From contig NZ_QTTA01000021.1 of assembly GCF_003730275.1 (NCBI RefSeq), forward strand, positions 62,001 through 126,000: a stretch of 64,000 bases of DNA, in the 5' to 3' direction. This stretch comes from Brevundimonas halotolerans. Its GTDB lineage: Bacteria > Pseudomonadota > Alphaproteobacteria > Caulobacterales > Caulobacteraceae. The first letter of the stretch is position 1, and every line of letters starts with the position of its first letter. The position numbers were made by a program, and so were the translations under genes. This document shows, one piece after another, positions 1 to 64,000 of the stretch. The notes beneath the pieces were generated by a model that ran no database searches, was not told where the DNA came from, and saw nothing but the letters and a program-made list of their open reading frames with translations.

Positions 1-1155
1 CCGAGCAACGTCGCCGCAGGGCCACGGGGCAGTTGCGTAAGGGTCATCAGGCTTGAAAACTTTCCACACATAACAGCCCTCAGGATACGCCCATTGAACT
101 TGGTCGCGACGGGCAAGGGGACTCTTAGAGAATCCAACCTTGATGATCTTTCGATCGCCAATCTCAGCCGCCGATCGGCCGAGCCAGACCGACAGATCGC
201 CTTCCAGCGTGAAGATGTAGAGGTGACGAGGCCCATCGGGTTCACCAACCCAGAAAGGACGGGTAGCCACCGGTCCGGCACGGCCGCTCGAAACGGAGCG
301 TTCAAGGGTTGTGATCGAGGCGTCGATCTCACCAGATCGCCCATAGACGGGAACTTCGTAGACATCGAGGGCGAGAAGTGCGCCGGCTTCCTCCGACGGC
401 ACAGCCACCCCGTCAGAGCCGATGTACTGAGGGTCCGCGCTGGCATAGGCGGACGGTAGTATTTCTTCGATCGGTCTCCAATCCTCGGGCACTACACGCC
501 AAGCTCGAGTTGCCCTGACCGCGTAGGACCACTTGCCGCGTGAGTCGGGATCAGCTTCTTTCTTTGCCCATCGGTCACCGGCGATGAACGCCTGTGCAGG
601 GCCTACCTCGTGCGAAACCTCGAGAATGCCGACGAGTTTGCCGCGCATCCCTTCAGGGCCCTTACCCTTGGTGACGTAGATGGCGACCAACACGCCTGGC
701 CGGGTAGCCCTAAGGAAGTTGTTCCGCTTAGCCTCGCTTGCGAAGCCTATGCAGCCCCAATCAGCCGGATCGAACCCCCAAAACGAGGTCAGCCACACCT
801 GCCGACCGTCGGGCAGTTCGTCTGGCCGTGACGCCAATTCTGGTATGACCGACCAATCGAAGCCAAAGACGCGTTCTTGCTCGGCTTGGACGTCGATATC
901 TCCAAGCCTCGCGCGGATATGGGCCATGGCGTCCTCATCAGGTCGAGTCTTGCCCTTGGGAACTAGGATGAGGGTTAGGGGCGGCAGACCTCGGTCTGCC
1001 AACTCGTGGAGGATGACTTCGAGGTGACGTCCAAGGCCTCTCCCGGTCGGATGTCCCCACCCGACTTGGTCCGCGACCATTTGGTAGGTCACCCGGCTGC
1101 GCTGCATGGCCTTGGCTGCCAAATAGCGCGCGATTTGGGTTTCAATGACGTCCAT
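1..1155 (-). CDS. partial accessory protein: winged-helix-like + EVE/PUA-like + GIY-YIG-like domains
   Basis: An unbroken minus-strand frame of 385 codons runs from ATG at 1155 off the left edge, so the C-terminus is missing. A GGGGAG sequence about 10 nt upstream supports this start. Residues 1-75 (VTYQMVADQVGWGHPTGRGL, then LPPLTLILVPKG) resemble the small winged-helix domain often seen at the N-terminus of accessory proteins. Residues 119-225 (WLTSFWGFDPADWGCIGF, then GKLVGILEV) look like an EVE/PUA-type fold, a known reader of modified bases. Residues 311-365 (HLYIF, then IIKVGFSKSPLARRDQVQ) resemble a GIY-YIG nuclease of the T5orf172/MUG113 kind. Domain calls rest on motif reading only. 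It lies on the element side of a tRNA-derived attachment site and looks less GC-rich than the core genes. A defence role is inference; a phage or regulatory role is possible. Confidence 0.7.
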   Translation of the reverse strand, partial: MDVIETQIARYLAAKAMQRSRVTYQMVADQVGWGHPTGRGLGRHLEVILHELADRGLPPLTLILVPKGKTRPDEDAMAHIRARLGDIDVQAEQERVFGFDWSVIPELASRPDELPDGRQVWLTSFWGFDPADWGCIGFASEAKRNNFLRATRPGVLVAIYVTKGKGPEGMRGKLVGILEVSHEVGPAQAFIAGDRWAKKEADPDSRGKWSYAVRATRAWRVVPEDWRPIEEILPSAYASADPQYIGSDGVAVPSEEAGALLALDVYEVPVYGRSGEIDASITTLERSVSSGRAGPVATRPFWVGEPDGPRHLYIFTLEGDLSVWLGRSAAEIGDRKIIKVGFSKSPLARRDQVQWAYPEGCYVWKVFKPDDPYATAPWPCGDVAR

Positions 1156-1417
1156 GACACCCCGTCTCCCCTGCAATACTGTCTCTCTGACCTCTTCACA
1201 GAACCCCAGCCGCTCCACCACCCCGCGCAAGTCTTTTGCAGGTATGGCGCAGGTGGGATTTCGGCCTAGATCTGAGTTAGCGTTCGTTCGCTAGGAAGCG
1301 CGTGCACCACGCGGTCAGGCCAGATTGGGAAATGTATGGGTGGAGGCCCTCGGATGGGTTTAGATTGTCCGTCAAAGCCATGCCGAGCATAGATCTCTCG
1401 GGTTCCTTTCAGTCGTT

Positions 1418-1462
1418 TTCGTAATGCGGGGGTCAGGTGTTCGAGTCACCTAGGCGGCACCA
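1418..1462 (+). other. tRNA-Thr(CGT) 3' fragment / att site
   Basis: The bases read as anticodon loop TTCGTAA (1418-1424), anticodon 3' stem TGCGG (1425-1429), variable loop GGGTC, T-arm AGGTG-TTCGAGT-CACCT (1435-1451), acceptor 3' strand AGGCGGC (1452-1458), discriminator A and encoded CCA (1460-1462). The anticodon CGT assigns threonine. Upstream there is no matching CCGCA stem strand, D-arm or GCCGCCT acceptor strand, so this is not a working tRNA gene. Tyrosine integrases commonly recombine at the anticodon loop and leave such a displaced 3' half at the distal end of the element; the intact tRNA should then lie to the left of the window. Confidence 0.8.
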
Positions 1463-1471
1463 CCTTCTTCC

Positions 1472-2035
1472 ATGACCCCATCTCCTCTTGTTCGTCATCT
1501 TCCGGCCCTTGCCGCCACCCTCGGCTTCGTGGGGTTGATCGCGCTTGGGGCCCGGGTCGATGTGGCGGTGCCGGGGTCGCCGGTGCCGCAGTCGCTGCAG
1601 ACGCTGGCTGTGCTGGCGGCCGGGCTGGCGCTGGGGCCGCGGTGGGGGCTGGTGGCAGGCCTTCTATATCTTGGGGCGGGGGCGCTGGGCCTGCCGGTGT
1701 TTGCGGGCGGGGCCTCGGGCCTGTCGGCGCTTTCCGGGCCGACCGTCGGCTATCTGGTCGGGTTTCCGCTGGCGGCGCTGCTGGTCGGGATCGGGAGCCG
1801 CACCCTGTCCCCCGGCCCCGTGTGGCGTACCATGCTGCTCGGCTTCGGCCTCGGGCTGGCCGGTCATCTGTTGATTTTGGCGCTTGGCTGGGCGGGTCTC
1901 AGCCTCAGGATTGGCGCATCCGAGGCCCTTTCGGCGGGCGTCACGCCCTTCCTGTGGGGCATGGCGGTCAAGTCGGCGGCGCTGGTGCTGAGCGCGTCGC
2001 TGCTGCTCGCCCTACGAGACCGCTTGAACATATAA
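1472..2035 (+). CDS. bioY: biotin transporter BioY
   Basis: This 187-residue integral membrane protein matches BioY, the substrate-binding S-component of ECF-type biotin transporters. Most of the chain is hydrophobic, with about six membrane segments. The family pattern is visible in [21 protein letters not shown] near residues 35-55 and in the glycine-rich [16 protein letters not shown] that follows. No EcfA/EcfT genes lie next to it; solitary BioY proteins are known to work alone or with a shared energizing module. It begins only 9 bp after the tRNA-Thr fragment, so its original upstream neighbour was the tRNA gene. Its last codons overlap the palindrome in front of metK. Confidence 0.92.
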
Positions 2036-2050
2036 GCATATCTTTATATG
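2029..2050 (+). promoter_or_regulatory. putative SahR/SamR-type operator upstream of metK
   Basis: A 22-bp near-perfect palindrome has outer arms CATATAA (2029-2035) and TTATATG (2044-2050) around a central ATAT, with two mismatched positions per half. It covers the bioY stop codon and lies 31 bp before the metK start. ArsR-family regulators SahR/SamR are known to control SAM-cycle genes in Proteobacteria through AT-rich palindromes of this sort. Assignment to that regulator is inference; the palindrome itself is directly visible and striking in a GC-rich context. Confidence 0.6.
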
Positions 2051-2081
2051 TCTGCGGCTCCTGTCATGCGGAGTTCGCCCC

Positions 2082-3272
2082 TTGTCCCGTACCTCCTTCC
2101 ATTTCACCTCGGAAAGCGTCTCCGAGGGACACCCCGACAAGGTCGCCGACCGCATCTCGGACACCATCGTCGACCTGTTCCTGTCTAAGGATCCCGAGGC
2201 GCGCGTCGCCTGCGAGACCCTGACCACCACCAATCGCGTGGTGCTGGCCGGCGAGATCCGCGGCAAGGGCATCTGGGAGAACGGCGCCTGGGCCCCCGGC
2301 ATCGAGGCCGAGATCGAGACGGCCGTGCGCGCGGCGGTCAAGGACATCGGCTATGAGCAGGATGGCTTCCACTGGGAGACGTTCGAGTTCTCCAACTATC
2401 TGCACGGCCAGTCGGTCGACATCGCCGTTGGCGTCGACGCCGCCGAGGGCAAGGACGAGGGCGCGGGCGATCAGGGCATCATGTTCGGCTATGCCTCGAA
2501 CGAAACGCCCGAGCTGATGCCGGCCACCCTGGCCTACAGCCACCGCATCCTGCGCCGTCTGGCCGAGCTGCGTCACGGCGGCGAAAAGGCGCTGGAGCCC
2601 GACGCCAAGAGCCAGGTCACCCTGTTCTATGAGAACGGCCTGCCGGTGCGCGCCACCTCGATCGTCGTCTCGACCCAGCACGCCAAGGGGATGTCGCAGG
2701 GCGATGTGGCGGCCCTGGTCAAGCCGGTGGTCGAAGACGTCCTGCCCAAGGGCTTCATCACCAATGAGACCGTCTGGCACATCAATCCGACCGGCGTGTT
2801 CGAGATCGGTGGCCCCGACGGCGACTCGGGCCTGACCGGCCGCAAGATCATCGTCGACACCTATGGCGGGGCGGCCCCCCATGGTGGCGGCGCCTTCTCC
2901 GGCAAAGACCCGACCAAGGTTGACCGGTCGGCGGCCTATGCCTGCCGCTATCTGGCCAAGAATGTCGTTGCCGCGGGCCTCGCCGACCGCTGCACCCTGC
3001 AGCTCAGCTATGCCATCGGTGTCGCCAAGCCCCAGTCGATCCACGTCGACCTGCACGGCACGGGCAAGATCTCCGAGACGGTGCTGGAAGAGAAACTGCT
3101 GGGCCTGATCGGCGGCGGCACCCCGCGCGCCATCCGCGAGCACCTGGGCCTGAACAAACCCATCTATGCCCGCACCGCCGCCTACGGCCATTTCGGCCGC
3201 GAACCCGAGGCTGACGGCGGCTTCTCGTGGGAAAAGACCGATCTGGTCGATCAGCTGAAGGCGCTGGCCTGA
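2082..3272 (+). CDS. metK: S-adenosylmethionine synthetase
   Basis: MetK makes S-adenosylmethionine from methionine and ATP in the cytoplasm. At 396 residues it has family length and shows the hallmarks [20 protein letters not shown] (residues 6-25), [10 protein letters not shown], and the glycine-rich [20 protein letters not shown] loop. The TTG at 2082 is the preferred start: GGAG at 2070-2073 sits 8 nt upstream and the protein begins exactly at the family N-terminus. The upstream palindrome at 2029-2050 suggests control by a SAM- or SAH-sensing repressor. trmB, a SAM-using enzyme, follows after a repeat element. Confidence 0.97.
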
Positions 3273-3276
3273 AGAA

Positions 3277-3403
3277 AGTGGCGAGTAGCGAGTGGCGAGT
3301 GGCGAGACCCTTTCAACCCACCCGGTGACGCCCTATGGCTGGCACGCCTGCTGAGCCGTACGCCGGTTTGGAACCGCAGCGCCTTCCTCGCCACTCGCCA
3401 CTC
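3277..3403. repeat. GAGTGGC inverted-repeat element, copy 1
   Basis: Tandem GAGTGGC heptads at 3277-3306 are followed 80 bp later by the complementary CTCGCCACTCGCCACTC at 3387-3403; 17 nt pair perfectly with 3290-3306. The element fills nearly all of the metK-trmB gap. A second copy of the same design occurs at 30074-30197, so this is a dispersed family in the genome. In RNA it would fold into a long stem with an 80-nt loop just ahead of the trmB start. Confidence 0.85.
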
Positions 3404-3410
3404 AGAACCC

Positions 3411-4115
3411 ATGTCCGACCCCTCTTCCCACGGCCCGATCCGCAGCTTTGGCCGCATCAAGTCGCGCGCGCTGAAGCCGCGTCAGGCGGCGCTGTTCGAC
3501 ACCCTGTTGCCCACGGTCGCCTTGCCGGACCCGGCGAACGGACCGCTGGACCCCGCCGCGATCATGCCCGGTGCCAAACAGGTCTGGCTGGAGATCGGCT
3601 TTGGCGGGGGCGAGCATCTGGCGGGTCAGGCCGCGCGCCACCCCGACACCTTGATGATCGGCTGCGAGCCCTTTCTGAACGGCGTCGGCTCAGCCTTGCG
3701 CCACATCGAGGAGGGCGGGCTGAAGAATGTCCGCATCCATGCCGACGACGCGCGCGCGGTGCTGGCGGCCCTGCCGGACACCTCGGTCGATCATGTGCTG
3801 ATCCTGTTTCCCGACCCCTGGCCCAAGGCGCGCCATGCCAAGCGCCGTCTGGTCCAGGCCGATGTGGCCGCCGAACTGGCCCGCATCCTGAAGGTGGGCG
3901 GCAAGCTGCGCTTCGTCACCGACTGGAAGGCCTATGCTGACTGGGCGCTGGCGCGGTTTCTGGAAACGCCGGGCCTCGTCTGGATGGCCGAGGCCGCCGA
4001 CGACTGGCGCAACGCGCCCGCCGATCACATCCGGACGCGCTATGAGGACAAGCACCTGGGCGATACCGAGCCGGTCTTTTTGCTCTTCGAGCGACGGGCG
4101 GCACCGGCGGCCTGA
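3411..4115 (+). CDS. trmB: tRNA (guanine-N7-)-methyltransferase
   Basis: TrmB methylates N7 of G46 in the variable loop of tRNAs using SAM. The 234-residue protein has the SAM-binding motif WLEIGFGGGEHL (about residues 59-70), followed by MIGCEPFLNG and the family signature LFPDPWPKARHAKRRL, then a C-terminal TRYEDKHLGDTEPVF segment. The start ATG at 3411 lies 7 bp after the right arm of the GAGTGGC repeat, so the repeat may influence translation. The 3' end overlaps the convergent phosphatase gene by 76 bp. Confidence 0.95.
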   Translation: MSDPSSHGPIRSFGRIKSRALKPRQAALFDTLLPTVALPDPANGPLDPAAIMPGAKQVWLEIGFGGGEHLAGQAARHPDTLMIGCEPFLNGVGSALRHIEEGGLKNVRIHADDARAVLAALPDTSVDHVLILFPDPWPKARHAKRRLVQADVAAELARILKVGGKLRFVTDWKAYADWALARFLETPGLVWMAEAADDWRNAPADHIRTRYEDKHLGDTEPVFLLFERRAAPAA

Positions 4116-4591
4116 CGCTCGGCAAAGGCGTGAATGAAGGCGTACTGGCTGTCCATCTCGGGCACGGTGCGACCACGCGCGGCCCCGACCTTGAGCACCG
4201 CCTCGTCCGGGTGCAGCCCCCCGGCGATCAGCAGGCAGCAGGCCAGGGTCGGCGCCCGGCCCAGACCGGCATTGCAGTGGATCACCATTCGCTCGCCGGC
4301 CAGCAGTTGCTTGCGCAGCTTCTTCACCAGACGGTCGAAGGCCGGCACATCGGCGGGAATGTCATGGTCGGGCACCGGCAGGTTGTCGAAGGCGACGCCG
4401 TGCGCGGCGCACACCTCGGCCTCGCGGACAATGTCCAGCCGCTCGACCTCCTCGGGCTCCAACAGGGTCACGACCCGGTCGACATAGCCCAGATTGGCGA
4501 CCAGCACGGCCTCCATCGCCTCGCCCCCGGGCGGGCGGCGCGAGATGCCGAGGCTGCCGGGCGTGTCCTGCGGTATCCAGTGAATCTCCAT
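4040..4591 (-). CDS. dual-specificity/tyrosine phosphatase-like protein
   Basis: The protein carries the Cys-based phosphatase signature HCNAGLGR (Cys106, Arg112) in the context ERMVIHCNAGLGRAPTLACC, and a likely general acid Asp75 in PVPDHDIPAD. At 183 residues it is a stand-alone catalytic domain. ATG 4591 is chosen because AGAGG lies 8 nt upstream; a longer frame to 4678 lacks such a site. The target could be a phosphoprotein, phosphoinositide-like compound or nucleotide; the sequence does not say. The last 76 bp run antisense to the end of trmB, so the lysine/arginine-rich tail is encoded opposite trmB. Confidence 0.8.
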   Translation of the reverse strand: MEIHWIPQDTPGSLGISRRPPGGEAMEAVLVANLGYVDRVVTLLEPEEVERLDIVREAEVCAAHGVAFDNLPVPDHDIPADVPAFDRLVKKLRKQLLAGERMVIHCNAGLGRAPTLACCLLIAGGLHPDEAVLKVGAARGRTVPEMDSQYAFIHAFAERQAAGAARRSKSKKTGSVSPRCLSS

Positions 4592-4640
4592 GAGATGGCC
4601 TCTAGGCGAGCCGACGAAAAAAGCAAACACCCCAAGGGGG

Positions 4641-4669
4641 CTGACAAGCCGTGTCGGGGGCGCTATACG
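4641..4669 (+). promoter_or_regulatory. sigma-70-type promoter for the rimP-nusA operon leader
   Basis: CTGACA (4641-4646) and TATACG (4664-4669) are separated by exactly 17 bp, close to the housekeeping consensus. Transcription would begin near 4676 and run through the hairpin and T-run at 4713-4746 before reaching rimP at 4764. It lies in the gap between the divergent phosphatase gene and rimP. The assignment is by inspection. Confidence 0.55.
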
Positions 4670-4712
4670 GCGGGCCACATCGTTAGACCGGCGTCAAACG
4701 GCGTCGTGATCA

Positions 4713-4746
4713 AGCGGCGGCCCTGAGACGGTCGGCCGCTTTTTTT
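4713..4746 (+). terminator. intrinsic terminator / possible attenuator before rimP
   Basis: GCGGCC (4717-4722) pairs with GGCCGC (4734-4739) across an 11-nt loop and is followed by seven T residues (4740-4746). It ends 17 bp before the rimP start and after the promoter at 4641-4669, so it would stop a leader RNA of about 70 nt. It may also block read-through from trmB. Premature termination in front of the nusA operon is known in other bacteria, where NusA influences its own expression. Confidence 0.75.
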
Positions 4747-4763
4747 ATTGGAGTACGCCCCGC

Positions 4764-5327
4764 GTGCGCGCCAGGACCGCCGAAGACCGCGCCCTGATCG
4801 AGATGATCGACCCCGTCGCCGAGACGCTGGGGCTGGCAGTGGTGCGCGTGAGGCTGATGGGCGGCACCCTGCGCCGTCGCCTGCAGGTCATGGCCGAACG
4901 CCCTGCCGACAACGACATTTCGGTCGAGGAATGCGCCCGGCTGAGCCGCGCAATTTCCGAAGTGTTCGATGCCGCCGACCCGATCGCCGGGGAATATCTG
5001 CTGGAGGTCTCCTCGCCCGGTATCGACCGGCCACTGACCCGGCTGTCCGATTTCGACCTGTTCGAGGGCTATGAGGCGCGACTGGAAACCGATCGCATGA
5101 TCGAGGGCCGCAAGCGCTTCAAGGGCACGCTGGCCGGCACCGACGAGGGCAATGTCGCCATCGACCTGGACGGCGAGACCGATACCGCCCTGATCCCCTT
5201 TGACTGGCTGATCGATGCCAAGCTGGTCCTGACCGACGAACTGCTGAAGGCGGGGGCTGAAAAGCGCGCCGCCCGCAATGCTTCCGATCCTGACGCTGAC
5301 ACCCACTCTACCGACTCCGAGGACTGA
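4764..5327 (+). CDS. rimP: ribosome maturation factor RimP
   Basis: RimP assists 30S subunit assembly. The 187-residue protein shows the family blocks [20 protein letters not shown] near the N-terminus, then [23 protein letters not shown] and [18 protein letters not shown] in the first domain, and an Sm-like C-terminal domain ([19 protein letters not shown]). GTG 4764 is chosen because GGAG at 4750-4753 precedes it by 10 nt and a terminator lies immediately upstream. It is the first gene of rimP-nusA-ylxR-infB, with 3 bp separating it from nusA. Confidence 0.95.
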
Positions 5328-5330
5328 CCC

Positions 5331-7094
5331 ATGGCCGTGACCGGCGTTTCCGCAAACCGACTCGAACTGCTCCAGATCGCCCAGGCGGTGGCCCAGGAGA
5401 AGAATATCGACAAGGAGATCGTCATCGAGGCGATCGAAGAGGCCATCCAGAAGGGCGCCAAGTCGCGCTATGGCGCCCATCACGACATCCGCGCCGCCCT
5501 GGACCCCAAGACCGGCGAGCTGGCCCTGACGCGTCACGTCACCATCGTCGAGGACGACTGGCAGCCCGAGGACGAGCTGGAAGAGTTCAATGACTCGGCC
5601 ATGGTGCGCCTCAAGGATGCGCTCAAGCGCGACCCCGAGGCCGTGGTCGGCAAGGAATATATCGAGGAGCTGCCGCCGTTCGAATTCGGCCGCGTCCAGA
5701 CCCAGATGGCCCGACAGGTCGTCACCGGTAAGGTGCGCGAGGCCGAGCGCGCCAACCAGTATGAAGAGTTCAAGGATCGCGTCGGCGAGATCGTCAACGG
5801 CACCGTCAAGCGCGTCGAATACGGCAATACCGTCGTCGATCTGGGTCGGGGCGAGGGCATCATGCGCCGCAATGACTCGATCCCGCGCGAGCTGTTCAAC
5901 ATCGGCGACCGCATCCGCACCTACATCTATGACGTCCGGCCCGAGGCCAAGGGCCCGCAGGTCATGCTGTCACGCGCCCATCCCGGCTTCATGGCCAAGC
6001 TGTTCGCCCAGGAAGTGCCCGAGGTCTATGACGGCGTGATCGAGATCCGCGCCGCCGCCCGCGACGCCGGTTCGCGCGCCAAGATGGCCGTCCTGTCCAA
6101 CGACTCCTCCATCGACCCCGTCGGCGCCTGCGTCGGCATGCGCGGCTCGCGCGTGCAGGCGGTCGTCGCCGAGCTGCAGGGTGAAAAGATCGACATCATC
6201 CAGTGGAACCCGGACGAGCCGACCTTCATCGTCAACGCCCTGGCCCCGGCCGAAGTGTCCAAGGTCGTGCTGGACGAAGAGGCCGACCGCGTCGAGGTGG
6301 TGGTGCCCGACGAACAGCTGTCGCTGGCCATCGGCCGTCGCGGCCAGAACGTGCGCCTCGCCTCGCAGCTGACCGGCTGGCAGATCGACATCATCACCGA
6401 GACCCAGGACTCCGAGCGTCGCCAGCGCGAGTTCGCCGAGCGCACCACCCTGTTCCAGGAAGCCCTGGACGTGGACGAGGTCATCGCCCAGCTGCTGGTC
6501 ACCGAAGGCTTTGCCACGGTCGAGGATCTGGCCTTCGTCGAGCCCTATGAAATCTCGGATATTGAAGGCTTCGACGAGGAAACCGCCGAGGAACTGCAGG
6601 CCCGCGCCCGCGATTTTCTCGACAAGCAGGCTCAGGCCCTGGATGCCCGCCGCAAGGAGCTGGGCGTCGAGGACGGCGTGCTGGAGGTTCCCGGCGTGAC
6701 CCTGCCGATGGCGGTGGCGCTGGGCGAGAATGGCGTGAAGACGGTCGAGGATCTGGCCGATCTGGCCACGGACGAAATCCGCGGCGGCTACGAGATGAAG
6801 AACGGCGAGCGGGTCAAGGTGCCCGGCGTGCTGGAAAGCTTCAGCCTGGCCCAGGAAGACGCCGAAATGCTGATCCTGCAGGCCCGTGTGGCCGCCGGCT
6901 GGATCGATGCCTCGGAACTGCCGCAGCCCGAGCCCGAGCCCGAATATGAGGCCGAAGAGGGCGAGGACGGCGAGGAGTCCTACGACGCCGATACCGTCTT
7001 TGCCGGGTCGAACACCGACGACGAAACGGTAGAGGAAGGCGAGGGTGAGATCCTCGACGCCCTCGACGCCGACCTCGACGACCGCGACGCGTGA
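5331..7094 (+). CDS. nusA: transcription termination/antitermination factor NusA
   Basis: NusA binds RNA polymerase and controls pausing, termination and antitermination. The 587 residues contain the N-terminal polymerase-binding domain (1-130), the S1 domain (about 135-205, [20 protein letters not shown]), KH1 and KH2 (about 230-350, [18 protein letters not shown] and [20 protein letters not shown]), then helix-hairpin-helix repeats (about 380-530) and a very acidic tail. The C-terminal repeats are typical of proteobacterial NusA. It sits 3 bp after rimP and 18 bp before the ylxR-like gene. Confidence 0.97.
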
Positions 7095-7112
7095 TGGGAG
7101 ACCGGACCGTCC

Positions 7113-7829
7113 ATGGGGCTCGCCGAAGCACAGGCTGAACGGGAACGCCGCGATCTGGTCACGCGCCAGGTCATGGACGAGTCTGCCCTGATCCGCTTCG
7201 TCGTGGGCCCGGACGGTCAGGTCGTGCCCGATCTGGCGCGCAAGCTGCCGGGCCGTGGCCTGTGGGTGGCCGCCGACCGCGCCTCGATCACAGCGGCCGG
7301 CAAGGGCCTGTTCTCACGGGCCGCCAAGGCCCCGGTCCAGGCCTCTCCCGAGCTGGCCGATCAGGTTGAAAGCCTGCTTGTCCGGCGCTGTCTGGAACAA
7401 CTGGGGCTTGCCCGACGCGAAGGCGTGCTTATCTCCGGCTTCGAGAAATCGGCCGCTGCGATCAAGGGCGGCCGGGCCGCCTGGCTGGTCGAGGCCGCCG
7501 ATGGCGCGCGCGACGGACGCCAGCGTCTGATGGCCCTCATGCGACACACGCCTCGCCCCGTGGGCCTGTGCGGTGCATTCGGGGCGGAAGAATTGAGTTT
7601 GGCCCTGGGGCTGGAAAATGCGATACACAGCGTGCTGCTTGCAGGCGGACGCGCGGATCGCTGGGCCCTTGAGGTCAACAGATTGGCGGGTTTTCGTCCG
7701 CTTCATCCGCGGGAGTGGGATCGGGCCGGGCCCGGCCACACCTCCGGGGACGGACCGAACGACCCTTGTGACGATGGGCTCCCTGGTGGGCCCGGGCAGG
7801 CTGTGGACGGGCAGGGTTCCGACTCCTGA
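7113..7829 (+). CDS. YlxR (DUF448)-L7Ae-like RNA-binding fusion protein
   Basis: The N-terminal 90 residues carry the YlxR/DUF448 pattern ([20 protein letters not shown], then [10 protein letters not shown]), and residues about 95-195 read as an L7Ae/L30e-like RNA-binding domain ([21 protein letters not shown]). In many bacteria these are two adjacent small proteins, YlxR and YlxQ, placed between nusA and infB; in alphaproteobacteria a single fused protein is common. The YlxR cysteine of the usual CIVT/R motif is replaced here by DLVTR. The last 40 residues are low-complexity and Gly/Asp/Pro-rich. Confidence 0.85.
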
Positions 7830-7909
7830 AAGGGAGGCGGGGCGCGCTCGCCCTTTTGTGTTTGATACGTGGCGTCGGGATTGTCCCGGCGTCCAGACGA
7901 AGCGACCGG

Positions 7910-10882
7910 ATGACCGACGAGAACGACAAGACCCAGGACGGCAAGACGACCGAGACCTCCAGCGCCACAGGCACAGGCAATGCGAGCTCGGGCGCCGCGA
8001 CCCCGCAAACGGGACCGCGCGCACCGCTGAGCCTGAAGCCGCGCGCGACGGGCTCCGTCTCGACCGGTACGGTCCGCCAGAGCTTCAGCCACGGCCGCAC
8101 CAAGACGGTCGTGGTCGAGACCAAGCGTCGCGCCGGTGCGCCGGTCCAGCCGCGCACCCAGGGCTTCGACGTGGCCGGTCGCCGGCCCGCCGCCGCGCCC
8201 GTGCGTGCCGATGCACCTGCGCCGCGCCCGACCGATGCCGGTGGCCTGTCGTCCGAGGAACAGGAAGCCCGCCGCCGCGCCATCGAGGCCGCCCAGGCCG
8301 AACGCGCCGCCCGCGAAAAAGCTGAAGCCGCCGAGCGTGCCAAGCGCGACGAGGCCACGCGCAAGCTGGCCGAGACCGCCCAGAGCGAGGCCGCTGCCGC
8401 CAAGGCCGCAGCCGAAGCCGCTCGCGCCGAAGCCGCCAAGCTGAACGCCGCTGCGCCCAAGCCCGCCGCGAAAGCCGCGCCTGCCAAGGCCGACGCTCCG
8501 GCCAAGGCTGAGCCGGTTGCCGAAAAGCCGACGCCCCCCCCGGCACCGGCACCGGCCGCGCCGGAGGCCCCGGCCCGTCCGGCCCGTCCGGCGGTCAATT
8601 TCGGCCAGCGCGTGCCCAAGCCCGGCCAGCCGCGCCGCGAAACGCCCGAGCGTCCCGCCTTTGGGGGTCGTTCAGCGCGTGAAGTGGCCCTCAGCGGTCC
8701 GCCCGGTGGCGCCGCCGGTCGCCCGCGCGTGCCCAGCGAGCCCGTTCGTTATTCCGCCAATGCCCCGCGCCCCGCGCCGGGTGCAGCCCCTGGTGGACGT
8801 GGAGCCCCCGCAGGTCGGGGTGCGCCTGCCGCCGCCCCGGCGACGCCCGAGGTTTCGCGTCCCGCCCGCACCGCCGGTGGTTTTGCCGGCCGCGCCGGTC
8901 GTCCCGAGGATGACCGGGATCGCCGTTTCTCGGACGCCGGTCCGGGCAAGGCCATCAGCCGCACGCGCGGTGAACCCAAGCGTCGCGAAGGCCGTCTGAC
9001 CATTCAGGCCCTGGCCGGTGGGGACGAGGACGCCGCCGAACGGATCCGCTCGCTTGCCTCGGTCCGCCGGGCCCGCGAACGCGAGAAGGAAAAGCGCAAG
9101 GGCGGCACGTCCGAAGTACCGAACCGTCCGCGTGAAGTGGTCATCCCCGATGTCATCACCGTCGGCGATCTGGCCAACCGCATGGCCGTGCGCGGCGTCG
9201 ACATCGTCAAATTCCTGATGCGTCAGGGCATGATGATGAAGATCAACGATGTGATCGATTCCGACACCGCCGAACTGGTGGCCGACGAATACGGCATGAC
9301 CGTCCGGCGCGTGTCCGAGTCCGACGTCGAAACCGGCTTCCTGGCCGAGGCCGATGACGCCGACGCCACCACGCCGCGCTTCCCGGTCGTGGCCGTCATG
9401 GGTCACGTCGACCACGGCAAGACCAGCCTGCTGGATGCCCTGCGCACCACCGATGTGGCGACGGGCGAGGCCGGTGGCATCACCCAGCACATCGGCGCCT
9501 ATCAGGTTCGCCTGAAAGACGACCAGCGCGTCACCTTCCTCGACACGCCGGGCCACGCGGCCTTCTCGGCCATGCGGGCGCGCGGTGCCAATGTCACCGA
9601 CATCGTCATCCTGGTGGTAGCGGCGGACGACGGCGTCATGCCCCAGACGATCGAGGCCATCCAGCACGCCAAGGCGGCCGGAGCTCCCCTGATCGTGGCG
9701 ATCAACAAGGTCGACAAGCCGGGTGCCAATCCGCAGAAGGTCATCAACGAGCTTCTGCAGCACGAGGTCATCGCCGAAAATCTGGGCGGCGACACCCAGA
9801 TGATCGAGGTCTCGGCCAAGGAACGCACCAATCTCGAAGCTCTGCTGGAGGCCGTTCTGGTCCAGGCAGAGGTCATGGACCTGCGCGCCAACCCCGACCG
9901 TTCGGCCGAGGGTGTGGTCATCGAGTCCAAGCTGGACAAGGGCCGTGGCCCGGTCGGCACCGTACTGGTCAAGCGCGGCACCCTGCGTCGCGGCGACATC
10001 GTCGTGGCCGGTTCGGCCTGGGGCAAGGTTCGCGCCCTGCTGGACGAACGCAATGCCCAGCTGGACGAGGCCGGCCCCTCGGTTCCGGTCGAGATCCTCG
10101 GCCTGGACGAGCCGCCCTCTCCCGGTGAGGTGTTCGCCGTGGTGGAAACCGAGGCCCGCGCCCGCGAGCTGACCGACTTCCGCGAGCGCAAGCAGCGTGA
10201 AAAGGCCACCGCCGCAAACCCGGTGTCGCTGGCCGACATGATGGCCAAGCTGGGCTCGCAGAAGATCAGCGAACTGCCCGTCGTCATCAAGGCTGACGTT
10301 CAGGGGTCCACCGAAGCCATCGCCGGATCGCTGCAGGCCATGGGCAATGACGAGGTCCGCGCCCGGGTCGTGTTCCAGGGCGCCGGCGGTATCACCGAGA
10401 GCGACGTCAACCTGGCCAAGACCGCCGGAGCCCCCATCCTGGGCTTCAACGTCCGGGCCTCGAAGCAGGCGCGGGATCTGGCCGATCGGGAAGGCGTGGA
10501 GATCCGCTACTATTCGATCATCTACGACCTGCTTGACGACATGAAGGGCGTGCTGTCCGGCATGCTGGCCCCGATCCAGCGTGAAACCTGGCTGGGCAAT
10601 GCCAAGGTGCTGCAGGTGTTCGACATCTCCAAGATCGGCAAGATCGCCGGTTGCCGGGTGGCCGAAGGCGTGGTCCGCAAGGGCGCCCGCGTCCGCATCA
10701 TCCGCGACGATATCGTGGTGCTGGAACTGGGCACGCTCAACACGCTCAAACGCTTCAAGGATGAGGTCAATGAAGTGCCCTCGGGCCAGGAATGCGGCAT
10801 GCAGTTCCAGGGCTTCCAGGACATCAAGGAAGGCGACCTCATCGAGTGCTTCACCGTCGAGGAGATCAAGCGCGAACTGTAA
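7910..10882 (+). CDS. infB: translation initiation factor IF-2
   Basis: IF-2 is the GTPase that brings initiator tRNA to the 30S subunit. The 990-residue protein has a long alanine/proline/arginine-rich N-terminal region (to about 400), an IF2_N motif ([20 protein letters not shown]), the G domain beginning at about residue 498 ([28 protein letters not shown]), and the C-terminal beta-barrel and tRNA-binding domains ending in [13 protein letters not shown] 7910 (MTDENDK) is preferred over an in-frame upstream start near 7856. It follows the ylxR-like gene by 80 bp. Confidence 0.96.
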
Positions 10883-10918
10883 TCGCGCCCGATCGCTCGC
10901 TGCTACCGGAGACCGGTC

Positions 10919-11434
10919 ATGAAACGTCTTGCCACAGGCCTTCTGTTGCTCGCCTTCATGGTCGGTCCGGCGGCGGCGGAAACCCGCTTCTGGGCCTATG
11001 ACGCCGCCGACCGCGTTACCCAGGCCCTGACGCAGGGCATCACCATCGAGATCCGTCGCAACTTCTTCGGCGCTGTCAGCGTCCAGCGGTTGTTCTCGAC
11101 CACGGCACGCGGCTCGGCCGAGATCCGCCGGGGCGGTCCCCGTGAGACGCGGGCCGCCCTGCCGGCCGGGGTTCGGGCCAATGACGTCTATGGCATCGTC
11201 AAGGAAGGCGACGGGCGGGGTCTGGTCCGGGCGCTGTGCCCCGGTGCCGATGATGCCTGGCTGCTGACAGGCCGCATTCGTCAGGGCGACCCCATCACCC
11301 TGCACGCCGTGGGTCGCTGGACCGACGGCACCTATCGCCACTGCGTGACGCTCAGCTACACCTATCGCGGCGAATGGACCCTGCCCGAGGGCGCCGCGCC
11401 GCAGCCTGACGAAACCTCGCCCTCGGCGCGATAA
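10919..11434 (+). CDS. exported protein of unknown function
   Basis: A clear signal peptide (MKRLATGLLLLAFMVGPAAA, cleavage before ETRFW) begins this 171-residue protein, so it is periplasmic or secreted. The mature part has a DAADRVTQALTQGITIEI segment and two cysteines far apart, and ends in a Pro/Glu/Ser-rich tail. I do not recognise the family. It starts 36 bp after infB and is the first of three genes inserted between infB and rbfA. Confidence 0.8.
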   Translation: MKRLATGLLLLAFMVGPAAAETRFWAYDAADRVTQALTQGITIEIRRNFFGAVSVQRLFSTTARGSAEIRRGGPRETRAALPAGVRANDVYGIVKEGDGRGLVRALCPGADDAWLLTGRIRQGDPITLHAVGRWTDGTYRHCVTLSYTYRGEWTLPEGAAPQPDETSPSAR

Positions 11435-11505
11435 GGCTTTCGAACCGTCATGGATCGCTGATAGCGTGAATCCATGTGCCCCGACCCGTCCCGCCAGAGC
11501 GCCCG

Positions 11506-12039
11506 ATGAGACGCCTCCTCGACCTGTTCGGGGTGCTGGTTCTGGTGCTGCTGCTCTCGGCCTTTGACGAGCGCAGCGCCGAACAGACCGTCACCCGCGC
11601 CCGCGCCGAACTGGCCGACGTCTGGACGCGCGTCTCATCCCCCGCCGCGCCGGCCCCGGACCTGCCGACACGGGTTGCGGATCACGCCCTTCACGGGCCG
11701 TTCGCCGCTTCCGAATCCACGCCCTGGCCCCTGATGCATGCTGACGGGGCGCAGCTTGAGATCACCGGCCTTGGCGTACTTAAGACCCGCCCACACCGGA
11801 TCGCCACCGGGTCAGAGCCACCCTTTGCCGCGGCGGGTCTCGCGCCCGGCCAGCAGGTCGAGCTTCGCGAGATCACCGACCTTGAGCCTTCTGCCGGGAG
11901 CCAGCCGCTGTGTGCTGAATACCCGGCCCGCTATCTGGCGCTGGCGGCACAAGGCCAGACCCTGCGCCTGCTGGCCTTTGCCGACCGGCCCGAGGGTGAC
12001 GCCCGGGCTTGCGCCGATCTCGCCTTCCGTATTCCCTGA
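11506..12039 (+). CDS. membrane-anchored protein of unknown function
   Basis: ATG 11506 gives a 177-residue product beginning RRLLDLFGVLVLVLLLSAF, a single N-terminal membrane segment or uncleaved signal, followed by a polar domain of about 150 residues with a cysteine pair (LCAEY and RACADL). An upstream GTG at 11476 is possible but would add a non-hydrophobic leader. No family recognised. It sits between two other envelope-type genes, which suggests an extracytoplasmic location. Confidence 0.75.
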   Translation: MRRLLDLFGVLVLVLLLSAFDERSAEQTVTRARAELADVWTRVSSPAAPAPDLPTRVADHALHGPFAASESTPWPLMHADGAQLEITGLGVLKTRPHRIATGSEPPFAAAGLAPGQQVELREITDLEPSAGSQPLCAEYPARYLALAAQGQTLRLLAFADRPEGDARACADLAFRIP

Positions 12040-12063
12040 GCGGCGGACATTGCGGAGATGAGC

Positions 12064-12747
12064 ATGGGCGGGGCATTCCGCTTCCTGATGGCAGGACTGG
12101 TCGGGGTGATCTTGGGCCTTGTCAGCTGGTCTGAGTCCGGGCCCAGCCTGTCGCACGGCGGTCCGGACGCGGTGCCGGTGCGGGTCGACAGCAACGGCTT
12201 TCACACCGATCTGGTCCTGGACCGCGCGCCCCTGATCGCGCGGGGCGGACCGCTGGCCGATCTGGTCGCGGACCTTGGCCCCGGCGGTGCGGTGCGGATC
12301 GGCTGGGGTGATGCGCGCTTCTATGTCGACCAGAGCCCGGTCACGTCGCGCTTGCCCGACGGGGTCCGGGCCCTGTTCGCGCCGGACAACCCCTCGGTCG
12401 TCATGCTGAGCCCCCTCGACCGGCTGACCCCGGTCCGGAATACCGACCGGCAGGTGCAACTGCGCCTGTCGCCCGACGCCTTTGAGGCCCTGGCGGCCCG
12501 GATCGAGGCCTCGCTGGACCTTCAGGGCGGCGCCCCCCGGCTCAGCGCGACGGGCCCCGACGGTCGCACCCGCTTCTACGCCTCGACCGAGACCTTCTGG
12601 ATCGGCCGGATGTGCAATCGCTGGACCGCCGAGGTGCTGGAAGCGGCCGGCCTGACCGTCCATCCAGGGCGGACGGTCGTCGCGGGCGCCGTGCTGGCCG
12701 ATGCCCGGTCTGCCGCCACGCTGGACAGGGACGGTCGGGACGACTAA
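12064..12747 (+). CDS. DUF2459 family protein
   Basis: This 227-residue protein has one N-terminal membrane segment and the DUF2459 pattern: NGFHTDLVLDRAPL near residue 45, GWGDARFYVDQ near 80, and CNRWTAEVLEAAGL near the C-terminus. The conserved His, Asp and Cys suggest a cysteine-hydrolase-like fold, but no activity is established for the family. ATG 12064 is preferred because GGAG (12054-12057) is 6 nt away; ATG 12058 abuts the same GGAG. It is the last of three genes separating infB from rbfA. Confidence 0.78.
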   Translation: MGGAFRFLMAGLVGVILGLVSWSESGPSLSHGGPDAVPVRVDSNGFHTDLVLDRAPLIARGGPLADLVADLGPGGAVRIGWGDARFYVDQSPVTSRLPDGVRALFAPDNPSVVMLSPLDRLTPVRNTDRQVQLRLSPDAFEALAARIEASLDLQGGAPRLSATGPDGRTRFYASTETFWIGRMCNRWTAEVLEAAGLTVHPGRTVVAGAVLADARSAATLDRDGRDD

Positions 12748-12807
12748 ACCGCGCCCCCTTGTGATCCGGTCCCTTGCCGGTCCCTGCTGATCGAGGAAGA
12801 CCCCGCC

Positions 12808-13257
12808 ATGAGCCGACGCAAACCCGGCGCCACGGCCGGCTACGGCGCCAGCCAGCGCCAGCTGCGCGCCTCGGAATTGATCCGCCACGCCCTCGTCGAG
12901 GTCATGCGCGAGAACGAGATCCGCGACCCGGCCCTGATCGGTGTGTCGATCACCGTCACCGAGGTGCGGCTGTCGCCGGACCTGAAACACGCCACCTGTT
13001 TCGTCGAGCCGCTGGGCGCCGGGGTCGATACGACCGACGTCGGTGGTCAGGTCGACGAGATCGTCAAGGCGCTGAACGCCCATTCCAAATTCCTCCGCGG
13101 CGCCCTGGGCCGGCACATCGACATGCGCTTCACCCCCGACCTGCGCTTCCGTCACGACGTCAGCTTCGAGGCCGCCGAGCGGCTGAACCGGCTGCTGGAC
13201 GACCCGCGGGTCCAGGCGGATGTGAAGCCCCACGGGGACGAGGGCGAGGACGCCTGA
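12808..13257 (+). CDS. rbfA: ribosome-binding factor A
   Basis: RbfA is a KH-like cold-shock factor for late 30S maturation acting near the 5' helix of 16S rRNA. The 149-residue protein shows RQLRASELIRHALVEVM, EIRDPALIGVSITVTEVRLSPDLKHATCFV and the C-terminal RFTPDLRFRHDVSFEAAERL segment. Its stop codon overlaps the truB start (TGATG at 13255-13259), so the two are translationally coupled. Confidence 0.96.
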   Translation: MSRRKPGATAGYGASQRQLRASELIRHALVEVMRENEIRDPALIGVSITVTEVRLSPDLKHATCFVEPLGAGVDTTDVGGQVDEIVKALNAHSKFLRGALGRHIDMRFTPDLRFRHDVSFEAAERLNRLLDDPRVQADVKPHGDEGEDA

Positions 13258-14186
13258 TGGCCCGCCGCAAGCGCGGTCAGGCCGTGCATGGCTGGGTCTG
13301 TCTCGACAAGCCGCTGGAGCTGGGCTCGACCGAGGCCGTGTCGATCGTCCGCCGCCTGTTCGATGCACAAAAGGCCGGTCACGCCGGCACGCTCGACCCC
13401 CTGGCCACCGGCATCCTGCCCATTGCCCTGGGCGAGGCGACCAAGACCGTGCCCTTCATGATGGACGCGGAAAAAGTCTATCGCTTCACCGTCACCTGGG
13501 GGGTGTCGACCGACAGCGTCGACGCCGAGGGCAGCGAGATTGCCCGCTCGGACGTCCGCCCCTCGCGGGAGGCGGTCGAGGCCGCCCTGCCCTCCTTTGT
13601 CGGCGAGATCGAACAGGTGCCGCCGCGCTTTTCCGCCATCAAGGTCGATGGCCAGCGCGCCTATGACCTGGCCCGCGACGGCGCCGAGTTCGAGCTGAAG
13701 TCCCGCCCCGTGACCATCCATGAGGCCGTGATTACCGCCTCGGACGCCGACCGGGTCGAGATCCGGGTGCGGACCGGCAAGGGCGTCTATATCCGCTCGC
13801 TGGCGCGCGATCTGGCGGTCATGTTGGGGGCCGAGGGGCATGTTACCGCCCTCCGGCGCGAGCAGGTGGGGCCGTTTTCGACCGAAAACGCGGTCACGCT
13901 GGATATTCTTCGCGAAATGGTGCATAGGGGCGCCGCCTCGGAAGGTCTTCTTCCGGTCGCGACCGCTCTGGACGACATCCCGGATCTGGCCGTGACCGCG
14001 ACGGATGCTTTCTCGCTTCGGCAGGGACGGCCGATCCTTCTGCTTCCCCGACAGATCGAAACCCTGAAAGCCCGGCTCTCGCCTGGCTCGCGGACCGTTT
14101 CGGCCTTCGAGGACGGAACCCTGGTCGCCCTCTGTCAGATGCGGGCCGGTCGACTCGAACCCGACCGCGTATTCAATCTCCAATAA
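13257..14186 (+). CDS. truB: tRNA pseudouridine(55) synthase
   Basis: TruB converts U55 of the tRNA T-loop to pseudouridine. The 309-residue protein has the family opening [17 protein letters not shown], the catalytic motif [25 protein letters not shown] (catalytic Asp in GTLDPLA), and the downstream Y-R/F blocks ([40 protein letters not shown]). The ATG overlaps the rbfA stop. rpsO follows 11 bp later. Confidence 0.96.
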
Positions 14187-14197
14187 GGAGTTCTACG

Positions 14198-14467
14198 ATG
14201 TCGATTACGCCTCAACGCAAGGCCGAAGTCATCACTGAAAACGCTCGCGGCGTTGCCGATACCGGTTCCGCCGAAGTGCAGGTCGCCATCCTGACCGAAC
14301 GGATCGCCAACCTGACCGAGCACTTCAAGACCCACAAGAAGGACAACCACTCGCGCCGCGGCCTGCTCAAGCTGGTCTCGCAACGCCGGGGCCTTCTGGA
14401 CCACCTCAAGACCGTCGATGAAGGCCGCTATGCCGCCCTCATCGAAAAACTGGGCCTGCGTCGCTAA
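14198..14467 (+). CDS. rpsO: 30S ribosomal protein S15
   Basis: S15 binds the central domain of 16S rRNA early in assembly. The 89-residue sequence is typical: [20 protein letters not shown], then [26 protein letters not shown] perfect AAGGAG ribosome-binding site precedes the ATG. In other bacteria S15 represses its own translation through an upstream mRNA fold; no such fold was identified here. It is followed by a terminator-like hairpin at 14483. Confidence 0.98.
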
Positions 14468-14482
14468 GGCCAGGTGACGGGA

Positions 14483-14511
14483 GGGGCCGCCTTCGGGGGG
14501 CCCTTTCTCTT
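14483..14511 (+). terminator. terminator-like hairpin after rpsO
   Basis: GGGCC (14484-14488) pairs with GGCCC (14499-14503), with CC/GG pairs continuing beyond one mismatch towards a short TTC-containing loop. A T-rich TTTCTCTT stretch follows at 14504-14511. It would separate the infB-rpsO transcript from pnp, at least partly. Confidence 0.6.
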
Positions 14512-14530
14512 ATCCGCCGCAGGGCGGACC

Positions 14531-14547
14531 GGAGGCAGCATGCCTCC
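14531..14547 (+). promoter_or_regulatory. stem-loop in the pnp leader
   Basis: GGAGGCA (14531-14537) and TGCCTCC (14541-14547) form a perfect 7-bp stem with a 3-nt loop in the 221-bp rpsO-pnp gap. In enterobacteria pnp is autoregulated through RNase III cleavage of a leader hairpin; whether this stem plays that role is inference. It is short for an RNase III target on its own. Confidence 0.4.
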
Positions 14548-14688
14548 ACGACGCGAGGGCCACGCCGGTCCTCTTCCAACCCGCCCGGATGCGACGGCGT
14601 ATCCGGGTTCCTGGGCCCGAAGGACTGAGACAAGCCCTGACTGTCCGCCCCCATCGGCAATCCGGCCATGGGATTCGAAAGAAAAAAT

Positions 14689-16923
14689 ATGTTCGATATC
14701 AAACGTAAGACCATTGAGTGGGCCGGTCGCCCGCTGACGCTGGAAACGGGCCGCATCGCCCGTCAGGCGGACGGCGCGGTTCTGGCCACCTATGGCGAGA
14801 CCGTGGTTCTGGCCACCGTCGTGTACGGCCGCGCGCCCAAGCCCGGCCTCGATTTCTTCCCCCTGACGGTCAACTATCAGGAAAAGACCTTTGCCGCAGG
14901 CCGCATCCCCGGTGGCTACTTCAAGCGTGAAGGCCGTCCGACCGAAAAGGAAACCCTGGTTTCCCGCCTGATCGACCGTCCGATCCGCCCCCTGTTCGTC
15001 AAGGGCTTCAAGAACGAGACCCAGGTGGTCGTCACCGTCCTGCAGCACGATCTGGAGAATGATCCGGACGTGGTCGGCATGGTCGCGGCCTCTGCCGCCC
15101 TGACCATCTCCGGCGTGCCCTTCATGGGCCCGATCGGTGGCGCGCGCGTCGGCTACATCAACGGCGAGCTGGTCCTGAACCCGACCCTCGACCAGATGCC
15201 GGAGTCCGACCTCGACCTGTTCGTGGCCGGTACCCAGGACGCCCTGATGATGGTCGAGTCCGAGGCCAAGGAACTGTCGGAAGACATCTTCCTCGACGCC
15301 CTGATGTTCGCCCACCGCGGCATGCAGCCGGTGATCGATGCCATCATCGACCTGGCCGAACACGCCGCCAAGGAGCCGTTCGACTTCACGCCCGAGGATC
15401 ACTCGGATGTCGTCGCCTCGATCAAGAAACTGGTCGGCAACGACATCAAGGCCGCCTACACCCACAAGGCCAAGCACGCCCGCCACGAAGCGGTCGGTGC
15501 CGCCAAGAAGAAGGCCGCCGAGGCCCTCCTCAAGACCGAGGAGAACCCGGACGGCGTCGACTCGGGCGCCTTTGGTGCCGCCTTCAAGACCTGCGAAGCC
15601 GAAGTTCTGCGTCGCGACATCATCGACAACAGCAACCGCGTCGATGGCCGCGCCCTCGACAAGGTCCGCGACATCGTCTCGGAAGTCGGCGTCTTCCCGC
15701 GCACCCACGGTTCGGCCCTGTTCACCCGGGGTGAGACCCAGGCCATTGTCGTCGCCACGCTCGGCACCGGCGAGGACGAGCAGTACATCGACGCCCTGAC
15801 CGGGACGTACAAGGAGAAGTTCCTCCTGCACTACAACTTCCCCCCCTATTCGGTCGGGGAAACGGGCCGCATGGGCGGCGCCGGTCGTCGCGAAATCGGC
15901 CACGGCAAGCTGGCCTGGCGCGCCATTCGCCCGATGCTGCCGTCGGCGGAAGAATTCCCCTACACCATCCGTCTGGTCTCCGAGATCACCGAGTCCAACG
16001 GCTCGTCCTCGATGGCCACGGTCTGCGGTTCGTCGCTGGCCCTGATGGATGCCGGTGTGCCGCTCAAGAAGCCGGTCTCGGGCATCGCCATGGGCCTGAT
16101 CCTCGAGCCCTCGGGCGAGTTCGCCATCCTGTCCGACATCCTGGGTGACGAAGATCACCTCGGCGACATGGACTTCAAGGTGGCCGGCACCCGTGACGGC
16201 ATCACCAGCCTGCAGATGGACATCAAGGTCGCCGGTATCACCGAGGAGATCATGAAGAAGGCCATCGCCCAGGCGTCGGCCGGTCGTCTGCACATCCTCG
16301 ATGAAATGGACAAGGCCATCGACGGCGCCCGTTCGGAACTGGGCGAATACGCGCCCAAGATCGAATCCATCAAGGTTCCGGTCGACAAGATCCGCGACAT
16401 CATCGGCACCGGCGGCAAGATCATCCGCGAAATCGTCGAAAAGACCGGCGCCAAGGTCAACATCGAGGACGACGGCACCGTCAAGATCGCCGCCTCGGAC
16501 CAGGAAAAGATCGACGCCGCCAAGAACTGGATCTCGTCGATCGTGTCCGAGCCCGAGCCCGGCACCATCTACTCCGGCAAGGTCGTGAAGGTCGTCGACT
16601 TCGGCGCCTTCGTGAACTTCTTCGGCGCCAAGGACGGCCTGGTCCACGTGTCCCAGATCGCACTGGAACGCGTCGCCAACCCGGCCGACGTCCTGTCGGA
16701 AGGCCAGGAGGTCAAGGTCAAATTCCTCGGCTTCGACGATCGCGGCAAGACCAAGCTGTCGATGAAGGTCGTCGATCAGGAAACCGGTGAGGACATCACC
16801 GACAAGATCAACGCCGACCGCGCTGAACGCGGCGAGCCGCCGCTGTCGGACGACACGGGCGGTCGTCCCAAGCGTGAAGGTGGCGGTGATCGCGACCGCA
16901 GCCGCGGCCGTCGTCGCGACTGA
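14689..16923 (+). CDS. pnp: polyribonucleotide nucleotidyltransferase (PNPase)
   Basis: PNPase degrades RNA 3'-to-5' using phosphate and is a degradosome component. The 744 residues hold the first RNase PH-like domain ([21 protein letters not shown]), an alpha-helical linker, the second catalytic RNase PH domain ([14 protein letters not shown], then [12 protein letters not shown] and [16 protein letters not shown]), a KH domain ([20 protein letters not shown]) and an S1 domain ([20 protein letters not shown]), ending in a short Arg/Gly-rich tail. ATG 14689 matches the family start; an upstream ATG at 14668 would add seven residues. Confidence 0.97.
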
Positions 16924-16947
16924 TCGGTGATCAATGACTGAGGAAGA

Positions 16948-16976
16948 GGCCCCGTCGGAAACGCCGGGGCCTTTTT
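16948..16976 (+). terminator. intrinsic terminator after pnp
   Basis: GGCCCCG (16948-16954) pairs with CGGGGCC (16965-16971) and is followed by TTTTT (16972-16976). It begins 25 bp after the pnp stop. An almost identical hairpin ends the Bax-inhibitor-like gene at 23968. Confidence 0.9.
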
Positions 16977-17100
16977 CTTGGGCGCTCTGGCTCTGACGCG
17001 TCGTCAACGGATGCGGGCGACGCGGCCTATCGATCCGGCCGATTGAACCGGACAGCGGGCTCGCGGCACCTTATCTTTCCGAGAGCGGGAGTGTTCCTTC

Positions 17101-17673
17101 ATGTCGGCGGATCGCATCGACAAGGCCCGGTTGTTCGAGGCCTATCTGGTCGCCGCCGCGCGAACCGGGGATGCGGCGGCGCGGGCCCGGCTGGTTGCGG
17201 CGTGGCAGCCGCGGCTGATCGGTCATGCCTGGCGGTTGACGGGCGATATGGAGATGGCCCGCGAGGCGGTGCAGGACGGCTGGGTCGAGATTCTGAAGGG
17301 CCTTCCGGCCCTGCGGGACGAGATGGCCTTTCCGGCCTGGGCGCTGATGATCATCACCCGGCGGTGCCGGCGGCTGGGCGGGCGGCGGGGTCGGGATCGG
17401 GCGCGGGAGACCGGGATGGACGATGAGATGCCGCTGGTGGCCTCTGAGGACGAGACCGGGCCCGATGTGCTGGTCCGGCAGCATATGCGGCGGGCGATTG
17501 ATGCCCTGCCGCCGGACCAGAGGGCGGCGCTGGCCCTCGTCTACCTGCACGAGCTGAGCGTGGCCGAGGCGGCGCTGGCCCTTGATGCCCCCGAGGGCAC
17601 GATCAAGACGCGACTGATGCATGCGCGGCGTAAGCTGCGCGACCACCTGACCCTTCAAGGAGTGACCCCATGA
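17101..17673 (+). CDS. ECF-family RNA polymerase sigma factor
   Basis: The 190-residue protein has a sigma region 2 (LVAAWQPRLIGHAWRLTGDMEMAREAVQDGWVEIL) and region 4 (AIDALPPDQRAALALVYLHE, then APEGTIKTRLMHARRKLRDHL), with no region 1 or 3, as in extracytoplasmic-function sigma factors. Its last codons overlap the next gene by 4 bp, and that gene encodes a two-segment membrane protein, which is the usual place for a sigma-controlling partner. The regulon and signal cannot be read from the sequence. Confidence 0.9.
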   Translation: MSADRIDKARLFEAYLVAAARTGDAAARARLVAAWQPRLIGHAWRLTGDMEMAREAVQDGWVEILKGLPALRDEMAFPAWALMIITRRCRRLGGRRGRDRARETGMDDEMPLVASEDETGPDVLVRQHMRRAIDALPPDQRAALALVYLHELSVAEAALALDAPEGTIKTRLMHARRKLRDHLTLQGVTP

Positions 17674-18041
17674 CCGACGATATCGACACCCTGATCGCCA
17701 ACACCCTCAAGGATGAGGACCGCGCCCTGCTGGCCCGGGCCGGGGCCGAACCCGGCTATTTCAGGCAGATCGGCGAGGTGTTCACCGGACCGACCGGCTG
17801 GCCCACCATGGTTCTGGTGGTCGCCCAGACGGTGATGTTCATCGCCGGCGTCTGGGCCGCCTGGAAGTTCTTTCACGCAACCGAGGCGCTGGAGGCCCTG
17901 CGCTGGGGCCTGCCGTCGGCGGTGCTGATCCTGGGGTCGCTGGTGGTGAAGCTGTCGGTCTGGCCGGCCATCCACGCCAACCGGATGATTCATGCGCTCA
18001 GGAGGCTGGAACTGCAGCTGGCGCTGCGGCGGCAGGACTGA
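17670..18041 (+). CDS. DUF6768-like membrane protein, likely sigma-factor partner
   Basis: This 123-residue protein has a short acidic cytoplasmic N-terminus (DIDTLIANTLKDEDRALL), two membrane segments (about residues 50-67 and 80-98) and a basic C-terminal tail. It resembles small proteins labelled DUF6768 encoded directly after ECF sigma genes; that family name is from memory. It overlaps the sigma gene by 4 bp (ATGA), so the pair is co-translated. It lacks the HxxxCxxC zinc motif of ZAS anti-sigma factors. An anti-sigma role is inferred from position only. Confidence 0.75.
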   Translation: MTDDIDTLIANTLKDEDRALLARAGAEPGYFRQIGEVFTGPTGWPTMVLVVAQTVMFIAGVWAAWKFFHATEALEALRWGLPSAVLILGSLVVKLSVWPAIHANRMIHALRRLELQLALRRQD

Positions 18042-18047
18042 TCCCGA

Positions 18048-18686
18048 TCAGCCCCGGGCCCTCACGCGGCGAAAAATGTCGGCGGCGGTCTCCGGCCCCA
18101 GCTCATAGTTGAGGGTCTGGCGCGCCTTGCCGTCCGGACCCATCAGCCAGATGGCGAGGGAGTGGTTCATCGTATAGGCCTCGCCCTCGCCGGACCTGCT
18201 GTAGAAGACGTCATAGGCATCGGCGGCGGCGGCCACCTGTTCCGGGGTGCCGGTCAGGCCGATGACGCCCTCGGGAAAGCCGTCGGACGACAGATAGTCC
18301 TTCAGCGCCTGCGGCGTGTCGCGGGCCGGATCGACCGAGACGAAGATCATCTGCAGATACTCACCCTCGGGCCCCAGTTCGGTCTTCAGCGCCTGAAGGA
18401 AGGCCAGGGTGGTGGGGCAGTAATCCGGGCAGTAGGTGAAGCCGAAGAAGACCAGACTCCATTTGCCGTCCAGCAGGGTCTGGTCAACGGTTGCGCCGTC
18501 CTGGTTGACCAGGGTGAAGGGGCCACCGGCGGTCGGTTGGCCCTCGACGCCGGCCTCGATCGCCTGACCGGCGGTACCCCCGCGCGTCTCGCCCCGGCCC
18601 TGCACGACGATCAGGGTCACCAGCGCCAGAGCGGCGGCGATACCGATGCAGGCGGCGGAAAAGATGACCACGGATTTGCGGGGCAT
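18048..18686 (-). CDS. SCO1/SenC family copper chaperone
   Basis: SCO proteins deliver copper to the Cu-A site of cytochrome c oxidase or act as thiol reductants. The 212-residue protein has an N-terminal membrane anchor (residues 6-28), a thioredoxin fold, the copper-binding FGFTYCPDYCPTTLAF motif (Cys86, Cys90) and the third ligand His175 (YTMNHSLAIWL). It is divergent from the regB-like gene 71 bp away; both concern respiration or redox, which makes shared control plausible. Confidence 0.93.
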   Translation of the reverse strand: MPRKSVVIFSAACIGIAAALALVTLIVVQGRGETRGGTAGQAIEAGVEGQPTAGGPFTLVNQDGATVDQTLLDGKWSLVFFGFTYCPDYCPTTLAFLQALKTELGPEGEYLQMIFVSVDPARDTPQALKDYLSSDGFPEGVIGLTGTPEQVAAAADAYDVFYSRSGEGEAYTMNHSLAIWLMGPDGKARQTLNYELGPETAADIFRRVRARG

Positions 18687-18757
18687 GAGGTGCTCCTGAA
18701 CGGTTGCGGCGTCGGGACGTCTCGCCCCGGGTCTCGGCCCGGGTCTATAGAGGGGAT

Positions 18758-20236
18758 GTGGAGACGTTTGAAGCGGATAAAGGGCCGCATGGCCCGGGGC
18801 TGAAAGGCTGGCGCAACCTGCCCCGGCGGAGCCGTGGCCTGTCGCTGAGGACGCTGATCATCCTGCGCTGGATGGCCATTGCCGGTCAGAGCGCCACCAT
18901 TGTCGTGGCCACCGCCGGCTTTCATTTCGACCTGCCGCTGTGGTCGTGCCTGACGGTGATCGCCGCCAGTGTGGTCATGAATCTGCACGCCACGCGCCGG
19001 TTAAAGCGGCCCGATCCGCCATTGGCGGACGGCGGGCTGACGGCGGCCCATCTGGGGTTCGACATCCTGCAGCTGACCCTGCTGCTGGGACTGACCGGCG
19101 GGCTGCAGAACCCGTTCTGCCTGCTGCTGGTGGCGCCGGTGACGGTGGCGGCGGCCTCCCTGCCCGGGCGTCAGGCGCTGGCGCTGGGCTTTCTGGTGCT
19201 GCTGGCGACGGTGGGGCTGTTCTTCTGGGCCATGCCCCTGCCCTGGCAGGCCGGGACCGAGCTGGCCCTGCCGGCGCTCTACCGGTTCGGGATCGGGCTG
19301 GCGCTGGTGACCGGGGTGGTCTTCACCGCCGCCTATGCCTGGCGGGTGGCCGCCGATGCCGAAAAGCTGGAACTGGCGCTGACGACCACCCAGGATGTGC
19401 TGCAGCGCGAACAGCGGCTGGCCGCGCTGGGGGGACTGGCCGCCGCCGCCGCTCATGAACTGGGCACACCGCTGGCCACCATCCAGATCGTGGCCAAGGA
19501 GTTGAAGCGGGCCTTTCCGGCAGATGCCGCCGCCGCCGAGGATGCGGCCCTGATCCTGGAACAGGCCGAGCGCTGCCGGCTGATCCTGCAGCGGCTGTCG
19601 CAACGGCCCGAGGATGGGGATGCGCTTTACGACGACATCGCGCTGAAGGCCCTGCTGGAAGAAGTAGCGGCCCCGCACAAGGGCTTTGACCTGGAGTTCG
19701 AGATTACGGTGCGGGTGGCGGATGGATCCGCTGCGCCGCGCATCCGCCGGATGCCCGAGGTGATCCACGGCCTGTCGACCCTGGTCGAGAACGCCGCCGA
19801 TTTTGCCACCGGACAGGTGCGGCTGGTGGCCTCGGTCGATGCGGGCTGGATCGAGATCGAGATCGCCGACGACGGGCCGGGCTTTTCGCCCGACATCCTT
19901 CCCCGGCTGGGCGAGCCCTATGTCACCAGCCGGCCGCAGGGCAAGGCGCGCCGGGCGCTGGCCGCCCAGATCGCCGCCGCCGCAGTGCCCCGTGCCGCCC
20001 GCCGGGCCGGTCGGGGCAAGGCACTGGCCCCGACGGAAACCGTCTCGCCCAGCCAGGGGGGAATGGGGCTGGGTTTCTTCATCGCTCGCACCCTGCTGGA
20101 GCGGACCGGCGGCAAGGTGACGGTCGGGGCAGGCAGTGGAGCCAAAGGACGGTTGCGCGGCGCCCGCGTTGCGGTGCGCTGGCCCCGGCAGGCGCTGGAG
20201 CCGGGCCAAGTGTCGCAGGGCGCGCCTGCATCTTGA
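18758..20236 (+). CDS. RegB/PrrB/ActS-type redox sensor histidine kinase
   Basis: This membrane histidine kinase matches RegB: several N-terminal membrane segments, the quinone-binding GGxxNPF motif (GGLQNPF, about residue 115), the RegB-type H-box HELGTPLATIQ (His about 233), then N and G boxes (LVENAADFA, IADDGPGFSP, GGMGLGFFIARTLLERTGG). Between the GEPYVTSRP block and the last G box lies an insert of about 45 Ala/Arg-rich residues. GTG 18758 gives 492 residues and about 30 residues before the first conserved block, as in relatives; a TTG at 18704 is possible. Its partner gene regA follows after 42 bp. The pair typically controls respiration and redox balance. Confidence 0.9.
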   Translation: METFEADKGPHGPGLKGWRNLPRRSRGLSLRTLIILRWMAIAGQSATIVVATAGFHFDLPLWSCLTVIAASVVMNLHATRRLKRPDPPLADGGLTAAHLGFDILQLTLLLGLTGGLQNPFCLLLVAPVTVAAASLPGRQALALGFLVLLATVGLFFWAMPLPWQAGTELALPALYRFGIGLALVTGVVFTAAYAWRVAADAEKLELALTTTQDVLQREQRLAALGGLAAAAAHELGTPLATIQIVAKELKRAFPADAAAAEDAALILEQAERCRLILQRLSQRPEDGDALYDDIALKALLEEVAAPHKGFDLEFEITVRVADGSAAPRIRRMPEVIHGLSTLVENAADFATGQVRLVASVDAGWIEIEIADDGPGFSPDILPRLGEPYVTSRPQGKARRALAAQIAAAAVPRAARRAGRGKALAPTETVSPSQGGMGLGFFIARTLLERTGGKVTVGAGSGAKGRLRGARVAVRWPRQALEPGQVSQGAPAS

Positions 20237-20278
20237 CGGCGGGCGGTCCCGTAACGACGTGATCGACATTGGAGACAG

Positions 20279-20836
20279 ATGATGACCGACACCGACCCCC
20301 GTATCACCCGGCTGGACGATCGCTCGCTGCTGGTGCTGGATGACGACAATGCGCTGAGGACCCGGCTGGGGCGTGCGCTGGAATCGCGGGGCTTTGAAGT
20401 GACCACGGCGGCCTCGATCGCCGAGGCCCAGACCGCACTGGGCGAGCGCGTGCCCGCCTTTGCCGTGCTGGACATGCGGCTGGAGGACGGCAATGGCCTG
20501 AAGATCGTCGAGGCCATCCGAGAGCGTCGCGACGATGCCCGGATCATCATGCTGACCGGCTATGGCGCCATCGCTACGGCCGTCGCGGCAGTCAAGGCCG
20601 GGGCGGTCGACTATCTGCAGAAGCCCGCCGATGCCGACGATGTGGTCAAGGCCCTGCTGGCGACCGGCGATGCCCCCGAGCCGCCCGACAATCCGATGAG
20701 CGCCGACCGGGTGCGCTGGGAGCATATCCAGCGCGTCTATGAGCTGTGCGACCACAATGTCTCGGAGACGGCCCGGCGGCTGGGCATGCACCGGCGGACC
20801 CTGCAGCGCATCCTGGCCAAGCGCGCGCCGCGCTAG
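20279..20836 (+). CDS. RegA/PrrA/ActR-type response regulator
   Basis: The 185-residue regulator has a receiver domain (LLVLDDDNALRTRL; phosphorylated Asp65 in FAVLDMRLEDG; Lys in YLQKPAD) and the nearly invariant Fis-type helix-turn-helix tail of the RegA family (NVSETARRLGMHRRTLQRIL). Two adjacent ATGs occur at 20279 and 20282; GGAG at 20271-20274 spaces slightly better for the second. Together with the preceding kinase it forms a redox two-component system. Its TAG stop overlaps the stop of the convergent mmcB-like gene. Confidence 0.93.
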   Translation: MMTDTDPRITRLDDRSLLVLDDDNALRTRLGRALESRGFEVTTAASIAEAQTALGERVPAFAVLDMRLEDGNGLKIVEAIRERRDDARIIMLTGYGAIATAVAAVKAGAVDYLQKPADADDVVKALLATGDAPEPPDNPMSADRVRWEHIQRVYELCDHNVSETARRLGMHRRTLQRILAKRAPR

Positions 20837-21288
20837 AAGGGTCTGCGGAAGGCCGCAAGACGGGCGAAGGCGATGGTCAGGGCCTTGCGGCGCGCCGGGG
20901 CCAGCGGCTGGGGCCCGGAATCGCGCAGGATGGCCCCGCCGAAATCGTCGGCCACGATCAGACCGACCTCGTCCGGCAGGACGGTGTGCGGAAAGCCGGT
21001 CGAGACCGCGAAATAAAACCGGTCGCAAAAGGGGGCATAGTCGCCCCATTTCCGGTCGCAGCGGTAGTCCTCAAGGCTGGACTTGACCTCGCAGATCACG
21101 ATCTCGCCGCGCGGACCCAGCGCCATGACGTCGGCGCGGCGTCCGTTGGGCAGGGCCACCTCGACGAGCGGCGCATGGCCGAGGTCCACCATCAGCCGGG
21201 CCACCCCCCGGGTGATGCGGCGGGTGGTCTCGGGCCGGGGACCGTCGACGGGCGACAGGCTGAGCGTGAGAAGCGGGGTGGCGGACAT
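20833..21288 (-). CDS. mmcB: MmcB-family DNA repair protein
   Basis: The 151-residue protein has a PD-(D/E)xK-nuclease-like core: RRADVMALGPRGEIVICEVKSSLEDY, with Asp, Glu and Lys spaced as expected. This is the pattern of MmcB, described in Caulobacter as a factor in mutagenic translesion repair and mitomycin C tolerance. No imuA-imuB-dnaE2 genes are nearby. The stop codon overlaps the convergent regA stop. Confidence 0.85.
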   Translation of the reverse strand: MSATPLLTLSLSPVDGPRPETTRRITRGVARLMVDLGHAPLVEVALPNGRRADVMALGPRGEIVICEVKSSLEDYRCDRKWGDYAPFCDRFYFAVSTGFPHTVLPDEVGLIVADDFGGAILRDSGPQPLAPARRKALTIAFARLAAFRRPF

Positions 21289-21332
21289 GCCGCCACTATG
21301 TTCCGCCTATGTTCCGCATTCAAGCGGGGCGT

Positions 21333-21863
21333 TTACCGGCCCGTGTGCACGGTGCGGCTGGTGTTGAAGCCCAGCTGGCCGGCGCGGGCGACGAGGCGGC
21401 TGCGCTCGGCGGCCGACGGATTGGCACTGCGGTGCCAGATCCACCAGTTGGACTTGTCCGGCAGGCCCATGATGGCCCAGCTGTAGTCCGGGGCGTGATC
21501 CCAGACCCAGTAGTTCTGACCCGCCAGACCGCCGAAGCTGAGCAGGCCGGTCAGGGTGAAACGGAACTTCGCATTGGTCGCCGTGTCGGTGACGCGGGCA
21601 TTGGCGCGCAGGACCTCGACCTCGCCGTCCGCCGTGCGGGTGCAGGCGACCGACAGGGAATAGCGGCCGGCGCGGGACTGCGGCGTGAAGTCGATCTGGG
21701 CGCGGCTGCAGTCCTTTTGCACGTTGTTGGGATTGCGCACGACCTCGAACCAGCGGCCGTCGAAACGGTCGAGATTGACATTGGTGGCCTGGGCCAGGAC
21801 GGGGGTCGACAGGGCCATGGCGGCGACCGCGATGGGGGCGGCGATCAGGCGGGACAGATGCAT
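21333..21863 (-). CDS. lipocalin (Blc-like)
   Basis: The 176-residue protein begins with a signal peptide (MHLSRLIAAPIAVAAMALSTPVLAQA split at about residue 25) and shows the lipocalin GxW block (FDGRWFEVVRNPN) and a Blc-like core (QNYWVWDHAPDYSWAIMGLP, then WWIWHRS). Bacterial lipocalins bind lipids or hydrophobic ligands in the envelope. There is no lipobox cysteine at the cleavage site, so it is probably a soluble periplasmic form. It is followed at 45 bp by mmcB. Confidence 0.88.
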   Translation of the reverse strand: MHLSRLIAAPIAVAAMALSTPVLAQATNVNLDRFDGRWFEVVRNPNNVQKDCSRAQIDFTPQSRAGRYSLSVACTRTADGEVEVLRANARVTDTATNAKFRFTLTGLLSFGGLAGQNYWVWDHAPDYSWAIMGLPDKSNWWIWHRSANPSAAERSRLVARAGQLGFNTSRTVHTGR

Positions 21864-21930
21864 CCGGTGCTCCTTGGGCGGTGAAATCGGTCCGAGCAGT
21901 TACGCGCCGGATCCCGATTCGGTTGCTTCC

Positions 21931-22497
21931 TTAGCCCTGAGCGCGGGCCGCCCACTGTTCGCGGGTCTGGCCCCAGCGATCGACAACGGCATCCTGATAG
22001 GGCTCGGGGAGGCGTGTCCGTCCCTGATTATAAGATCCCAGCCGCTCGGCCAGCATGCAGGAGGCCCGGTTGTCCGGGTCGATCGTGTGAATGACCTCGG
22101 TCCAGCCCAGAATGTCGAAGGCATAGTCCATCGTGGCGGTGGCGGCCTCAAGCGCATAGCCCTTGCTCTGCGCATCCGGGTGCAGTGACCAGCCGACCTC
22201 GGGGCCCGGCCAGCCTTCAGGGTACCAGGGGCCGATCCGGCCCAGCCACTGGCCGGTATTTCGCTCGATCACCGAGAACATGGCCACCCCGGTCAACGCC
22301 CAGGCCCCGGCCATGCTGATCATGCCGCGCCAGGCGACGGCGCGCGGCTGGACCCCGCCGATGTACCGGGCCGCCTCTTCATCGGCCATCATCTCGGCCC
22401 AGCGAGGAAAGTCAGACAGGGCGGTCGGGCGCAGGATCAGGCGCGCGGTTTCGATCCACGGGCCGGGGGCGACGTCGTCCGTATCGGCGGGGGTCAA
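21931..22497 (-). CDS. GNAT family N-acetyltransferase (RimJ/RimL type)
   Basis: The 188-residue protein opens with the RimJ/RimL-like WIETARLILRPTALSDFPRW and has an acetyl-CoA-binding region around LGRIGPWYPEGWPGPEVGWSL and SKGYALEAATATMDYAF, ending ASCMLAERLG. The substrate, either a ribosomal protein or a small molecule, is unknown. It overlaps thpR by 4 bp (ATGA), so both belong to one transcript. Confidence 0.88.
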   Translation of the reverse strand: MTPADTDDVAPGPWIETARLILRPTALSDFPRWAEMMADEEAARYIGGVQPRAVAWRGMISMAGAWALTGVAMFSVIERNTGQWLGRIGPWYPEGWPGPEVGWSLHPDAQSKGYALEAATATMDYAFDILGWTEVIHTIDPDNRASCMLAERLGSYNQGRTRLPEPYQDAVVDRWGQTREQWAARAQG

Positions 22498-23033
22498 AGC
22501 GGATACTCCTGTTCAAGGCTGTAGGTGCCGCCATTCGGGCCGGTGACACTGGAATAGAGGCCGAAATGGTCCAGCCGGAAGGGGGGCGATTGCAACAGGT
22601 TATGGCCCTGTATCCAGGCCGCCAGCCGGTCATCGCGCACAGTCGGCTTCAGATAGGCCAGGGTCACATGCGGATGATAGGTTCGGCGCGGGGGATCGAG
22701 CCCCGCCCGACGGCCCGCCGCCTCGCAGCGCGCGGCGAGCGCCGTCAGGCGGTCGTCGGGAGCAACGCCGGCCCAAAGGGTCCGCGACCTGTGCCCGTCG
22801 CCAAAGGCGCCGACGCCCGCCAGCGACAGGCTGAGCGGGCCGCGCCCGGCCGCCCGGACCAGCTCGCCGTCCAGATCATCGGCCTGACGAAGCATCATTT
22901 CGCCGTAAAAGCTGAGGGTGATGTGCAGGGCTTCCGGCGGGCGCCAGGCGGCGCCGGGCAGGCCGGTCTGGCGCCGGACCAGCGTGTCGGCGATGTCAGG
23001 CGGCACAGCGAGGGCGGTGAACAGGCGGACCAT
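22494..23033 (-). CDS. thpR: RNA 2',3'-cyclic phosphodiesterase (2H family, ThpR)
   Basis: Two HxTx motifs define this 2H phosphoesterase: HITLSFYGE near residue 40 and HPHVTLAYLKP near residue 128. The enzyme hydrolyses 2',3'-cyclic phosphates on RNA ends and shows 2'-5' ligase activity in vitro. ATG 23033 gives 179 residues starting VRLFTALAVPPDIAD, the standard family start, with AAGGG upstream. A longer frame to 23240 has no family support. The downstream GNAT gene overlaps by 4 bp. Confidence 0.92.
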   Translation of the reverse strand: MVRLFTALAVPPDIADTLVRRQTGLPGAAWRPPEALHITLSFYGEMMLRQADDLDGELVRAAGRGPLSLSLAGVGAFGDGHRSRTLWAGVAPDDRLTALAARCEAAGRRAGLDPPRRTYHPHVTLAYLKPTVRDDRLAAWIQGHNLLQSPPFRLDHFGLYSSVTGPNGGTYSLEQEYPL

Positions 23034-23160
23034 GCGACCCTTGGTAGCGGGCGGCGCCCCGCACTCCAAGTCCGGTTTCCCTTGCGTGACGGGGCCGGGC
23101 TGACGATATTGATCCCAAACGCGGTGACTGTGCCGCACGACCCGTGGGAGACACGCTCGA

Positions 23161-23904
23161 ATGAACGAATTCCGGAACCCTGCGCGCCCCCTGCCGCGAA
23201 CCGCCGACATGGCGATGGACGCGGGCCTGCGCGCCTTCATGCTGGGGGTCTATAACAAGCTGGCGCTCGGCCTCGTGGTGGCCGGGGCGCTGGCCTATCT
23301 GACCGGCAACGTGCCCGAGGTTGGCCAGTATCTGTTCACGCAAGGCGCCGACGGCCGCGTCAGCCTGACCATGCTGGGCATGATCGTGCAGTTTTCGCCG
23401 CTGGTGATGCTGTTCGGCTCGATGTTCTTCATGAAGAACCCGACGGCGGGCGGGGTAAACCTGCTGTACTGGGCCGTGGTCGCGACCATCGGCGCGGGCA
23501 TGGGTGTGCTGTTCTTCATCTACACCTCCGGCTCGATCGCCTCGACCTTCTTCATCACGGCCGCCGCCTTCGGTGCGCTGAGCCTGTTCGGCTATACGAC
23601 CAAGAAGGACCTGTCGGGTCTGGGCACCTTCCTGATCATGGGCGTCATCGGTCTGGTGATCGCCATGGTGGTCAATATGTTCCTGGGCAACGGCATGCTG
23701 GCGCTGATCATCAGTGTGGTCGGCGTGCTGATCTTCTCGGCCCTGATCGCCTATGACACCCAGCGGCTGAAGATGACCTACTATGCCTTGGGCGGTGACC
23801 AGGCGGCGATGGCCGTGGCCACCGGCTTTGGCGCGCTGAGCCTGTTCATCAACTTCGTGAACCTGTTCCAGTTCCTGCTGGCCCTGTTCGGCGGTCGCGA
23901 ATAG
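23161..23904 (+). CDS. Bax inhibitor-1/YccA family membrane protein
   Basis: The 247-residue protein has about seven membrane segments and the BI-1 motif AYDTQRLKMTYYALGGDQ near residue 198, followed by GALSLFINFVNLFQFLLALFGGRE. E. coli relatives YccA and YbhL interact with FtsH or form pH-sensitive channels. The N-terminus is cytoplasmic and polar (about 20 residues). It ends in a strong intrinsic terminator. Confidence 0.93.
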   Translation: MNEFRNPARPLPRTADMAMDAGLRAFMLGVYNKLALGLVVAGALAYLTGNVPEVGQYLFTQGADGRVSLTMLGMIVQFSPLVMLFGSMFFMKNPTAGGVNLLYWAVVATIGAGMGVLFFIYTSGSIASTFFITAAAFGALSLFGYTTKKDLSGLGTFLIMGVIGLVIAMVVNMFLGNGMLALIISVVGVLIFSALIAYDTQRLKMTYYALGGDQAAMAVATGFGALSLFINFVNLFQFLLALFGGRE

Positions 23905-23967
23905 GAATTTTGAGTAGCGCTACGTTCGCGTCGCGGACGCTCACTGCTTGAGCGCGAGAACTTCCGA

Positions 23968-23996
23968 GGCCCCGGTGGAAACGCCGGGGCCTTTTT
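23968..23996 (+). terminator. intrinsic terminator after the Bax-inhibitor-like gene
   Basis: GGCCCCGG (23968-23975) pairs with CCGGGGCC (23984-23991), closed by a TGGAAACG loop and followed by TTTTT (23992-23996). The sequence is nearly the same as the pnp terminator at 16948. Confidence 0.92.
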
Positions 23997-24018
23997 CGTG
24001 GGGTCCGTTTCATGGGGG

Positions 24019-24363
24019 TCAGTCGACCACCTGAAACCGGCGAGCATCGAAGACACGCAGGACCTGGGCCAGGTCGCGCCCGCGTTTCAGCACCTGACCG
24101 CCCTGACCGATCACGGCCCACTGCCCCTGTCGGCTCTGGAGGGCCGGGCGCTTCTCGACTCGATAGAGGGGCGCATCGCCCGAGCGGGCATAGACGGCGA
24201 ACTCGGCCACATCGGCCCCGCCCACCAGGCTGTAGTCGCGCCAGTCACCTGACGCGACCAGACGCCCATAGACCCGCAGCAGCTGGTCCAGCTCACGACG
24301 CTCGAAGAAGACCGGTCCCTTTGCGGCGACGGGCCCAGAACTGTCGTGTGACGCACTGCTCAT
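24019..24363 (-). CDS. DUF2794 domain-containing protein
   Basis: The 114-residue protein matches the alphaproteobacterial DUF2794 family: FFERRELDQLLRVYGRLVASGDWRDY, then YRVEKRPALQSRQGQWAVIG and LKRGRDLAQVLRVFD. No function is known for the family. It appears cytoplasmic and soluble. It converges on the Bax-inhibitor gene, with the shared terminator region between. Confidence 0.9.
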   Translation of the reverse strand: MSSASHDSSGPVAAKGPVFFERRELDQLLRVYGRLVASGDWRDYSLVGGADVAEFAVYARSGDAPLYRVEKRPALQSRQGQWAVIGQGGQVLKRGRDLAQVLRVFDARRFQVVD

Positions 24364-24725
24364 GGGGGAATCCTAACGCGCCCCGCGACAAAGGCCAGAG
24401 GGGCCAGGATCACCCCTGCGCGACCCGGAAACCATGACTATGGGAAAAAATGACGAGGTCACGAAAACGCCCCCATTTGGTCCTTCGCCCGCCGCCTTGC
24501 AGAGAGAGAAAGACCCATCGGCCCGCTGGAGCCCGGAGCGATCCTGGATCCTGAACAGCCCCCCCAGCCCCCCGGGTTCCTCCCCCCAAGGGTTTCAGTG
24601 GGCCGACGCTTCCTCCAAGCGAGCATCGCCCGTTCCGGCCATCCCCCTCCCCCCCAGGCCGGGACGGGCGTTTGCGTTGGCGGGGGCCGTAACCCGGTCC
24701 CCGCCAGCCTTACCCCACCAGAAAA
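24364..24725. other. 362-bp intergenic region with two long hairpins
   Basis: No convincing gene lies here. Two strong inverted repeats stand out. CGCCCGTTCCGGCC (24627-24640) pairs over 14 bp with 24657-24670 across a C-rich 16-nt loop. GGCGGGGGCC (24679-24688) pairs over 10 bp with 24696-24705. They lie just downstream of the htrA-like gene on its transcribed strand but have no T-run, so they may protect its 3' end or serve as a Rho-dependent end. The other half would contain the DUF2794 promoter, which I could not pinpoint. Confidence 0.6.
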
Positions 24726-26084
24726 TCAGGGATTGAGCGTCAGGTCGACGGTCTCACCCGCGCGATACACGCGCAGCCGGATCGGGCGCCGATCGGTACC
24801 CAGAGCCGTGGCCAGGGCCTGAAGGCTGGAGGCGTCGCGGCCATTGACCGACACGACCAGATCGCCCGCCACCAGACCGGCGACGGCCGTCGGTGTGCCG
24901 CCCTCGACCACCTCGACCACCAGGCGATGATCCTGACCGCCACGTTCGCCCGTGCGGGCCTCGCGGAAGCCGGCGCCATAGGCCGTCAGGGCCTCACGCC
25001 CCAGCGCAATGCCCCCAGCCTCGGACATTTCGACGACCACAGTGGTGCGCTGTTCGACGCCGTCGCGCAGATAGACGACTTCCAGCTGGCTACCCGGAGC
25101 GGCGACACCGACGGTGGCGAGCACGGAGCCGGCATTGGCCACGGGACGCGACTGGACCCGGACGATCACATCATCGGGGCGCAGGCCCGCCGCCTCGGCA
25201 GGTGAGCCGGGGGCGACATCGCGCACCACAGCGCCGCGCACGATGTTCAGACCGAGGTCGCGGGCCGAGGTCGCGTTGAGCGAGCTGAGCAGGGCGCCCG
25301 TGCTGCCACGACGGACCTGACCGTTCTCGCGGATCTGCCCGACGACGTAGAGCATGATGCGGGTCGGCACGGCGAAGGCAATGCCGTCATTGCCGCCCCC
25401 GCCGCCTGACAGGATAGAGGTGTTGATGCCGATCAGCCGTCCCCGGCTGTCGAGCAGCGGCCCCCCGGAATTGCCCGAGTTCACGGCGGCGTCCGTCTGG
25501 ATATAGTCCTCGACCGCATCGCCGAGGCCCGAGCGGTTGAGGCCCGAGATGACGCCCATGGTCAGGGTCTGGTCGAGGCCCAGGGGATAGCCGACGGCAA
25601 AGGCCAGATCGCCGGTGCGCAGGGTGTCGGAATCCGCCACCTCGACCTGGGCAAGGCCCGTGCCCTCGATCCGCAGCACGGCGATGTCGGTGGCCTTGTC
25701 CGTGCCGATCAGGACCGCATCGAAGAGGCGACCGTCGGCCAGGTCGACGGTGAATTTCGACCCGCCCTCGATCACATGGTTGTTGGTGACGATGATGCCT
25801 TGACCGGCATCGATGATCACACCCGATCCGGTCGAGACGGGCTGGGCCTCGGTATCCTCGGAACGAGGGCCGCTGGACTGGCCCAGGGTGGTCACCTGAA
25901 CGACCGCAGGCAGGGTGCGCTCTAGCCCCTCGGCGAAGCTGAAGACGCCTCGGGCCTCGTCATAGGGCAGGGGCGTGGCCTGGGCCCAGGCGGCCGCCGG
26001 GACGCTGGCCATGCCGGTGACCAGCACGGCTGCGACCGACAGTTTCAGCAGGACAGACCGACGCATCGCATTCCCCTTATCCAT
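24726..26084 (-). CDS. HtrA/DegP-like periplasmic serine protease
   Basis: The 452-residue protein has a signal peptide (cleavage near AWAQA, residue 35), a trypsin-like domain with catalytic His103 (IIVTNNHVIEGG), Asp133 (DIAVLRIEG) and Ser206 (AAVNSGNSGGPLL), and two PDZ domains (about 270-350 and 370-450). HtrA proteases degrade or refold damaged envelope proteins. ATG 26084 has GGAGG 5 nt upstream; ATG 26066 behind AAGGGG is an alternative. It follows the histidine kinase by 13 bp in a regulator-kinase-protease operon, a layout typical of envelope stress control. Confidence 0.94.
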   Translation of the reverse strand: MDKGNAMRRSVLLKLSVAAVLVTGMASVPAAAWAQATPLPYDEARGVFSFAEGLERTLPAVVQVTTLGQSSGPRSEDTEAQPVSTGSGVIIDAGQGIIVTNNHVIEGGSKFTVDLADGRLFDAVLIGTDKATDIAVLRIEGTGLAQVEVADSDTLRTGDLAFAVGYPLGLDQTLTMGVISGLNRSGLGDAVEDYIQTDAAVNSGNSGGPLLDSRGRLIGINTSILSGGGGGNDGIAFAVPTRIMLYVVGQIRENGQVRRGSTGALLSSLNATSARDLGLNIVRGAVVRDVAPGSPAEAAGLRPDDVIVRVQSRPVANAGSVLATVGVAAPGSQLEVVYLRDGVEQRTTVVVEMSEAGGIALGREALTAYGAGFREARTGERGGQDHRLVVEVVEGGTPTAVAGLVAGDLVVSVNGRDASSLQALATALGTDRRPIRLRVYRAGETVDLTLNP

Positions 26085-26097
26085 TCGCCCCTCCGTC

Positions 26098-27552
26098 TTA
26101 GCGCGAGAAACGCGCCGTGACGATGGCCCCCGGCACGGCATCATCGATCGTCAGGACGCCGCCGTGGCGGCGCACCACGGCGCGCACAAACGGCAGCCCC
26201 ATGCCGTGGCTTTCGATGCCGTTGGGGGCTGGGTCTTCTTCGGCTGCGTTCTCGACCGCACCCCGGGCCCGCGCGGGATCCATGCCGGGACCCTGATCGG
26301 CGATGGAGACCTCGACCCCGGTGGCGGTCGGGTTCGCCCGCAGCGTCACGACGCCGCCCTCAGGCGAGAACTTCACGGCATTGTCGACCAGATTGGTCAG
26401 GGCCCGCTGTAGCAGGGTCCGGACGCCGAGCACCGAGGCCGGCTCGACCTCGACCACCAGACGCACGCCCTTTGTGTCGGCCAGCGGCTCGTAGAGCTCT
26501 GCCGTCGCCGTCACCAGCTCGTCCAGTTGCACCCGTTCGAACACCCAGGCCGAACCGTCCCTGAGCGCCAGCGTCTCGTTCATGGCCCGGGTCAAATGCC
26601 GGAGGTCGTCGCCGGCGAGGCGGGCCAGCCGGGCGCGCTCCTCGGGCGTGTCGGCTTCCTCCAGTCTTTCCAGTCGCGCGGTGGCCCGGGCCAGGGGGGT
26701 GCGGAAATCATGGGCCAGCTGGTCCGAGGAATCGCGCAGCCAGCCCAGCAACTCTTCCAGCCGGTCGAGGGTGGCGTTGACCCGGACGCTGAGCGGGCGA
26801 AGCTCGGGCGCGATGTCATCGACCGGCGGGCGGCGCGAGAAATCGCCCATGGCCGCCCGGTCCAGCGAGGCGCTGACCTCGCCCAGGGCCAGACCCAGCC
26901 GGTGCCGGGCAAAGACCGCCGCCATCAGGCCCGAGATCAGGATCAGCAGGCCGCTGAGGCCGACGATCAGGACCGCCCGGCCCCAGGCCTCGCCCGAGCG
27001 GTCGACGACGCGACCGACAATGATCTCGAGCGCGCCCGCCTGGCGCTTGACCACCACCACCTCGACATCGCGGCGGGGGCAGAGAGTGCCGGCCGGCAGG
27101 CCCGCGACATAGACGTCGTCGCCCAGACTATTCAGGCGGCGGGTTTTCGCGTCCTCCAGCGCGGCCAGACCGGCGGGCTTGCCGCTGGGAGCCCGGATAA
27201 AACGCACCCCGGCCCCGCCGCGCCCGGTGCGGCAGACCTCTTCCAGCGTGCGGTCTTCCTGGACCGGACCGGACTGGAAGGCGGTCAGCCAGGCCGAGAA
27301 ATAGGCCGCGTCGGCCTCGGTCACCTGATCGGCCCCCACCCAGGCCTGGACCCCCAGCTTGTCGACCATGGCGGCATAGTCGGCGAGCGCCACAAGGGCT
27401 GCCTTCTGGCGCTGATCCGCGCGCACGGCCTGACCCGTGATGACCACCGAGCCGGACAGGGCCAGCGCCGCCAGCACGGCCACGGCGACCGACATCTGGG
27501 CCGAGGTTCGCCCCGACAGCCACCCGCGCAGGCCGGACAGGGGGCCGGTCAC
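26098..27552 (-). CDS. sensor histidine kinase
   Basis: This 484-residue kinase has two membrane segments (about 20-40 and 193-214) enclosing a periplasmic domain of 150 residues with two cysteines (EEVCRTGRGG and GTLCPRRDVE), then a HAMP-like linker, the H-box HDFRTPLARATARL (His281), and an ATPase domain (LVDNAVKFSPEGG, IADQGPGMDP, GMGLPFVRAVVRRHGG). The order regulator-kinase-protease is transcribed from 28380. The periplasmic cysteines could form a disulfide; the signal is unknown. Confidence 0.93.
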   Translation of the reverse strand: MTGPLSGLRGWLSGRTSAQMSVAVAVLAALALSGSVVITGQAVRADQRQKAALVALADYAAMVDKLGVQAWVGADQVTEADAAYFSAWLTAFQSGPVQEDRTLEEVCRTGRGGAGVRFIRAPSGKPAGLAALEDAKTRRLNSLGDDVYVAGLPAGTLCPRRDVEVVVVKRQAGALEIIVGRVVDRSGEAWGRAVLIVGLSGLLILISGLMAAVFARHRLGLALGEVSASLDRAAMGDFSRRPPVDDIAPELRPLSVRVNATLDRLEELLGWLRDSSDQLAHDFRTPLARATARLERLEEADTPEERARLARLAGDDLRHLTRAMNETLALRDGSAWVFERVQLDELVTATAELYEPLADTKGVRLVVEVEPASVLGVRTLLQRALTNLVDNAVKFSPEGGVVTLRANPTATGVEVSIADQGPGMDPARARGAVENAAEEDPAPNGIESHGMGLPFVRAVVRRHGGVLTIDDAVPGAIVTARFSR

Positions 27553-27558
27553 GCTGCC

Positions 27559-28380
27559 TCAGCCCACGCCGTCGAGGTCGCGGAACACCAGGCTCTGGCT
27601 GCGCGCCGAGACGATCAGCGGGTGCATGGCGTCGGGGACCTCGGGGCATTGGTCCTTGAGCCGACGCCGCAGGGCACTGATCCGGGCATCGATGATGTTG
27701 ACGAAATTGTCGGGCAGGAAATTCCATTCCACCCAGCAGCGGTCCCACAGCATGGTCTTGGTCACCGGCTGGCCGTGCGCGGTCATCAGTTCACAGACGA
27801 TGGCAAATTCGAGCGGTGACAGTTCGATGGAGCGGAGCGCGCCGTCCTCGCTCTGGATCTGCAGGGTGCGGGCGCCGGGCGACAGGATGAAGGGACCATT
27901 GGTGACATCGCCGCCGTTCGGCTTGGCGCGGCGACCCGACCGGCGCAGCTGGGCCGCGATCCGGGCAAGCAACTCCTCGTCGCCCACGGGCTTGGACAGA
28001 TAGTCGTCGGCCCCGCCCAACAGGCCCTCGACCTTCTGCCGCTCGGCGCCGAGCGCGGTCAGCATCAGGGCCGGGGCGTCGGCCGAGGGGCTTTTGCCTG
28101 CCCGGATGCGCTTCAGCGTTTCCAGACCGTCCAGACCTGCCGTGAGCCGGTCGAGGATCAGCACGTCATAGGGGGTGTCGGCAGTGGCTTCGAGCGCCGC
28201 CTCGCCCGACTCGACCCGGTCGACCCGCGCAAAGCCCGCCCGTATCAGACGGCTGGCGACATGTTCGGACAGGGCCGGTTCGTCCTCGAGCAACAGGGCG
28301 GTGCAGCCGCTGAACACCTCGGCCAGCTGGGCGAAGGGGGCCTCGCCCGCCGCCGCATCCGTCTGGTTCGCCTCGTCCAT
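27559..28380 (-). CDS. OmpR-family response regulator
   Basis: The 273-residue regulator has a receiver domain with acidic pair Glu32-Asp33, phosphorylatable Asp77 (VLILDRLTAG) and the conserved Lys in YLSKPVGDEE, followed by a winged-helix DNA-binding domain (IELSPLEFAIVCELMTAHGQPVT, then VNIIDARISALRRRL). The first 25 residues form a small extension ahead of the receiver. It is 6 bp upstream of its kinase gene, and probably controls the operon including the HtrA-like protease. Confidence 0.93.
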   Translation of the reverse strand: MDEANQTDAAAGEAPFAQLAEVFSGCTALLLEDEPALSEHVASRLIRAGFARVDRVESGEAALEATADTPYDVLILDRLTAGLDGLETLKRIRAGKSPSADAPALMLTALGAERQKVEGLLGGADDYLSKPVGDEELLARIAAQLRRSGRRAKPNGGDVTNGPFILSPGARTLQIQSEDGALRSIELSPLEFAIVCELMTAHGQPVTKTMLWDRCWVEWNFLPDNFVNIIDARISALRRRLKDQCPEVPDAMHPLIVSARSQSLVFRDLDGVG

Positions 28381-28483
28381 AGCCCCGTCTCCCCACTCGT
28401 TCAGAGGATAGGCCCCTGTCCCGGAAAGACAATGTTCGGCCGATCAACCGGTCCGCGCGCCTGATACTTCCTGACGTGCGGGT

Positions 28484-29671
28484 CTAGAACGCGCTCTGGC
28501 CGGTGATGGCACGGCCAAGGATGAGAGCGTGGACGTCGTGGGCGCCTTCATAGGTGTTGACCGTCTCGAGGTTCATGGCGTGGCGCATGACGTGCATCTC
28601 GCCGGTGATCCCGGCGCCGCCGTGCATGTCGCGGGCCTCGCGGGCGATGGCCAGGGCCTTGCCGCAGTTGTTGCGCTTCATCATCGAGATGGCCTCGGGC
28701 ACCCAGGCGCCGGTATCGAGCAGGCGGCCCAGCGCCAGCGCGCCTTCCAGGCCGAGGAAGATCTCGGTCTGCATGTCGGCCAGCTTCTTCTGGACCAGCT
28801 GGCGCGAGGACAGCGGCCGGCCGAACAGCATGCGCTCGCCGACATAGTCGCGGGTGGCGTGGAAGCAGAACTCGGCGGCCCCCATGGCGCCCCAGGCGAT
28901 GCCGTAGCGAGCCTTGTTCAAACAGGAGAACGGGCCGCGCAGGCCTTTCACGCCCGGCAGGATATTGGCCTCGGGCACGAAGACGTCGTTCAGGCCGATG
29001 TCGCCGGTGATGGAGGCGCGCAGCGACAGCTTGTCGCCGATCTTGTCGGTGGTGAAGCCGTCGAAGTCGCGCTCGACGATGAAGCCGCGGATCTCGCCGT
29101 CCAGCTTGGCCCAGACCACCGCCAGGTCCGAGATCGGCGAGTTGGTGATCCAGTATTTGGCGCCGTTCAGCTTGTAGCCATTGGGCACGGCCTCGGCGCG
29201 GGTCTTCATCGAGGCCGGGTCCGAGCCGCCGTCGGCCTCGGTCAGGCCGAAACAGCCGATCCATTCGCCGGCCGCCATGCGGGGCAGGAAGCGGGACTTC
29301 TGCTCGTCCGAGCCAAAGGCATAGATGGGGTACATGGCCAGCGACGACTGGACCGACATGGCCGAGCGATAGCCGCTGTCGACGGCCTCGATCTCGCGCG
29401 CGATCAGGCCATAGGCGACGTGGGAGGCGTTCGAGCCGCCGTATTCCTCGGGCAGCATGGCGCCGAGGAAGCCCATCTCGCCCATCTCGGTCATGATCGA
29501 CCGGTCGAAGGTCTCGTCGCGGAAGGCGGCGACGACGCGCGGCAACAGCTGCTCGCGGGCATAGGAGCGGGCGGCGTCGCGGATCATGCCCTCGTCGTCG
29601 GTCAGGCGATTGTCCATATCCAGCGGGTCATCCCAGCGGAAGGTGCGGGTCGGGGGGGTGCCGTCGGCCAT
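28484..29671 (-). CDS. gcdH: glutaryl-CoA dehydrogenase-type acyl-CoA dehydrogenase
   Basis: This FAD-dependent acyl-CoA dehydrogenase of 395 residues carries features of glutaryl-CoA dehydrogenase: [22 protein letters not shown] and the catalytic-Glu block [20 protein letters not shown] at the C-terminus. GcdH oxidises and decarboxylates glutaryl-CoA to crotonyl-CoA in lysine, tryptophan and glutarate breakdown. ATG 29671 has AGGAG 7 nt upstream. A class III CoA-transferase gene lies nearby in the opposite direction and could supply glutaryl-CoA. Confidence 0.9.
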
Positions 29672-29786
29672 GGAGGCGCTCCTGAATCTGCGGGCGGGTC
29701 GCTGATCGGACCTCTTTTTCTGCCCCTGCCGCCGGGGTTTAGGCCAGAACGCGCCGGACGGGTAGAGGGCCGCGCAGACTGCGGCT

Positions 29787-30065
29787 ATGATCCGCGCCAT
29801 GAGCCGTCTGTTTCACCGTCTGTTCGTCGCCCACCCGCGCGAGGTGGACGAGGGCTATTTCGAACATATGGCCGCCTCGTCGCGGTTCGGATTTCGCCTG
29901 CTGAAGCTGGCGGGGGCGGCCTTCCTGCATTCGCTGGTGCCCGGCCTGTGCAAGGCCACGGTCTCGCGCGAGGTCTGCTGCATGGCCGATGAGATGGACA
30001 GCCGCGCCCGCGAGGCGCGCGAGTGCCGCATGCGCGAGGCGGGTGTGTGGGATCCGGGGCTGTAG
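29787..30065 (+). CDS. DUF6356-like small protein
   Basis: The 92-residue protein has the pattern [40 protein letters not shown], an amphipathic start plus one membrane segment, which I associate with the DUF6356 family of small alphaproteobacterial proteins. A cysteine pair (EVCCMAD) follows the membrane segment. ATG 29799 is an alternative start. Function unknown. It lies between gcdH and a CoA-transferase gene, ending 8 bp before the second GAGTGGC element. Confidence 0.75.
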
Positions 30066-30073
30066 ACAGTGAT

Positions 30074-30197
30074 GAGTGGCGAGTGGCGAGTGGCGAGTGA
30101 AAGTAGCGGAGGGCTGATGGCGCGACCGGACGCGGCGCGATGACCGACGACCACACCCGGGATGGCCTCGCCACTCGCCACTCGCCACCCGCCACTC
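30074..30197. repeat. GAGTGGC inverted-repeat element, copy 2
   Basis: Tandem GAGTGGC units at 30074-30099 are matched by complementary units at 30167-30197; 22 nt (30076-30097 with 30167-30188) pair perfectly across a 69-nt spacer. The design is the same as the element at 3277-3403, but the spacer sequences differ. The right arm lies inside the 5' end of the following CoA-transferase coding sequence. Confidence 0.88.
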
Positions 30198-31369
30198 CGA
30201 AAGGTCCTCTGGCGGGCGTTCGCGTCCTTGACCTCAGCCGCGTATTGGCCGGGCCGTGGGCGACGCAGACTTTGGCCGATCTGGGCGCCGAGGTGATCAA
30301 GATCGAGCGGCCCGGCACAGGCGACGACACCCGCCTGTGGGGCCCGCCCTTCACCACGAAGACCGACGGGTCGCGCGGGGATGCGGCCTACTTCCTGTGC
30401 GCCAACCGGGGCAAGAAGTCGGTGGCGGTCGACATTGCCACGCCCGAGGGGGCCGAGGCCGTCCGCAAACTGGCCGCGACCTGCGATGTCGTGGTCGAGA
30501 ATTTCAAGACGGGCGGTCTGAAGAAATACGGGCTGGACTGGCCGTCGCTGAAGGCGATCAATCCCAGGCTGGTCTATTGCTCGATCACCGGATTCGGTCA
30601 GGACGGGCCCGACGCCCACCGCGCCGGCTATGACTACATGATCCAGGCCATGGGCGGGCTGATGAGTGTGACCGGCCAGCCCGATGGGGCGCCGGGGGCC
30701 GAGCCGATGAAGGTCGGGGTGGCGGTCGCGGACCTGTTCACCGGTCTCTATGCCTCGAACGCCATTCTGGCTGCGCTCTGGCATGCGCGGGCGACCGGCG
30801 AAGGCCAGCAGATCGACATCGCCCTGTTCGATGTGCAGGCCGCCATGCTGGCCAATCAGGCAACCAACTATTTTGTCTCGGGCACCGCCCCCACGCGCAT
30901 GGGCAATGCCCACCCGAACCTGTCACCCTACCAGCCCTTTCCGTGTACGGATGGAATGGTCGTGATCGCGGTCGGCAACGACGGACAGTTCCGCGCCCTG
31001 TGCAGCGCCCTGGGTGCGCCCGGCATGGGCACCGACCCCCGCTATGACACTAATGCCGTGCGGATCGAGAACCGCGCGACCCTGTCGGCCGAGCTGTCGG
31101 CCCTGACGGCCGGACATGACATGAAGGGGTTGATGGCGGCGCTGGAGGCCGCCGGTGTTCCGTGCGGTCCGGTCAATACAGTCGATCAGGTGTTCGCCGA
31201 ACCGCAGGCGAAGCATCGCGGGCTGGAGGTCCAGCAGACCCGCGCCGATCTGTCGGCGCCCATCCGCACCGTCGCCAGTCCGATCCGCATGTCGGCCACG
31301 CCCGTGGCCTATGATCGCCCGCCCCCCGCACTGGGGGAGCATACGGATGAGGTTCTGGGAGAAGGCTAG
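30140..31369 (+). CDS. CaiB/BaiF (class III) CoA-transferase
   Basis: The 409-residue protein shows the family blocks GPLAGVRVLDLSRVLAGPWATQTLADLGAEVIKIE, NRGKKSVAVDIATPEGAE, and AGYDYMIQAMGGLMSVTGQPDG with the catalytic Asp. Such enzymes move CoA between carboxylic acids; next to gcdH a glutarate CoA-transferase role is plausible. ATG 30140 lies in the loop of the GAGTGGC repeat, and residues about 10-20 (LATRHSPPATP) are encoded by the repeat arm, directly before the conserved KGPLAG start. No good ribosome-binding site is seen, so the true start is uncertain. Its TAG overlaps the stop of the convergent DUF2007 gene. Confidence 0.9.
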   Translation: MTDDHTRDGLATRHSPPATPKGPLAGVRVLDLSRVLAGPWATQTLADLGAEVIKIERPGTGDDTRLWGPPFTTKTDGSRGDAAYFLCANRGKKSVAVDIATPEGAEAVRKLAATCDVVVENFKTGGLKKYGLDWPSLKAINPRLVYCSITGFGQDGPDAHRAGYDYMIQAMGGLMSVTGQPDGAPGAEPMKVGVAVADLFTGLYASNAILAALWHARATGEGQQIDIALFDVQAAMLANQATNYFVSGTAPTRMGNAHPNLSPYQPFPCTDGMVVIAVGNDGQFRALCSALGAPGMGTDPRYDTNAVRIENRATLSAELSALTAGHDMKGLMAALEAAGVPCGPVNTVDQVFAEPQAKHRGLEVQQTRADLSAPIRTVASPIRMSATPVAYDRPPPALGEHTDEVLGEG

Positions 31370-31785
31370 GGTATGAACTCTCTGAGATCATTGGTGTAGC
31401 CCAGCATCCAGGCAATCAGAGTAGCCCCGGCGACAAGGCCAACACCCCACCATTTCAGCGACGGAGATCCCACCGTCCCATGAATGTCCGCCTCGTCCAG
31501 TTCCCCGATGCGGCCGGGAATGGCGTCTTCCTGCCAATCGTCAAAATCGTCCGGCGTCGCAAATTCGCCCGCGCGCGCGCGGCGGGCAATGTCGCGGGCC
31601 GCATCGATCTGCTCCGCATAGGCGACAACCCGGATCCCGCCGATGGCCATCTGCGCATGGGGCAGCATGGTGGCCATGTCGCGATCGGGAAGCCAGGCCC
31701 GGATGCCGTGTCGACGCAGCAGGGCGGCGAGCAATTCCGCCTCGGCCACCGTCATAAAGCGGGCAACTTCAAACTCCTCAGCCAT
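31366..31785 (-). CDS. DUF2007-like protein with C-terminal membrane segment
   Basis: The 139-residue protein begins like DUF2007 (FEVARFMTVAEAELLAALLRRHGIRAWL, then GGIRVVAYAEQIDAARDIARRA), a small ferredoxin-like fold sometimes called a PII-related signal domain. A C-terminal membrane segment (WWGVGLVAGATLIAWML) would anchor it with the domain in the cytoplasm. Function unknown. It is 24 bp downstream-facing from odhB's end, and its stop overlaps the CoA-transferase stop. Confidence 0.8.
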   Translation of the reverse strand: MAEEFEVARFMTVAEAELLAALLRRHGIRAWLPDRDMATMLPHAQMAIGGIRVVAYAEQIDAARDIARRARAGEFATPDDFDDWQEDAIPGRIGELDEADIHGTVGSPSLKWWGVGLVAGATLIAWMLGYTNDLREFIP

Positions 31786-31809
31786 CCCGCCCCTCCGAAA
31801 TTGTGCCCC

Positions 31810-33312
31810 CTACAGATCCAGCAGGAAGCGTTGCGGATCCTCGAGGTGTTCCTTGATCCGGACGAGGAAGGTCACGGCTTCCTTGCCGTCGACGATGCGG
31901 TGGTCATAGCTGAGCGCCAGATACATCATCGGGCGGATCTCGACCTTGCCGTCGATGGCGACCGGGCGCTGGACGATGTTGTGCATGCCCAGAATGCCCG
32001 CCTGGGGCATGTTGAGGATCGGCGTCGACATCAGCGAGCCATAGACGCCGCCATTGGTGATGGTGAAGGTGCCCCCCTGGAGCTGGTCCAGCGTCAGGTC
32101 GCCGTCGCGGGCGGCGCGGCCCAGATCACCGATGCCCTTTTCGATGCCCGCCAGGGACAGGACGTCGGCATCGCGCAGGACCGGCACGACCAGACCCTTT
32201 TCGGTGCCGACGGCGACGCCGATGTCATAGTGGTTCTTGTAGATGATGTCGGTGCCGTCGATCTCGGCATTGACGGCCGGCAGTTCCTTGAGCGCCGCGA
32301 TCGTCGCCTTCACGAAGAAGCTCATGAAGCCCAGCTTGATGCCGTGGTGCTTTTCGAAGGCGTCCTTGTAGCGATTGCGCAGGGCCATGATCGCCGACAT
32401 GTCCACCTCGTTGAAGGTGGTCAGCTGGGCGGCGGTGTTCTGCGATTCCTTGAGCCTGCGGGCGATGGTCTGGCGCAGGCGGGTCATCTTGACCCGCTCC
32501 TCGCGCGGCTGGTCGGCGCGCGGCGGAGCCGCAGGCGCGGCCTTGGCCGGAGCCGCGGCAGCCGGAGCCTGCGGCTGGGCGGCGGCCTTCAGCGCATCAG
32601 CCTTGGTGATATTGCCCTTGGGCCCGGTGGCCTGGATGGACTTGGGATCAAGGTTGTTCTCGGCCACCACGCGCTGGACGGCGGGCGACAGATGCGGGTC
32701 GTCCGAGCCCGAAGCGGCCTTGGCCGGGGCGGCCTCAGCCTTGGGGGCTGCGGCAGCAGCCTCGCCCGAGGCGGCGATATGGCCAATCACCTGACCGGGG
32801 GTGACGGTCGAGCCGGCCTCGGCCGAAATGGTCAGGACGCCATCGGCCGGGGCGCTGATTTCGACAGCGACCTTGTCGGTCTCGATCTCGACCAGCAGCT
32901 CATCCTTGGCCACCCGGTCGCCCGACTTCTTCTGCCAGGTTCCGACCGAGCCCTCGGCGACGCTTTCGCCCATGGTCGGCACCTGAACGGGGACCGAGGC
33001 GTCTCCGTCGCCCTTCGGGGCCGCGGCGACCTTGGCTTCGTCGGCCTTGGGGGCCGTCTCTCCGGCGGGGGCGGCAGCGCCCTCGGTCACCTTGCCCAGC
33101 ACGGCACCGGGCGTGACGGTGTCGCCCTCGGCAAAGGCGATTTCGCCGAGCGTGCCGTCGGCCGGCGAGACGACCTCGAGCGAGACCTTGTCGGTTTCCA
33201 GCTCGACCAGCAGCTCATCGCGCTTGACCGGGTCGCCGACCTTTTTCGTCCACTTCGCAATGGTGGCTTCGGCGACGGATTCACCAAGGGCGGGGGTCAG
33301 GATATCAGCCAT
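31810..33312 (-). CDS. odhB: 2-oxoglutarate dehydrogenase E2, dihydrolipoyl succinyltransferase
   Basis: E2 transfers the succinyl group to CoA in the 2-oxoglutarate dehydrogenase complex. The 500-residue protein has two lipoyl domains (lipoyl Lys42 in ETDKVSLEV and Lys147 in ETDKVAVEI), an E1/E3-binding domain ([16 protein letters not shown]) and a catalytic domain ending [17 protein letters not shown], with the active His and Asp. Ala/Pro-rich linkers join the parts. Many E2o proteins have one lipoyl domain, so two is noteworthy. ATG 33312 ([13 protein letters not shown]) is the family start. It follows sucA by 28 bp; no lpd gene is present here. Confidence 0.95.
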
Positions 33313-33340
33313 GTCAGTTCCGGTTCCGGATAAGCAGGGG

Positions 33341-36300
33341 TCAGTTCGGGGTGGCGAGGGCGTCGGCAAGGAAGGCGTCGAGCTCGGCCTTGTGACGGCT
33401 CATCAGGCCGGCCGCCGTCGAGGCCGAGGCGGGGCGACCCACATAGCGGGCGCGCTTCGCCTTCACATCGAGCTTGTCGAGCGTCAGTTCAAGCCACGGA
33501 TCGACAAAGGTCCAGCCGCCCATGTTCTTGGGCTCTTCCTGGCACCAGACCAGTTCGGCGCCGGGGAAGCGGGCGAGTTCGGTCATCAGCGACTTCATCG
33601 GCCAGGGATAGAATTGCTCCAGCCGCAGAATGTAGATGTCGTCAACCGGCTTGCCGTCCTTGAAGGCGGCCTCGCGCGCTTCCAGCAGGTCGTAATAGAC
33701 CTTGCCCGAGCACAGGACGACGCGGCGGATGTCGGCGTCGGGCTTGAGCGTCATACCCGCCACTTCGGGCCGGGTCTGGGCGTCGTCGTGCAGCACGCGG
33801 TGGAAGGATGAACCCTCGGCCAGATCGGCAAGCGTCGAGACCGCCTTCTTGTGACGCAGCAGTGACTTGGGCGTCATCAGGATCAGCGGCTTCCTGAACG
33901 GCCGGTGCATCTGGCGGCGCAGGATGTGGAAATAGTTGGCCGGGGTGGTGCAGTTTGCGACCTGCATATTCTCTTCGGCGCAGGCCTGCAGGAAGCGTTC
34001 GAGGCGGGCGGAGGAATGCTCCGGACCCTGACCTTCATAGCCGTGCGGCAACAGCATGGTCAGGCCGCACATGCGCAGCCATTTGCGTTCGCCCGAGCTG
34101 ATGAACTGGTCGATGACCACCTGGGCGCCGTTGACGAAGTCGCCGAACTGGGCCTCCCACATCACCAGCGTATTGGGATCGCTGAGGGCATAGCCGTATT
34201 CGAAGCCCAGCACCGCCTCTTCCGAGAGGGCCGAGTCGATCACCTCGAAATGGGCCTGGCCGTCGCGCAGATTGTTCAGCGGGACGAAGCGTTCTTCCGT
34301 AGTCTGATCAATGATGCCGGAGTGACGCTGGCTGAAGGTGCCGCGCACCGAATCCTGACCCGACAGGCGGACGGGGAAGCCCTCGTCCAGCAGAGTGCCG
34401 AAGGCGAGGCTTTCAGCCGTGGACCAGTCCAGATCCTGACCCGACTCGATCATCTGGCGACGACCGTCCAGAACCCGGCGCAGGGTCTTGTGCACATCGA
34501 TGCTGTTGGGGGCGGTGGTCAGACGGGCGCCGATCTCGCGCAGGCGGGCTTCGGGCACTGCGGTTTCGCCGCGCAGCTCGTCGCCCTCGGGTTTGCCGAT
34601 GCCGTGCCACTGGCCGTCCAGCCAGTCGGCTTTTTCCGCCTTGAAGGTCTTGCCGGCGTCGAACTCGGCATCGAGGAATTCCTCGAAACGGGCGACCTCG
34701 GCCTCGACTTCGTCCGCCGTGATGACGCCCTCGCCGATCAGGCGCTCGGCATACAGTTCGCGCGCCGACTTCTGGGCCCGGATTTTCGAGTACATCAGCG
34801 GCTGGGTGAAGGTCGGATCGTCGCCTTCATTGTGGCCGAAGCGGCGGTAGCAGAACATGTCCACCACCACATCCTTGTGGAACTTCTGGCGGAATTCGGT
34901 GGCCACCTTGGCGGCGAAGACGACCGCTTCCGGGTCATCGCCATTCACGTGGAAAATCGGCGCCTGGACCATCAGGGCTACATCCGACGGATAGGGCGAG
35001 CTGCGGCTGTTCCGCGGGCTGGTGGTGAAGCCGATCTGGTTGTTGACGACGAAATGGATGGTGCCGCCGGTGCGGTAGCCCTTCAGCCCCATCAGGGCGA
35101 AACATTCGGCCACGACGCCCTGTCCGGCAAAGGCCGCATCGCCGTGGATCAGCAGGGGCATGACCTTGGTGCGGTCCAGAGCCCATTCGGCCTCGGGCTT
35201 GCCGGCATTGGCCTCGCGGATGTCGAAAGCCTGTTTGGCGCGGGCCTTGCCCAGTACCACCGGATTGACGATTTCCAGGTGACTGGGGTTGGCGGTCAGC
35301 GACAGGTGGACGGTGTTGTCGTCGAACGACCGGTCCGAGCTGGCCCCCATGTGATATTTGACGTCGCCCGAGCCCTCGATGTCGGACGGGACCGACGACC
35401 CGCCCTGGAATTCGTGGAAGATGGCGCGATAGGGCTTGCCCATCACCGCCGACAGGACGTTCAGGCGACCGCGGTGGGCCATGCCCAGCACGATTTCGTC
35501 GACGCCCAGATTGCCGCCGCGCTTGATCACCTGCTCCAGCGCCGGGACCATGGCCTCGCCACCGTCCAGACCGAAGCGCTTGGTGCCGGGGAAGCGCTTG
35601 TGCAGGAAGCGTTCGAAGGTCTCGGCCTCGATCAGCTTGTTGAGGATGGCCAGCTTGCCCTCGCGGGTGAAGGCGTTTTCCTCATACTTGTCAGGGCCCT
35701 CGATGCGCGCCTGCAGCCAGGATTTCTCCTCCGGCTCGGCGATGTGCATGTACTGGATGCCGATGTGGCCGCAGTAGGTGCGCTTCAGGATCGCCAGAAC
35801 CTCGCGCAGGGTGCCGGTCTCGAGACCCAGCACGCCGTCGAGGAAGATCGGCTTGTCGAGATCGCTCTCGCTGAAGCCATAGAACTCGGGCGTCAGCTCG
35901 GGGTTCTGGACCGGCGGCTCCATACCCAGCGGGTCCAGCGTGGCCTGAAGATGGCCGCGCACGCGGTAGCTGCGGATCAGCATCAGGGCGCGGATCGAAT
36001 CGTGGGCGGCGGCGCGTACGGCCTCGGGGGTGGCGGTCGACGCTGCGGCGGGCGCGGGAGCCGCCGCCGGCGCGGCCTTGCCCGGCTTGCCCGCAGGTTT
36101 CGATTCGGGCCAGCGGCCGTCGAACACGCCGGTCTCTTCCGACGGTTCGCCCGCGCCCTTGCGGCCCCAGGCACCGGCTTCGGCCGAGGCCTTTACCGTC
36201 GCGGCACTGTCGCGCAGCTGGTCAAAGAACGACCGCCATTCGGCCGACACCGAGCCGGGGTCATCGGCCCAGCGGGCGTGAAGGTCCTCGATAAAGGCGG

Positions 36301-36367
36301 CGTTCGCCCCGTAGAGAAAGCTGGTCTCGGCAAAGACCTGGTTCAGCCGACCGGCATCATCCGCCAT
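33341..36367 (-). CDS. sucA: 2-oxoglutarate dehydrogenase E1
   Basis: SucA is the thiamine-diphosphate-dependent decarboxylase of the 2-oxoglutarate dehydrogenase complex. The 1008-residue protein has the N-terminal [20 protein letters not shown] block, [25 protein letters not shown], a thiamine-diphosphate-binding segment ([20 protein letters not shown], then [16 protein letters not shown]) and the C-terminal [14 protein letters not shown] 36367 ([12 protein letters not shown]) is chosen; a longer frame to 36466 adds an atypical leader. It lies between sucD and odhB, behind an unusual A+T-rich hairpin. Confidence 0.96.
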
Positions 36368-36471
36368 CGTGTTCGTCGCAATCCCTTGGCCGCAGAGCGG
36401 CACGCTCTGTCGGTGACGGGACATATACGCACGGTTCGCCGACGGGTCATGACCGAAAGGCGGCAAAATCC

Positions 36472-36505
36472 CGGGAAATTTCGTCCGACGGCCAGAAATT
36501 TCCCG
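36472..36505 (-). promoter_or_regulatory. 11-bp palindromic hairpin between sucD and sucA
   Basis: CGGGAAATTTC (36472-36482) is perfectly complementary to GAAATTTCCCG (36495-36505), with a 12-nt spacer. It lies 13 bp after the sucD stop and about 105 bp before the sucA start on the transcribed strand. The arms are far richer in A+T than the surroundings. It could be a partial terminator, an mRNA-processing or stability element, or an operator for sucA-odhB. Confidence 0.55.
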
Positions 36506-36518
36506 ATATGGCTCCGCT

Positions 36519-37421
36519 TCAGCCCTTCAGGACCTGGGTCAGGGTGGTGCCGAGGCGGGCAGGAGACGGCGAAACCGTAATGCCTGCGGCCTCCATGGCG
36601 GCGATCTTGGACTCCGCATCGCCCTTGCCGCCCGAGACGACGGCGCCGGCGTGGCCCATGGTGCGGCCCTTGGGCGCAGTCCGGCCGGCGATGAAGCCGA
36701 CCATGGGCTTCTTGCGGCCCTTCTTTGCCTCATCGATCAGGAACTGGGCGGCGTCTTCCTCGGCCGCGCCGCCGATCTCGCCGATCATGACGATCGATTC
36801 GGTCGCATCGTCCGCGAGGAACATCTCCAGCACGTCGATGAACTCCGTGCCCTTGACCGGGTCGCCGCCGATGCCGACAGCCGTCGTCTGGCCCAGACCT
36901 TCATTGGTGGTCTGGAAAACGGCCTCATAGGTCAGGGTGCCAGAGCGCGAGACGATGCCGACCGAGCCCTTCTTGAAGATGGAGCCCGGCATGATGCCGA
37001 TCTTGCACTCTTCGGGGGTCATGATGCCGGGGCAGTTGGGGCCCAGCAGGCGCGAATTCGACCGGTCGAGGCGCGCCTTGACCCGCACCATGTCGGCGAC
37101 CGGGATACCTTCGGTGATGCAGACGATGAAGGGGACTTCGGCCTCGATGGCCTCGATGATGGCGTCGGCAGCCCCGGCCGGCGGCACATAGATGACACTG
37201 GCATCGGCACCGGTCGCGTCACGACCCTCGGCCACCGAGGCATAGATCGGCAGGCTCTCGCCCTCGGACCCGTGCCAGATCTCGCCGCCCTTCTTCGGGT
37301 GAACCCCGCCGACCATCTTCGTGCCGAAATAGCGCAGCGCCTGTTCGGTATGGAAGGTGCCGGTCTTGCCGGTCAGGCCCTGGACGAGGACGCGGGTGTC
37401 TTTGTTGACGAGAATGGACAT
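36519..37421 (-). CDS. sucD: succinyl-CoA synthetase alpha subunit
   Basis: SucD binds CoA and carries the phosphorylated histidine. The 300-residue protein has the nucleotide-type fold opening [43 protein letters not shown], and active-site His257 in [24 protein letters not shown] 37421 is the family start. It is usually adjacent to sucC, but here a secreted unknown gene lies between them. Confidence 0.97.
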
Positions 37422-37487
37422 GGAGGACCTGGGTTCAGTGGCCGCGAGGGCGGCGAGCAAGGGTTCGGGGAGGAAACGGTTGGCGAC

Positions 37488-38096
37488 CTAGCGGGGCTGG
37501 GGCCGCATATACATGATCATGATGACTCCGTCGGAATCGCCGGTCATGACGATGCGCATGTCATCGCCCGCCGCCAGTTCGAGCAGGGCGTCCTCGCCCA
37601 GGTCCGACGCAATGGCGACCTTGCGGCCGTTCTCGATCGTGTAGGGATAGCCGTTCAGGCCGGACTCGCTCATCTCGGCATTGGGGGTCATGTCCAGCCA
37701 GTCGGCGACGGCCCCGTCGATGTCGGCATAGTCGCCGGGCATCACGCCCACGGCACAGACGGCCATATAGAGCTCACCCCCGTCGGTGAGGGTGCCGAGG
37801 CCATCGGTCATGTCGCCAGTCATGGCGATCTGGATGCCCTCGCCCGCGAACAGCATACGGGCTTGCATATTTTCGAAGGGGGCATCGGGACCCAGCATTT
37901 CCGGCGGCAGCACATCCCAGCCGGCGGCGTCCAGCTTGGCCATGGCGGCGGACGCCTGACCGTCGGTCGCGACACAGGTCGACTGGAAGAGGGCCAGATG
38001 CGGATCCGCCGCCTGGGCCTGGGCCACGGCGGGAGCCAGCGTGACTGCTGCCGCGACGGCGAGGGGTTTCAGATAGCGAAGGGCGGACATGGTCAT
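37488..38096 (-). CDS. exported protein of unknown function inside the suc cluster
   Basis: The 202-residue protein has a signal peptide (MTMSALRYLKPLAVAAAVTL, cleavage after AQAQA near residue 29) and a mature domain with two cysteines (STCVATDG, MAVCAVGV) and a methionine-rich, acidic composition, ending VIMIMYMRPQPR. I do not recognise the family. It is co-directional with sucC (33 bp upstream) and sucD (66 bp downstream), so it is likely co-transcribed with them, although its location outside the cytoplasm makes a TCA-cycle role unlikely. Confidence 0.8.
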   Translation of the reverse strand: MTMSALRYLKPLAVAAAVTLAPAVAQAQAADPHLALFQSTCVATDGQASAAMAKLDAAGWDVLPPEMLGPDAPFENMQARMLFAGEGIQIAMTGDMTDGLGTLTDGGELYMAVCAVGVMPGDYADIDGAVADWLDMTPNAEMSESGLNGYPYTIENGRKVAIASDLGEDALLELAAGDDMRIVMTGDSDGVIMIMYMRPQPR

Positions 38097-38129
38097 TCCT
38101 GAAGGCTTGGTTTCGGATGAACGTCTGGA

Positions 38130-39320
38130 CTAGCCGACCGCTGCGACAATCTTCTGCGCCGCGTCGTCGAGGTCGTCGGCGGCGGTGATGGCGAGGCCGG
38201 ATTCGTTGAGGATCTTCTTGCCTTCATCGACATTGGTGCCCTCGAGGCGGACGACCAGCGGCACCTTGAGGCCCACCTCTTTCACGGCGGCGACCACGCC
38301 CTCGGCGATCACGTCACAGCGCATGATGCCGCCGAAGATGTTGACCAGAATGCCCTCGACGCGCGGGTCGGCGGTGATGATCTTGAAGGCCGCCGCGACC
38401 TTTTCCTTGGAGGCGCCGCCGCCGACGTCACAGAAGTTGGCGGGCTCTTTGCCATACAGTTTGATGATGTCCATGGTCGCCATGGCCAGACCGGCGCCAT
38501 TGACCATGCAGCCGATGTTGCCGTCGAGCGCCACATAGGCGAGGTCCCATTTCGAGGCCTCGATCTCCTTGGGGTCTTCCTCGGTCTCGTCGCGCAGGGC
38601 CAGGATGTCCGGGTGGCGGAACAGGGCGTTGCCGTCAAAGCTGACCTTGGCGTCCAGCACGCGCAGGCGGCCGTTTTCCATGACGATCAGCGGGTTGATT
38701 TCCAGCATCGACATGTCGGTGTCGAGGAAGGCCTTGTAGAGGATCGGGAACAGGGTCTTGCCGTCCTCGGCCGCCGCGCCGTCCAGCTTCAGCGCCCCGT
38801 TGAGTGTCGCGACATCCGCGTCGGTGACGCCGGCCTCGGGGTCGATGACGATGGTCTGGATCTTTTCGGGCGTGTCGTGGGCGACGGCCTCGATGTCCAT
38901 GCCGCCCTCGGTCGAGACGACGAAAGCGACGCGGCCGTGCTGACGATCGACCAGCAGCGAACAATAGAGCTCGCGGTCGATATCGGCGCCATCCTCGATA
39001 TAGAGGCGGTTGACCTGTTTGCCGGCGTCGCCGGTCTGGGCGGTGACCAGGGTGTTGCCCAGCATTTCGCGGGCGTGGGCCACAGCCTCCTCGACCGATT
39101 TGGCCAGACGGACGCCGCCCTTCGCGTCAGCGCCCAGTTCCTTGAACTTGCCCTTGCCCCGGCCACCGGCGTGGATCTGGGACTTCACGACATAGAGCGG
39201 ACCGGGCAGCGACCGGGCGGCGGCCTCGGCCTCGTCCGCCGAAGTGATGGCCACGCCCGCCGCGACCGGCGCGCCAAAGCCCTTCAGAACCTGCTTGGCC
39301 TGATACTCGTGAATATTCAT
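38130..39320 (-). CDS. sucC: succinyl-CoA synthetase beta subunit
   Basis: SucC is the ATP-grasp subunit that makes ATP or GTP from succinyl-CoA. The 396-residue protein begins [20 protein letters not shown] and shows [26 protein letters not shown], and [20 protein letters not shown], all standard. It is the first gene of the sucC-X-sucD-sucA-odhB series transcribed on the minus strand. Confidence 0.97.
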
Positions 39321-39364
39321 GGAAACCGTCGCGTCCGCTGATAGGGAGGGGTGCGAGGCTTATA

Positions 39365-39399
39365 GGCTCCGCCCGTTCGCAGGCGCAACAGGCGGAGCC
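39365..39399. repeat. 9-bp inverted repeat upstream of sucC
   Basis: GGCTCCGCC (39365-39373) is perfectly complementary to GGCGGAGCC (39391-39399) with a 17-nt spacer. It lies between the MFS gene end (39418) and the sucC start (39320), both on the minus strand. There is no T-run, so it may be a Rho-dependent end for the MFS transcript, a sucC leader fold or an operator. Confidence 0.45.
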
Positions 39400-39417
39400 G
39401 GGTCAGGTGTCAAAGGA

Positions 39418-40950
39418 TCAGTCGATCCAGTCCTTCCTGAGGGTGCGCGAGGCACCGATCAGCAGCACGGCCGCCAGCACATAGAAGCCCATGCCGGTGT
39501 AGATGGCCCAGCGCAGGCTTTCGTCCCCGAACTGCGGCGCCAGCAGATCGCTCATCCAGCCGAAATAATAGAAGCCCACGGCAATGCCGAGCAGGTTGTT
39601 GATCAGCAGGAACAGCGCCGAGGCGGTCGAGCGCATCGGGGCCGCGACCAGATTCTGGATGGAGGCCGTGATCGGTCCCAGCCACGCGAGGTTGAGGCCG
39701 GTGGGGATGATGAAGATCAGGAAGGCCACGATCAGCGACTGGGCCCGCGTGCCGCCGTCAGCAAAGATCTGGGCGATCAGCCAGTCGGAATTCATCGCCA
39801 GGATGAAACAGGGGGCCGATATCAGAAAGGCAATGGCTGGCACCAGCGGATAGGCGCCCTTACCGCGATGGGCCAGTTTGTCGGCGATCATGCCGCCCAG
39901 CCAGATGCCCAGGGTGCCGCCGATCAGGGCGATGCCCGAATAGTACCAGCTGACCTCGCGCAGGGTCAGGTCAAAGCTGCGCATGAAGAACAGGGGCAGC
40001 CATCCGGCCACGCCGTATCCGCAGACGGACGAGGAGGCCGCGCCCAACGCCAGCAGCCAGAAGCTTTTCTTCTTGATGACGATCGAGGCCGTGGACCGCG
40101 CGATCATCAGGGAGATGCCGATCACCAGCGCCAGCAGAGCGGCAAAACCGAGCACCATGGCGTTGCCGAGGGCGATCAGGCCGAAATGATTGAGGGCCGC
40201 GAGCGCCATCAGACCGGCGCCGAGCCCCAGCATGATGAGCGAGGCCGTGCGTCCGACCGCCGACGAGGCGGCAGGCGGGTGAGAGGACACGGCGGCGGCA
40301 TCGGCCGGGGCCGCCGGATTGACCGGACGCGGCACATCCGTCGCGCCGCGCTTCGGGTCCTTGACCGTCAGGCGCAGAACCGGCGCGACCAGCAGACCGA
40401 GCAGGCCGACCACGATGAAGGCGGTTCGCCAGCCGTATTCCGCCGCCAGAAGACCGCCGACCAAGGTGCCGGCCGCCGTACCCAGGGGAATGCCGAAGGC
40501 GAAGCCGGCCAGGGCCCGCGCGCGCTGGTGTGGCGGGAAATAGTCCGCGACGAGCGAATAGGCGGGGGCGACTCCGCCAGCCTCTCCGACGCCCACACCC
40601 ATGCGATACAGAAACAGCTGACCATAGGACCCCGCCACCCCGCACAGGGCGGTAAACCCGGACCAGACCGTCAGCGCGCCGGTCATAATCCAGACCCGGC
40701 TATAGCGATCGGCGAGCCAGGCCAGGGGAATGGCGAGGGTGGAATAGACCGAGGCAAAGGCGATGCCGCCCAGCAGGCCGAACTGGCTGTCGGTCAGGCC
40801 AAACTCTTCCTTCAGGGGCGCGGCCAGAATGCCGATGATCTGCCGGTCCAGAAAGTTCAGCATGTAGACGAAGATCAGGATCGCCAGAACGTAGAAGCGA
40901 TAGCCCGGGCTGGCAGGCTTCTCAGCGCCGGGCGTGGTGGCTTCAGTCAT
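39418..40950 (-). CDS. MFS transporter (spinster-like)
   Basis: The 510-residue protein has about 12 membrane segments and MFS motif A variants (LNFLDRQIIGILAAPLKEEFGLTDSQFGLL, then LADRYSRVWIMTGAL), and the block GVGEAGGVAPAYSLVADYFPPHQRARALA, which is typical of spinster-type carriers. A long central loop (about residues 215-260, Pro/Ala-rich) separates the halves. The substrate is unknown. ATG 40950 is used. It lies downstream of a TonB-dependent receptor gene but behind a strong terminator, so it probably has its own promoter. Confidence 0.9.
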   Translation of the reverse strand: MTEATTPGAEKPASPGYRFYVLAILIFVYMLNFLDRQIIGILAAPLKEEFGLTDSQFGLLGGIAFASVYSTLAIPLAWLADRYSRVWIMTGALTVWSGFTALCGVAGSYGQLFLYRMGVGVGEAGGVAPAYSLVADYFPPHQRARALAGFAFGIPLGTAAGTLVGGLLAAEYGWRTAFIVVGLLGLLVAPVLRLTVKDPKRGATDVPRPVNPAAPADAAAVSSHPPAASSAVGRTASLIMLGLGAGLMALAALNHFGLIALGNAMVLGFAALLALVIGISLMIARSTASIVIKKKSFWLLALGAASSSVCGYGVAGWLPLFFMRSFDLTLREVSWYYSGIALIGGTLGIWLGGMIADKLAHRGKGAYPLVPAIAFLISAPCFILAMNSDWLIAQIFADGGTRAQSLIVAFLIFIIPTGLNLAWLGPITASIQNLVAAPMRSTASALFLLINNLLGIAVGFYYFGWMSDLLAPQFGDESLRWAIYTGMGFYVLAAVLLIGASRTLRKDWID

Positions 40951-41010
40951 GACGGTTCCCCCTGGTGGTCTTGATGCCGGGCGGAACGGTAGCGCCCCCG
41001 GTCCTGCATG

Positions 41011-41050
41011 CAAAAGAAAAAGGGCGGCGGTCCGCCTGGAACCGCCGCCC
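41011..41050 (-). terminator. intrinsic terminator of the TonB-receptor gene
   Basis: GGGCGGCGGT (41022-41031) and ACCGCCGCCC (41041-41050) form a perfect 10-bp stem with a 9-nt loop. On the minus strand it is followed by TTTTTCTTTTG (41021 down to 41011). It begins about 36 bp after the receptor stop. Confidence 0.93.
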
Positions 41051-41085
41051 GGATAGGTATCAGACGTTCAATGGCCGAAGCCGGA

Positions 41086-43287
41086 TCAGAACTTGATCTG
41101 GATCGAAGCCGTCACGGTCTGCGGCGGGCCGTAGTAGCCGATGACCGAGTCGTTGAAGAGCGCGCCGGGGAAGTTGTAGCCGCCCACGCGGTACTCTTCG
41201 TCCGTCAGGTTCTTGCCGAACAGGCCCAGGCTCCAGCGCTCGCTGGGGGCGGTCCAGATCAGCGACAGGTCGACCAGCGCATAGGCTTCCTGGTCCAGGA
41301 TCGGGTTCGGGAACTCGAACATGCTGAAGTCGCCGCGATAGCTGACCGAGGGGGTCACGACCAGTTCGCCGCCCGCCACATCACTGCGCCAGGTCAGACC
41401 GAAATAGCCGGTCCATTCCGGGGCGTTCTGCAGGACGACCAGGTCCGAGATGTCCTCATAGGCCATGGTCGTCAGATTGTAGCGCAGGAACTCGTCGAAC
41501 TCGCTGTTCAGATAACCGACGGCGAAGTTGGCCGACAGGTTATCGCTCAGGAACAGGGAGCCTTCGAACTCGGCCCCGTACAGGGTCGACTGGCCGACGT
41601 TGTCGACGAAGCTGGCGATACCGCCGACGGCCGGCACCTGGGTGGTGACCTGCTGGTCTTCATACTGGTTGTAGAAGACCGACGAGCTGAACGACAGCGG
41701 GCCCGCACGCCCCTTCAGGCCGATCTCATAGCTGTCGACCGTTTCCGGTTGATAGCCGTTGACCGTGTCCGGCGTCAGGATGGCGTCGCCGCGCATGTCG
41801 AAGCCGCCGGACTTGAAGCCCGAGGACCACGAAGCATAGCCCGTGATGGCGTCCGAGAAGTCGTACGACAGGGCGACCCTCGGCGAGATGTCATCGAAGG
41901 TGCGGTCGTTGGTGTAGTCCGTGCGCAGCAGGGTCGGAGCGCGCGGCGTGCCGCCCAGCAGCGGCGAGCGGGTTGCGCCCGCATAGTTGGCGCGGAACAC
42001 CGTGCCGGTCTTGCTGTCCTCGGTGTAGCGGATGCCGAGACCCAGGTGCAGGCGCTCGGTCAGGTCCAGGTTCACATCGGCGAACAGGGCGACACTTTCG
42101 GTTTCGACCACACCGCCGGTACCGATCACGATGCCGAGGTTGCCGAGAACGGTGTCGAAGGCGCCTTCGGCCGAGGCGTCCAGATAGAAGACGCCGAACA
42201 CGCCCTGGATCCGGTCATAGTTGAACTGGAACTGGAGCTCGGTGGTGAACTGGTCGTCGGCATAATAGGCCGGGATGTCCAGCGTCGGGGCCGGCGTGTT
42301 GTCGAAGTCGATGACCGTATCGGTCCGGCCTTCGCGCCAGGCGGTGATCGCCTTGAAGGTCCAGTGCTCGCTGACGTCCACCTGGCCGGTGAAGGACAGG
42401 CCTTCGCTTTCTACCGAGTTTTCGTCACCGATTCCGGCATAGGTGTCATAGACGCTGTCCGGCGACCCGGCGCCCGGGCCGACACCCGCCACTTCGCGGT
42501 GACCGTGGCGGGGGTTGGAATCATCCTGGGTGCGGTCATAGGCGAGACGGAAGAAGACCTCGTCGCGCGGGGTGAATTCGGCGCTCGCGCGGAAGGCGGT
42601 GACGTCCTTGTCGTAGTGCTCGGCGCCGGTGTTGAGGTTCTCGCCATAGCCGTCGCGCGTCAGGCTGGCGAAAGCGCCGCCGATGCGGAAGCTGTCGCTG
42701 AGCGGCACGCTGCCCGAGGCGATCAGATCGACCTGGTTGTAGCTGCCATAGGCACCGCGGATGGTGGCCTCGGCGTCCTGCGACAGGCGCGAGGTCACAT
42801 ACTTGATGGCGCCGCCGACGGTGTTGCGGCCGTACAGCGAGCCCTGCGGGCCGCGCAGGACCTCGATGCGCTCGATGTCGAAGATGTCGAGCACCGCCGC
42901 CTGCGGACGGGCGACATAGACGTCATCAACATACAGGCCGACGCCGGGCTCGAAGCCCCACAGCGGGTCCTGCTGTCCGACGCCGCGGATGAAGGAGATC
43001 AGGGTCGAGTTGGAGCCGCGGGCGACCTGGACGGTGGCGTTCGGCGTCTGCTGCTGCAGGGTGGTGATGTCGGTCGCGCCGGTCTCTGCCAGCCGCTCGG
43101 ACGACAGGGCGGTTACGGCAACCGGCACGTCCTTCAGCTGTTCGTCGCGGCGACGGGCCGTGACGATGATCTCATCCAGCGAGGTAACGGCCGGATCTTG
43201 CGCCGGTGCCTCTTGGGCGATGGCGGTGACGGACAGCGCGCTCCAGGCGGCCCCCGCCAGAAGGACGGTCTTTACGAGTCTGTTCAT
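41086..43287 (-). CDS. TonB-dependent outer membrane receptor
   Basis: The 733-residue protein has a signal peptide (MNRLVKTVLLAGAAWSALSV, cleavage near AIAQ), a TonB-box-like segment DEIIVTARRR, a plug domain (VPVAVTALSSERL, SFIRGVGQQDP, VLRGPQGSLYGRNTVGGAIKY) and a beta-barrel ending in the expected aromatic residue (IQIKF). Such receptors import siderophores, vitamins, sugars or aromatic compounds; the substrate cannot be assigned. A TetR-type regulator is divergently encoded, suggesting ligand-dependent control. Confidence 0.95.
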   Translation of the reverse strand: MNRLVKTVLLAGAAWSALSVTAIAQEAPAQDPAVTSLDEIIVTARRRDEQLKDVPVAVTALSSERLAETGATDITTLQQQTPNATVQVARGSNSTLISFIRGVGQQDPLWGFEPGVGLYVDDVYVARPQAAVLDIFDIERIEVLRGPQGSLYGRNTVGGAIKYVTSRLSQDAEATIRGAYGSYNQVDLIASGSVPLSDSFRIGGAFASLTRDGYGENLNTGAEHYDKDVTAFRASAEFTPRDEVFFRLAYDRTQDDSNPRHGHREVAGVGPGAGSPDSVYDTYAGIGDENSVESEGLSFTGQVDVSEHWTFKAITAWREGRTDTVIDFDNTPAPTLDIPAYYADDQFTTELQFQFNYDRIQGVFGVFYLDASAEGAFDTVLGNLGIVIGTGGVVETESVALFADVNLDLTERLHLGLGIRYTEDSKTGTVFRANYAGATRSPLLGGTPRAPTLLRTDYTNDRTFDDISPRVALSYDFSDAITGYASWSSGFKSGGFDMRGDAILTPDTVNGYQPETVDSYEIGLKGRAGPLSFSSSVFYNQYEDQQVTTQVPAVGGIASFVDNVGQSTLYGAEFEGSLFLSDNLSANFAVGYLNSEFDEFLRYNLTTMAYEDISDLVVLQNAPEWTGYFGLTWRSDVAGGELVVTPSVSYRGDFSMFEFPNPILDQEAYALVDLSLIWTAPSERWSLGLFGKNLTDEEYRVGGYNFPGALFNDSVIGYYGPPQTVTASIQIKF

Positions 43288-43497
43288 TTGAAGCCCCAAT
43301 CTCTGTTTCCAACCCAGGACGCTTTTATTCAGCGTTCAATGATTTTCCGCAGACTGACCCCGTTTTTGCCGATCTGTCAAACGGCCACGCCTGTCGGGGC
43401 GCGGAATTCAAGCGGGGCTGTGGCAGGAATACATACCCTCCGAGGGCCGCATGATGCGTGATTGCCGGACGGGGACGAGGCGACTAGCCTTGTCGGC
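43288..43497. promoter_or_regulatory. divergent control region between receptor and TetR genes
   Basis: These 210 bp separate two divergent genes and should contain both promoters. On the minus strand TTGACA (complement of 43375-43380) could be a -35 element for the receptor, but no good -10 hexamer is seen at the right distance. An imperfect palindrome ATTCAGCGTTCAAT lies at 43328-43341 and could be a regulator site. Both assignments are weak. Confidence 0.35.
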
Positions 43498-44244
43498 ATG
43501 AGCAAGATCACCGCGCCGCCGGCCCCCGGCCTGCCCGCCGAGAGCGGACGCGCAGGCCGGGCCGAGACCGCCGCCAAACGCGGCCGCCCGTCCAAGAGCC
43601 AGGGCGGTCGGAATGGCGAAACGCGCGACTCCATTCTGGATGCCGCCGAGGACCTGTTCTCCAAGCACGGCTTTTACGGGGTGACGATCCGCGAGGTCGC
43701 GCGCGAGGCGGGCGTCGACACGGCCCTGGTCCACTATTATTTCGGGGCCAAGCGCGACCTGTTCGATGCCGTCTTCCTGCGTCGGGCCGAGGTCTGGAAC
43801 AATGAACGGGTCGAGGCGATCAATCGCTATGCGCGCGAGAACGAGGGCACGATGACGCTGGAGGGCCTGCTTGAGGCCTTCCTGAGGCCGCCCTTCCAGT
43901 GGTCGCTGAAGGGCGGGCCGGGGTGGAAGCACTATTCCGCCCTTGTGGCCCAGACCAATGCCAATCCGACTTTCGGCGGCGAGACCATGGCGCGCTATTT
44001 CGACCCGTCGATCCGGCGGCTGATCGATCTGCTCCGGGTCGTTTTGCCCGAGGCCAGCGATGCGGATCTCTACTGGGGCTGGCACAATCTGTCCGGGGCC
44101 CTGACCCTGACGCTGGGCGAGACGGGGCGGCTGGACCGGCTGTCGGGGGGTCTGTGCCAGTCCGGTGATCTGGACAGCGCCTGCGACTATATGGTGCGGT
44201 TCGCCTCTGCCGGGTTTCGGGCCGTCAGCAAGCCGAGAGACTAG
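43498..44244 (+). CDS. TetR family transcriptional regulator
   Basis: The 248-residue protein has a 40-residue basic, disordered N-terminus (KRGRPSKSQGG, AT-hook-like GRP), the TetR helix-turn-helix (TRDSILDAAEDLFSKHGFYGVTIREVA, then AGVDTALVHYYFGAKRDLF) and a ligand-binding domain resembling CecR/YbiH-type C-terminal domains. It probably represses the divergent TonB receptor gene. Its TAG stop overlaps the stop of the convergent MarR gene. Confidence 0.92.
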   Translation: MSKITAPPAPGLPAESGRAGRAETAAKRGRPSKSQGGRNGETRDSILDAAEDLFSKHGFYGVTIREVAREAGVDTALVHYYFGAKRDLFDAVFLRRAEVWNNERVEAINRYARENEGTMTLEGLLEAFLRPPFQWSLKGGPGWKHYSALVAQTNANPTFGGETMARYFDPSIRRLIDLLRVVLPEASDADLYWGWHNLSGALTLTLGETGRLDRLSGGLCQSGDLDSACDYMVRFASAGFRAVSKPRD

Positions 44245-44867
44245 GCGGCCTCAGGCTCTACCGGCGCGGCATCCTTGCCTTTGGCCTTGCCGGCCTTTTT
44301 GCCGGACTTTTTGGACGCAGCCTTTTCGGCCTTTTGCGCGGCTTTCTCGGCCTTGCGCAGTTCCTTGAGCCGTTTCTTCTCGGCGCGCGCCGCAGCGATG
44401 GCTTCTTCCGGGGCGGCATCGGCGGCGCCGGCCAGCTCGGCCAGGATTTCGAGGAAGGATTCGCGGCGGCCCTTGGGCAGCAGGGCCATGATCTGACGGT
44501 CGGCCTCGACCACGCGCGGCCGGGCATCGGCCAGCGCCGCCTCCCCTTCGGGGGTCAGCCGCACGGCCATGGCGCGCGCATCGAGCGTCGAACGCTCGCG
44601 CGACAGAAGTCCGCGTTGGGCCATGCGGGCCACCAGATCGGCGAGGGTCGAACGATCGATGCCGGTCGCCTTGACCAGATCGGTCTGGGTCAGGCCGGAA
44701 CGCAGCGAAACGGCCTCGAGCACGGCGAACTGGCGCTGGGTGAGGCCGTCAGAGCCGAGTTCGCGCGAATAGATGTCGAGGGCGAGCTGCAGGGCCCGGT
44801 GGATCAGGTGGCTGGGCGATTCCGCGAGGGAGCCGGCCTCGCGGGCCTTCTTGCCGGACTTCACCAT
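44241..44867 (-). CDS. MarR family transcriptional regulator with Lys/Ala-rich tail
   Basis: The 208-residue protein has a MarR winged helix: LTQRQFAVLEAVSLRSGLTQTDLVKATGIDRSTLADLVARM, then RERSTLDARAMAVRLTPEGEAAL. After residue about 150 a tail of some 50 residues is almost entirely Lys, Ala, Glu and Gly (for example EKKRLKELRKAEKAAQKAEK), probably a long charged helix or nonspecific nucleic-acid contact. ATG 44867 has GGGAG 10 nt upstream. Target genes are unknown. Confidence 0.9.
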   Translation of the reverse strand: MVKSGKKAREAGSLAESPSHLIHRALQLALDIYSRELGSDGLTQRQFAVLEAVSLRSGLTQTDLVKATGIDRSTLADLVARMAQRGLLSRERSTLDARAMAVRLTPEGEAALADARPRVVEADRQIMALLPKGRRESFLEILAELAGAADAAPEEAIAAARAEKKRLKELRKAEKAAQKAEKAASKKSGKKAGKAKGKDAAPVEPEAA

Positions 44868-44973
44868 GACCGATCGACTCCCCTGACGCACCTCAATGCC
44901 GACAGGGCTATCAGGGCCGCTTTACGCTTTCGCGACGGCTGCGCGACATTTCTTCCGTCTGCACCCCGGGTGT

Positions 44974-45648
44974 TCAGGGTGCGGCGTTGGGGCCGGGCGG
45001 CGGGACGGCCGCCTCGTCTCCGTCCTCTGACTGAAGATTGCGGAAGATCAGCGGCATATTGCTGAGGCCGAACACGGACGAGGCGATCCACAGCACGCCC
45101 CGGAAGCTGACCCAGACATCCGCCGGATCGACGCTGTCATAGCCCAGCTGGTCCGTCGCCCAGCCGACCAGGGCCTCGCTGCGGACGGCTTCGTTCACCA
45201 AGGCCACAGCGGCAAAGAACAGGCCGTAGCGCAGGGTCAGGATCTTCCACGCCCGGTCATTGATCGGGATGACGGTACCCAGCAGCGCCTTCAGTGGCTG
45301 CTTGCCCATCTTCAGTCCGCCCAGCAGCAGGACCGACAGGCTGAGGTTCAGTATGGTGACCTTCAGCTTCACCCAAAGGTCGTCCTGGGTGAGCAGGGTC
45401 AGAAGGCCGAAGACGAGGGCAAAGCCGCCGACGATCAGCGGCATCAGCGCCAGCCGCCGCTCGACAATGAGGCCGACGGCCACGGCGATGGCCGCCCCGC
45501 CGACCAGGAACCATGTGGCCTGGACCAGGGCTTCGTCGCCCTCAAGGCCGTTCAGCCGGTAGACGAGGAAGGCCCCGGCGAAGGCGACGAGGGCGCCGAA
45601 ATCGACGGCCTGACGGATCCACGCGGGGGGCGAAGCGCGCTCACTCAT
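44974..45648 (-). CDS. inner membrane septation protein A (YciB/IspZ family)
   Basis: The 224-residue protein has five or six membrane segments and the family blocks TLLTQDDLWVKLKVTILNL and GKQPLKALLGTVIPINDRAWKILTLRYGLFF. YciB-type proteins affect septation and envelope synthesis. The Pro-rich acidic C-terminus is cytoplasmic. Its ATG overlaps the ftsY stop by 4 bp, so it is coupled to ftsY, a common alphaproteobacterial arrangement. Confidence 0.93.
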   Translation of the reverse strand: MSERASPPAWIRQAVDFGALVAFAGAFLVYRLNGLEGDEALVQATWFLVGGAAIAVAVGLIVERRLALMPLIVGGFALVFGLLTLLTQDDLWVKLKVTILNLSLSVLLLGGLKMGKQPLKALLGTVIPINDRAWKILTLRYGLFFAAVALVNEAVRSEALVGWATDQLGYDSVDPADVWVSFRGVLWIASSVFGLSNMPLIFRNLQSEDGDEAAVPPPGPNAAP

Positions 45649-46586
45649 GATGTGGCCTCCAGACCGACGAGAGACCGGGCAAAGGCGTCGGCATCAAACG
45701 GTTGCAGGTCCTCGATGCCTTCGCCCACGCCGATCAGTTTGATGGGGGCGTCCGACGCCTGGGCCACGGGAACCAGCACGCCGCCGCGAGCCGTGCCGTC
45801 CAGCTTGGTCATGACCAGCCCCGAGACATAGGCCGTCCGGCCAAAGATTTTCTCCTGCTCCAACGCATTGCGGCCCACGGTCGCGTCGAGCACCAGCAGG
45901 GTCTCATGCGGGGCTTCCGGATCGACCTTTTTCAGGACCCGCACGATCTTCAGCAGTTCGTCCATCAGGGCCGACTTGTTCTGCAACCGCCCGGCGGTGT
46001 CTATCAGCACCACATCATAGCCCTCGGCCCGGGCGCGGGTCAGGGCGTCGAAGGCCAGACCGGCGGGATCGGCGCCGTCGCGGCGGCTCTCAAACGTGGC
46101 CCCGGCCCGCTCGGCCCAGACCTTCAGCTGTTCGCGGGCGGCGGCGCGGAAGGTGTCGCAGGCCACGACCATGACCTTGGCCCCCTGACCGGTCAGGTCA
46201 GCAGCGATCTTGCCCAGCGTCGTGGTCTTGCCCGAGCCGTTGACGCCCACGAACAGGGTGACGAAGGGGCGCGGTCCGTTCAGCGGCTCATAGCGGGCCT
46301 CGTGCGAGCGCAGCTCATTGGCCACGGCCTCGGCCAGCGCCGTCTTGACCTCGACCTCTGACGCCCCCGCCCCGAAGCGCAGCTCCCGGAACCGTTCGAC
46401 GATCCGGTCGGTCGCGGCCGGGCCCAGATCGCTTTCCAGCAGATGCTCTTCCAGCTGTTCCAGGGCGGTCTCGCTGAGCGGTTCCCGGACGAAGGTGGAG
46501 ACCACCTGTTCGGTCATCTGGCGCGAGGATCGGGACAGTCCGTCGCTCAGCCGCTGCAACCAGCCTTTTTTCGGTGCGTCATTCAT
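45645..46586 (-). CDS. ftsY: signal recognition particle receptor FtsY
   Basis: FtsY is the SRP receptor GTPase that docks ribosome-nascent-chain complexes at the membrane. The 313-residue protein is the compact alphaproteobacterial form, lacking a long acidic A domain. It has the N domain (QLEEHLLESDLGPAATDRIVE), G1 GVNGSGKTTTLGKIA, ACDTFRAAAREQL, G3 DTAGRLQNK and G4 TKLDGTARGG. ATG 46586 is the family start. The frame stays open upstream opposite nadE, but that part has no FtsY similarity. Confidence 0.96.
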   Translation of the reverse strand: MNDAPKKGWLQRLSDGLSRSSRQMTEQVVSTFVREPLSETALEQLEEHLLESDLGPAATDRIVERFRELRFGAGASEVEVKTALAEAVANELRSHEARYEPLNGPRPFVTLFVGVNGSGKTTTLGKIAADLTGQGAKVMVVACDTFRAAAREQLKVWAERAGATFESRRDGADPAGLAFDALTRARAEGYDVVLIDTAGRLQNKSALMDELLKIVRVLKKVDPEAPHETLLVLDATVGRNALEQEKIFGRTAYVSGLVMTKLDGTARGGVLVPVAQASDAPIKLIGVGEGIEDLQPFDADAFARSLVGLEATS

Positions 46587-46724
46587 GGGGTTCGCTTTAG
46601 CGGTCGCCGCCGTCAGCGTCACCTGTGACACGAAGAAACCGCATCTTGGGGACTGCGCCCTATATGTGCGACAAGGCGGCGGTCGGCGCCCAGATGCGCC
46701 CTCGGCGCGCTCCCGGATGGATTG

Positions 46725-48803
46725 ATGGCCCAGACACATCCTTTCTACAGCCCCGCGACCCACGGCTTTGTGCGCGTGGCGGCGGCGACGCCTGTCGTCC
46801 ACCCGGCCGATCCGAAGGCCAATGCGGACGAGCATATCCGGCTGATTGGACAGGCAGCCGAACAGGGCGTGGACCTGATCGTCTTTCCCGAGTTGAGCCT
46901 GAGCGGCTATGCGCTGGATGACCTGCATATGCAGGGCGCGCTGCTGGATGAGGTGGAGCGGCAGGCCCTGCGACTGGCCGACGCGACCGAAGACGTGGCG
47001 ATCACGGTCGTCGTTGGAGCCCCCGTCCGACACGCCGAGCGCCTCTACAACTGTGCTGTCGTTGTGGCCGGTGGCCGGGTGATCGCCGTGGTGCCGAAAA
47101 CCTATCTGCCCAACTATCGCGAATATTACGAGAAGCGCTGGTTCGCACCGGCCGCCGATGACCTGTCGTCGGACGTGCCGCTGATGCTGGGCGATGAAGT
47201 CGTCCCCTTCGGAACGGACCTGCTGTTCGAGGCGGAGAACCGTCCCGGCTTCGTGTTCGGCGTGGAAATCTGCGAGGACTTCTGGGCGCCGCTGCCGCCC
47301 TCGACCCGTCAGGCCATGGCGGGGGCGCGCATCCTGCTGAACCTGTCGGCCTCCAACATCGTGATCGGCAAGGCCGACGAGCGCGCCATGCTGTGCGCCA
47401 GCCAGTCGGCGCGCGCCATGGCCGCCTATGTGTTTACGGCCTCCGGCTGGGGCGAGAGCACCACCGACCTGGCCTGGGACGGTCAGGCCACGGTCCATGA
47501 GCTGGGCGCGAAGTTGGTCGAGGGAGAGCGTTTCGGTCTGAACGGCGCGCTGACGATCTGCGACGTCGATGTGGACCGCATCGGACAGGATCGCCTGCGC
47601 AACGGGACCTTTGCCGACTGCGCCCGTCGTGAGTTGGGCACGGCCGGGTTCGACCGGGTGCTGTTCGAGGCCCGTGAGGCCGCACCGACCGACCTGATCC
47701 GCCCCCTCGACCGCTTCCCCTTCGTGCCGGACGATCCCGCGCGGCTGGACCGCGACTGCTATGAGGCGTTCAACATCCAGGTCCAGGGCCTGATGAAGCG
47801 GATGGTGGCGACCGGGTCGAAGACAGTGGTGATCGGCATCTCGGGCGGGCTGGATTCGACCCAGGCCCTGCTGGTGGCCTGCCGCGCCTTTGACCGGCTG
47901 GAGCTGCCGCGCGCCGGCATCCGCGCCTATACGATGCCGGGCTTTGCCACCTCGGATGAGACGAAATCGAACGCCTGGGCGCTGATGAAGGCGCTTGGCG
48001 TCACGGGCGAGGAGATCGACATTCGCCCGGCCGCCCAGGGGATGCTGGCGGACATCGGCCATCCGGCGGCGTACGGTCAGCCGGTGCACGACATCACCTA
48101 TGAGAATGTGCAGGCGGGCCTCAGAACCGACTATCTGTTCCGGCTGGCCAATCAGCATTCCGGCTTCGTCATCGGTACGGGCGACCTGTCGGAACTGGCG
48201 CTGGGCTGGGCCACCTATGGCGTCGGCGACCACATGAGCCATTACGGCGTCAACTCCGGCGTGGCCAAGACGCTGATCCGGCATCTGATCCGCTGGGTCG
48301 CGGACCGGCAGTTGGTGGGGGCGGACGCCACCCCGGTTTTGCAGGCCATCCTCGACACCGAAATCTCGCCCGAGCTGGTGCCGGCAAAGGACGGCCAGAT
48401 TCAGTCGACCGAGGCGACGGTCGGCCCCTATGCGCTGAACGACTTCTTCCTGTTCCACGTCAGCCGCTACGGCATGGCACCGTCCAAGATCGCCTATCTG
48501 GCCCATCAGGCGTGGAAGGATGCCGCGACGGGGCACTGGCCGTCAGGCACGCCCGTCGATGATAAGGTGGAATATGACATCGAGACCATCGTCTTCTGGC
48601 TGCGAAAATTCATCGTGCGCTTCTTCCAGACCAGCCAGTTCAAGCGGTCGGCCCTGCCCAACGGACCCAAGGTGGTGACCGGCGGGTCGCTGAGCCCCCG
48701 GGGCGACTGGCGTGCACCCTCTGACGTGTCGGCCCGCGTGTGGCTGGACGAACTGGATGCCCATGTGCCCGTCAGGGGCGCTTCAACGAAAGACCCGACA
48801 TGA
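46725..48803 (+). CDS. nadE: glutamine-dependent NAD+ synthetase
   Basis: NadE performs the last step of NAD synthesis. The 692-residue protein joins an N-terminal nitrilase-type glutaminase (Glu56 in VFPELSLSGY, Lys125 in VVPKTYLPNY, Cys183 in GVEICEDFWAP) to a C-terminal synthetase with the P-loop GISGGLDSTQALLVA. This is the long, tunnel-connected form seen also in Mycobacterium. ATG 46725 follows GGATGG. It is divergent from ftsY and overlaps the next gene by ATGA. Confidence 0.96.
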   Translation: MAQTHPFYSPATHGFVRVAAATPVVHPADPKANADEHIRLIGQAAEQGVDLIVFPELSLSGYALDDLHMQGALLDEVERQALRLADATEDVAITVVVGAPVRHAERLYNCAVVVAGGRVIAVVPKTYLPNYREYYEKRWFAPAADDLSSDVPLMLGDEVVPFGTDLLFEAENRPGFVFGVEICEDFWAPLPPSTRQAMAGARILLNLSASNIVIGKADERAMLCASQSARAMAAYVFTASGWGESTTDLAWDGQATVHELGAKLVEGERFGLNGALTICDVDVDRIGQDRLRNGTFADCARRELGTAGFDRVLFEAREAAPTDLIRPLDRFPFVPDDPARLDRDCYEAFNIQVQGLMKRMVATGSKTVVIGISGGLDSTQALLVACRAFDRLELPRAGIRAYTMPGFATSDETKSNAWALMKALGVTGEEIDIRPAAQGMLADIGHPAAYGQPVHDITYENVQAGLRTDYLFRLANQHSGFVIGTGDLSELALGWATYGVGDHMSHYGVNSGVAKTLIRHLIRWVADRQLVGADATPVLQAILDTEISPELVPAKDGQIQSTEATVGPYALNDFFLFHVSRYGMAPSKIAYLAHQAWKDAATGHWPSGTPVDDKVEYDIETIVFWLRKFIVRFFQTSQFKRSALPNGPKVVTGGSLSPRGDWRAPSDVSARVWLDELDAHVPVRGASTKDPT

Positions 48804-49024
48804 GCGATACCCCGACCCGCGACGCCAACGGCAATGAGCTGGCGGACGGCGACAGCGTCACCCTGATCAAGGATCTGAAGGTCAAGGGATCGGGCGGCGT
48901 GACGCTGAAGCGCGGCACCATGGTCCGCAAGATCCGTCTGACCGGAGACCCCGATGAGATCGAGGCCAATGTCGACAAGGTGAAGGGCCTCGTGCTGCGC
49001 ACCGAATTCGTCAAAAAGGCCTGA
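48800..49024 (+). CDS. PhnA C-terminal domain protein (YjdM-like)
   Basis: The 74-residue protein matches only the C-terminal domain of PhnA/YjdM: DANGNELADGDSVTLIKDLKVKGSGGVTLKRGTMVRKIRL, then VDKVKGLVLRTEFVKK. The N-terminal zinc-ribbon of full-length PhnA (about 110 residues) is absent. The name comes from a phosphonate locus, but the protein is not a phosphonate enzyme. Its ATG overlaps the nadE stop (48800-48803), implying coupled translation. Confidence 0.88.
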   Translation: MSDTPTRDANGNELADGDSVTLIKDLKVKGSGGVTLKRGTMVRKIRLTGDPDEIEANVDKVKGLVLRTEFVKKA

Positions 49025-49035
49025 GCCTTCTTCGC

Positions 49036-49917
49036 TCAGGGCACGTCCGACAGGAATTCGAAGATCGCCGCCCGGGCTGCCGGTTCGTCCAGCATGGGCG
49101 CGTGGCCGATGCCGGGGACCTCGACATAGTCCATCCGGGGTGCACGCTTTCGCATTTTGGCGGCAATTCCGGCGCTGAGCAGGTCCGAGGTCTCGCCGCG
49201 CACCAGCAGGGTCGGGCGCGCCTTGGCCAGACGTCCGAACATGGGCCACAGATTAGGCACGAGCGCCTTGTCGCCCGCAGCCCGGATCGGCACCGAGATG
49301 TCCGGATCATAGTCGAGTACCGGCGTGCCCTCGGTGCCCTCGCGGAACACACGCCGGGCAAAGGCGGCCCAGTCCTCCGGCCCATAATGGGGGAAGGCGA
49401 CGCCATTGGTCTTTTCGACATAGGCGGCCGCCGCCTCCCACGTCGGGGTGTCGACCGGCGTCCCGGTATAGGCGGCGATGCGGGCGAGGCCAGCCTTGTC
49501 CACCTCGGGGCCGATGTCGTTCAGAATGGCGGCGGCGATCACCTTTGACCGCAGGGCCGAGACCGCCATGGTGATCAGTCCGCCCATGGAGGTGCCGAGG
49601 AAGACCGCCCGCTCGATCCCCGTCTGGGCCAGCAGCGCCAGAACATCCTTGGCATAGGTCGCCGGCTGATAGGTCATGGGATCCAGGGCACGATCCGAGC
49701 GCCCGCGCCCGCGCACATCGACGGCCAGCACCCGCCGGCCGCCCTGGGCCAGCAGGGTGGCGATGCCGTGAAAGTCCGCCGAGTTGCGGGTCAGGCCGTG
49801 GATGGCGATGACCGGCAGGCGCGCCTGACCGTCGGCCCCCGCATAGTCACGCGAATAGAGGTCCAGCCCGTCCTCGGAGGTGAAGCGGCGCTCGGCATAG
49901 GTCCGGGTCTCGGTCAT
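49036..49917 (-). CDS. alpha/beta hydrolase
   Basis: The 293-residue protein has an alpha/beta-hydrolase fold: LPVIAIHGLTRNSADFHGIA oxyanion block, the nucleophile elbow GTSMGGLITM, Asp in the LVRGETSDLLS region and His in EVPGIGHAPMLDEP. The GRGRSD segment is typical of epoxide-hydrolase/haloperoxidase-like members. The substrate is unknown. ATG 49917 is preferred. It converges with the PhnA-like gene, where a 7-bp inverted repeat (49020-49026 with 49034-49040) covers both stops. Confidence 0.9.
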   Translation of the reverse strand: MTETRTYAERRFTSEDGLDLYSRDYAGADGQARLPVIAIHGLTRNSADFHGIATLLAQGGRRVLAVDVRGRGRSDRALDPMTYQPATYAKDVLALLAQTGIERAVFLGTSMGGLITMAVSALRSKVIAAAILNDIGPEVDKAGLARIAAYTGTPVDTPTWEAAAAYVEKTNGVAFPHYGPEDWAAFARRVFREGTEGTPVLDYDPDISVPIRAAGDKALVPNLWPMFGRLAKARPTLLVRGETSDLLSAGIAAKMRKRAPRMDYVEVPGIGHAPMLDEPAARAAIFEFLSDVP

Positions 49918-49966
49918 GGTCAGGGCTCCGACGGCTGGGTATTTCACCCCATGTAGAATTTATGCC

Positions 49967-50494
49967 TCAGATCGCCAGCAGGTCGCGAACGAAATCGTCG
50001 AGATTTCCACCGTCGAACAGAAAGCCGGGGATGCCGGCTCTCCGCGCGGCCTCCATGTCGCTGGGCCGGTCGCCGATCATGAAGGCGCGCTTCGGATCAA
50101 TGCCGTGGTCGGCGACCGCCCGCAGGATCATGCCGGGGTTGGGCTTGCGGTCCGGGTGGTCGGGGTGGCGCCAGGCCGGATCGACCGCCTCGGCATGGTA
50201 AGGACAGGCATAGACCGCCCCGATGCGCGCCCCCTTGGCCGCCAGTCGACGGACAATCAGATCGTTGAAGGCCTCCATCTGGCCATGGCTGAACATGCCG
50301 CGCGCCACACCGGACTGGTTGGTCACGATCACCACCAGATAGCCCAGGGTATTCAGCCGCCGAACGGCCTCGGCCGCGCCGGGCACAAGGGCCAGCTGGT
50401 CCTCGCGGTGCGGATAGCCGACATCGTCGATGAGGACCCCGTCACGATCCAGAAACACGGCCGAATGGCCGGCGGACGCCGGTACTGAAATCAC
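49967..50494 (-). CDS. gmhB: D,D-heptose 1,7-bisphosphate phosphatase-like HAD hydrolase
   Basis: This HAD-IIIA phosphatase of 175 residues matches GmhB: nucleophile Asp16 and Asp18 in AVFLDRDGVLIDDVGY, VIVTNQSGVARGMF and FMIGDRPSDMEAARRAGIPG. The family zinc loop normally holds C-x-H and C-x-C; here Cys97 and His100 are present but the second pair is replaced by His110 and His113 (WRHPDHPDRKPNPGM). GTG 50494 is chosen because GGGAGAAG precedes it; longer in-frame starts run into the divergent gene. It is divergent from the DegT operon, suggesting a shared role in surface sugar synthesis. Confidence 0.82.
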   Translation of the reverse strand: MISVPASAGHSAVFLDRDGVLIDDVGYPHREDQLALVPGAAEAVRRLNTLGYLVVIVTNQSGVARGMFSHGQMEAFNDLIVRRLAAKGARIGAVYACPYHAEAVDPAWRHPDHPDRKPNPGMILRAVADHGIDPKRAFMIGDRPSDMEAARRAGIPGFLFDGGNLDDFVRDLLAI

Positions 50495-50678
50495 GTCTTC
50501 TCCCGAATCTGGGACGGAGGAATGGGTCCGCAAACGGACATTGAGGTCGCCCTGATTAGGGCGCATCGTAAAAAGCCGCAACGCGAAGTGACCGTCCCCC
50601 GTTTGGTCAGAAGGGCGCCTGCTTGCTATGGCGCGCCACCAGACGCGGGACCAACCCGCCGCACAGGAAGACAGACCC

Positions 50679-51839
50679 ATGAGCATCGCCTTCATCGACC
50701 TGCAGGCCCAGCGCCGTCGCCTCGGCGGCAAGATTGAGGCCGCCGTCATGGCCGCCGTCGAAAGCGGCGCCTGGGTCATGGGCCCGCCGGTTCGCCAGTT
50801 CGAGGACGAGCTGGCCGCCTTCGGTCAGGCCAAACATGCGCTGGGCTGCGCCAATGGCACCGACGCCCTGGTCCTGCCGCTGATGGCCTGGGGCCTGCGC
50901 ACCGGCGATGCCGTGTTCGTGCCCAGCTTTACCTTCACCGCCACGGCCGAGGTGGTGCCGTGGCTGGGCTGCACGCCGATCTTCGTCGATGTCGATCCGA
51001 AGACCTACAATATGGATCCGCAGAAGCTGGAGGCCGCGATTGAGGCCGTGAAGGCCGAGGGCAGGCTGAGGCCGCGCGTGGTCATCGCCGTCGACCTGTT
51101 CGGCCAGCCCGCCGACTATCCGGCGATCCGCGCGATTTGCGACCGCTACGACATGAAGCTGATCTCGGATTCGGCGCAGGGGTTCGGCTGTACATTGGGC
51201 CGCGATCACCCGCTGAAGTGGGCCGACATCACCACCACCAGCTTCTTCCCGGCCAAGCCGCTGGGCTGTTACGGCGACGGCGGGGCGGTGCTGACCGACG
51301 ATACCGATCTGGCCGAGGAGATGGATTCCCTGCGCGTGCACGGCAAGGTCGTGGCCAAGGATATGCAGGGGCAGACCTTCGACCATGACCCGAAGTATCT
51401 GGCCATGCGGATCGGCATGAACTCGCGCCTCGACACGATTCAGGCGGCCATCCTGATCGAAAAGCTGAAAGTCTTCCCGGAAGAGATCGAATGGCGGAAC
51501 CGCATCGCGGCCCGCTATAATGAGCACCTCGCTCCCCATGTCGCGGCCGTACCGCATGTGATCGAGGGCGGTGTTTCCGTCTGGGCCCAGTACACGGTCG
51601 AGCACGACGACCGCGCGGGCCTGATCGACCATCTGAAGGCCGAGGGCGTGCCGACCGCTGTCTATTATCCGGTGCCCATGCATATGCAGCCCGCCTATCA
51701 GCGCTTCCCGCAGGGAGCAGGCGGTCTGCCGGTCACCGAGCGGCTGAAGGACCGGGTGTTGAGCCTGCCCATGCATGCCGATCTGGACGAGGCCACCCAG
51801 GACCGCGTCATCGCCGCCGTCGCCAGCTACAAGGGATAA
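50679..51839 (+). CDS. DegT/DnrJ/EryC1 family sugar aminotransferase
   Basis: This PLP enzyme of 386 residues has the family pattern FIDLQAQRRRLGGKIEAAV at the start, CANGTDALVLPLMAWGL, Asp164 in LISDSAQGFG, PLP-binding Lys193 in TTTSFFPAKPLGCYGDGGA, and HGKVVAKDMQGQ. It resembles WbpE/WlbC, which aminate a 3-keto nucleotide sugar for surface polysaccharides. The Gfo/Idh dehydrogenase gene 5 bp downstream supports this, since such dehydrogenases make the keto sugar. The exact sugar is not determined. Confidence 0.92.
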   Translation: MSIAFIDLQAQRRRLGGKIEAAVMAAVESGAWVMGPPVRQFEDELAAFGQAKHALGCANGTDALVLPLMAWGLRTGDAVFVPSFTFTATAEVVPWLGCTPIFVDVDPKTYNMDPQKLEAAIEAVKAEGRLRPRVVIAVDLFGQPADYPAIRAICDRYDMKLISDSAQGFGCTLGRDHPLKWADITTTSFFPAKPLGCYGDGGAVLTDDTDLAEEMDSLRVHGKVVAKDMQGQTFDHDPKYLAMRIGMNSRLDTIQAAILIEKLKVFPEEIEWRNRIAARYNEHLAPHVAAVPHVIEGGVSVWAQYTVEHDDRAGLIDHLKAEGVPTAVYYPVPMHMQPAYQRFPQGAGGLPVTERLKDRVLSLPMHADLDEATQDRVIAAVASYKG

Positions 51840-51844
51840 GTCCG

Positions 51845-52765
51845 ATGCAAGTTCTGAAGATCGGCGTGGCCGGCGCCGGCGTCATGGGCCGCAACCATGC
51901 CCGGGTGCTGACCGACATCCGCGATGTCGAGCTGACCCATGTGTTCGACCCCGATGCGGTGGTCGCCAAGGGTGTGGCCGAGGCCTATGGCGCCATGCCC
52001 GTGACCAGCGCCGAGGCCTTTGTCGAGGCGGGTCTGGATGCGGCCGTGATCGCCACGCCCAACCGCACCCACGCCGATCTGGGCGTGGCCCTGCTGGAAC
52101 GCGGGGTCCATGTGCTGGTCGAAAAGCCGATTGCCGCGACGGTCGAGGATGCCCAGCGGCTGATCGATGCGGCCAAGGCCAATGACCGGGTGCTGATGGT
52201 CGGTCAGGTCGAGCGCTTCAATCCGGCGGTCGAGGCGGTCAAGCGCGCCATTGCCGACGAGGACGTCATCTCGATCCAGATCACCCGCGTCGGCCCCTTC
52301 CCGCCCCGCATGGGCGAGGTGGGCGTAGTCATCGATCTGGCCGTGCACGACATCGACATCATCCGTCACCTGACCGACAGCGAGATCGTCGAGGTTCAGC
52401 CGCAGCTGGCCCGCACCAAGGCCGAGCGCGAGGATACGGCTCTGCTGCAGTTCCGGCTGGCCAATGGCACCATCGCCCACATCACCACCAACTGGGTGAC
52501 GCCCTACAAGACCCGCACCCTGCAGGTCGCGACCAAGGCCAAATTCGTCGTCGCCGACCTGATGACGCGTCAGGTCACCGAATATTTCGGCCAGCAGCCC
52601 GACGGCACCTATTCCACGCGCGGCGTCCATAGCTGGCCCAACGAGCCGCTCAAGAAGGAGCTGGAGGCCTTCGTCCACGCCATCCGCACCGGCGAGACCC
52701 CGGCGGTCACGGGCGAGGACGGCCTGCGCAACCTCGAGGTCGCCCTGAGGTGTCTGGGGGAATGA
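51845..52765 (+). CDS. Gfo/Idh/MocA family sugar oxidoreductase
   Basis: The 306-residue protein has an NAD(P)-binding Rossmann start (KIGVAGAGVMGRNHARVLTD), the EKPIA motif (HVLVEKPIAATVEDAQRLIDAA) and the catalytic-region HDIDIIRHLTD. It resembles WbpB/WlbA-type dehydrogenases that oxidise the 3-position of UDP-sugars. It lies between a DegT aminotransferase gene (5 bp) and an acetyltransferase gene (4-bp overlap), a dehydrogenase-aminotransferase-acetyltransferase set suited to making an acetamido sugar. Confidence 0.9.
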   Translation: MQVLKIGVAGAGVMGRNHARVLTDIRDVELTHVFDPDAVVAKGVAEAYGAMPVTSAEAFVEAGLDAAVIATPNRTHADLGVALLERGVHVLVEKPIAATVEDAQRLIDAAKANDRVLMVGQVERFNPAVEAVKRAIADEDVISIQITRVGPFPPRMGEVGVVIDLAVHDIDIIRHLTDSEIVEVQPQLARTKAEREDTALLQFRLANGTIAHITTNWVTPYKTRTLQVATKAKFVVADLMTRQVTEYFGQQPDGTYSTRGVHSWPNEPLKKELEAFVHAIRTGETPAVTGEDGLRNLEVALRCLGE

Positions 52766-53367
52766 ACCTCACGCCGGCGGTTCTGGAAAACCGGTTTGTC
52801 CGGCTGGAGCCCTTGGCGGATCGTCATCGGGAGCCCCTGCGGGCCGCCAGTGATGAGGACCCGGATCTGTGGCCGGCGCTCTACTACCGGTCCTATGGCG
52901 GCGCGCATTTCGACGCCGGCTGGGACGATCTGGTCGCCGGTCAGTCGGCCGGCACCCGCATTCCGTTCGCGGTCATGATGGACGGCACCCTCGTCGGCAT
53001 GAGCAGCTATATCGACATCCAGCGCAACAATCAGGCGCTGGAGATCGGCACCACCTATTACCGTCCCTCTGCCCGGGGCGGTCCGGTCAACCCGGCGGCC
53101 AAGCGGCTTCTGCTGGAGCATGCCTTTGCCTGTGGCGCCAACCGCGTGGCGTTCAAGGTCGATGACCTCAACCTGCGCAGTCAGGCCGCCATGCTCAAGC
53201 TGGGTGCCACGCGAGAGGGCGTCCTGCGTCACGACATGATCACCTGGACGGGCCGGGTGCGGAACTCGGTTGTCTTTTCCATCCTCGCAGAGGAATGGCC
53301 GGAACTCCGGGCGCGTCTGGATGAGCGTCTGTCGGCCTTCGACGTCAGGGCCGGAACGGAAGGCTGA
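52762..53367 (+). CDS. GNAT family N-acetyltransferase
   Basis: The 201-residue protein is a RimJ/RimL-like GNAT: ENRFVRLEPLADRHREPLRAA, LEIGTTYYRPSARGGPVNPAAKRLLLEHAF and NLRSQAAMLKLGATREGVLRHDM. It is not the hexapeptide-repeat type usual in nucleotide-sugar pathways. Its ATG overlaps the dehydrogenase stop (52762-52765), so it is co-translated with the sugar genes, but a general protein or small-molecule acetylating role is equally possible. It overlaps the convergent mpg gene by 23 bp. Confidence 0.88.
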   Translation: MNLTPAVLENRFVRLEPLADRHREPLRAASDEDPDLWPALYYRSYGGAHFDAGWDDLVAGQSAGTRIPFAVMMDGTLVGMSSYIDIQRNNQALEIGTTYYRPSARGGPVNPAAKRLLLEHAFACGANRVAFKVDDLNLRSQAAMLKLGATREGVLRHDMITWTGRVRNSVVFSILAEEWPELRARLDERLSAFDVRAGTEG

Positions 53368-53929
53368 GAAAGCGCGAACCTCTCAGACCAAACCGCCACG
53401 GGGTATCCACCCCCTTGGTGATGCCGATGCGCGGGCCGATGGCGATGTCCGGGCCGGGCACCGCGCGCTCTATCAGAAACGGCGAGGCATCCAGCGGGGC
53501 GTGGTCCAGCGCCTTGTCGATCGCCAGCGCCTGACACAGCTTGCCGGGGCCGGAGCAGAGGTTTCGCGGGTCGCCCGTGCCGCGCCGTGCCGCCATGACG
53601 TCCAGCCCGTCGGTCGGCTCCAGTGCCCGGATCAGCACGGCACTGCCGGGTGTCGTCCGGTCACAGACGATGTTGAAACACCAGTGGGCGCCGTAGATCC
53701 GGTAGACATAGGCCCGTCCCACCGGGCCGAACATGGCGGTATTGCGGGGCCGGGGGCCGCCGAAACTGTGCGACGCGGGATCGTCCGGATCATAGGCCTC
53801 GGTCTCGACGATGATGCCGCCGACGCCGTTCACCAAAAGGCGCGCGCCGATCAGGTCACGGGCGACCGTGACCGCATCCCGACCCAGCCAGTCGGTCAGG
53901 CTCAAGCGACGACCTGCATCCCCAGCCAT
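53345..53929 (-). CDS. 3-methyladenine DNA glycosylase (AAG/MPG type)
   Basis: This base-excision repair glycosylase of 194 residues has ARDLIGARLLVNGVGGIIVETEAYDPDDPASHSF (catalytic Glu in ETEAY), GRAYVYRIYGAHWCFNIV with the DNA-intercalating Tyr region, and CSGPGKLCQALAI. ATG 53929 overlaps the upstream MaoC-like gene by 28 bp; a TTG near 53905 is an alternative start. The 3' end overlaps the convergent GNAT gene by 23 bp. It is the last gene of a minus-strand series starting at 55343. Confidence 0.92.
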   Translation of the reverse strand: MAGDAGRRLSLTDWLGRDAVTVARDLIGARLLVNGVGGIIVETEAYDPDDPASHSFGGPRPRNTAMFGPVGRAYVYRIYGAHWCFNIVCDRTTPGSAVLIRALEPTDGLDVMAARRGTGDPRNLCSGPGKLCQALAIDKALDHAPLDASPFLIERAVPGPDIAIGPRIGITKGVDTPWRFGLRGSRFLSLPFRP

Positions 53930-54354
53930 TCGGCGATCAAGGCGGGCTTTTCGCCGCCGTCGATCTCGACGGTCAGTTCGTGCTTCAGCAGCCAGCGACC
54001 GCCGCCCTTGTCCTCGGCCGACAGCAGTTTGAACCGGCCCCGGATCTTCGAGCCCGCAGGCACGGGGGCGAGGAAGCGCAGCTTGTCGAAGCCATAGTTG
54101 ACGCCCATGACCACACCCTCCAGCGGGGCGACCGCGTCATAGCTCATGGCCGAGGCGAGGCTGAGGGTCAGGAAGCCGTGGGAAATGGTGCCGCCGAACG
54201 GGGTGGCCTTGGCCGCTTCGGGGTCGACGTGGATGAACTGTTCGTCCTCGGTGATCTTCGCAAAGGCGTCGATGCGGGCCTGATCGACCTCGATCCAGCG
54301 GGAGACCCCCACTTCGGTGCCGATGAGGGACTGCAGATCGCTGGGTTTGGTCAT
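53902..54354 (-). CDS. MaoC family dehydratase
   Basis: The 150-residue hot-dog-fold protein has the MaoC/hydratase-2 motif with active Asp and His: RIDAFAKITEDEQFIHVDPEAAKATPFGGTISHGFLTLSL. Members hydrate enoyl-CoAs, but many have unassigned substrates. The full-length motif suggests an active enzyme. It overlaps the dehydratase-like gene upstream by 4 bp (ATGA) and mpg downstream by 28 bp. Confidence 0.92.
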   Translation of the reverse strand: MTKPSDLQSLIGTEVGVSRWIEVDQARIDAFAKITEDEQFIHVDPEAAKATPFGGTISHGFLTLSLASAMSYDAVAPLEGVVMGVNYGFDKLRFLAPVPAGSKIRGRFKLLSAEDKGGGRWLLKHELTVEIDGGEKPALIAEWLGMQVVA

Positions 54355-55343
54355 GCGGGGGCTCCGGGGGTGAAACGATCCTCGATGATGGCGGCAAACA
54401 GGGCGGGGTCAATGTTGCCGCCTGAGAGAACAATGGCCGTGGTGCGGCCCGCCGCCGCGACCTTGCCGGCCAGAAGGGCTGCCAGCGACACCGCCCCGCC
54501 CGGCTCGACCACCAATTTCAGGGTGCGGAAAGCATAGCGCACGGCCTCGGCCACCTCTGCATCGGTGACGGTCAGGACACCGGACAGTCGCCGGTTGATG
54601 GGAAAGGTCAGCTCGCCGGGACGGTCGCTCATCAGGGCGTCGCAGATCGAGGGGGCCGCGCCGGCCGGATAGGTCATCCGCTCGCCGGCCTCCAGCGAGC
54701 GGCGGGTGTCGTCATAGGCGGCGGGCTCGACCGCCCAAGTCTGCGTGTCGGGCGAGCGCTCGGCAAAGGCCAGATTGATCCCCGCGATCAGCCCGCCGCC
54801 CGAGGCCCCGCACAGCAGCTGGTCGATCGGCGCATCGGCCTGTTCCAGAATCTCGAGGCCGCAGGTGCCCTGCCCCTCGATGATGAAGGGGTCGTCGAAC
54901 GGGCGCACCAGAACACTGCCCCGGGTCCGGGCGATCTCCTCACCGATGGCCTCGCGCGATTCGGACCAGCGGTCATAGGACCGGACCTCGCCGCCGAAGG
55001 CGATGACGCCCTCGACCTTCACCCGGGGGCTGTCGGCGGGCATGACGATGATGGCCGATGTGCCCATCCGCTTTGCGGCAGCCGCCACGGCCTGGGCATG
55101 GTTGCCCGAGGAATAGGCCACCACGCCGCGGGCCTTTTCCGCATCGGTCAGGCGACTGATCCGGTTCCAGGCGCCCCGGAATTTGAAGGCCCCGGCCGCC
55201 TGCAGCGTCTCGGCCTTGATCAGCACCCGGCCGCCCAGATGCGCATTCAGCGCCGGGCTTTCGATCAGGGGGGTGCGGACGGCGGCACCGGCAATCTGGC
55301 GGGCGGCGTCGAGGACACCGGAGAAGGAGGCAGTATGGGTCAT
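54351..55343 (-). CDS. threonine/serine dehydratase-like PLP enzyme
   Basis: The 330-residue fold-type II PLP enzyme has Lys54 in LQAAGAFKFRGAWNRI, the SSGNHAQAVAAAAKRMG substrate loop and the phosphate-binding GASGGGLIAGI. It lacks the C-terminal ACT regulatory domain of biosynthetic IlvA, so a catabolic threonine/serine dehydratase, serine racemase or hydroxyaspartate-type role is likely. ATG 55343 (MTHTASFSGV) is chosen over an upstream in-frame ATG at 55385. It is divergent from glpK. Confidence 0.9.
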   Translation of the reverse strand: MTHTASFSGVLDAARQIAGAAVRTPLIESPALNAHLGGRVLIKAETLQAAGAFKFRGAWNRISRLTDAEKARGVVAYSSGNHAQAVAAAAKRMGTSAIIVMPADSPRVKVEGVIAFGGEVRSYDRWSESREAIGEEIARTRGSVLVRPFDDPFIIEGQGTCGLEILEQADAPIDQLLCGASGGGLIAGINLAFAERSPDTQTWAVEPAAYDDTRRSLEAGERMTYPAGAAPSICDALMSDRPGELTFPINRRLSGVLTVTDAEVAEAVRYAFRTLKLVVEPGGAVSLAALLAGKVAAAGRTTAIVLSGGNIDPALFAAIIEDRFTPGAPA

Positions 55344-55425
55344 GACCGCATCTAGCGCGGCGGGCGGGCGCGTGGCGAGGGGCAATGCGCTTGCCTCGCC
55401 CGGCCTCCGTCGTCACTAATCCCCC

Positions 55426-56942
<1,517 letters not shown>

Positions 56943-56946
<4 letters not shown>

Positions 56947-58019
56947 CCGACGTTGCTCTCGACCCCCAGTCCGCCTTTTCCGGCACGCGCGAGGTCGATC
57001 CGCGCCACGCCCTGGACGAAGCCACGCTGGATGCCTGGCTGGCGGAAAACGTCGAAGGCTATCAGGGGCCCCTGACCCTCCGCCAGTTCAAGGGCGGACA
57101 GTCGAACCCCACCTATGAGCTGGCGACACCCGGCAAGACCTATGTGCTGCGGCGCAAGCCGCCCGGCGTGCTATTGCCCAGCGCCCATGCGGTCGACCGG
57201 GAGTTTCAGGTTATCTCGGCGCTCCATGCCCAAGGGTTTCCGGTCGCAAGACCCCATACTCTGTGCACGGACGATACGGTGATCGGCTCCATGTTCTACG
57301 TCATGGACAAGGTCGAGGGGCGGGTGTTCTGGGACCTGAAACTGCCGGGACTGGAGCCCGCCGAACGCCGCGCCATCTATGAGGCCCAGACCGACACGCT
57401 GGCGGCCCTGCACCGGTTCGACCCGGGCGCCATCGGCCTGTCGGACTATGGCAAGCCCGGCAACTATTTCGCCCGTCAGGTCGGGCGCTGGACCAAACAG
57501 TATCAGGCCTCCGAGATCGACACGATCGAGGCCATGGACCGGCTGATCGCCTTTTTGCCCGAAAGCCTGCCGGCGGATGGTCCGACCCGGATAGTGCATG
57601 GCGACTTCCGCCTCGACAACATGATCCTGGCGCCGGATCAGGCCCGGGTGCGCGCTGTGCTGGACTGGGAACTGTCGACGCTGGGTGACCCCATGGCGGA
57701 CTTTTCCTATCTGCTGATCGCGTGGGTCATTCCGGCGACCTTGCGCAACGGGCTGGCCGGCGCCGATCTGGAGGCGCTGGGCATTCCCTCGGTCGAGGAG
57801 ACGGTCGCTCGCTATGCGGCGAGGACCGGGACGGCGGCCCCCGACAATCTCGACTGGCTGTTCGCCTATAATCTGTTCCGGCTGGCCGCCATCTGCCAGG
57901 GCATCGCCGGGCGGGTGCGCGACGGCACCGCCGCCAGCAGCCACGCCCGCACCATGGCCGCCCAGGTCGGGCCGCTATCGGACGCCGCGTGGAGCTTTGC
58001 CAAGAAGGCCGGGGCCTGA
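56943..58019 (+). CDS. APH-family phosphotransferase (ACAD10/11 N-terminal type)
   Basis: The 358-residue protein has an aminoglycoside-phosphotransferase fold: YVLRRKPPGVLLPSAHAVDREF, the Brenner-type catalytic loop VHGDFRLDNMIL, and LDWELSTLGDPMADFSYLL. This subgroup resembles the N-terminal kinase domain of mitochondrial ACAD10/ACAD11, which is linked to 4-hydroxyacyl-CoA breakdown, rather than antibiotic resistance. It is translationally coupled to glpK. Three bases separate it from the convergent CHAT gene. Confidence 0.9.
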
Positions 58020-58022
58020 CGC

Positions 58023-59789
58023 CTAGCTGGGCGTGCCCACCAGGGTGAAGGCGGCCCAGTAGGCCGGGTGCTGCCAGCGACGGTCGGCGCGGACCTCGCG
58101 CATGGCGCCCTGCAGGGCCACCGCGCGGTTGCCCGGTGTCCGGTCCAGCCCGGCAAAGGTGCCGGTGATCAGGGCGGTGGTCGCCTGATCCGAAACCTCC
58201 CAGTGCGACACCAGCAGGGACCGCGCCCCGGCGTGGAAGAAGGCCCGCGCGAGGCCCGACAGGCCCTGCCCGCCCGGCCGACCGTCCGATGCCGCCGTAT
58301 TGCAGGCCGACAGCACGACGAAGTCGGCATTGAGCCGCAGTTGCGCCGCCTCGGAGGCCGTCAGATAGCCGTCGTCCTCTGCCGTGGCCTCTGCGGGCGG
58401 GGTCATGACCAGTCCGGGCTCGGCGAAACTGGCCCCCGCCATCAGGCCGTGGGTCGAGAAGACGACAAAGCGCGCTTCGGCCAACAGATCGGTATCGGTC
58501 TGACGCACGGCGGTTTCGGTGGCGGCCGCCCCGCTGCGGACCACCCCCTTGGGATAGATCCGGCCCAGCGCCAGAAGCTCGGCCCGGGCGCCCGGCAGGT
58601 CGGGCAGGGCGCGTAGCTTTTCGACATCGGCCAGCTTGCCCGGGCCCAGAATGCCGTCTGCATCCGGCGCGCCCCGGGCGGCGGGCTCAGGCGTACCGGT
58701 CAGAACCGGGGCTCCAAAGGCGATCAGGGGCAGGCGGTCAGAAACCGGGTCGCGGCGCGCGTCCCGAACGGGAGTCAGGCGCGCCGGGCATCCGGCGTGA
58801 CGCTCCGCTTCAGTGGCCAGATGACAGCGCAGGGCCTTGAGGCTGGACACCGACGGCAGGGTCGCCAGCGCATAGCGGTCAATCAGCCATTCGGTGGTGA
58901 CAAGCGCCTCGGGGCCCGTGTCCTCGCCTACGGGCGGGGCGGTCACGAGCGCGGCCAGCGGCAAGGTGGTCAAGGGGCCGCTGACCACGGTGATCAGGGT
59001 GGTGCGCCCCTCAAACACGGATTCCACCGGCTGGATCAGCGCTTGATAGAGGCGGTGGGCCTCGGCCCGGTCATAGGCGCGGACCGGGCGCCCGGCAAAC
59101 AGGGCCGGGTCGAGCGTCGGGTCCGCCCGCGTGCCGGCTGTGGTCAGCGACGCCCTCAGTTTCGCGACCGACAGCGTCAGGGCTTCCTCGCCCAGACCGT
59201 CAGCCCTCGCCCATTCGATCCGGTCAGAGGTCACGCCCCAGACATAGGTCGCCTCTGGATTGACGAAGACCAGCAAGAGGGCCTCGTCCGGGTTCAGCAA
59301 CCCTTGCGTCTCGGTCACTGTCAGGGCCCGGGGGCGGGTCAGTTCGGCAAAGGCGGGGAACTCGGCCTCGATCCGGGCATCGACCTCGGCCAGCTCGGCC
59401 AGGGTCTGCTCATAGGTGCGGCTCATGATGCGCCGGCGTTCGCGGGCGGCGTCGGTGTCCTGGGCGTAGAGGCTCTCGACCTCGCGCTCGAGGGCGTCGC
59501 GACGCTGGATCAGCCGTTCGCGTTGCTCGGCCAGCTGGCCCAGGGCGTCGTCGCCCTCGGCGAACCGGGCCGAGACCTTGGCCAGCGCATCGGCGGCATC
59601 CGAGACAATCGCCCACTGGGCGGCCTCGAAGGCTTCGGCGCGGAGGGATTCGGGCGTGTCCGGGTCCTGCGGCAGGGCCGTTCCGGAGCGCGCGCCGACA
59701 TGGCCGCCAGTGACGAGCGCCAGCACCAATGCGACGACCAGCCCCGCCAGCACCCCTCCCGACAGTCCGTGTCGCGCCCGTGACCCCAT
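58023..59789 (-). CDS. CHAT domain-containing envelope protein
   Basis: The 588-residue protein begins with a membrane segment or signal (about residues 9-30), then a coiled-coil-prone region (about 85-150, rich in Glu, Arg and Leu), and a CHAT (caspase-like) domain from about 165 to the end. The catalytic dyad is present: His447 in RFVVFSTHGLMAG and Cys496 in DFVVLSACNTAASDG. Most CHAT proteins of this sort carry TPR repeats; none is obvious here. It lies 7 bp downstream of a small exported protein gene, so the two form a pair. Being N-terminally anchored, it should act outside the cytoplasm. A proteolytic role is inferred from the family. Confidence 0.9.
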   Translation of the reverse strand: MGSRARHGLSGGVLAGLVVALVLALVTGGHVGARSGTALPQDPDTPESLRAEAFEAAQWAIVSDAADALAKVSARFAEGDDALGQLAEQRERLIQRRDALEREVESLYAQDTDAARERRRIMSRTYEQTLAELAEVDARIEAEFPAFAELTRPRALTVTETQGLLNPDEALLLVFVNPEATYVWGVTSDRIEWARADGLGEEALTLSVAKLRASLTTAGTRADPTLDPALFAGRPVRAYDRAEAHRLYQALIQPVESVFEGRTTLITVVSGPLTTLPLAALVTAPPVGEDTGPEALVTTEWLIDRYALATLPSVSSLKALRCHLATEAERHAGCPARLTPVRDARRDPVSDRLPLIAFGAPVLTGTPEPAARGAPDADGILGPGKLADVEKLRALPDLPGARAELLALGRIYPKGVVRSGAAATETAVRQTDTDLLAEARFVVFSTHGLMAGASFAEPGLVMTPPAEATAEDDGYLTASEAAQLRLNADFVVLSACNTAASDGRPGGQGLSGLARAFFHAGARSLLVSHWEVSDQATTALITGTFAGLDRTPGNRAVALQGAMREVRADRRWQHPAYWAAFTLVGTPS

Positions 59790-59796
59790 ACTGTCC

Positions 59797-60480
59797 TCAG
59801 TTGCTGAGGATCTGGACCTTGGTCCAGATCTCGCCGCGGTTGACCACGCTGACCCGCACCTTGCCGGCGACGCGCGGCATCAGGGTGCAGACGGGGTAGT
59901 GGTCCCCAAATCCGTCCTGACACAGCAGCCGTCCCTCGGCGTCCCGGATGACCAGATCGATATTGGTGTCGCCGTCGCCGATGGCCGCGATCCGCAGGAT
60001 TTCCCCGCCCCGGGCATCGACCTCAAAGCCGAAGGTCTCCCGCGCGCGGACATCCTTGACCGTGGCGATCGGGCCATTGCCGAAGGGCGAGGACACCACA
60101 CCCCGCACGCCCTGTCCGCGCACCTGTTCGATGGCGGCGAGATAGGCCGGATGCCCGGCGGCCATCGCCTCGGCCTCGGCCAGCAGGCCCTCGAACGTCA
60201 GGAACGGCGGCTGGTCCCCCTGATTGCGCAGCGGCACCTCGCCGACGATGCGCGCCGCCATGATCAGGGCGCCCGGGTCCTCGCGCGACCGACCCCAGTC
60301 GGCCAGACCGGCAGCGGTGACCAGTTGCGAAATCCCAACCGCTTCGGGGGGAAGGGCATCGGCTTCAGGATCCTGCGCCCGGCCGAGGCCGGCACAGGCC
60401 ATGACCAGCAGGGCGGCGACCACGCCGACGCACACGGTCCAGATGCGACCCGTTCCTGTCTGCTGTGCGACCTGCCCCAT
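59797..60480 (-). CDS. exported partner protein of the CHAT gene, PPC-like C-terminus
   Basis: The 227-residue protein has a signal peptide (VGVVAALLVMACAGLGRAQD, cleavage near residue 35; a lipobox is not clear). The C-terminal half (ARETFGFEVDARGGEILRIAAIGDGDTNIDLVIRDAEG, then RVSVVNRGEIWTKVQIL) resembles the bacterial pre-peptidase C-terminal beta-sandwich, often a binding or targeting module. ATG 60480 has GGGGAAG upstream. It is separated from the CHAT gene by 7 bp, implying a shared function. Confidence 0.82.
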   Translation of the reverse strand: MGQVAQQTGTGRIWTVCVGVVAALLVMACAGLGRAQDPEADALPPEAVGISQLVTAAGLADWGRSREDPGALIMAARIVGEVPLRNQGDQPPFLTFEGLLAEAEAMAAGHPAYLAAIEQVRGQGVRGVVSSPFGNGPIATVKDVRARETFGFEVDARGGEILRIAAIGDGDTNIDLVIRDAEGRLLCQDGFGDHYPVCTLMPRVAGKVRVSVVNRGEIWTKVQILSN

Positions 60481-60589
60481 CGATCTTCCCCTGCCTCGCG
60501 CCAGACTGCGCGCCGCGACAGCCTGCCTGCCCTCAGGCCCGGGGAATACTGACCGAATGTGACAGCAACCGCAAAGGGCCTTTCGCCCC

Positions 60590-61345
60590 TCAGCGAACGG
60601 CGGCGCCCAGAATATGGCGGTCATCGCGCGACTGGATCAGCACGGCGACGCGGTCGCCGTCGTCGATGTCGTCCGGGAGGGACAGCAGGATCGACCGGCC
60701 CGTCCATTCGCCGATGGGGTGGATCGACTGAACGACATTGGTGTGGCGGACCACCCGGCCCCGGTTGTCGCCACTTTCGACCCGCACCAGAACGGGGCCC
60801 GGGCGGAAGATAACGGCCAGAACCTCGGCGCCTTCAGCGGCGACCCGGCCCGAGCCGATGCCGACCCGGTCGCCGGTCTCGCGGAACTCGATCTCGGGGC
60901 CCCACAGATTGCGGGCGGATTCCTCATCAACCGCCAGCCCCAGGGTGTCCTCATCACGCGGGGCCACGGTGCGATAGCCGTCCAGAATGACCTGCGGCGT
61001 GGCCACGGCCCGCAGACGCAGCGCCTGACGGTATTCCTGCTGGCGGGCGGAAAACTCCGGCTGGGCCAAGGTGTCGGTCCAGCCGGTATAGTCCCAGTAG
61101 TCGACCGGATAGGTCAGTACGATCACGCCCGGCCGATCGGCCAGGGTCTCGACCCGCTGGTTGGCCTCGGGACAGCCGCCACAGCCCTGGGCGGTGAACA
61201 GTTCGACGACCACGGGCACGGACCGCACAGTCACATCGGTCTGGGCCACGCGGCGCACGGACTGGGCCGAGGTACCCACAGCCCCGAACAGGCAGGCGCC
61301 CACAGCCCCCGCGATCGCCACTCGTGTCCAGCCCCGAAATATCAT
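60590..61345 (-). CDS. DUF1223 family thioredoxin-like secreted protein
   Basis: The 251-residue protein has an N-terminal signal (cleavage near GTSAQ, residue 28) and the DUF1223 start VVVELFTAQGCGGCPEANQRVETLADRPGVIVLTYPVDYWDYTGW with a CxxC (CGGC) thioredoxin-like site. The C-terminal part is a beta-rich domain (VESGDNRGRVVRHTNVVQ). It is probably a periplasmic thiol-redox or structural protein; the function of the family is not established. It lies upstream of the CHAT pair (109 bp) and could share its transcript. Confidence 0.9.
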   Translation of the reverse strand: MIFRGWTRVAIAGAVGACLFGAVGTSAQSVRRVAQTDVTVRSVPVVVELFTAQGCGGCPEANQRVETLADRPGVIVLTYPVDYWDYTGWTDTLAQPEFSARQQEYRQALRLRAVATPQVILDGYRTVAPRDEDTLGLAVDEESARNLWGPEIEFRETGDRVGIGSGRVAAEGAEVLAVIFRPGPVLVRVESGDNRGRVVRHTNVVQSIHPIGEWTGRSILLSLPDDIDDGDRVAVLIQSRDDRHILGAAVR

Positions 61346-61377
61346 GGGTCAGACTCCTAGCCCGTCCGGCGTATCCG

Positions 61378-61405
61378 CGCCCCTCATTTTCGCGTGAGGG
61401 GCGCG
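61378..61405 (-). terminator. possible terminator hairpin after the prolyl oligopeptidase gene
   Basis: GCGCCCCTCA (61378-61387) and TGAGGGGCGC (61396-61405) form a perfect 10-bp stem with an 8-nt loop, 11 bp after the stop of the oligopeptidase gene. It lacks a following T-run on the minus strand, so it may act as a stability stem or Rho-dependent end. Confidence 0.5.
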
Positions 61406-61416
61406 TGAAGCCGCTC

Positions 61417-63657
61417 TCAGTCCATCAGCTGCTGGGCCAGATAGACATAGTGACGAGCCCAGCGGCGGGCATTGGCGACCGGATCGGCGTCGTTCGAGTG
61501 CCCGCCCGCCGTGTCCTCGAAATAGAGGTGATCATGGCCCTGGGCCTCCAGCCTTGCTGCGAATTTACGGGCATGGGCGGGGTGGACCCGATCGTCGCGG
61601 GTGTTGGTGGTGATGTAGACGCGCGGATAGTCGACCTCAGGGCTGAGGCGCTGATAGGCCGAATAGTCCGCGATCCAGGCGGCCTCCTCCGGAATGCGCG
61701 GATCGCCATATTCCCCGATCCATGAGGCCCCGGCCGGCAGTTCGTGATAGCGCAGCATGTCGATCAGCGGGCTCTCGATCACCGCCGCATTGAACAGCTC
61801 TGGCCGCTGGGTGATCGACACACTGGTCAGCACCCCGCCGTTCGACCGGCCATAGATGCCCAGATGCCGGGGCGAGGTGATGCCGCGCGCGATCAGGTCC
61901 TCGGCCACGGCGGCAAAGTCGTCAAAGGCGCGCTGGCGGTCGCCGTTCAGCGCCGCCTGGTGCCAGCCGGGGCCGAACTCGCCGCCGCCCCGGATATTGG
62001 CCTGGACGAAGACGCCGCCGTTCTCGAGCCACAGCTTGCCCATCTCGGGCTTGTAGGCAGGCGGGAAGCTGATCTGGAAGCCGCCATAACCGAACAGGAT
62101 GGTCGGCGCGGAGCCGTCCAGCACCAGATCGCGCGGCATGACCACGAAATAGGGGATTTTGGTCCCGTCCGCCGAGGTGGCCTCATACTGCTCCACCCGG
62201 TGGGTCGAGGCGTCGAACTTGGGCGGCGCGGAGCGGAGCTCGGCGAGCGTCCCATCCTCCGCCGAGAACAGGCTCAGCGTTGGCGGCGTCAGGAAGCCTT
62301 GGGTCGAAAGGAACAGGCGCCCCGACCCACGCGACATGTCGCCCAGCGAGACGGCCTGATTGCCGGGCACGGCCACGTCGGTGCGCGGCCAGCCGAATTC
62401 GCCGCGATTGCGGAAGGTGGCCACGCGTCCGACGACGTTGTCGTTGTAGGCGACGACGACGCGGTCATCGAAAACGGCCACCGAACTGATCGACTGACGG
62501 TCGGTCGGTTCAAAGATCTCGAACTGGGTACCAAACACCTCGACGCTGGCCGGTTCTCTAGGAGGGACCAGCGCGTCCAGAGGCACAGCCAGAAGGGTCC
62601 CGGCCTCAACCGTACGAGGGTCGGACCAGGCGCCATTCTGGCGAGCATTTGAAACGGACCACGCTTCCTCGGGGGACAGGACAAGCTGGCTTCCCATCAC
62701 GCCGTAAATTGAAACTCGGCCCGGGAGGCCCAGCTTGACCGCCTCACCGTTCCGCCACCACCAACGCTCACTCCGGAACGTGTCCAGCGGGCGGTTGAAG
62801 ATGACGGCCTGCACGGCGCCCTCGCCATCACGGAACACCGAGGCGCTGACCCCATACCCGCCGTCGCCCGCCTCGCCGCGATAGACCTCGGTCGCCTGGG
62901 CCAGGGTCTGGCCGCGCTTCAGCGTCTTGACGATATAGGGATAGCCGCTCTCCGTCAGGGTGCCGGGTCCGAAATCTGTGGCCACCAACAGGGTCTCGGC
63001 GTCCAGCCAGCTGATGCGGTGCTTGCCCTCGGGCAGGACGAAACCACCGTCCACGAAGGTCTTGGTGGTCAGATCGAATTCACGCACCACCACCGCATCC
63101 TTGCCGCCGTCGGACAGATTGATCAGGCAGCGGGTCTCGGCGGGCGGCAGGCAGGACGCCCCCTTGAACACCCAGTCGCGACCCTCGGCACGGGCCAGGG
63201 CGTCGATGTCGAGCAGGGTCTCCCACTCGGTATTGCCCGAGGCATAGGACTCCAGCGTCGTGCGCCGCCAGATGCCCTTGGGATTGATGGCGTCCTGCCA
63301 GAAATTGCCGATGCCGTCGCCGAGGAAGGACGGGGCGGGGATGCGGTCGGTGGCCGTCAGAATCGCCTCGGCCTGCTGACGGAACGGCTCATAGCGTGGG
63401 TCGCCCTCCAGCGTCGCCAGCGCCCGTTCGTTGGACCGGGCGACAAAGGCCATGCCCTCGGCCCCGTCGACCGCTTCCAGCGCCAGATGATCATCGGCTG
63501 CCGCCACGCCTGCCGGCGTCAGGTCGGCCGGGAAGTTGGGCATGGAGGCCTGCGCGACCGGCACGGAGGCCTCGGTCGGGTCCTGTGCTCCCGGCATGGT
63601 GCTGCAGGCGCCCAGCATCAGAGCAGGAAGGGCGGCGGACAGGATCAGGCGACGCAT
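61417..63657 (-). CDS. prolyl oligopeptidase family (S9A) lipoprotein
   Basis: The 746-residue protein has a lipoprotein signal ending in the lipobox LGAC (Cys18), a seven-bladed beta-propeller (about 50-480) and an alpha/beta-hydrolase domain. The catalytic Ser605 lies in GIYGRSNGGVLTS, the Asp in NTRDDRVHP (688-689) and His720 in TAGGHSND. It should cleave proline-containing peptides at the envelope. GGAG precedes ATG 63657 by 9 nt. A second gene of the same family is cut by the right edge 166 bp upstream. Confidence 0.94.
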   Translation of the reverse strand: MRRLILSAALPALMLGACSTMPGAQDPTEASVPVAQASMPNFPADLTPAGVAAADDHLALEAVDGAEGMAFVARSNERALATLEGDPRYEPFRQQAEAILTATDRIPAPSFLGDGIGNFWQDAINPKGIWRRTTLESYASGNTEWETLLDIDALARAEGRDWVFKGASCLPPAETRCLINLSDGGKDAVVVREFDLTTKTFVDGGFVLPEGKHRISWLDAETLLVATDFGPGTLTESGYPYIVKTLKRGQTLAQATEVYRGEAGDGGYGVSASVFRDGEGAVQAVIFNRPLDTFRSERWWWRNGEAVKLGLPGRVSIYGVMGSQLVLSPEEAWSVSNARQNGAWSDPRTVEAGTLLAVPLDALVPPREPASVEVFGTQFEIFEPTDRQSISSVAVFDDRVVVAYNDNVVGRVATFRNRGEFGWPRTDVAVPGNQAVSLGDMSRGSGRLFLSTQGFLTPPTLSLFSAEDGTLAELRSAPPKFDASTHRVEQYEATSADGTKIPYFVVMPRDLVLDGSAPTILFGYGGFQISFPPAYKPEMGKLWLENGGVFVQANIRGGGEFGPGWHQAALNGDRQRAFDDFAAVAEDLIARGITSPRHLGIYGRSNGGVLTSVSITQRPELFNAAVIESPLIDMLRYHELPAGASWIGEYGDPRIPEEAAWIADYSAYQRLSPEVDYPRVYITTNTRDDRVHPAHARKFAARLEAQGHDHLYFEDTAGGHSNDADPVANARRWARHYVYLAQQLMD

Positions 63658-63679
63658 TGTGCAAACTCCGTTTCTTGAT

Positions 63680-63812
63680 CCTCCCCCGCATCGCGGGGGA
63701 GGGGGACCGCCATCTGGCGGTGGAGGGGGCGGAACCAGACGGGGCGTTTGACGTCGCCCCCTCCACCACTGCGTGGTCCCCCTCCCCCGTTTCGCAAGCT
63801 TCACGGGGGGGG
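63680..63812. repeat. G/C-rich palindromic intergenic element
   Basis: Two 34-37-nt arms, 63694-63730 and 63756-63789, are complementary over most of their length: 15 bp perfect (63694-63708 with 63775-63789) and 12 bp perfect (63719-63730 with 63756-63767). Each arm also has a small internal hairpin, for example ACCGCC/GGCGGT at 63706-63721, and a further CTCCCCCGC/GCGGGGGAG stem lies at 63681-63701. It fills the gap between two oligopeptidase genes and looks like a REP/BIME-type element. Confidence 0.8.
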
Positions 63813-63822
63813 ATGAGGTTTC

Positions 63823-64000
63823 TCAGTCCATCAGGCGGCGGGTCAGATAGGTGTATTCCAGCGCCAGACGCCGGGCGGTTTCGCGCAGATTGGCGCCGGC
63901 GGCGTGGCCCCCGTCGGTGTTCTCGTAGAAGAGCACCTCATAGCCCAGCTCTTCCAGACGGGCGGCGGCCTTCCTCGCGTGGCCGGGGTGGACCCGGTCA
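63823..64000 (-). CDS. prolyl oligopeptidase family protein, C-terminal fragment at window edge
   Basis: The last 58 codons of a minus-strand gene reach the right edge: DRVHPGHARKAAARLEELG, then EVLFYENTDGGHAAGANLRE, ending TRRLMD. The DRVHP and GGH segments match the catalytic Asp and His regions of the neighbouring S9A enzyme, whose own C-terminus ends AQQLMD. The start lies outside the window. It is the upstream tandem paralogue of the gene at 61417-63657. Confidence 0.9.
   Translation of the reverse strand, partial: DRVHPGHARKAAARLEELGYEVLFYENTDGGHAAGANLRETARRLALEYTYLTRRLMD

Follow-up and report, generated by a model that had tools for sequence, protein, structure and literature searches.

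The locus and its island

At the start of the window, by which we mean the whole stretch of 64,000 nucleotides analysed here (G000:C21:62001-126000, G000 being the host genome), an open reading frame on the minus strand begins with an ATG at position 1155 and reads off the window start. A sequence-only reading of this stretch had described the cut-off product as a candidate defence nuclease and quoted the motifs LYIF and IKVGFSKSPLARR from it. Both motifs are present, and the reading frame proved real: the full gene, recovered from the host genome, ends at C21:61812 and comprises 447 codons (protein P0001). The ATG at position 1155 is taken as the start because relatives begin at an aligned methionine. 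A purine-rich stretch lies upstream of it, and an alternative, longer start at a TTG would give 472 amino acids. The gene is intact and its relatives are under purifying selection, with dN/dS of 0.05-0.14 in the six of ten pairs of relatives that have a usable dS (0.17 to 1.8); the remaining four pairs are saturated, among them the pair that includes the window copy, which is too distant for an estimate. Its occurrence in nine further genomes, at 24 pattern-scan loci and on a plasmid, along with the low dN/dS, makes this a real gene, beyond chance. Coordinates are collected in Table 1.

Table 1. Coordinates of the gene, its predicted domains and the island boundaries
Feature	Location	Strand	Basis
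5' part (residues 1-385) of the wHTH-EVE-GIY-YIG gene, 447 aa	window 1..1155	-	host-genome reading
Last 62 codons and stop of the wHTH-EVE-GIY-YIG gene	G000:C21:61812-62000, just outside the window	-	host-genome reading
Winged-helix-like N-terminal domain, residues 1-105	window 841..1155	-	common to subfamily A (10 sequences, mean column identity 79%)
EVE/PUA-like domain, residues about 116-275	window 331..810	-	sub-threshold EVE matches in relatives, hhalign, PDB 1wmm
Predicted GIY-YIG domain, N-terminal part, residues 306-385	window 1..240	-	hhalign, residue counts, PDB 1ywl
Y313 codon	window 217-219	-	GIY-YIG domain residue
K339 codon	window 139-141	-	GIY-YIG domain residue
G341 codon	window 133-135	-	GIY-YIG domain residue
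R349 codon	window 109-111	-	GIY-YIG domain residue
Right island end: 47-bp copy of the 3' part of tRNA-Thr(CGU)	window 1418..1464	+	repeat comparison
Other 47-bp copy, inside the tRNA-Thr(CGU) gene	G000:C21:48067-48113		repeat comparison
tRNA-Thr(CGU) gene	L002:4036-4111		

The gene sits in a mobile anti-phage island. It is the last gene of the 15.3 kb between the two 47-bp repeats, a region of 59.4% GC set in richer DNA (72.2% over 4 kb on its left side, 67.8% on its right). Gene order within the island is hsdM, a PrrC-like gene (PADLOC E 1.4e-128), hsdS, hsdR, small genes, a primase-like gene, a tyrosine integrase gene and the wHTH-EVE-GIY-YIG gene. The type I system is complete and lies 6-14 kb from the last of these, with the integrase and primase-like genes in between; the window copy stands outside any operon with a methyltransferase gene, hsdM being present in its island. 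Two adjoining small genes of the island (137 and 127 aa, L002:12617-13496) resemble each other by eye. In the congener G015 the site is empty: an intact tRNA-Thr separates the genes of the left flank, hemC/hemD-like by eye, from that of the right. In another genome, G028, the repeat is present in the right flank with no tRNA gene, and a further copy is located 7.5 kb upstream, suggestive of an additional insertion. Both the position at an island end and the defence setting that the earlier reading had proposed are thus confirmed, the setting for the island itself (type I system, PrrC-like gene) and for many relatives described below.

Domain composition of the protein

Along its 447 residues the protein is predicted to carry first a winged-helix-like domain, then an EVE/PUA-like one and, at the C-terminus, a GIY-YIG domain of T5orf172/MUG113 type. 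These folds are assigned by way of relatives, the window protein itself having no family match: searches against Pfam and NCBIfam gave nothing at E<=1, PADLOC returned the BrxH model alone at 0.038, and PHROGs gave a single match at 0.37.

The predicted GIY-YIG domain was the strongest of the three original guesses. Scanned singly, 7 of 22 relatives matched T5orf172 (best E 0.0049) and 4 of 22 matched MUG113 (best E 0.0088), all sub-threshold as judged by E-value, and an NCBIfam scan of relatives returned three families, each in one member. T5orf172 was found below the cut-off in five distant members (L009, L012, L013, L015, L091) and in L096, and above the Pfam cut-off in L098 (27.3 vs 20 bits); the Pfam scan of the distant members L010, L011 and L090 and of the EVE-only relative L017 gave no match. 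When profiles were compared by hhalign, the GIY-YIG part of a 33-row family alignment matched ten T5orf172 domains with a probability of 96.1 and an E-value of 2.9e-9, hhalign E-values being those of single comparisons. None of 60 column shuffles reached the hhalign scores of the GIY-YIG or the EVE part, and seven mismatched domain pairs gave E-values of 0.23-0.66. The 33-row set retains L026 and L010, though these lack the C-terminal part, and leaves out L014, L016, L017, L040, L096 and L097; alignment A4 leaves out L020, a near copy of L019, and L040, which runs into a contig end. Five repeats (L005-L008 and L087, repeating L032, L030, L031, L041 and L035) were dropped too.

Residues Y313, K339, G341 and R349 are kept in all 33 aligned proteins, and E388 and E406 in 31, the other two being truncated; a catalytic Tyr, Arg and Glu, which the sequence-only reading had singled out for checking, are accordingly found. 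Both glutamates are encoded outside the window and were therefore invisible to that reading. A lysine takes the place of the second tyrosine of GIY-YIG in the window protein (K339-x-G341). Searches of PDB sequences with the whole-length profile gave two chance matches, and the separate domain profiles led to the expected folds at best rank: the GIY-YIG profile had a sole, weak match to 1ywl (E 0.24), a UPF0213 protein and as such a GIY-YIG protein, and the EVE profile had its best match, also weak, to 1wmm (E 0.036), a UPF0310 and thus EVE protein. The window protein as a single sequence matched 1wmm alone (E 1.5). We consider the GIY-YIG fold and catalytic residues to be well-supported predictions for this family. 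The same type of GIY-YIG domain ends a DUF3427 protein (exactly at the Pfam cut-off) at L096:178-1911, a further pairing of reader and nuclease.

The EVE/PUA-like fold is likewise a well-supported prediction for the family, and the possible modified-base reader suggested earlier holds good for the first half of the domain, its second half not being reliably aligned. An EVE match was seen in 5 of 22 relatives scanned singly (best E 0.023, sub-threshold by E-value) and below the cut-off in the distant members L015 and L091. By hhalign, the EVE part of the 33-row alignment matched 11 EVE domains with a probability of 89.5 (E 2e-6) and the 8 canonical EVE domains alone with a probability of 38.8 (E 3e-4). 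The domain also has conserved tryptophans, to be read with the unreliable alignment of its second half in mind.

The N-terminal winged helix is the weakest of the three calls, a putative assignment from sequence pattern alone. The pattern agrees with the original suggestion; a relative of known structure did not emerge, since the domain profile matched no PDB sequence at E<=10, and an hhalign match to the alkyltransferase domain DNA_binding_1 was marginal (14 columns, probability 23.3, score 23.8 vs 20.6 for the best shuffle). The same pattern recurs in L100 and L101 (L101:1456-2463); the latter protein has at its end what looks by eye like a PD-(D/E)XK motif, so the module would be common to different nucleases.

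Relatives, their neighbourhoods and the predicted function

Relatives found so far are all alphaproteobacterial. Matches occurred in 10 of 200 near genomes, own genome included (nine others). A pattern scan of 84,980 genomes, which detects only members carrying two short peptides, gave 24 loci, whose names we take to be all alphaproteobacterial. At class level, profile searches matched 8 of 385 genomes, and at phylum level 6 of 398, own genome included and all in the same class; six of the places found (L092-L097) match a single domain only. Four plasmid records were recovered, one with a copy of 58% identity over 96% of the length. A phage origin of the family was considered and rejected: tblastn against 50,697 phage records gave no match, and the 37 pattern matches in viral contigs included no relative.

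Members with the winged-helix-like N-terminus form subfamily A (the window protein, L014 and L018-L026). Subfamily B (L027-L041, L088/L105) has a different short N-terminal domain or none, and a distant group includes L009/L108, L010/L109, L011-L013, L015, L090/L106, L091/L107 and L098. The short domain of subfamily B, for which we found no covering Pfam model, recurs without EVE or GIY-YIG at L093:1495-2259, L095:1492-2193, L092 and L094, where it stands before ribosomal protein S9 (E 5e-46), behind AIR carboxylase (E 2e-63) or behind a BrnA antitoxin (seen by Pfam in L094 and by eye in L092).

We think it probable, with moderate confidence, that the window protein is a single-chain, modification-dependent endonuclease of restriction type. 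Its winged-helix-like part would help hold the DNA; the EVE/PUA-like domain would probably flip out and read an altered base, for which the VcaM4I precedent makes a modified cytosine the likeliest choice; and the C-terminal GIY-YIG domain would cut near the base so read. Such an enzyme would back up the island's type I system, hitting phages that escape the latter by DNA modification. That DNA is the substrate, that cutting depends on modified bases, which base is read and what the effect on phages would be are points that we infer.

The defence context of the family is directly observed, relatives standing beside GajA/GajB, Mrr_cat, GmrSD, Avs3a-like, Drt and methyltransferase genes. We examined the neighbourhoods of 11 members of subfamily A, 16 of subfamily B and 5 distant members, several of them short from contig ends. 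Within subfamily A, L018 lies near two C5 methyltransferases, an Mrr_cat protein and GajA/GajB; L019-L021 near a PLD-SNF2 helicase, a Type-ISP-like methyltransferase and an SLFN_AlbA protein, with GmrSD too in L021; L022 near an Avs3a-like protein; and L014 near ORC-CDC6-like and weakly HEPN-like genes. No named defence neighbour was seen by eye for L023, L024 and L025 (one neighbour scanned in each of the last two), and L026 is truncated amid what by eye are transposase-like genes. In subfamily B, L029 has an N6_N4 methyltransferase and a Drt8-like gene, and L027 has Drt3a/b-like genes. The surroundings of L023, L031, L038, L040 and L041, mainly housekeeping-like by eye, count against the restriction-enzyme reading.

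The methyltransferases bear on the main rival explanation, a partnership of restriction-modification type: the EVE domain would read the mark set by partner methyltransferases, or its absence, and direct or license cutting, with helicases as motors and the window copy as a more loosely attached member that cooperates with its island's type I system. A DNA methyltransferase gene lies nearby in 19 of the 32 neighbourhoods (5/11 in subfamily A, 11/16 in subfamily B, 3/5 among distant members), where some calls are by tblastn only, the weakest being L109 (25% identity), and L020 is nearly a copy of L019. This compares with 0.011 N6_Mtase matches expected per 21 kb (112 matches in 209.8 Mb from 76 genomes), a control based on a single methyltransferase family and uncorrected for kinship among loci. 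According to PMC11037411, a modification-dependent enzyme that stands alone should have no methyltransferase beside it, and the 19 cases count against an enzyme of that kind. The partners belong mostly to N6/N4 families, so a cytosine reader would be harmless to the host; L018, with its two C5 methyltransferases, fits only if its reader ignores their mark, which is awkward for a general 5mC reader.

Arrangement within subfamily B also argues for a partnership. An MmeI-like methyltransferase, the EVE-GIY-YIG protein, a DEAD/ResIII helicase and a T5orf172 GIY-YIG protein are encoded together in 9 of the 16 neighbourhoods (L027, L030, L032, L033, L034, L036, L037, L039 and L105; Pfam was run on the L032 copies only). 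The methyltransferase gene of L034 is cut by a contig end, L105 has an inserted small gene pair, and L028 shows three of the genes before the contig ends. The start of the EVE-GIY-YIG gene overlaps the preceding gene by 4 bases in six of ten loci and by 1 base in another, the gaps in the other three being 1, 2 and 21 bases. NPPY/F is kept in 8 of 9 MmeI-like proteins, and no obvious E-x-K was seen by eye in their N-terminal part. Type I genes adjoin the distant members L015, L108 and L109. Against a partnership, the type I system of the window is complete and set apart by the integrase and primase-like genes, partners vary between branches, members without the operon exist (L031, L035, L038, L040 and L041), and the control carries the limits given above. 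We judge this explanation rather unlikely, if the foremost competitor of a modification-dependent enzyme acting alone.

Some of these loci have features of their own. At L015:7476-8948 (annotated M48) and L108:3956-5838 (by eye), a metallopeptidase gene immediately precedes the EVE-GIY-YIG gene and follows type I restriction genes. The EVE-only relative on a Thioclava plasmid (L017:1969-4954) has as neighbours a protein that looks PLD-like by eye, a subfamily-B type helicase and an MmeI-like gene of reduced length; it looks as though GIY-YIG had given way here to a PLD nuclease acting in trans.

Two further explanations are much less probable. Binding and cutting of modified RNA, for example in a suicide or damage response, would suit a PUA-like domain, as domains of this superfamily bind RNA as well (PMC7641849), and the island also includes a gene for a PrrC-like RNase; the related T5orf172 protein that has been tested cuts DNA (PMC8263062), the other domain looks DNA-binding and the partners are DNA restriction genes, which leaves this reading very improbable. 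Least credible of all is a homing-type endonuclease carried by a mobile element, in keeping with the T5orf172 relationship and the mobile island but at odds with the empty phage and viral-contig searches, with the presence of a reader domain and with the constant place of the gene in the subfamily-B operon.

A bolder idea, which we put forward tentatively and consider rather unlikely, is that EVE-GIY-YIG proteins are effectors of undescribed multi-gene restriction systems in alphaproteobacteria, in which a nuclease-dead methyltransferase, a helicase and one or two GIY-YIG proteins would act jointly and EVE would sense what state the DNA is in; the three-domain form in the window would be a version moved into a type I island. 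Should the subfamily-B operon be a real four-gene system, it would show how a modified-base reader can be accommodated in a restriction-modification operon, a setting in which reader and methyltransferase might be expected to clash. The window protein itself is a compact candidate enzyme whose single chain perhaps holds two readers that contact DNA, and it belongs to a defined family open to testing; enzymes able to recognise modified cytosine also serve as laboratory tools.

Comparison with known enzymes

The EVE-GIY-YIG kind of fusion has been known since 2020, when such proteins were reported as numerous and predicted to act in modification-dependent restriction (Bell, Wolf and Koonin 2020, PMC7641849), and the window protein is a variant of it with a winged-helix-like N-terminus. 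The reported fusions share with it the EVE reader, the GIY-YIG nuclease and the association with restriction systems; one three-part fusion mentioned there, GIY-YIG/MmcQ-YjbR/EVE, differs in having MmcQ-YjbR as its middle domain. The novelty originally claimed thus shrinks, the more so as enzymes combining a winged helix with GIY-YIG are already characterised (PMC11037411). What may stand of it is the three-part order: among the papers and passages searched, we recognised neither the winged-helix/EVE/GIY-YIG order nor the subfamily-B operon.

VcaM4I, an EVE-HNH enzyme that flips 5mC and 5hmC, likewise joins an EVE reader and a nuclease in one chain, but its nuclease is HNH and it has no N-terminal winged-helix-like domain (PMC7897488). 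Ahi29725I and Apa233I, shown to need 6mA, have an N-terminal winged helix and a GIY-YIG nuclease as predicted for the window protein, from which they differ in their size of about 24 kDa and in lacking EVE; the likeness of the winged helices is by description only. PUA-wH-HNH enzymes have been characterised in the same work (PMC11037411). CMoRE / PD-T4-3 is a type IV GIY-YIG enzyme against 5hmC DNA (PMC12923530), and thus a single-chain GIY-YIG enzyme directed at modified-cytosine DNA, as predicted for the window protein. Its GIY-YIG domain is N-terminal, with GIYxY-YIG, and its sensor has no known relatives, whereas in the window protein the domain is C-terminal and reads LYIF ... KVG.

Odn (Gp88) of phage ICP1 provides a tested nuclease domain of T5orf172 type: it cuts DNA, its E180A mutant does not, and its GIY-YIG domain is joined to a separate DNA-binding domain; unlike the window protein, it is phage-encoded, sequence-specific and without EVE (PMC8263062). 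The lysine at the place of the second tyrosine has its counterpart in R.Hpy188I, where a lysine at the same place in the motif is the proposed general base, in a type II enzyme without a reader domain (PMC2630997).
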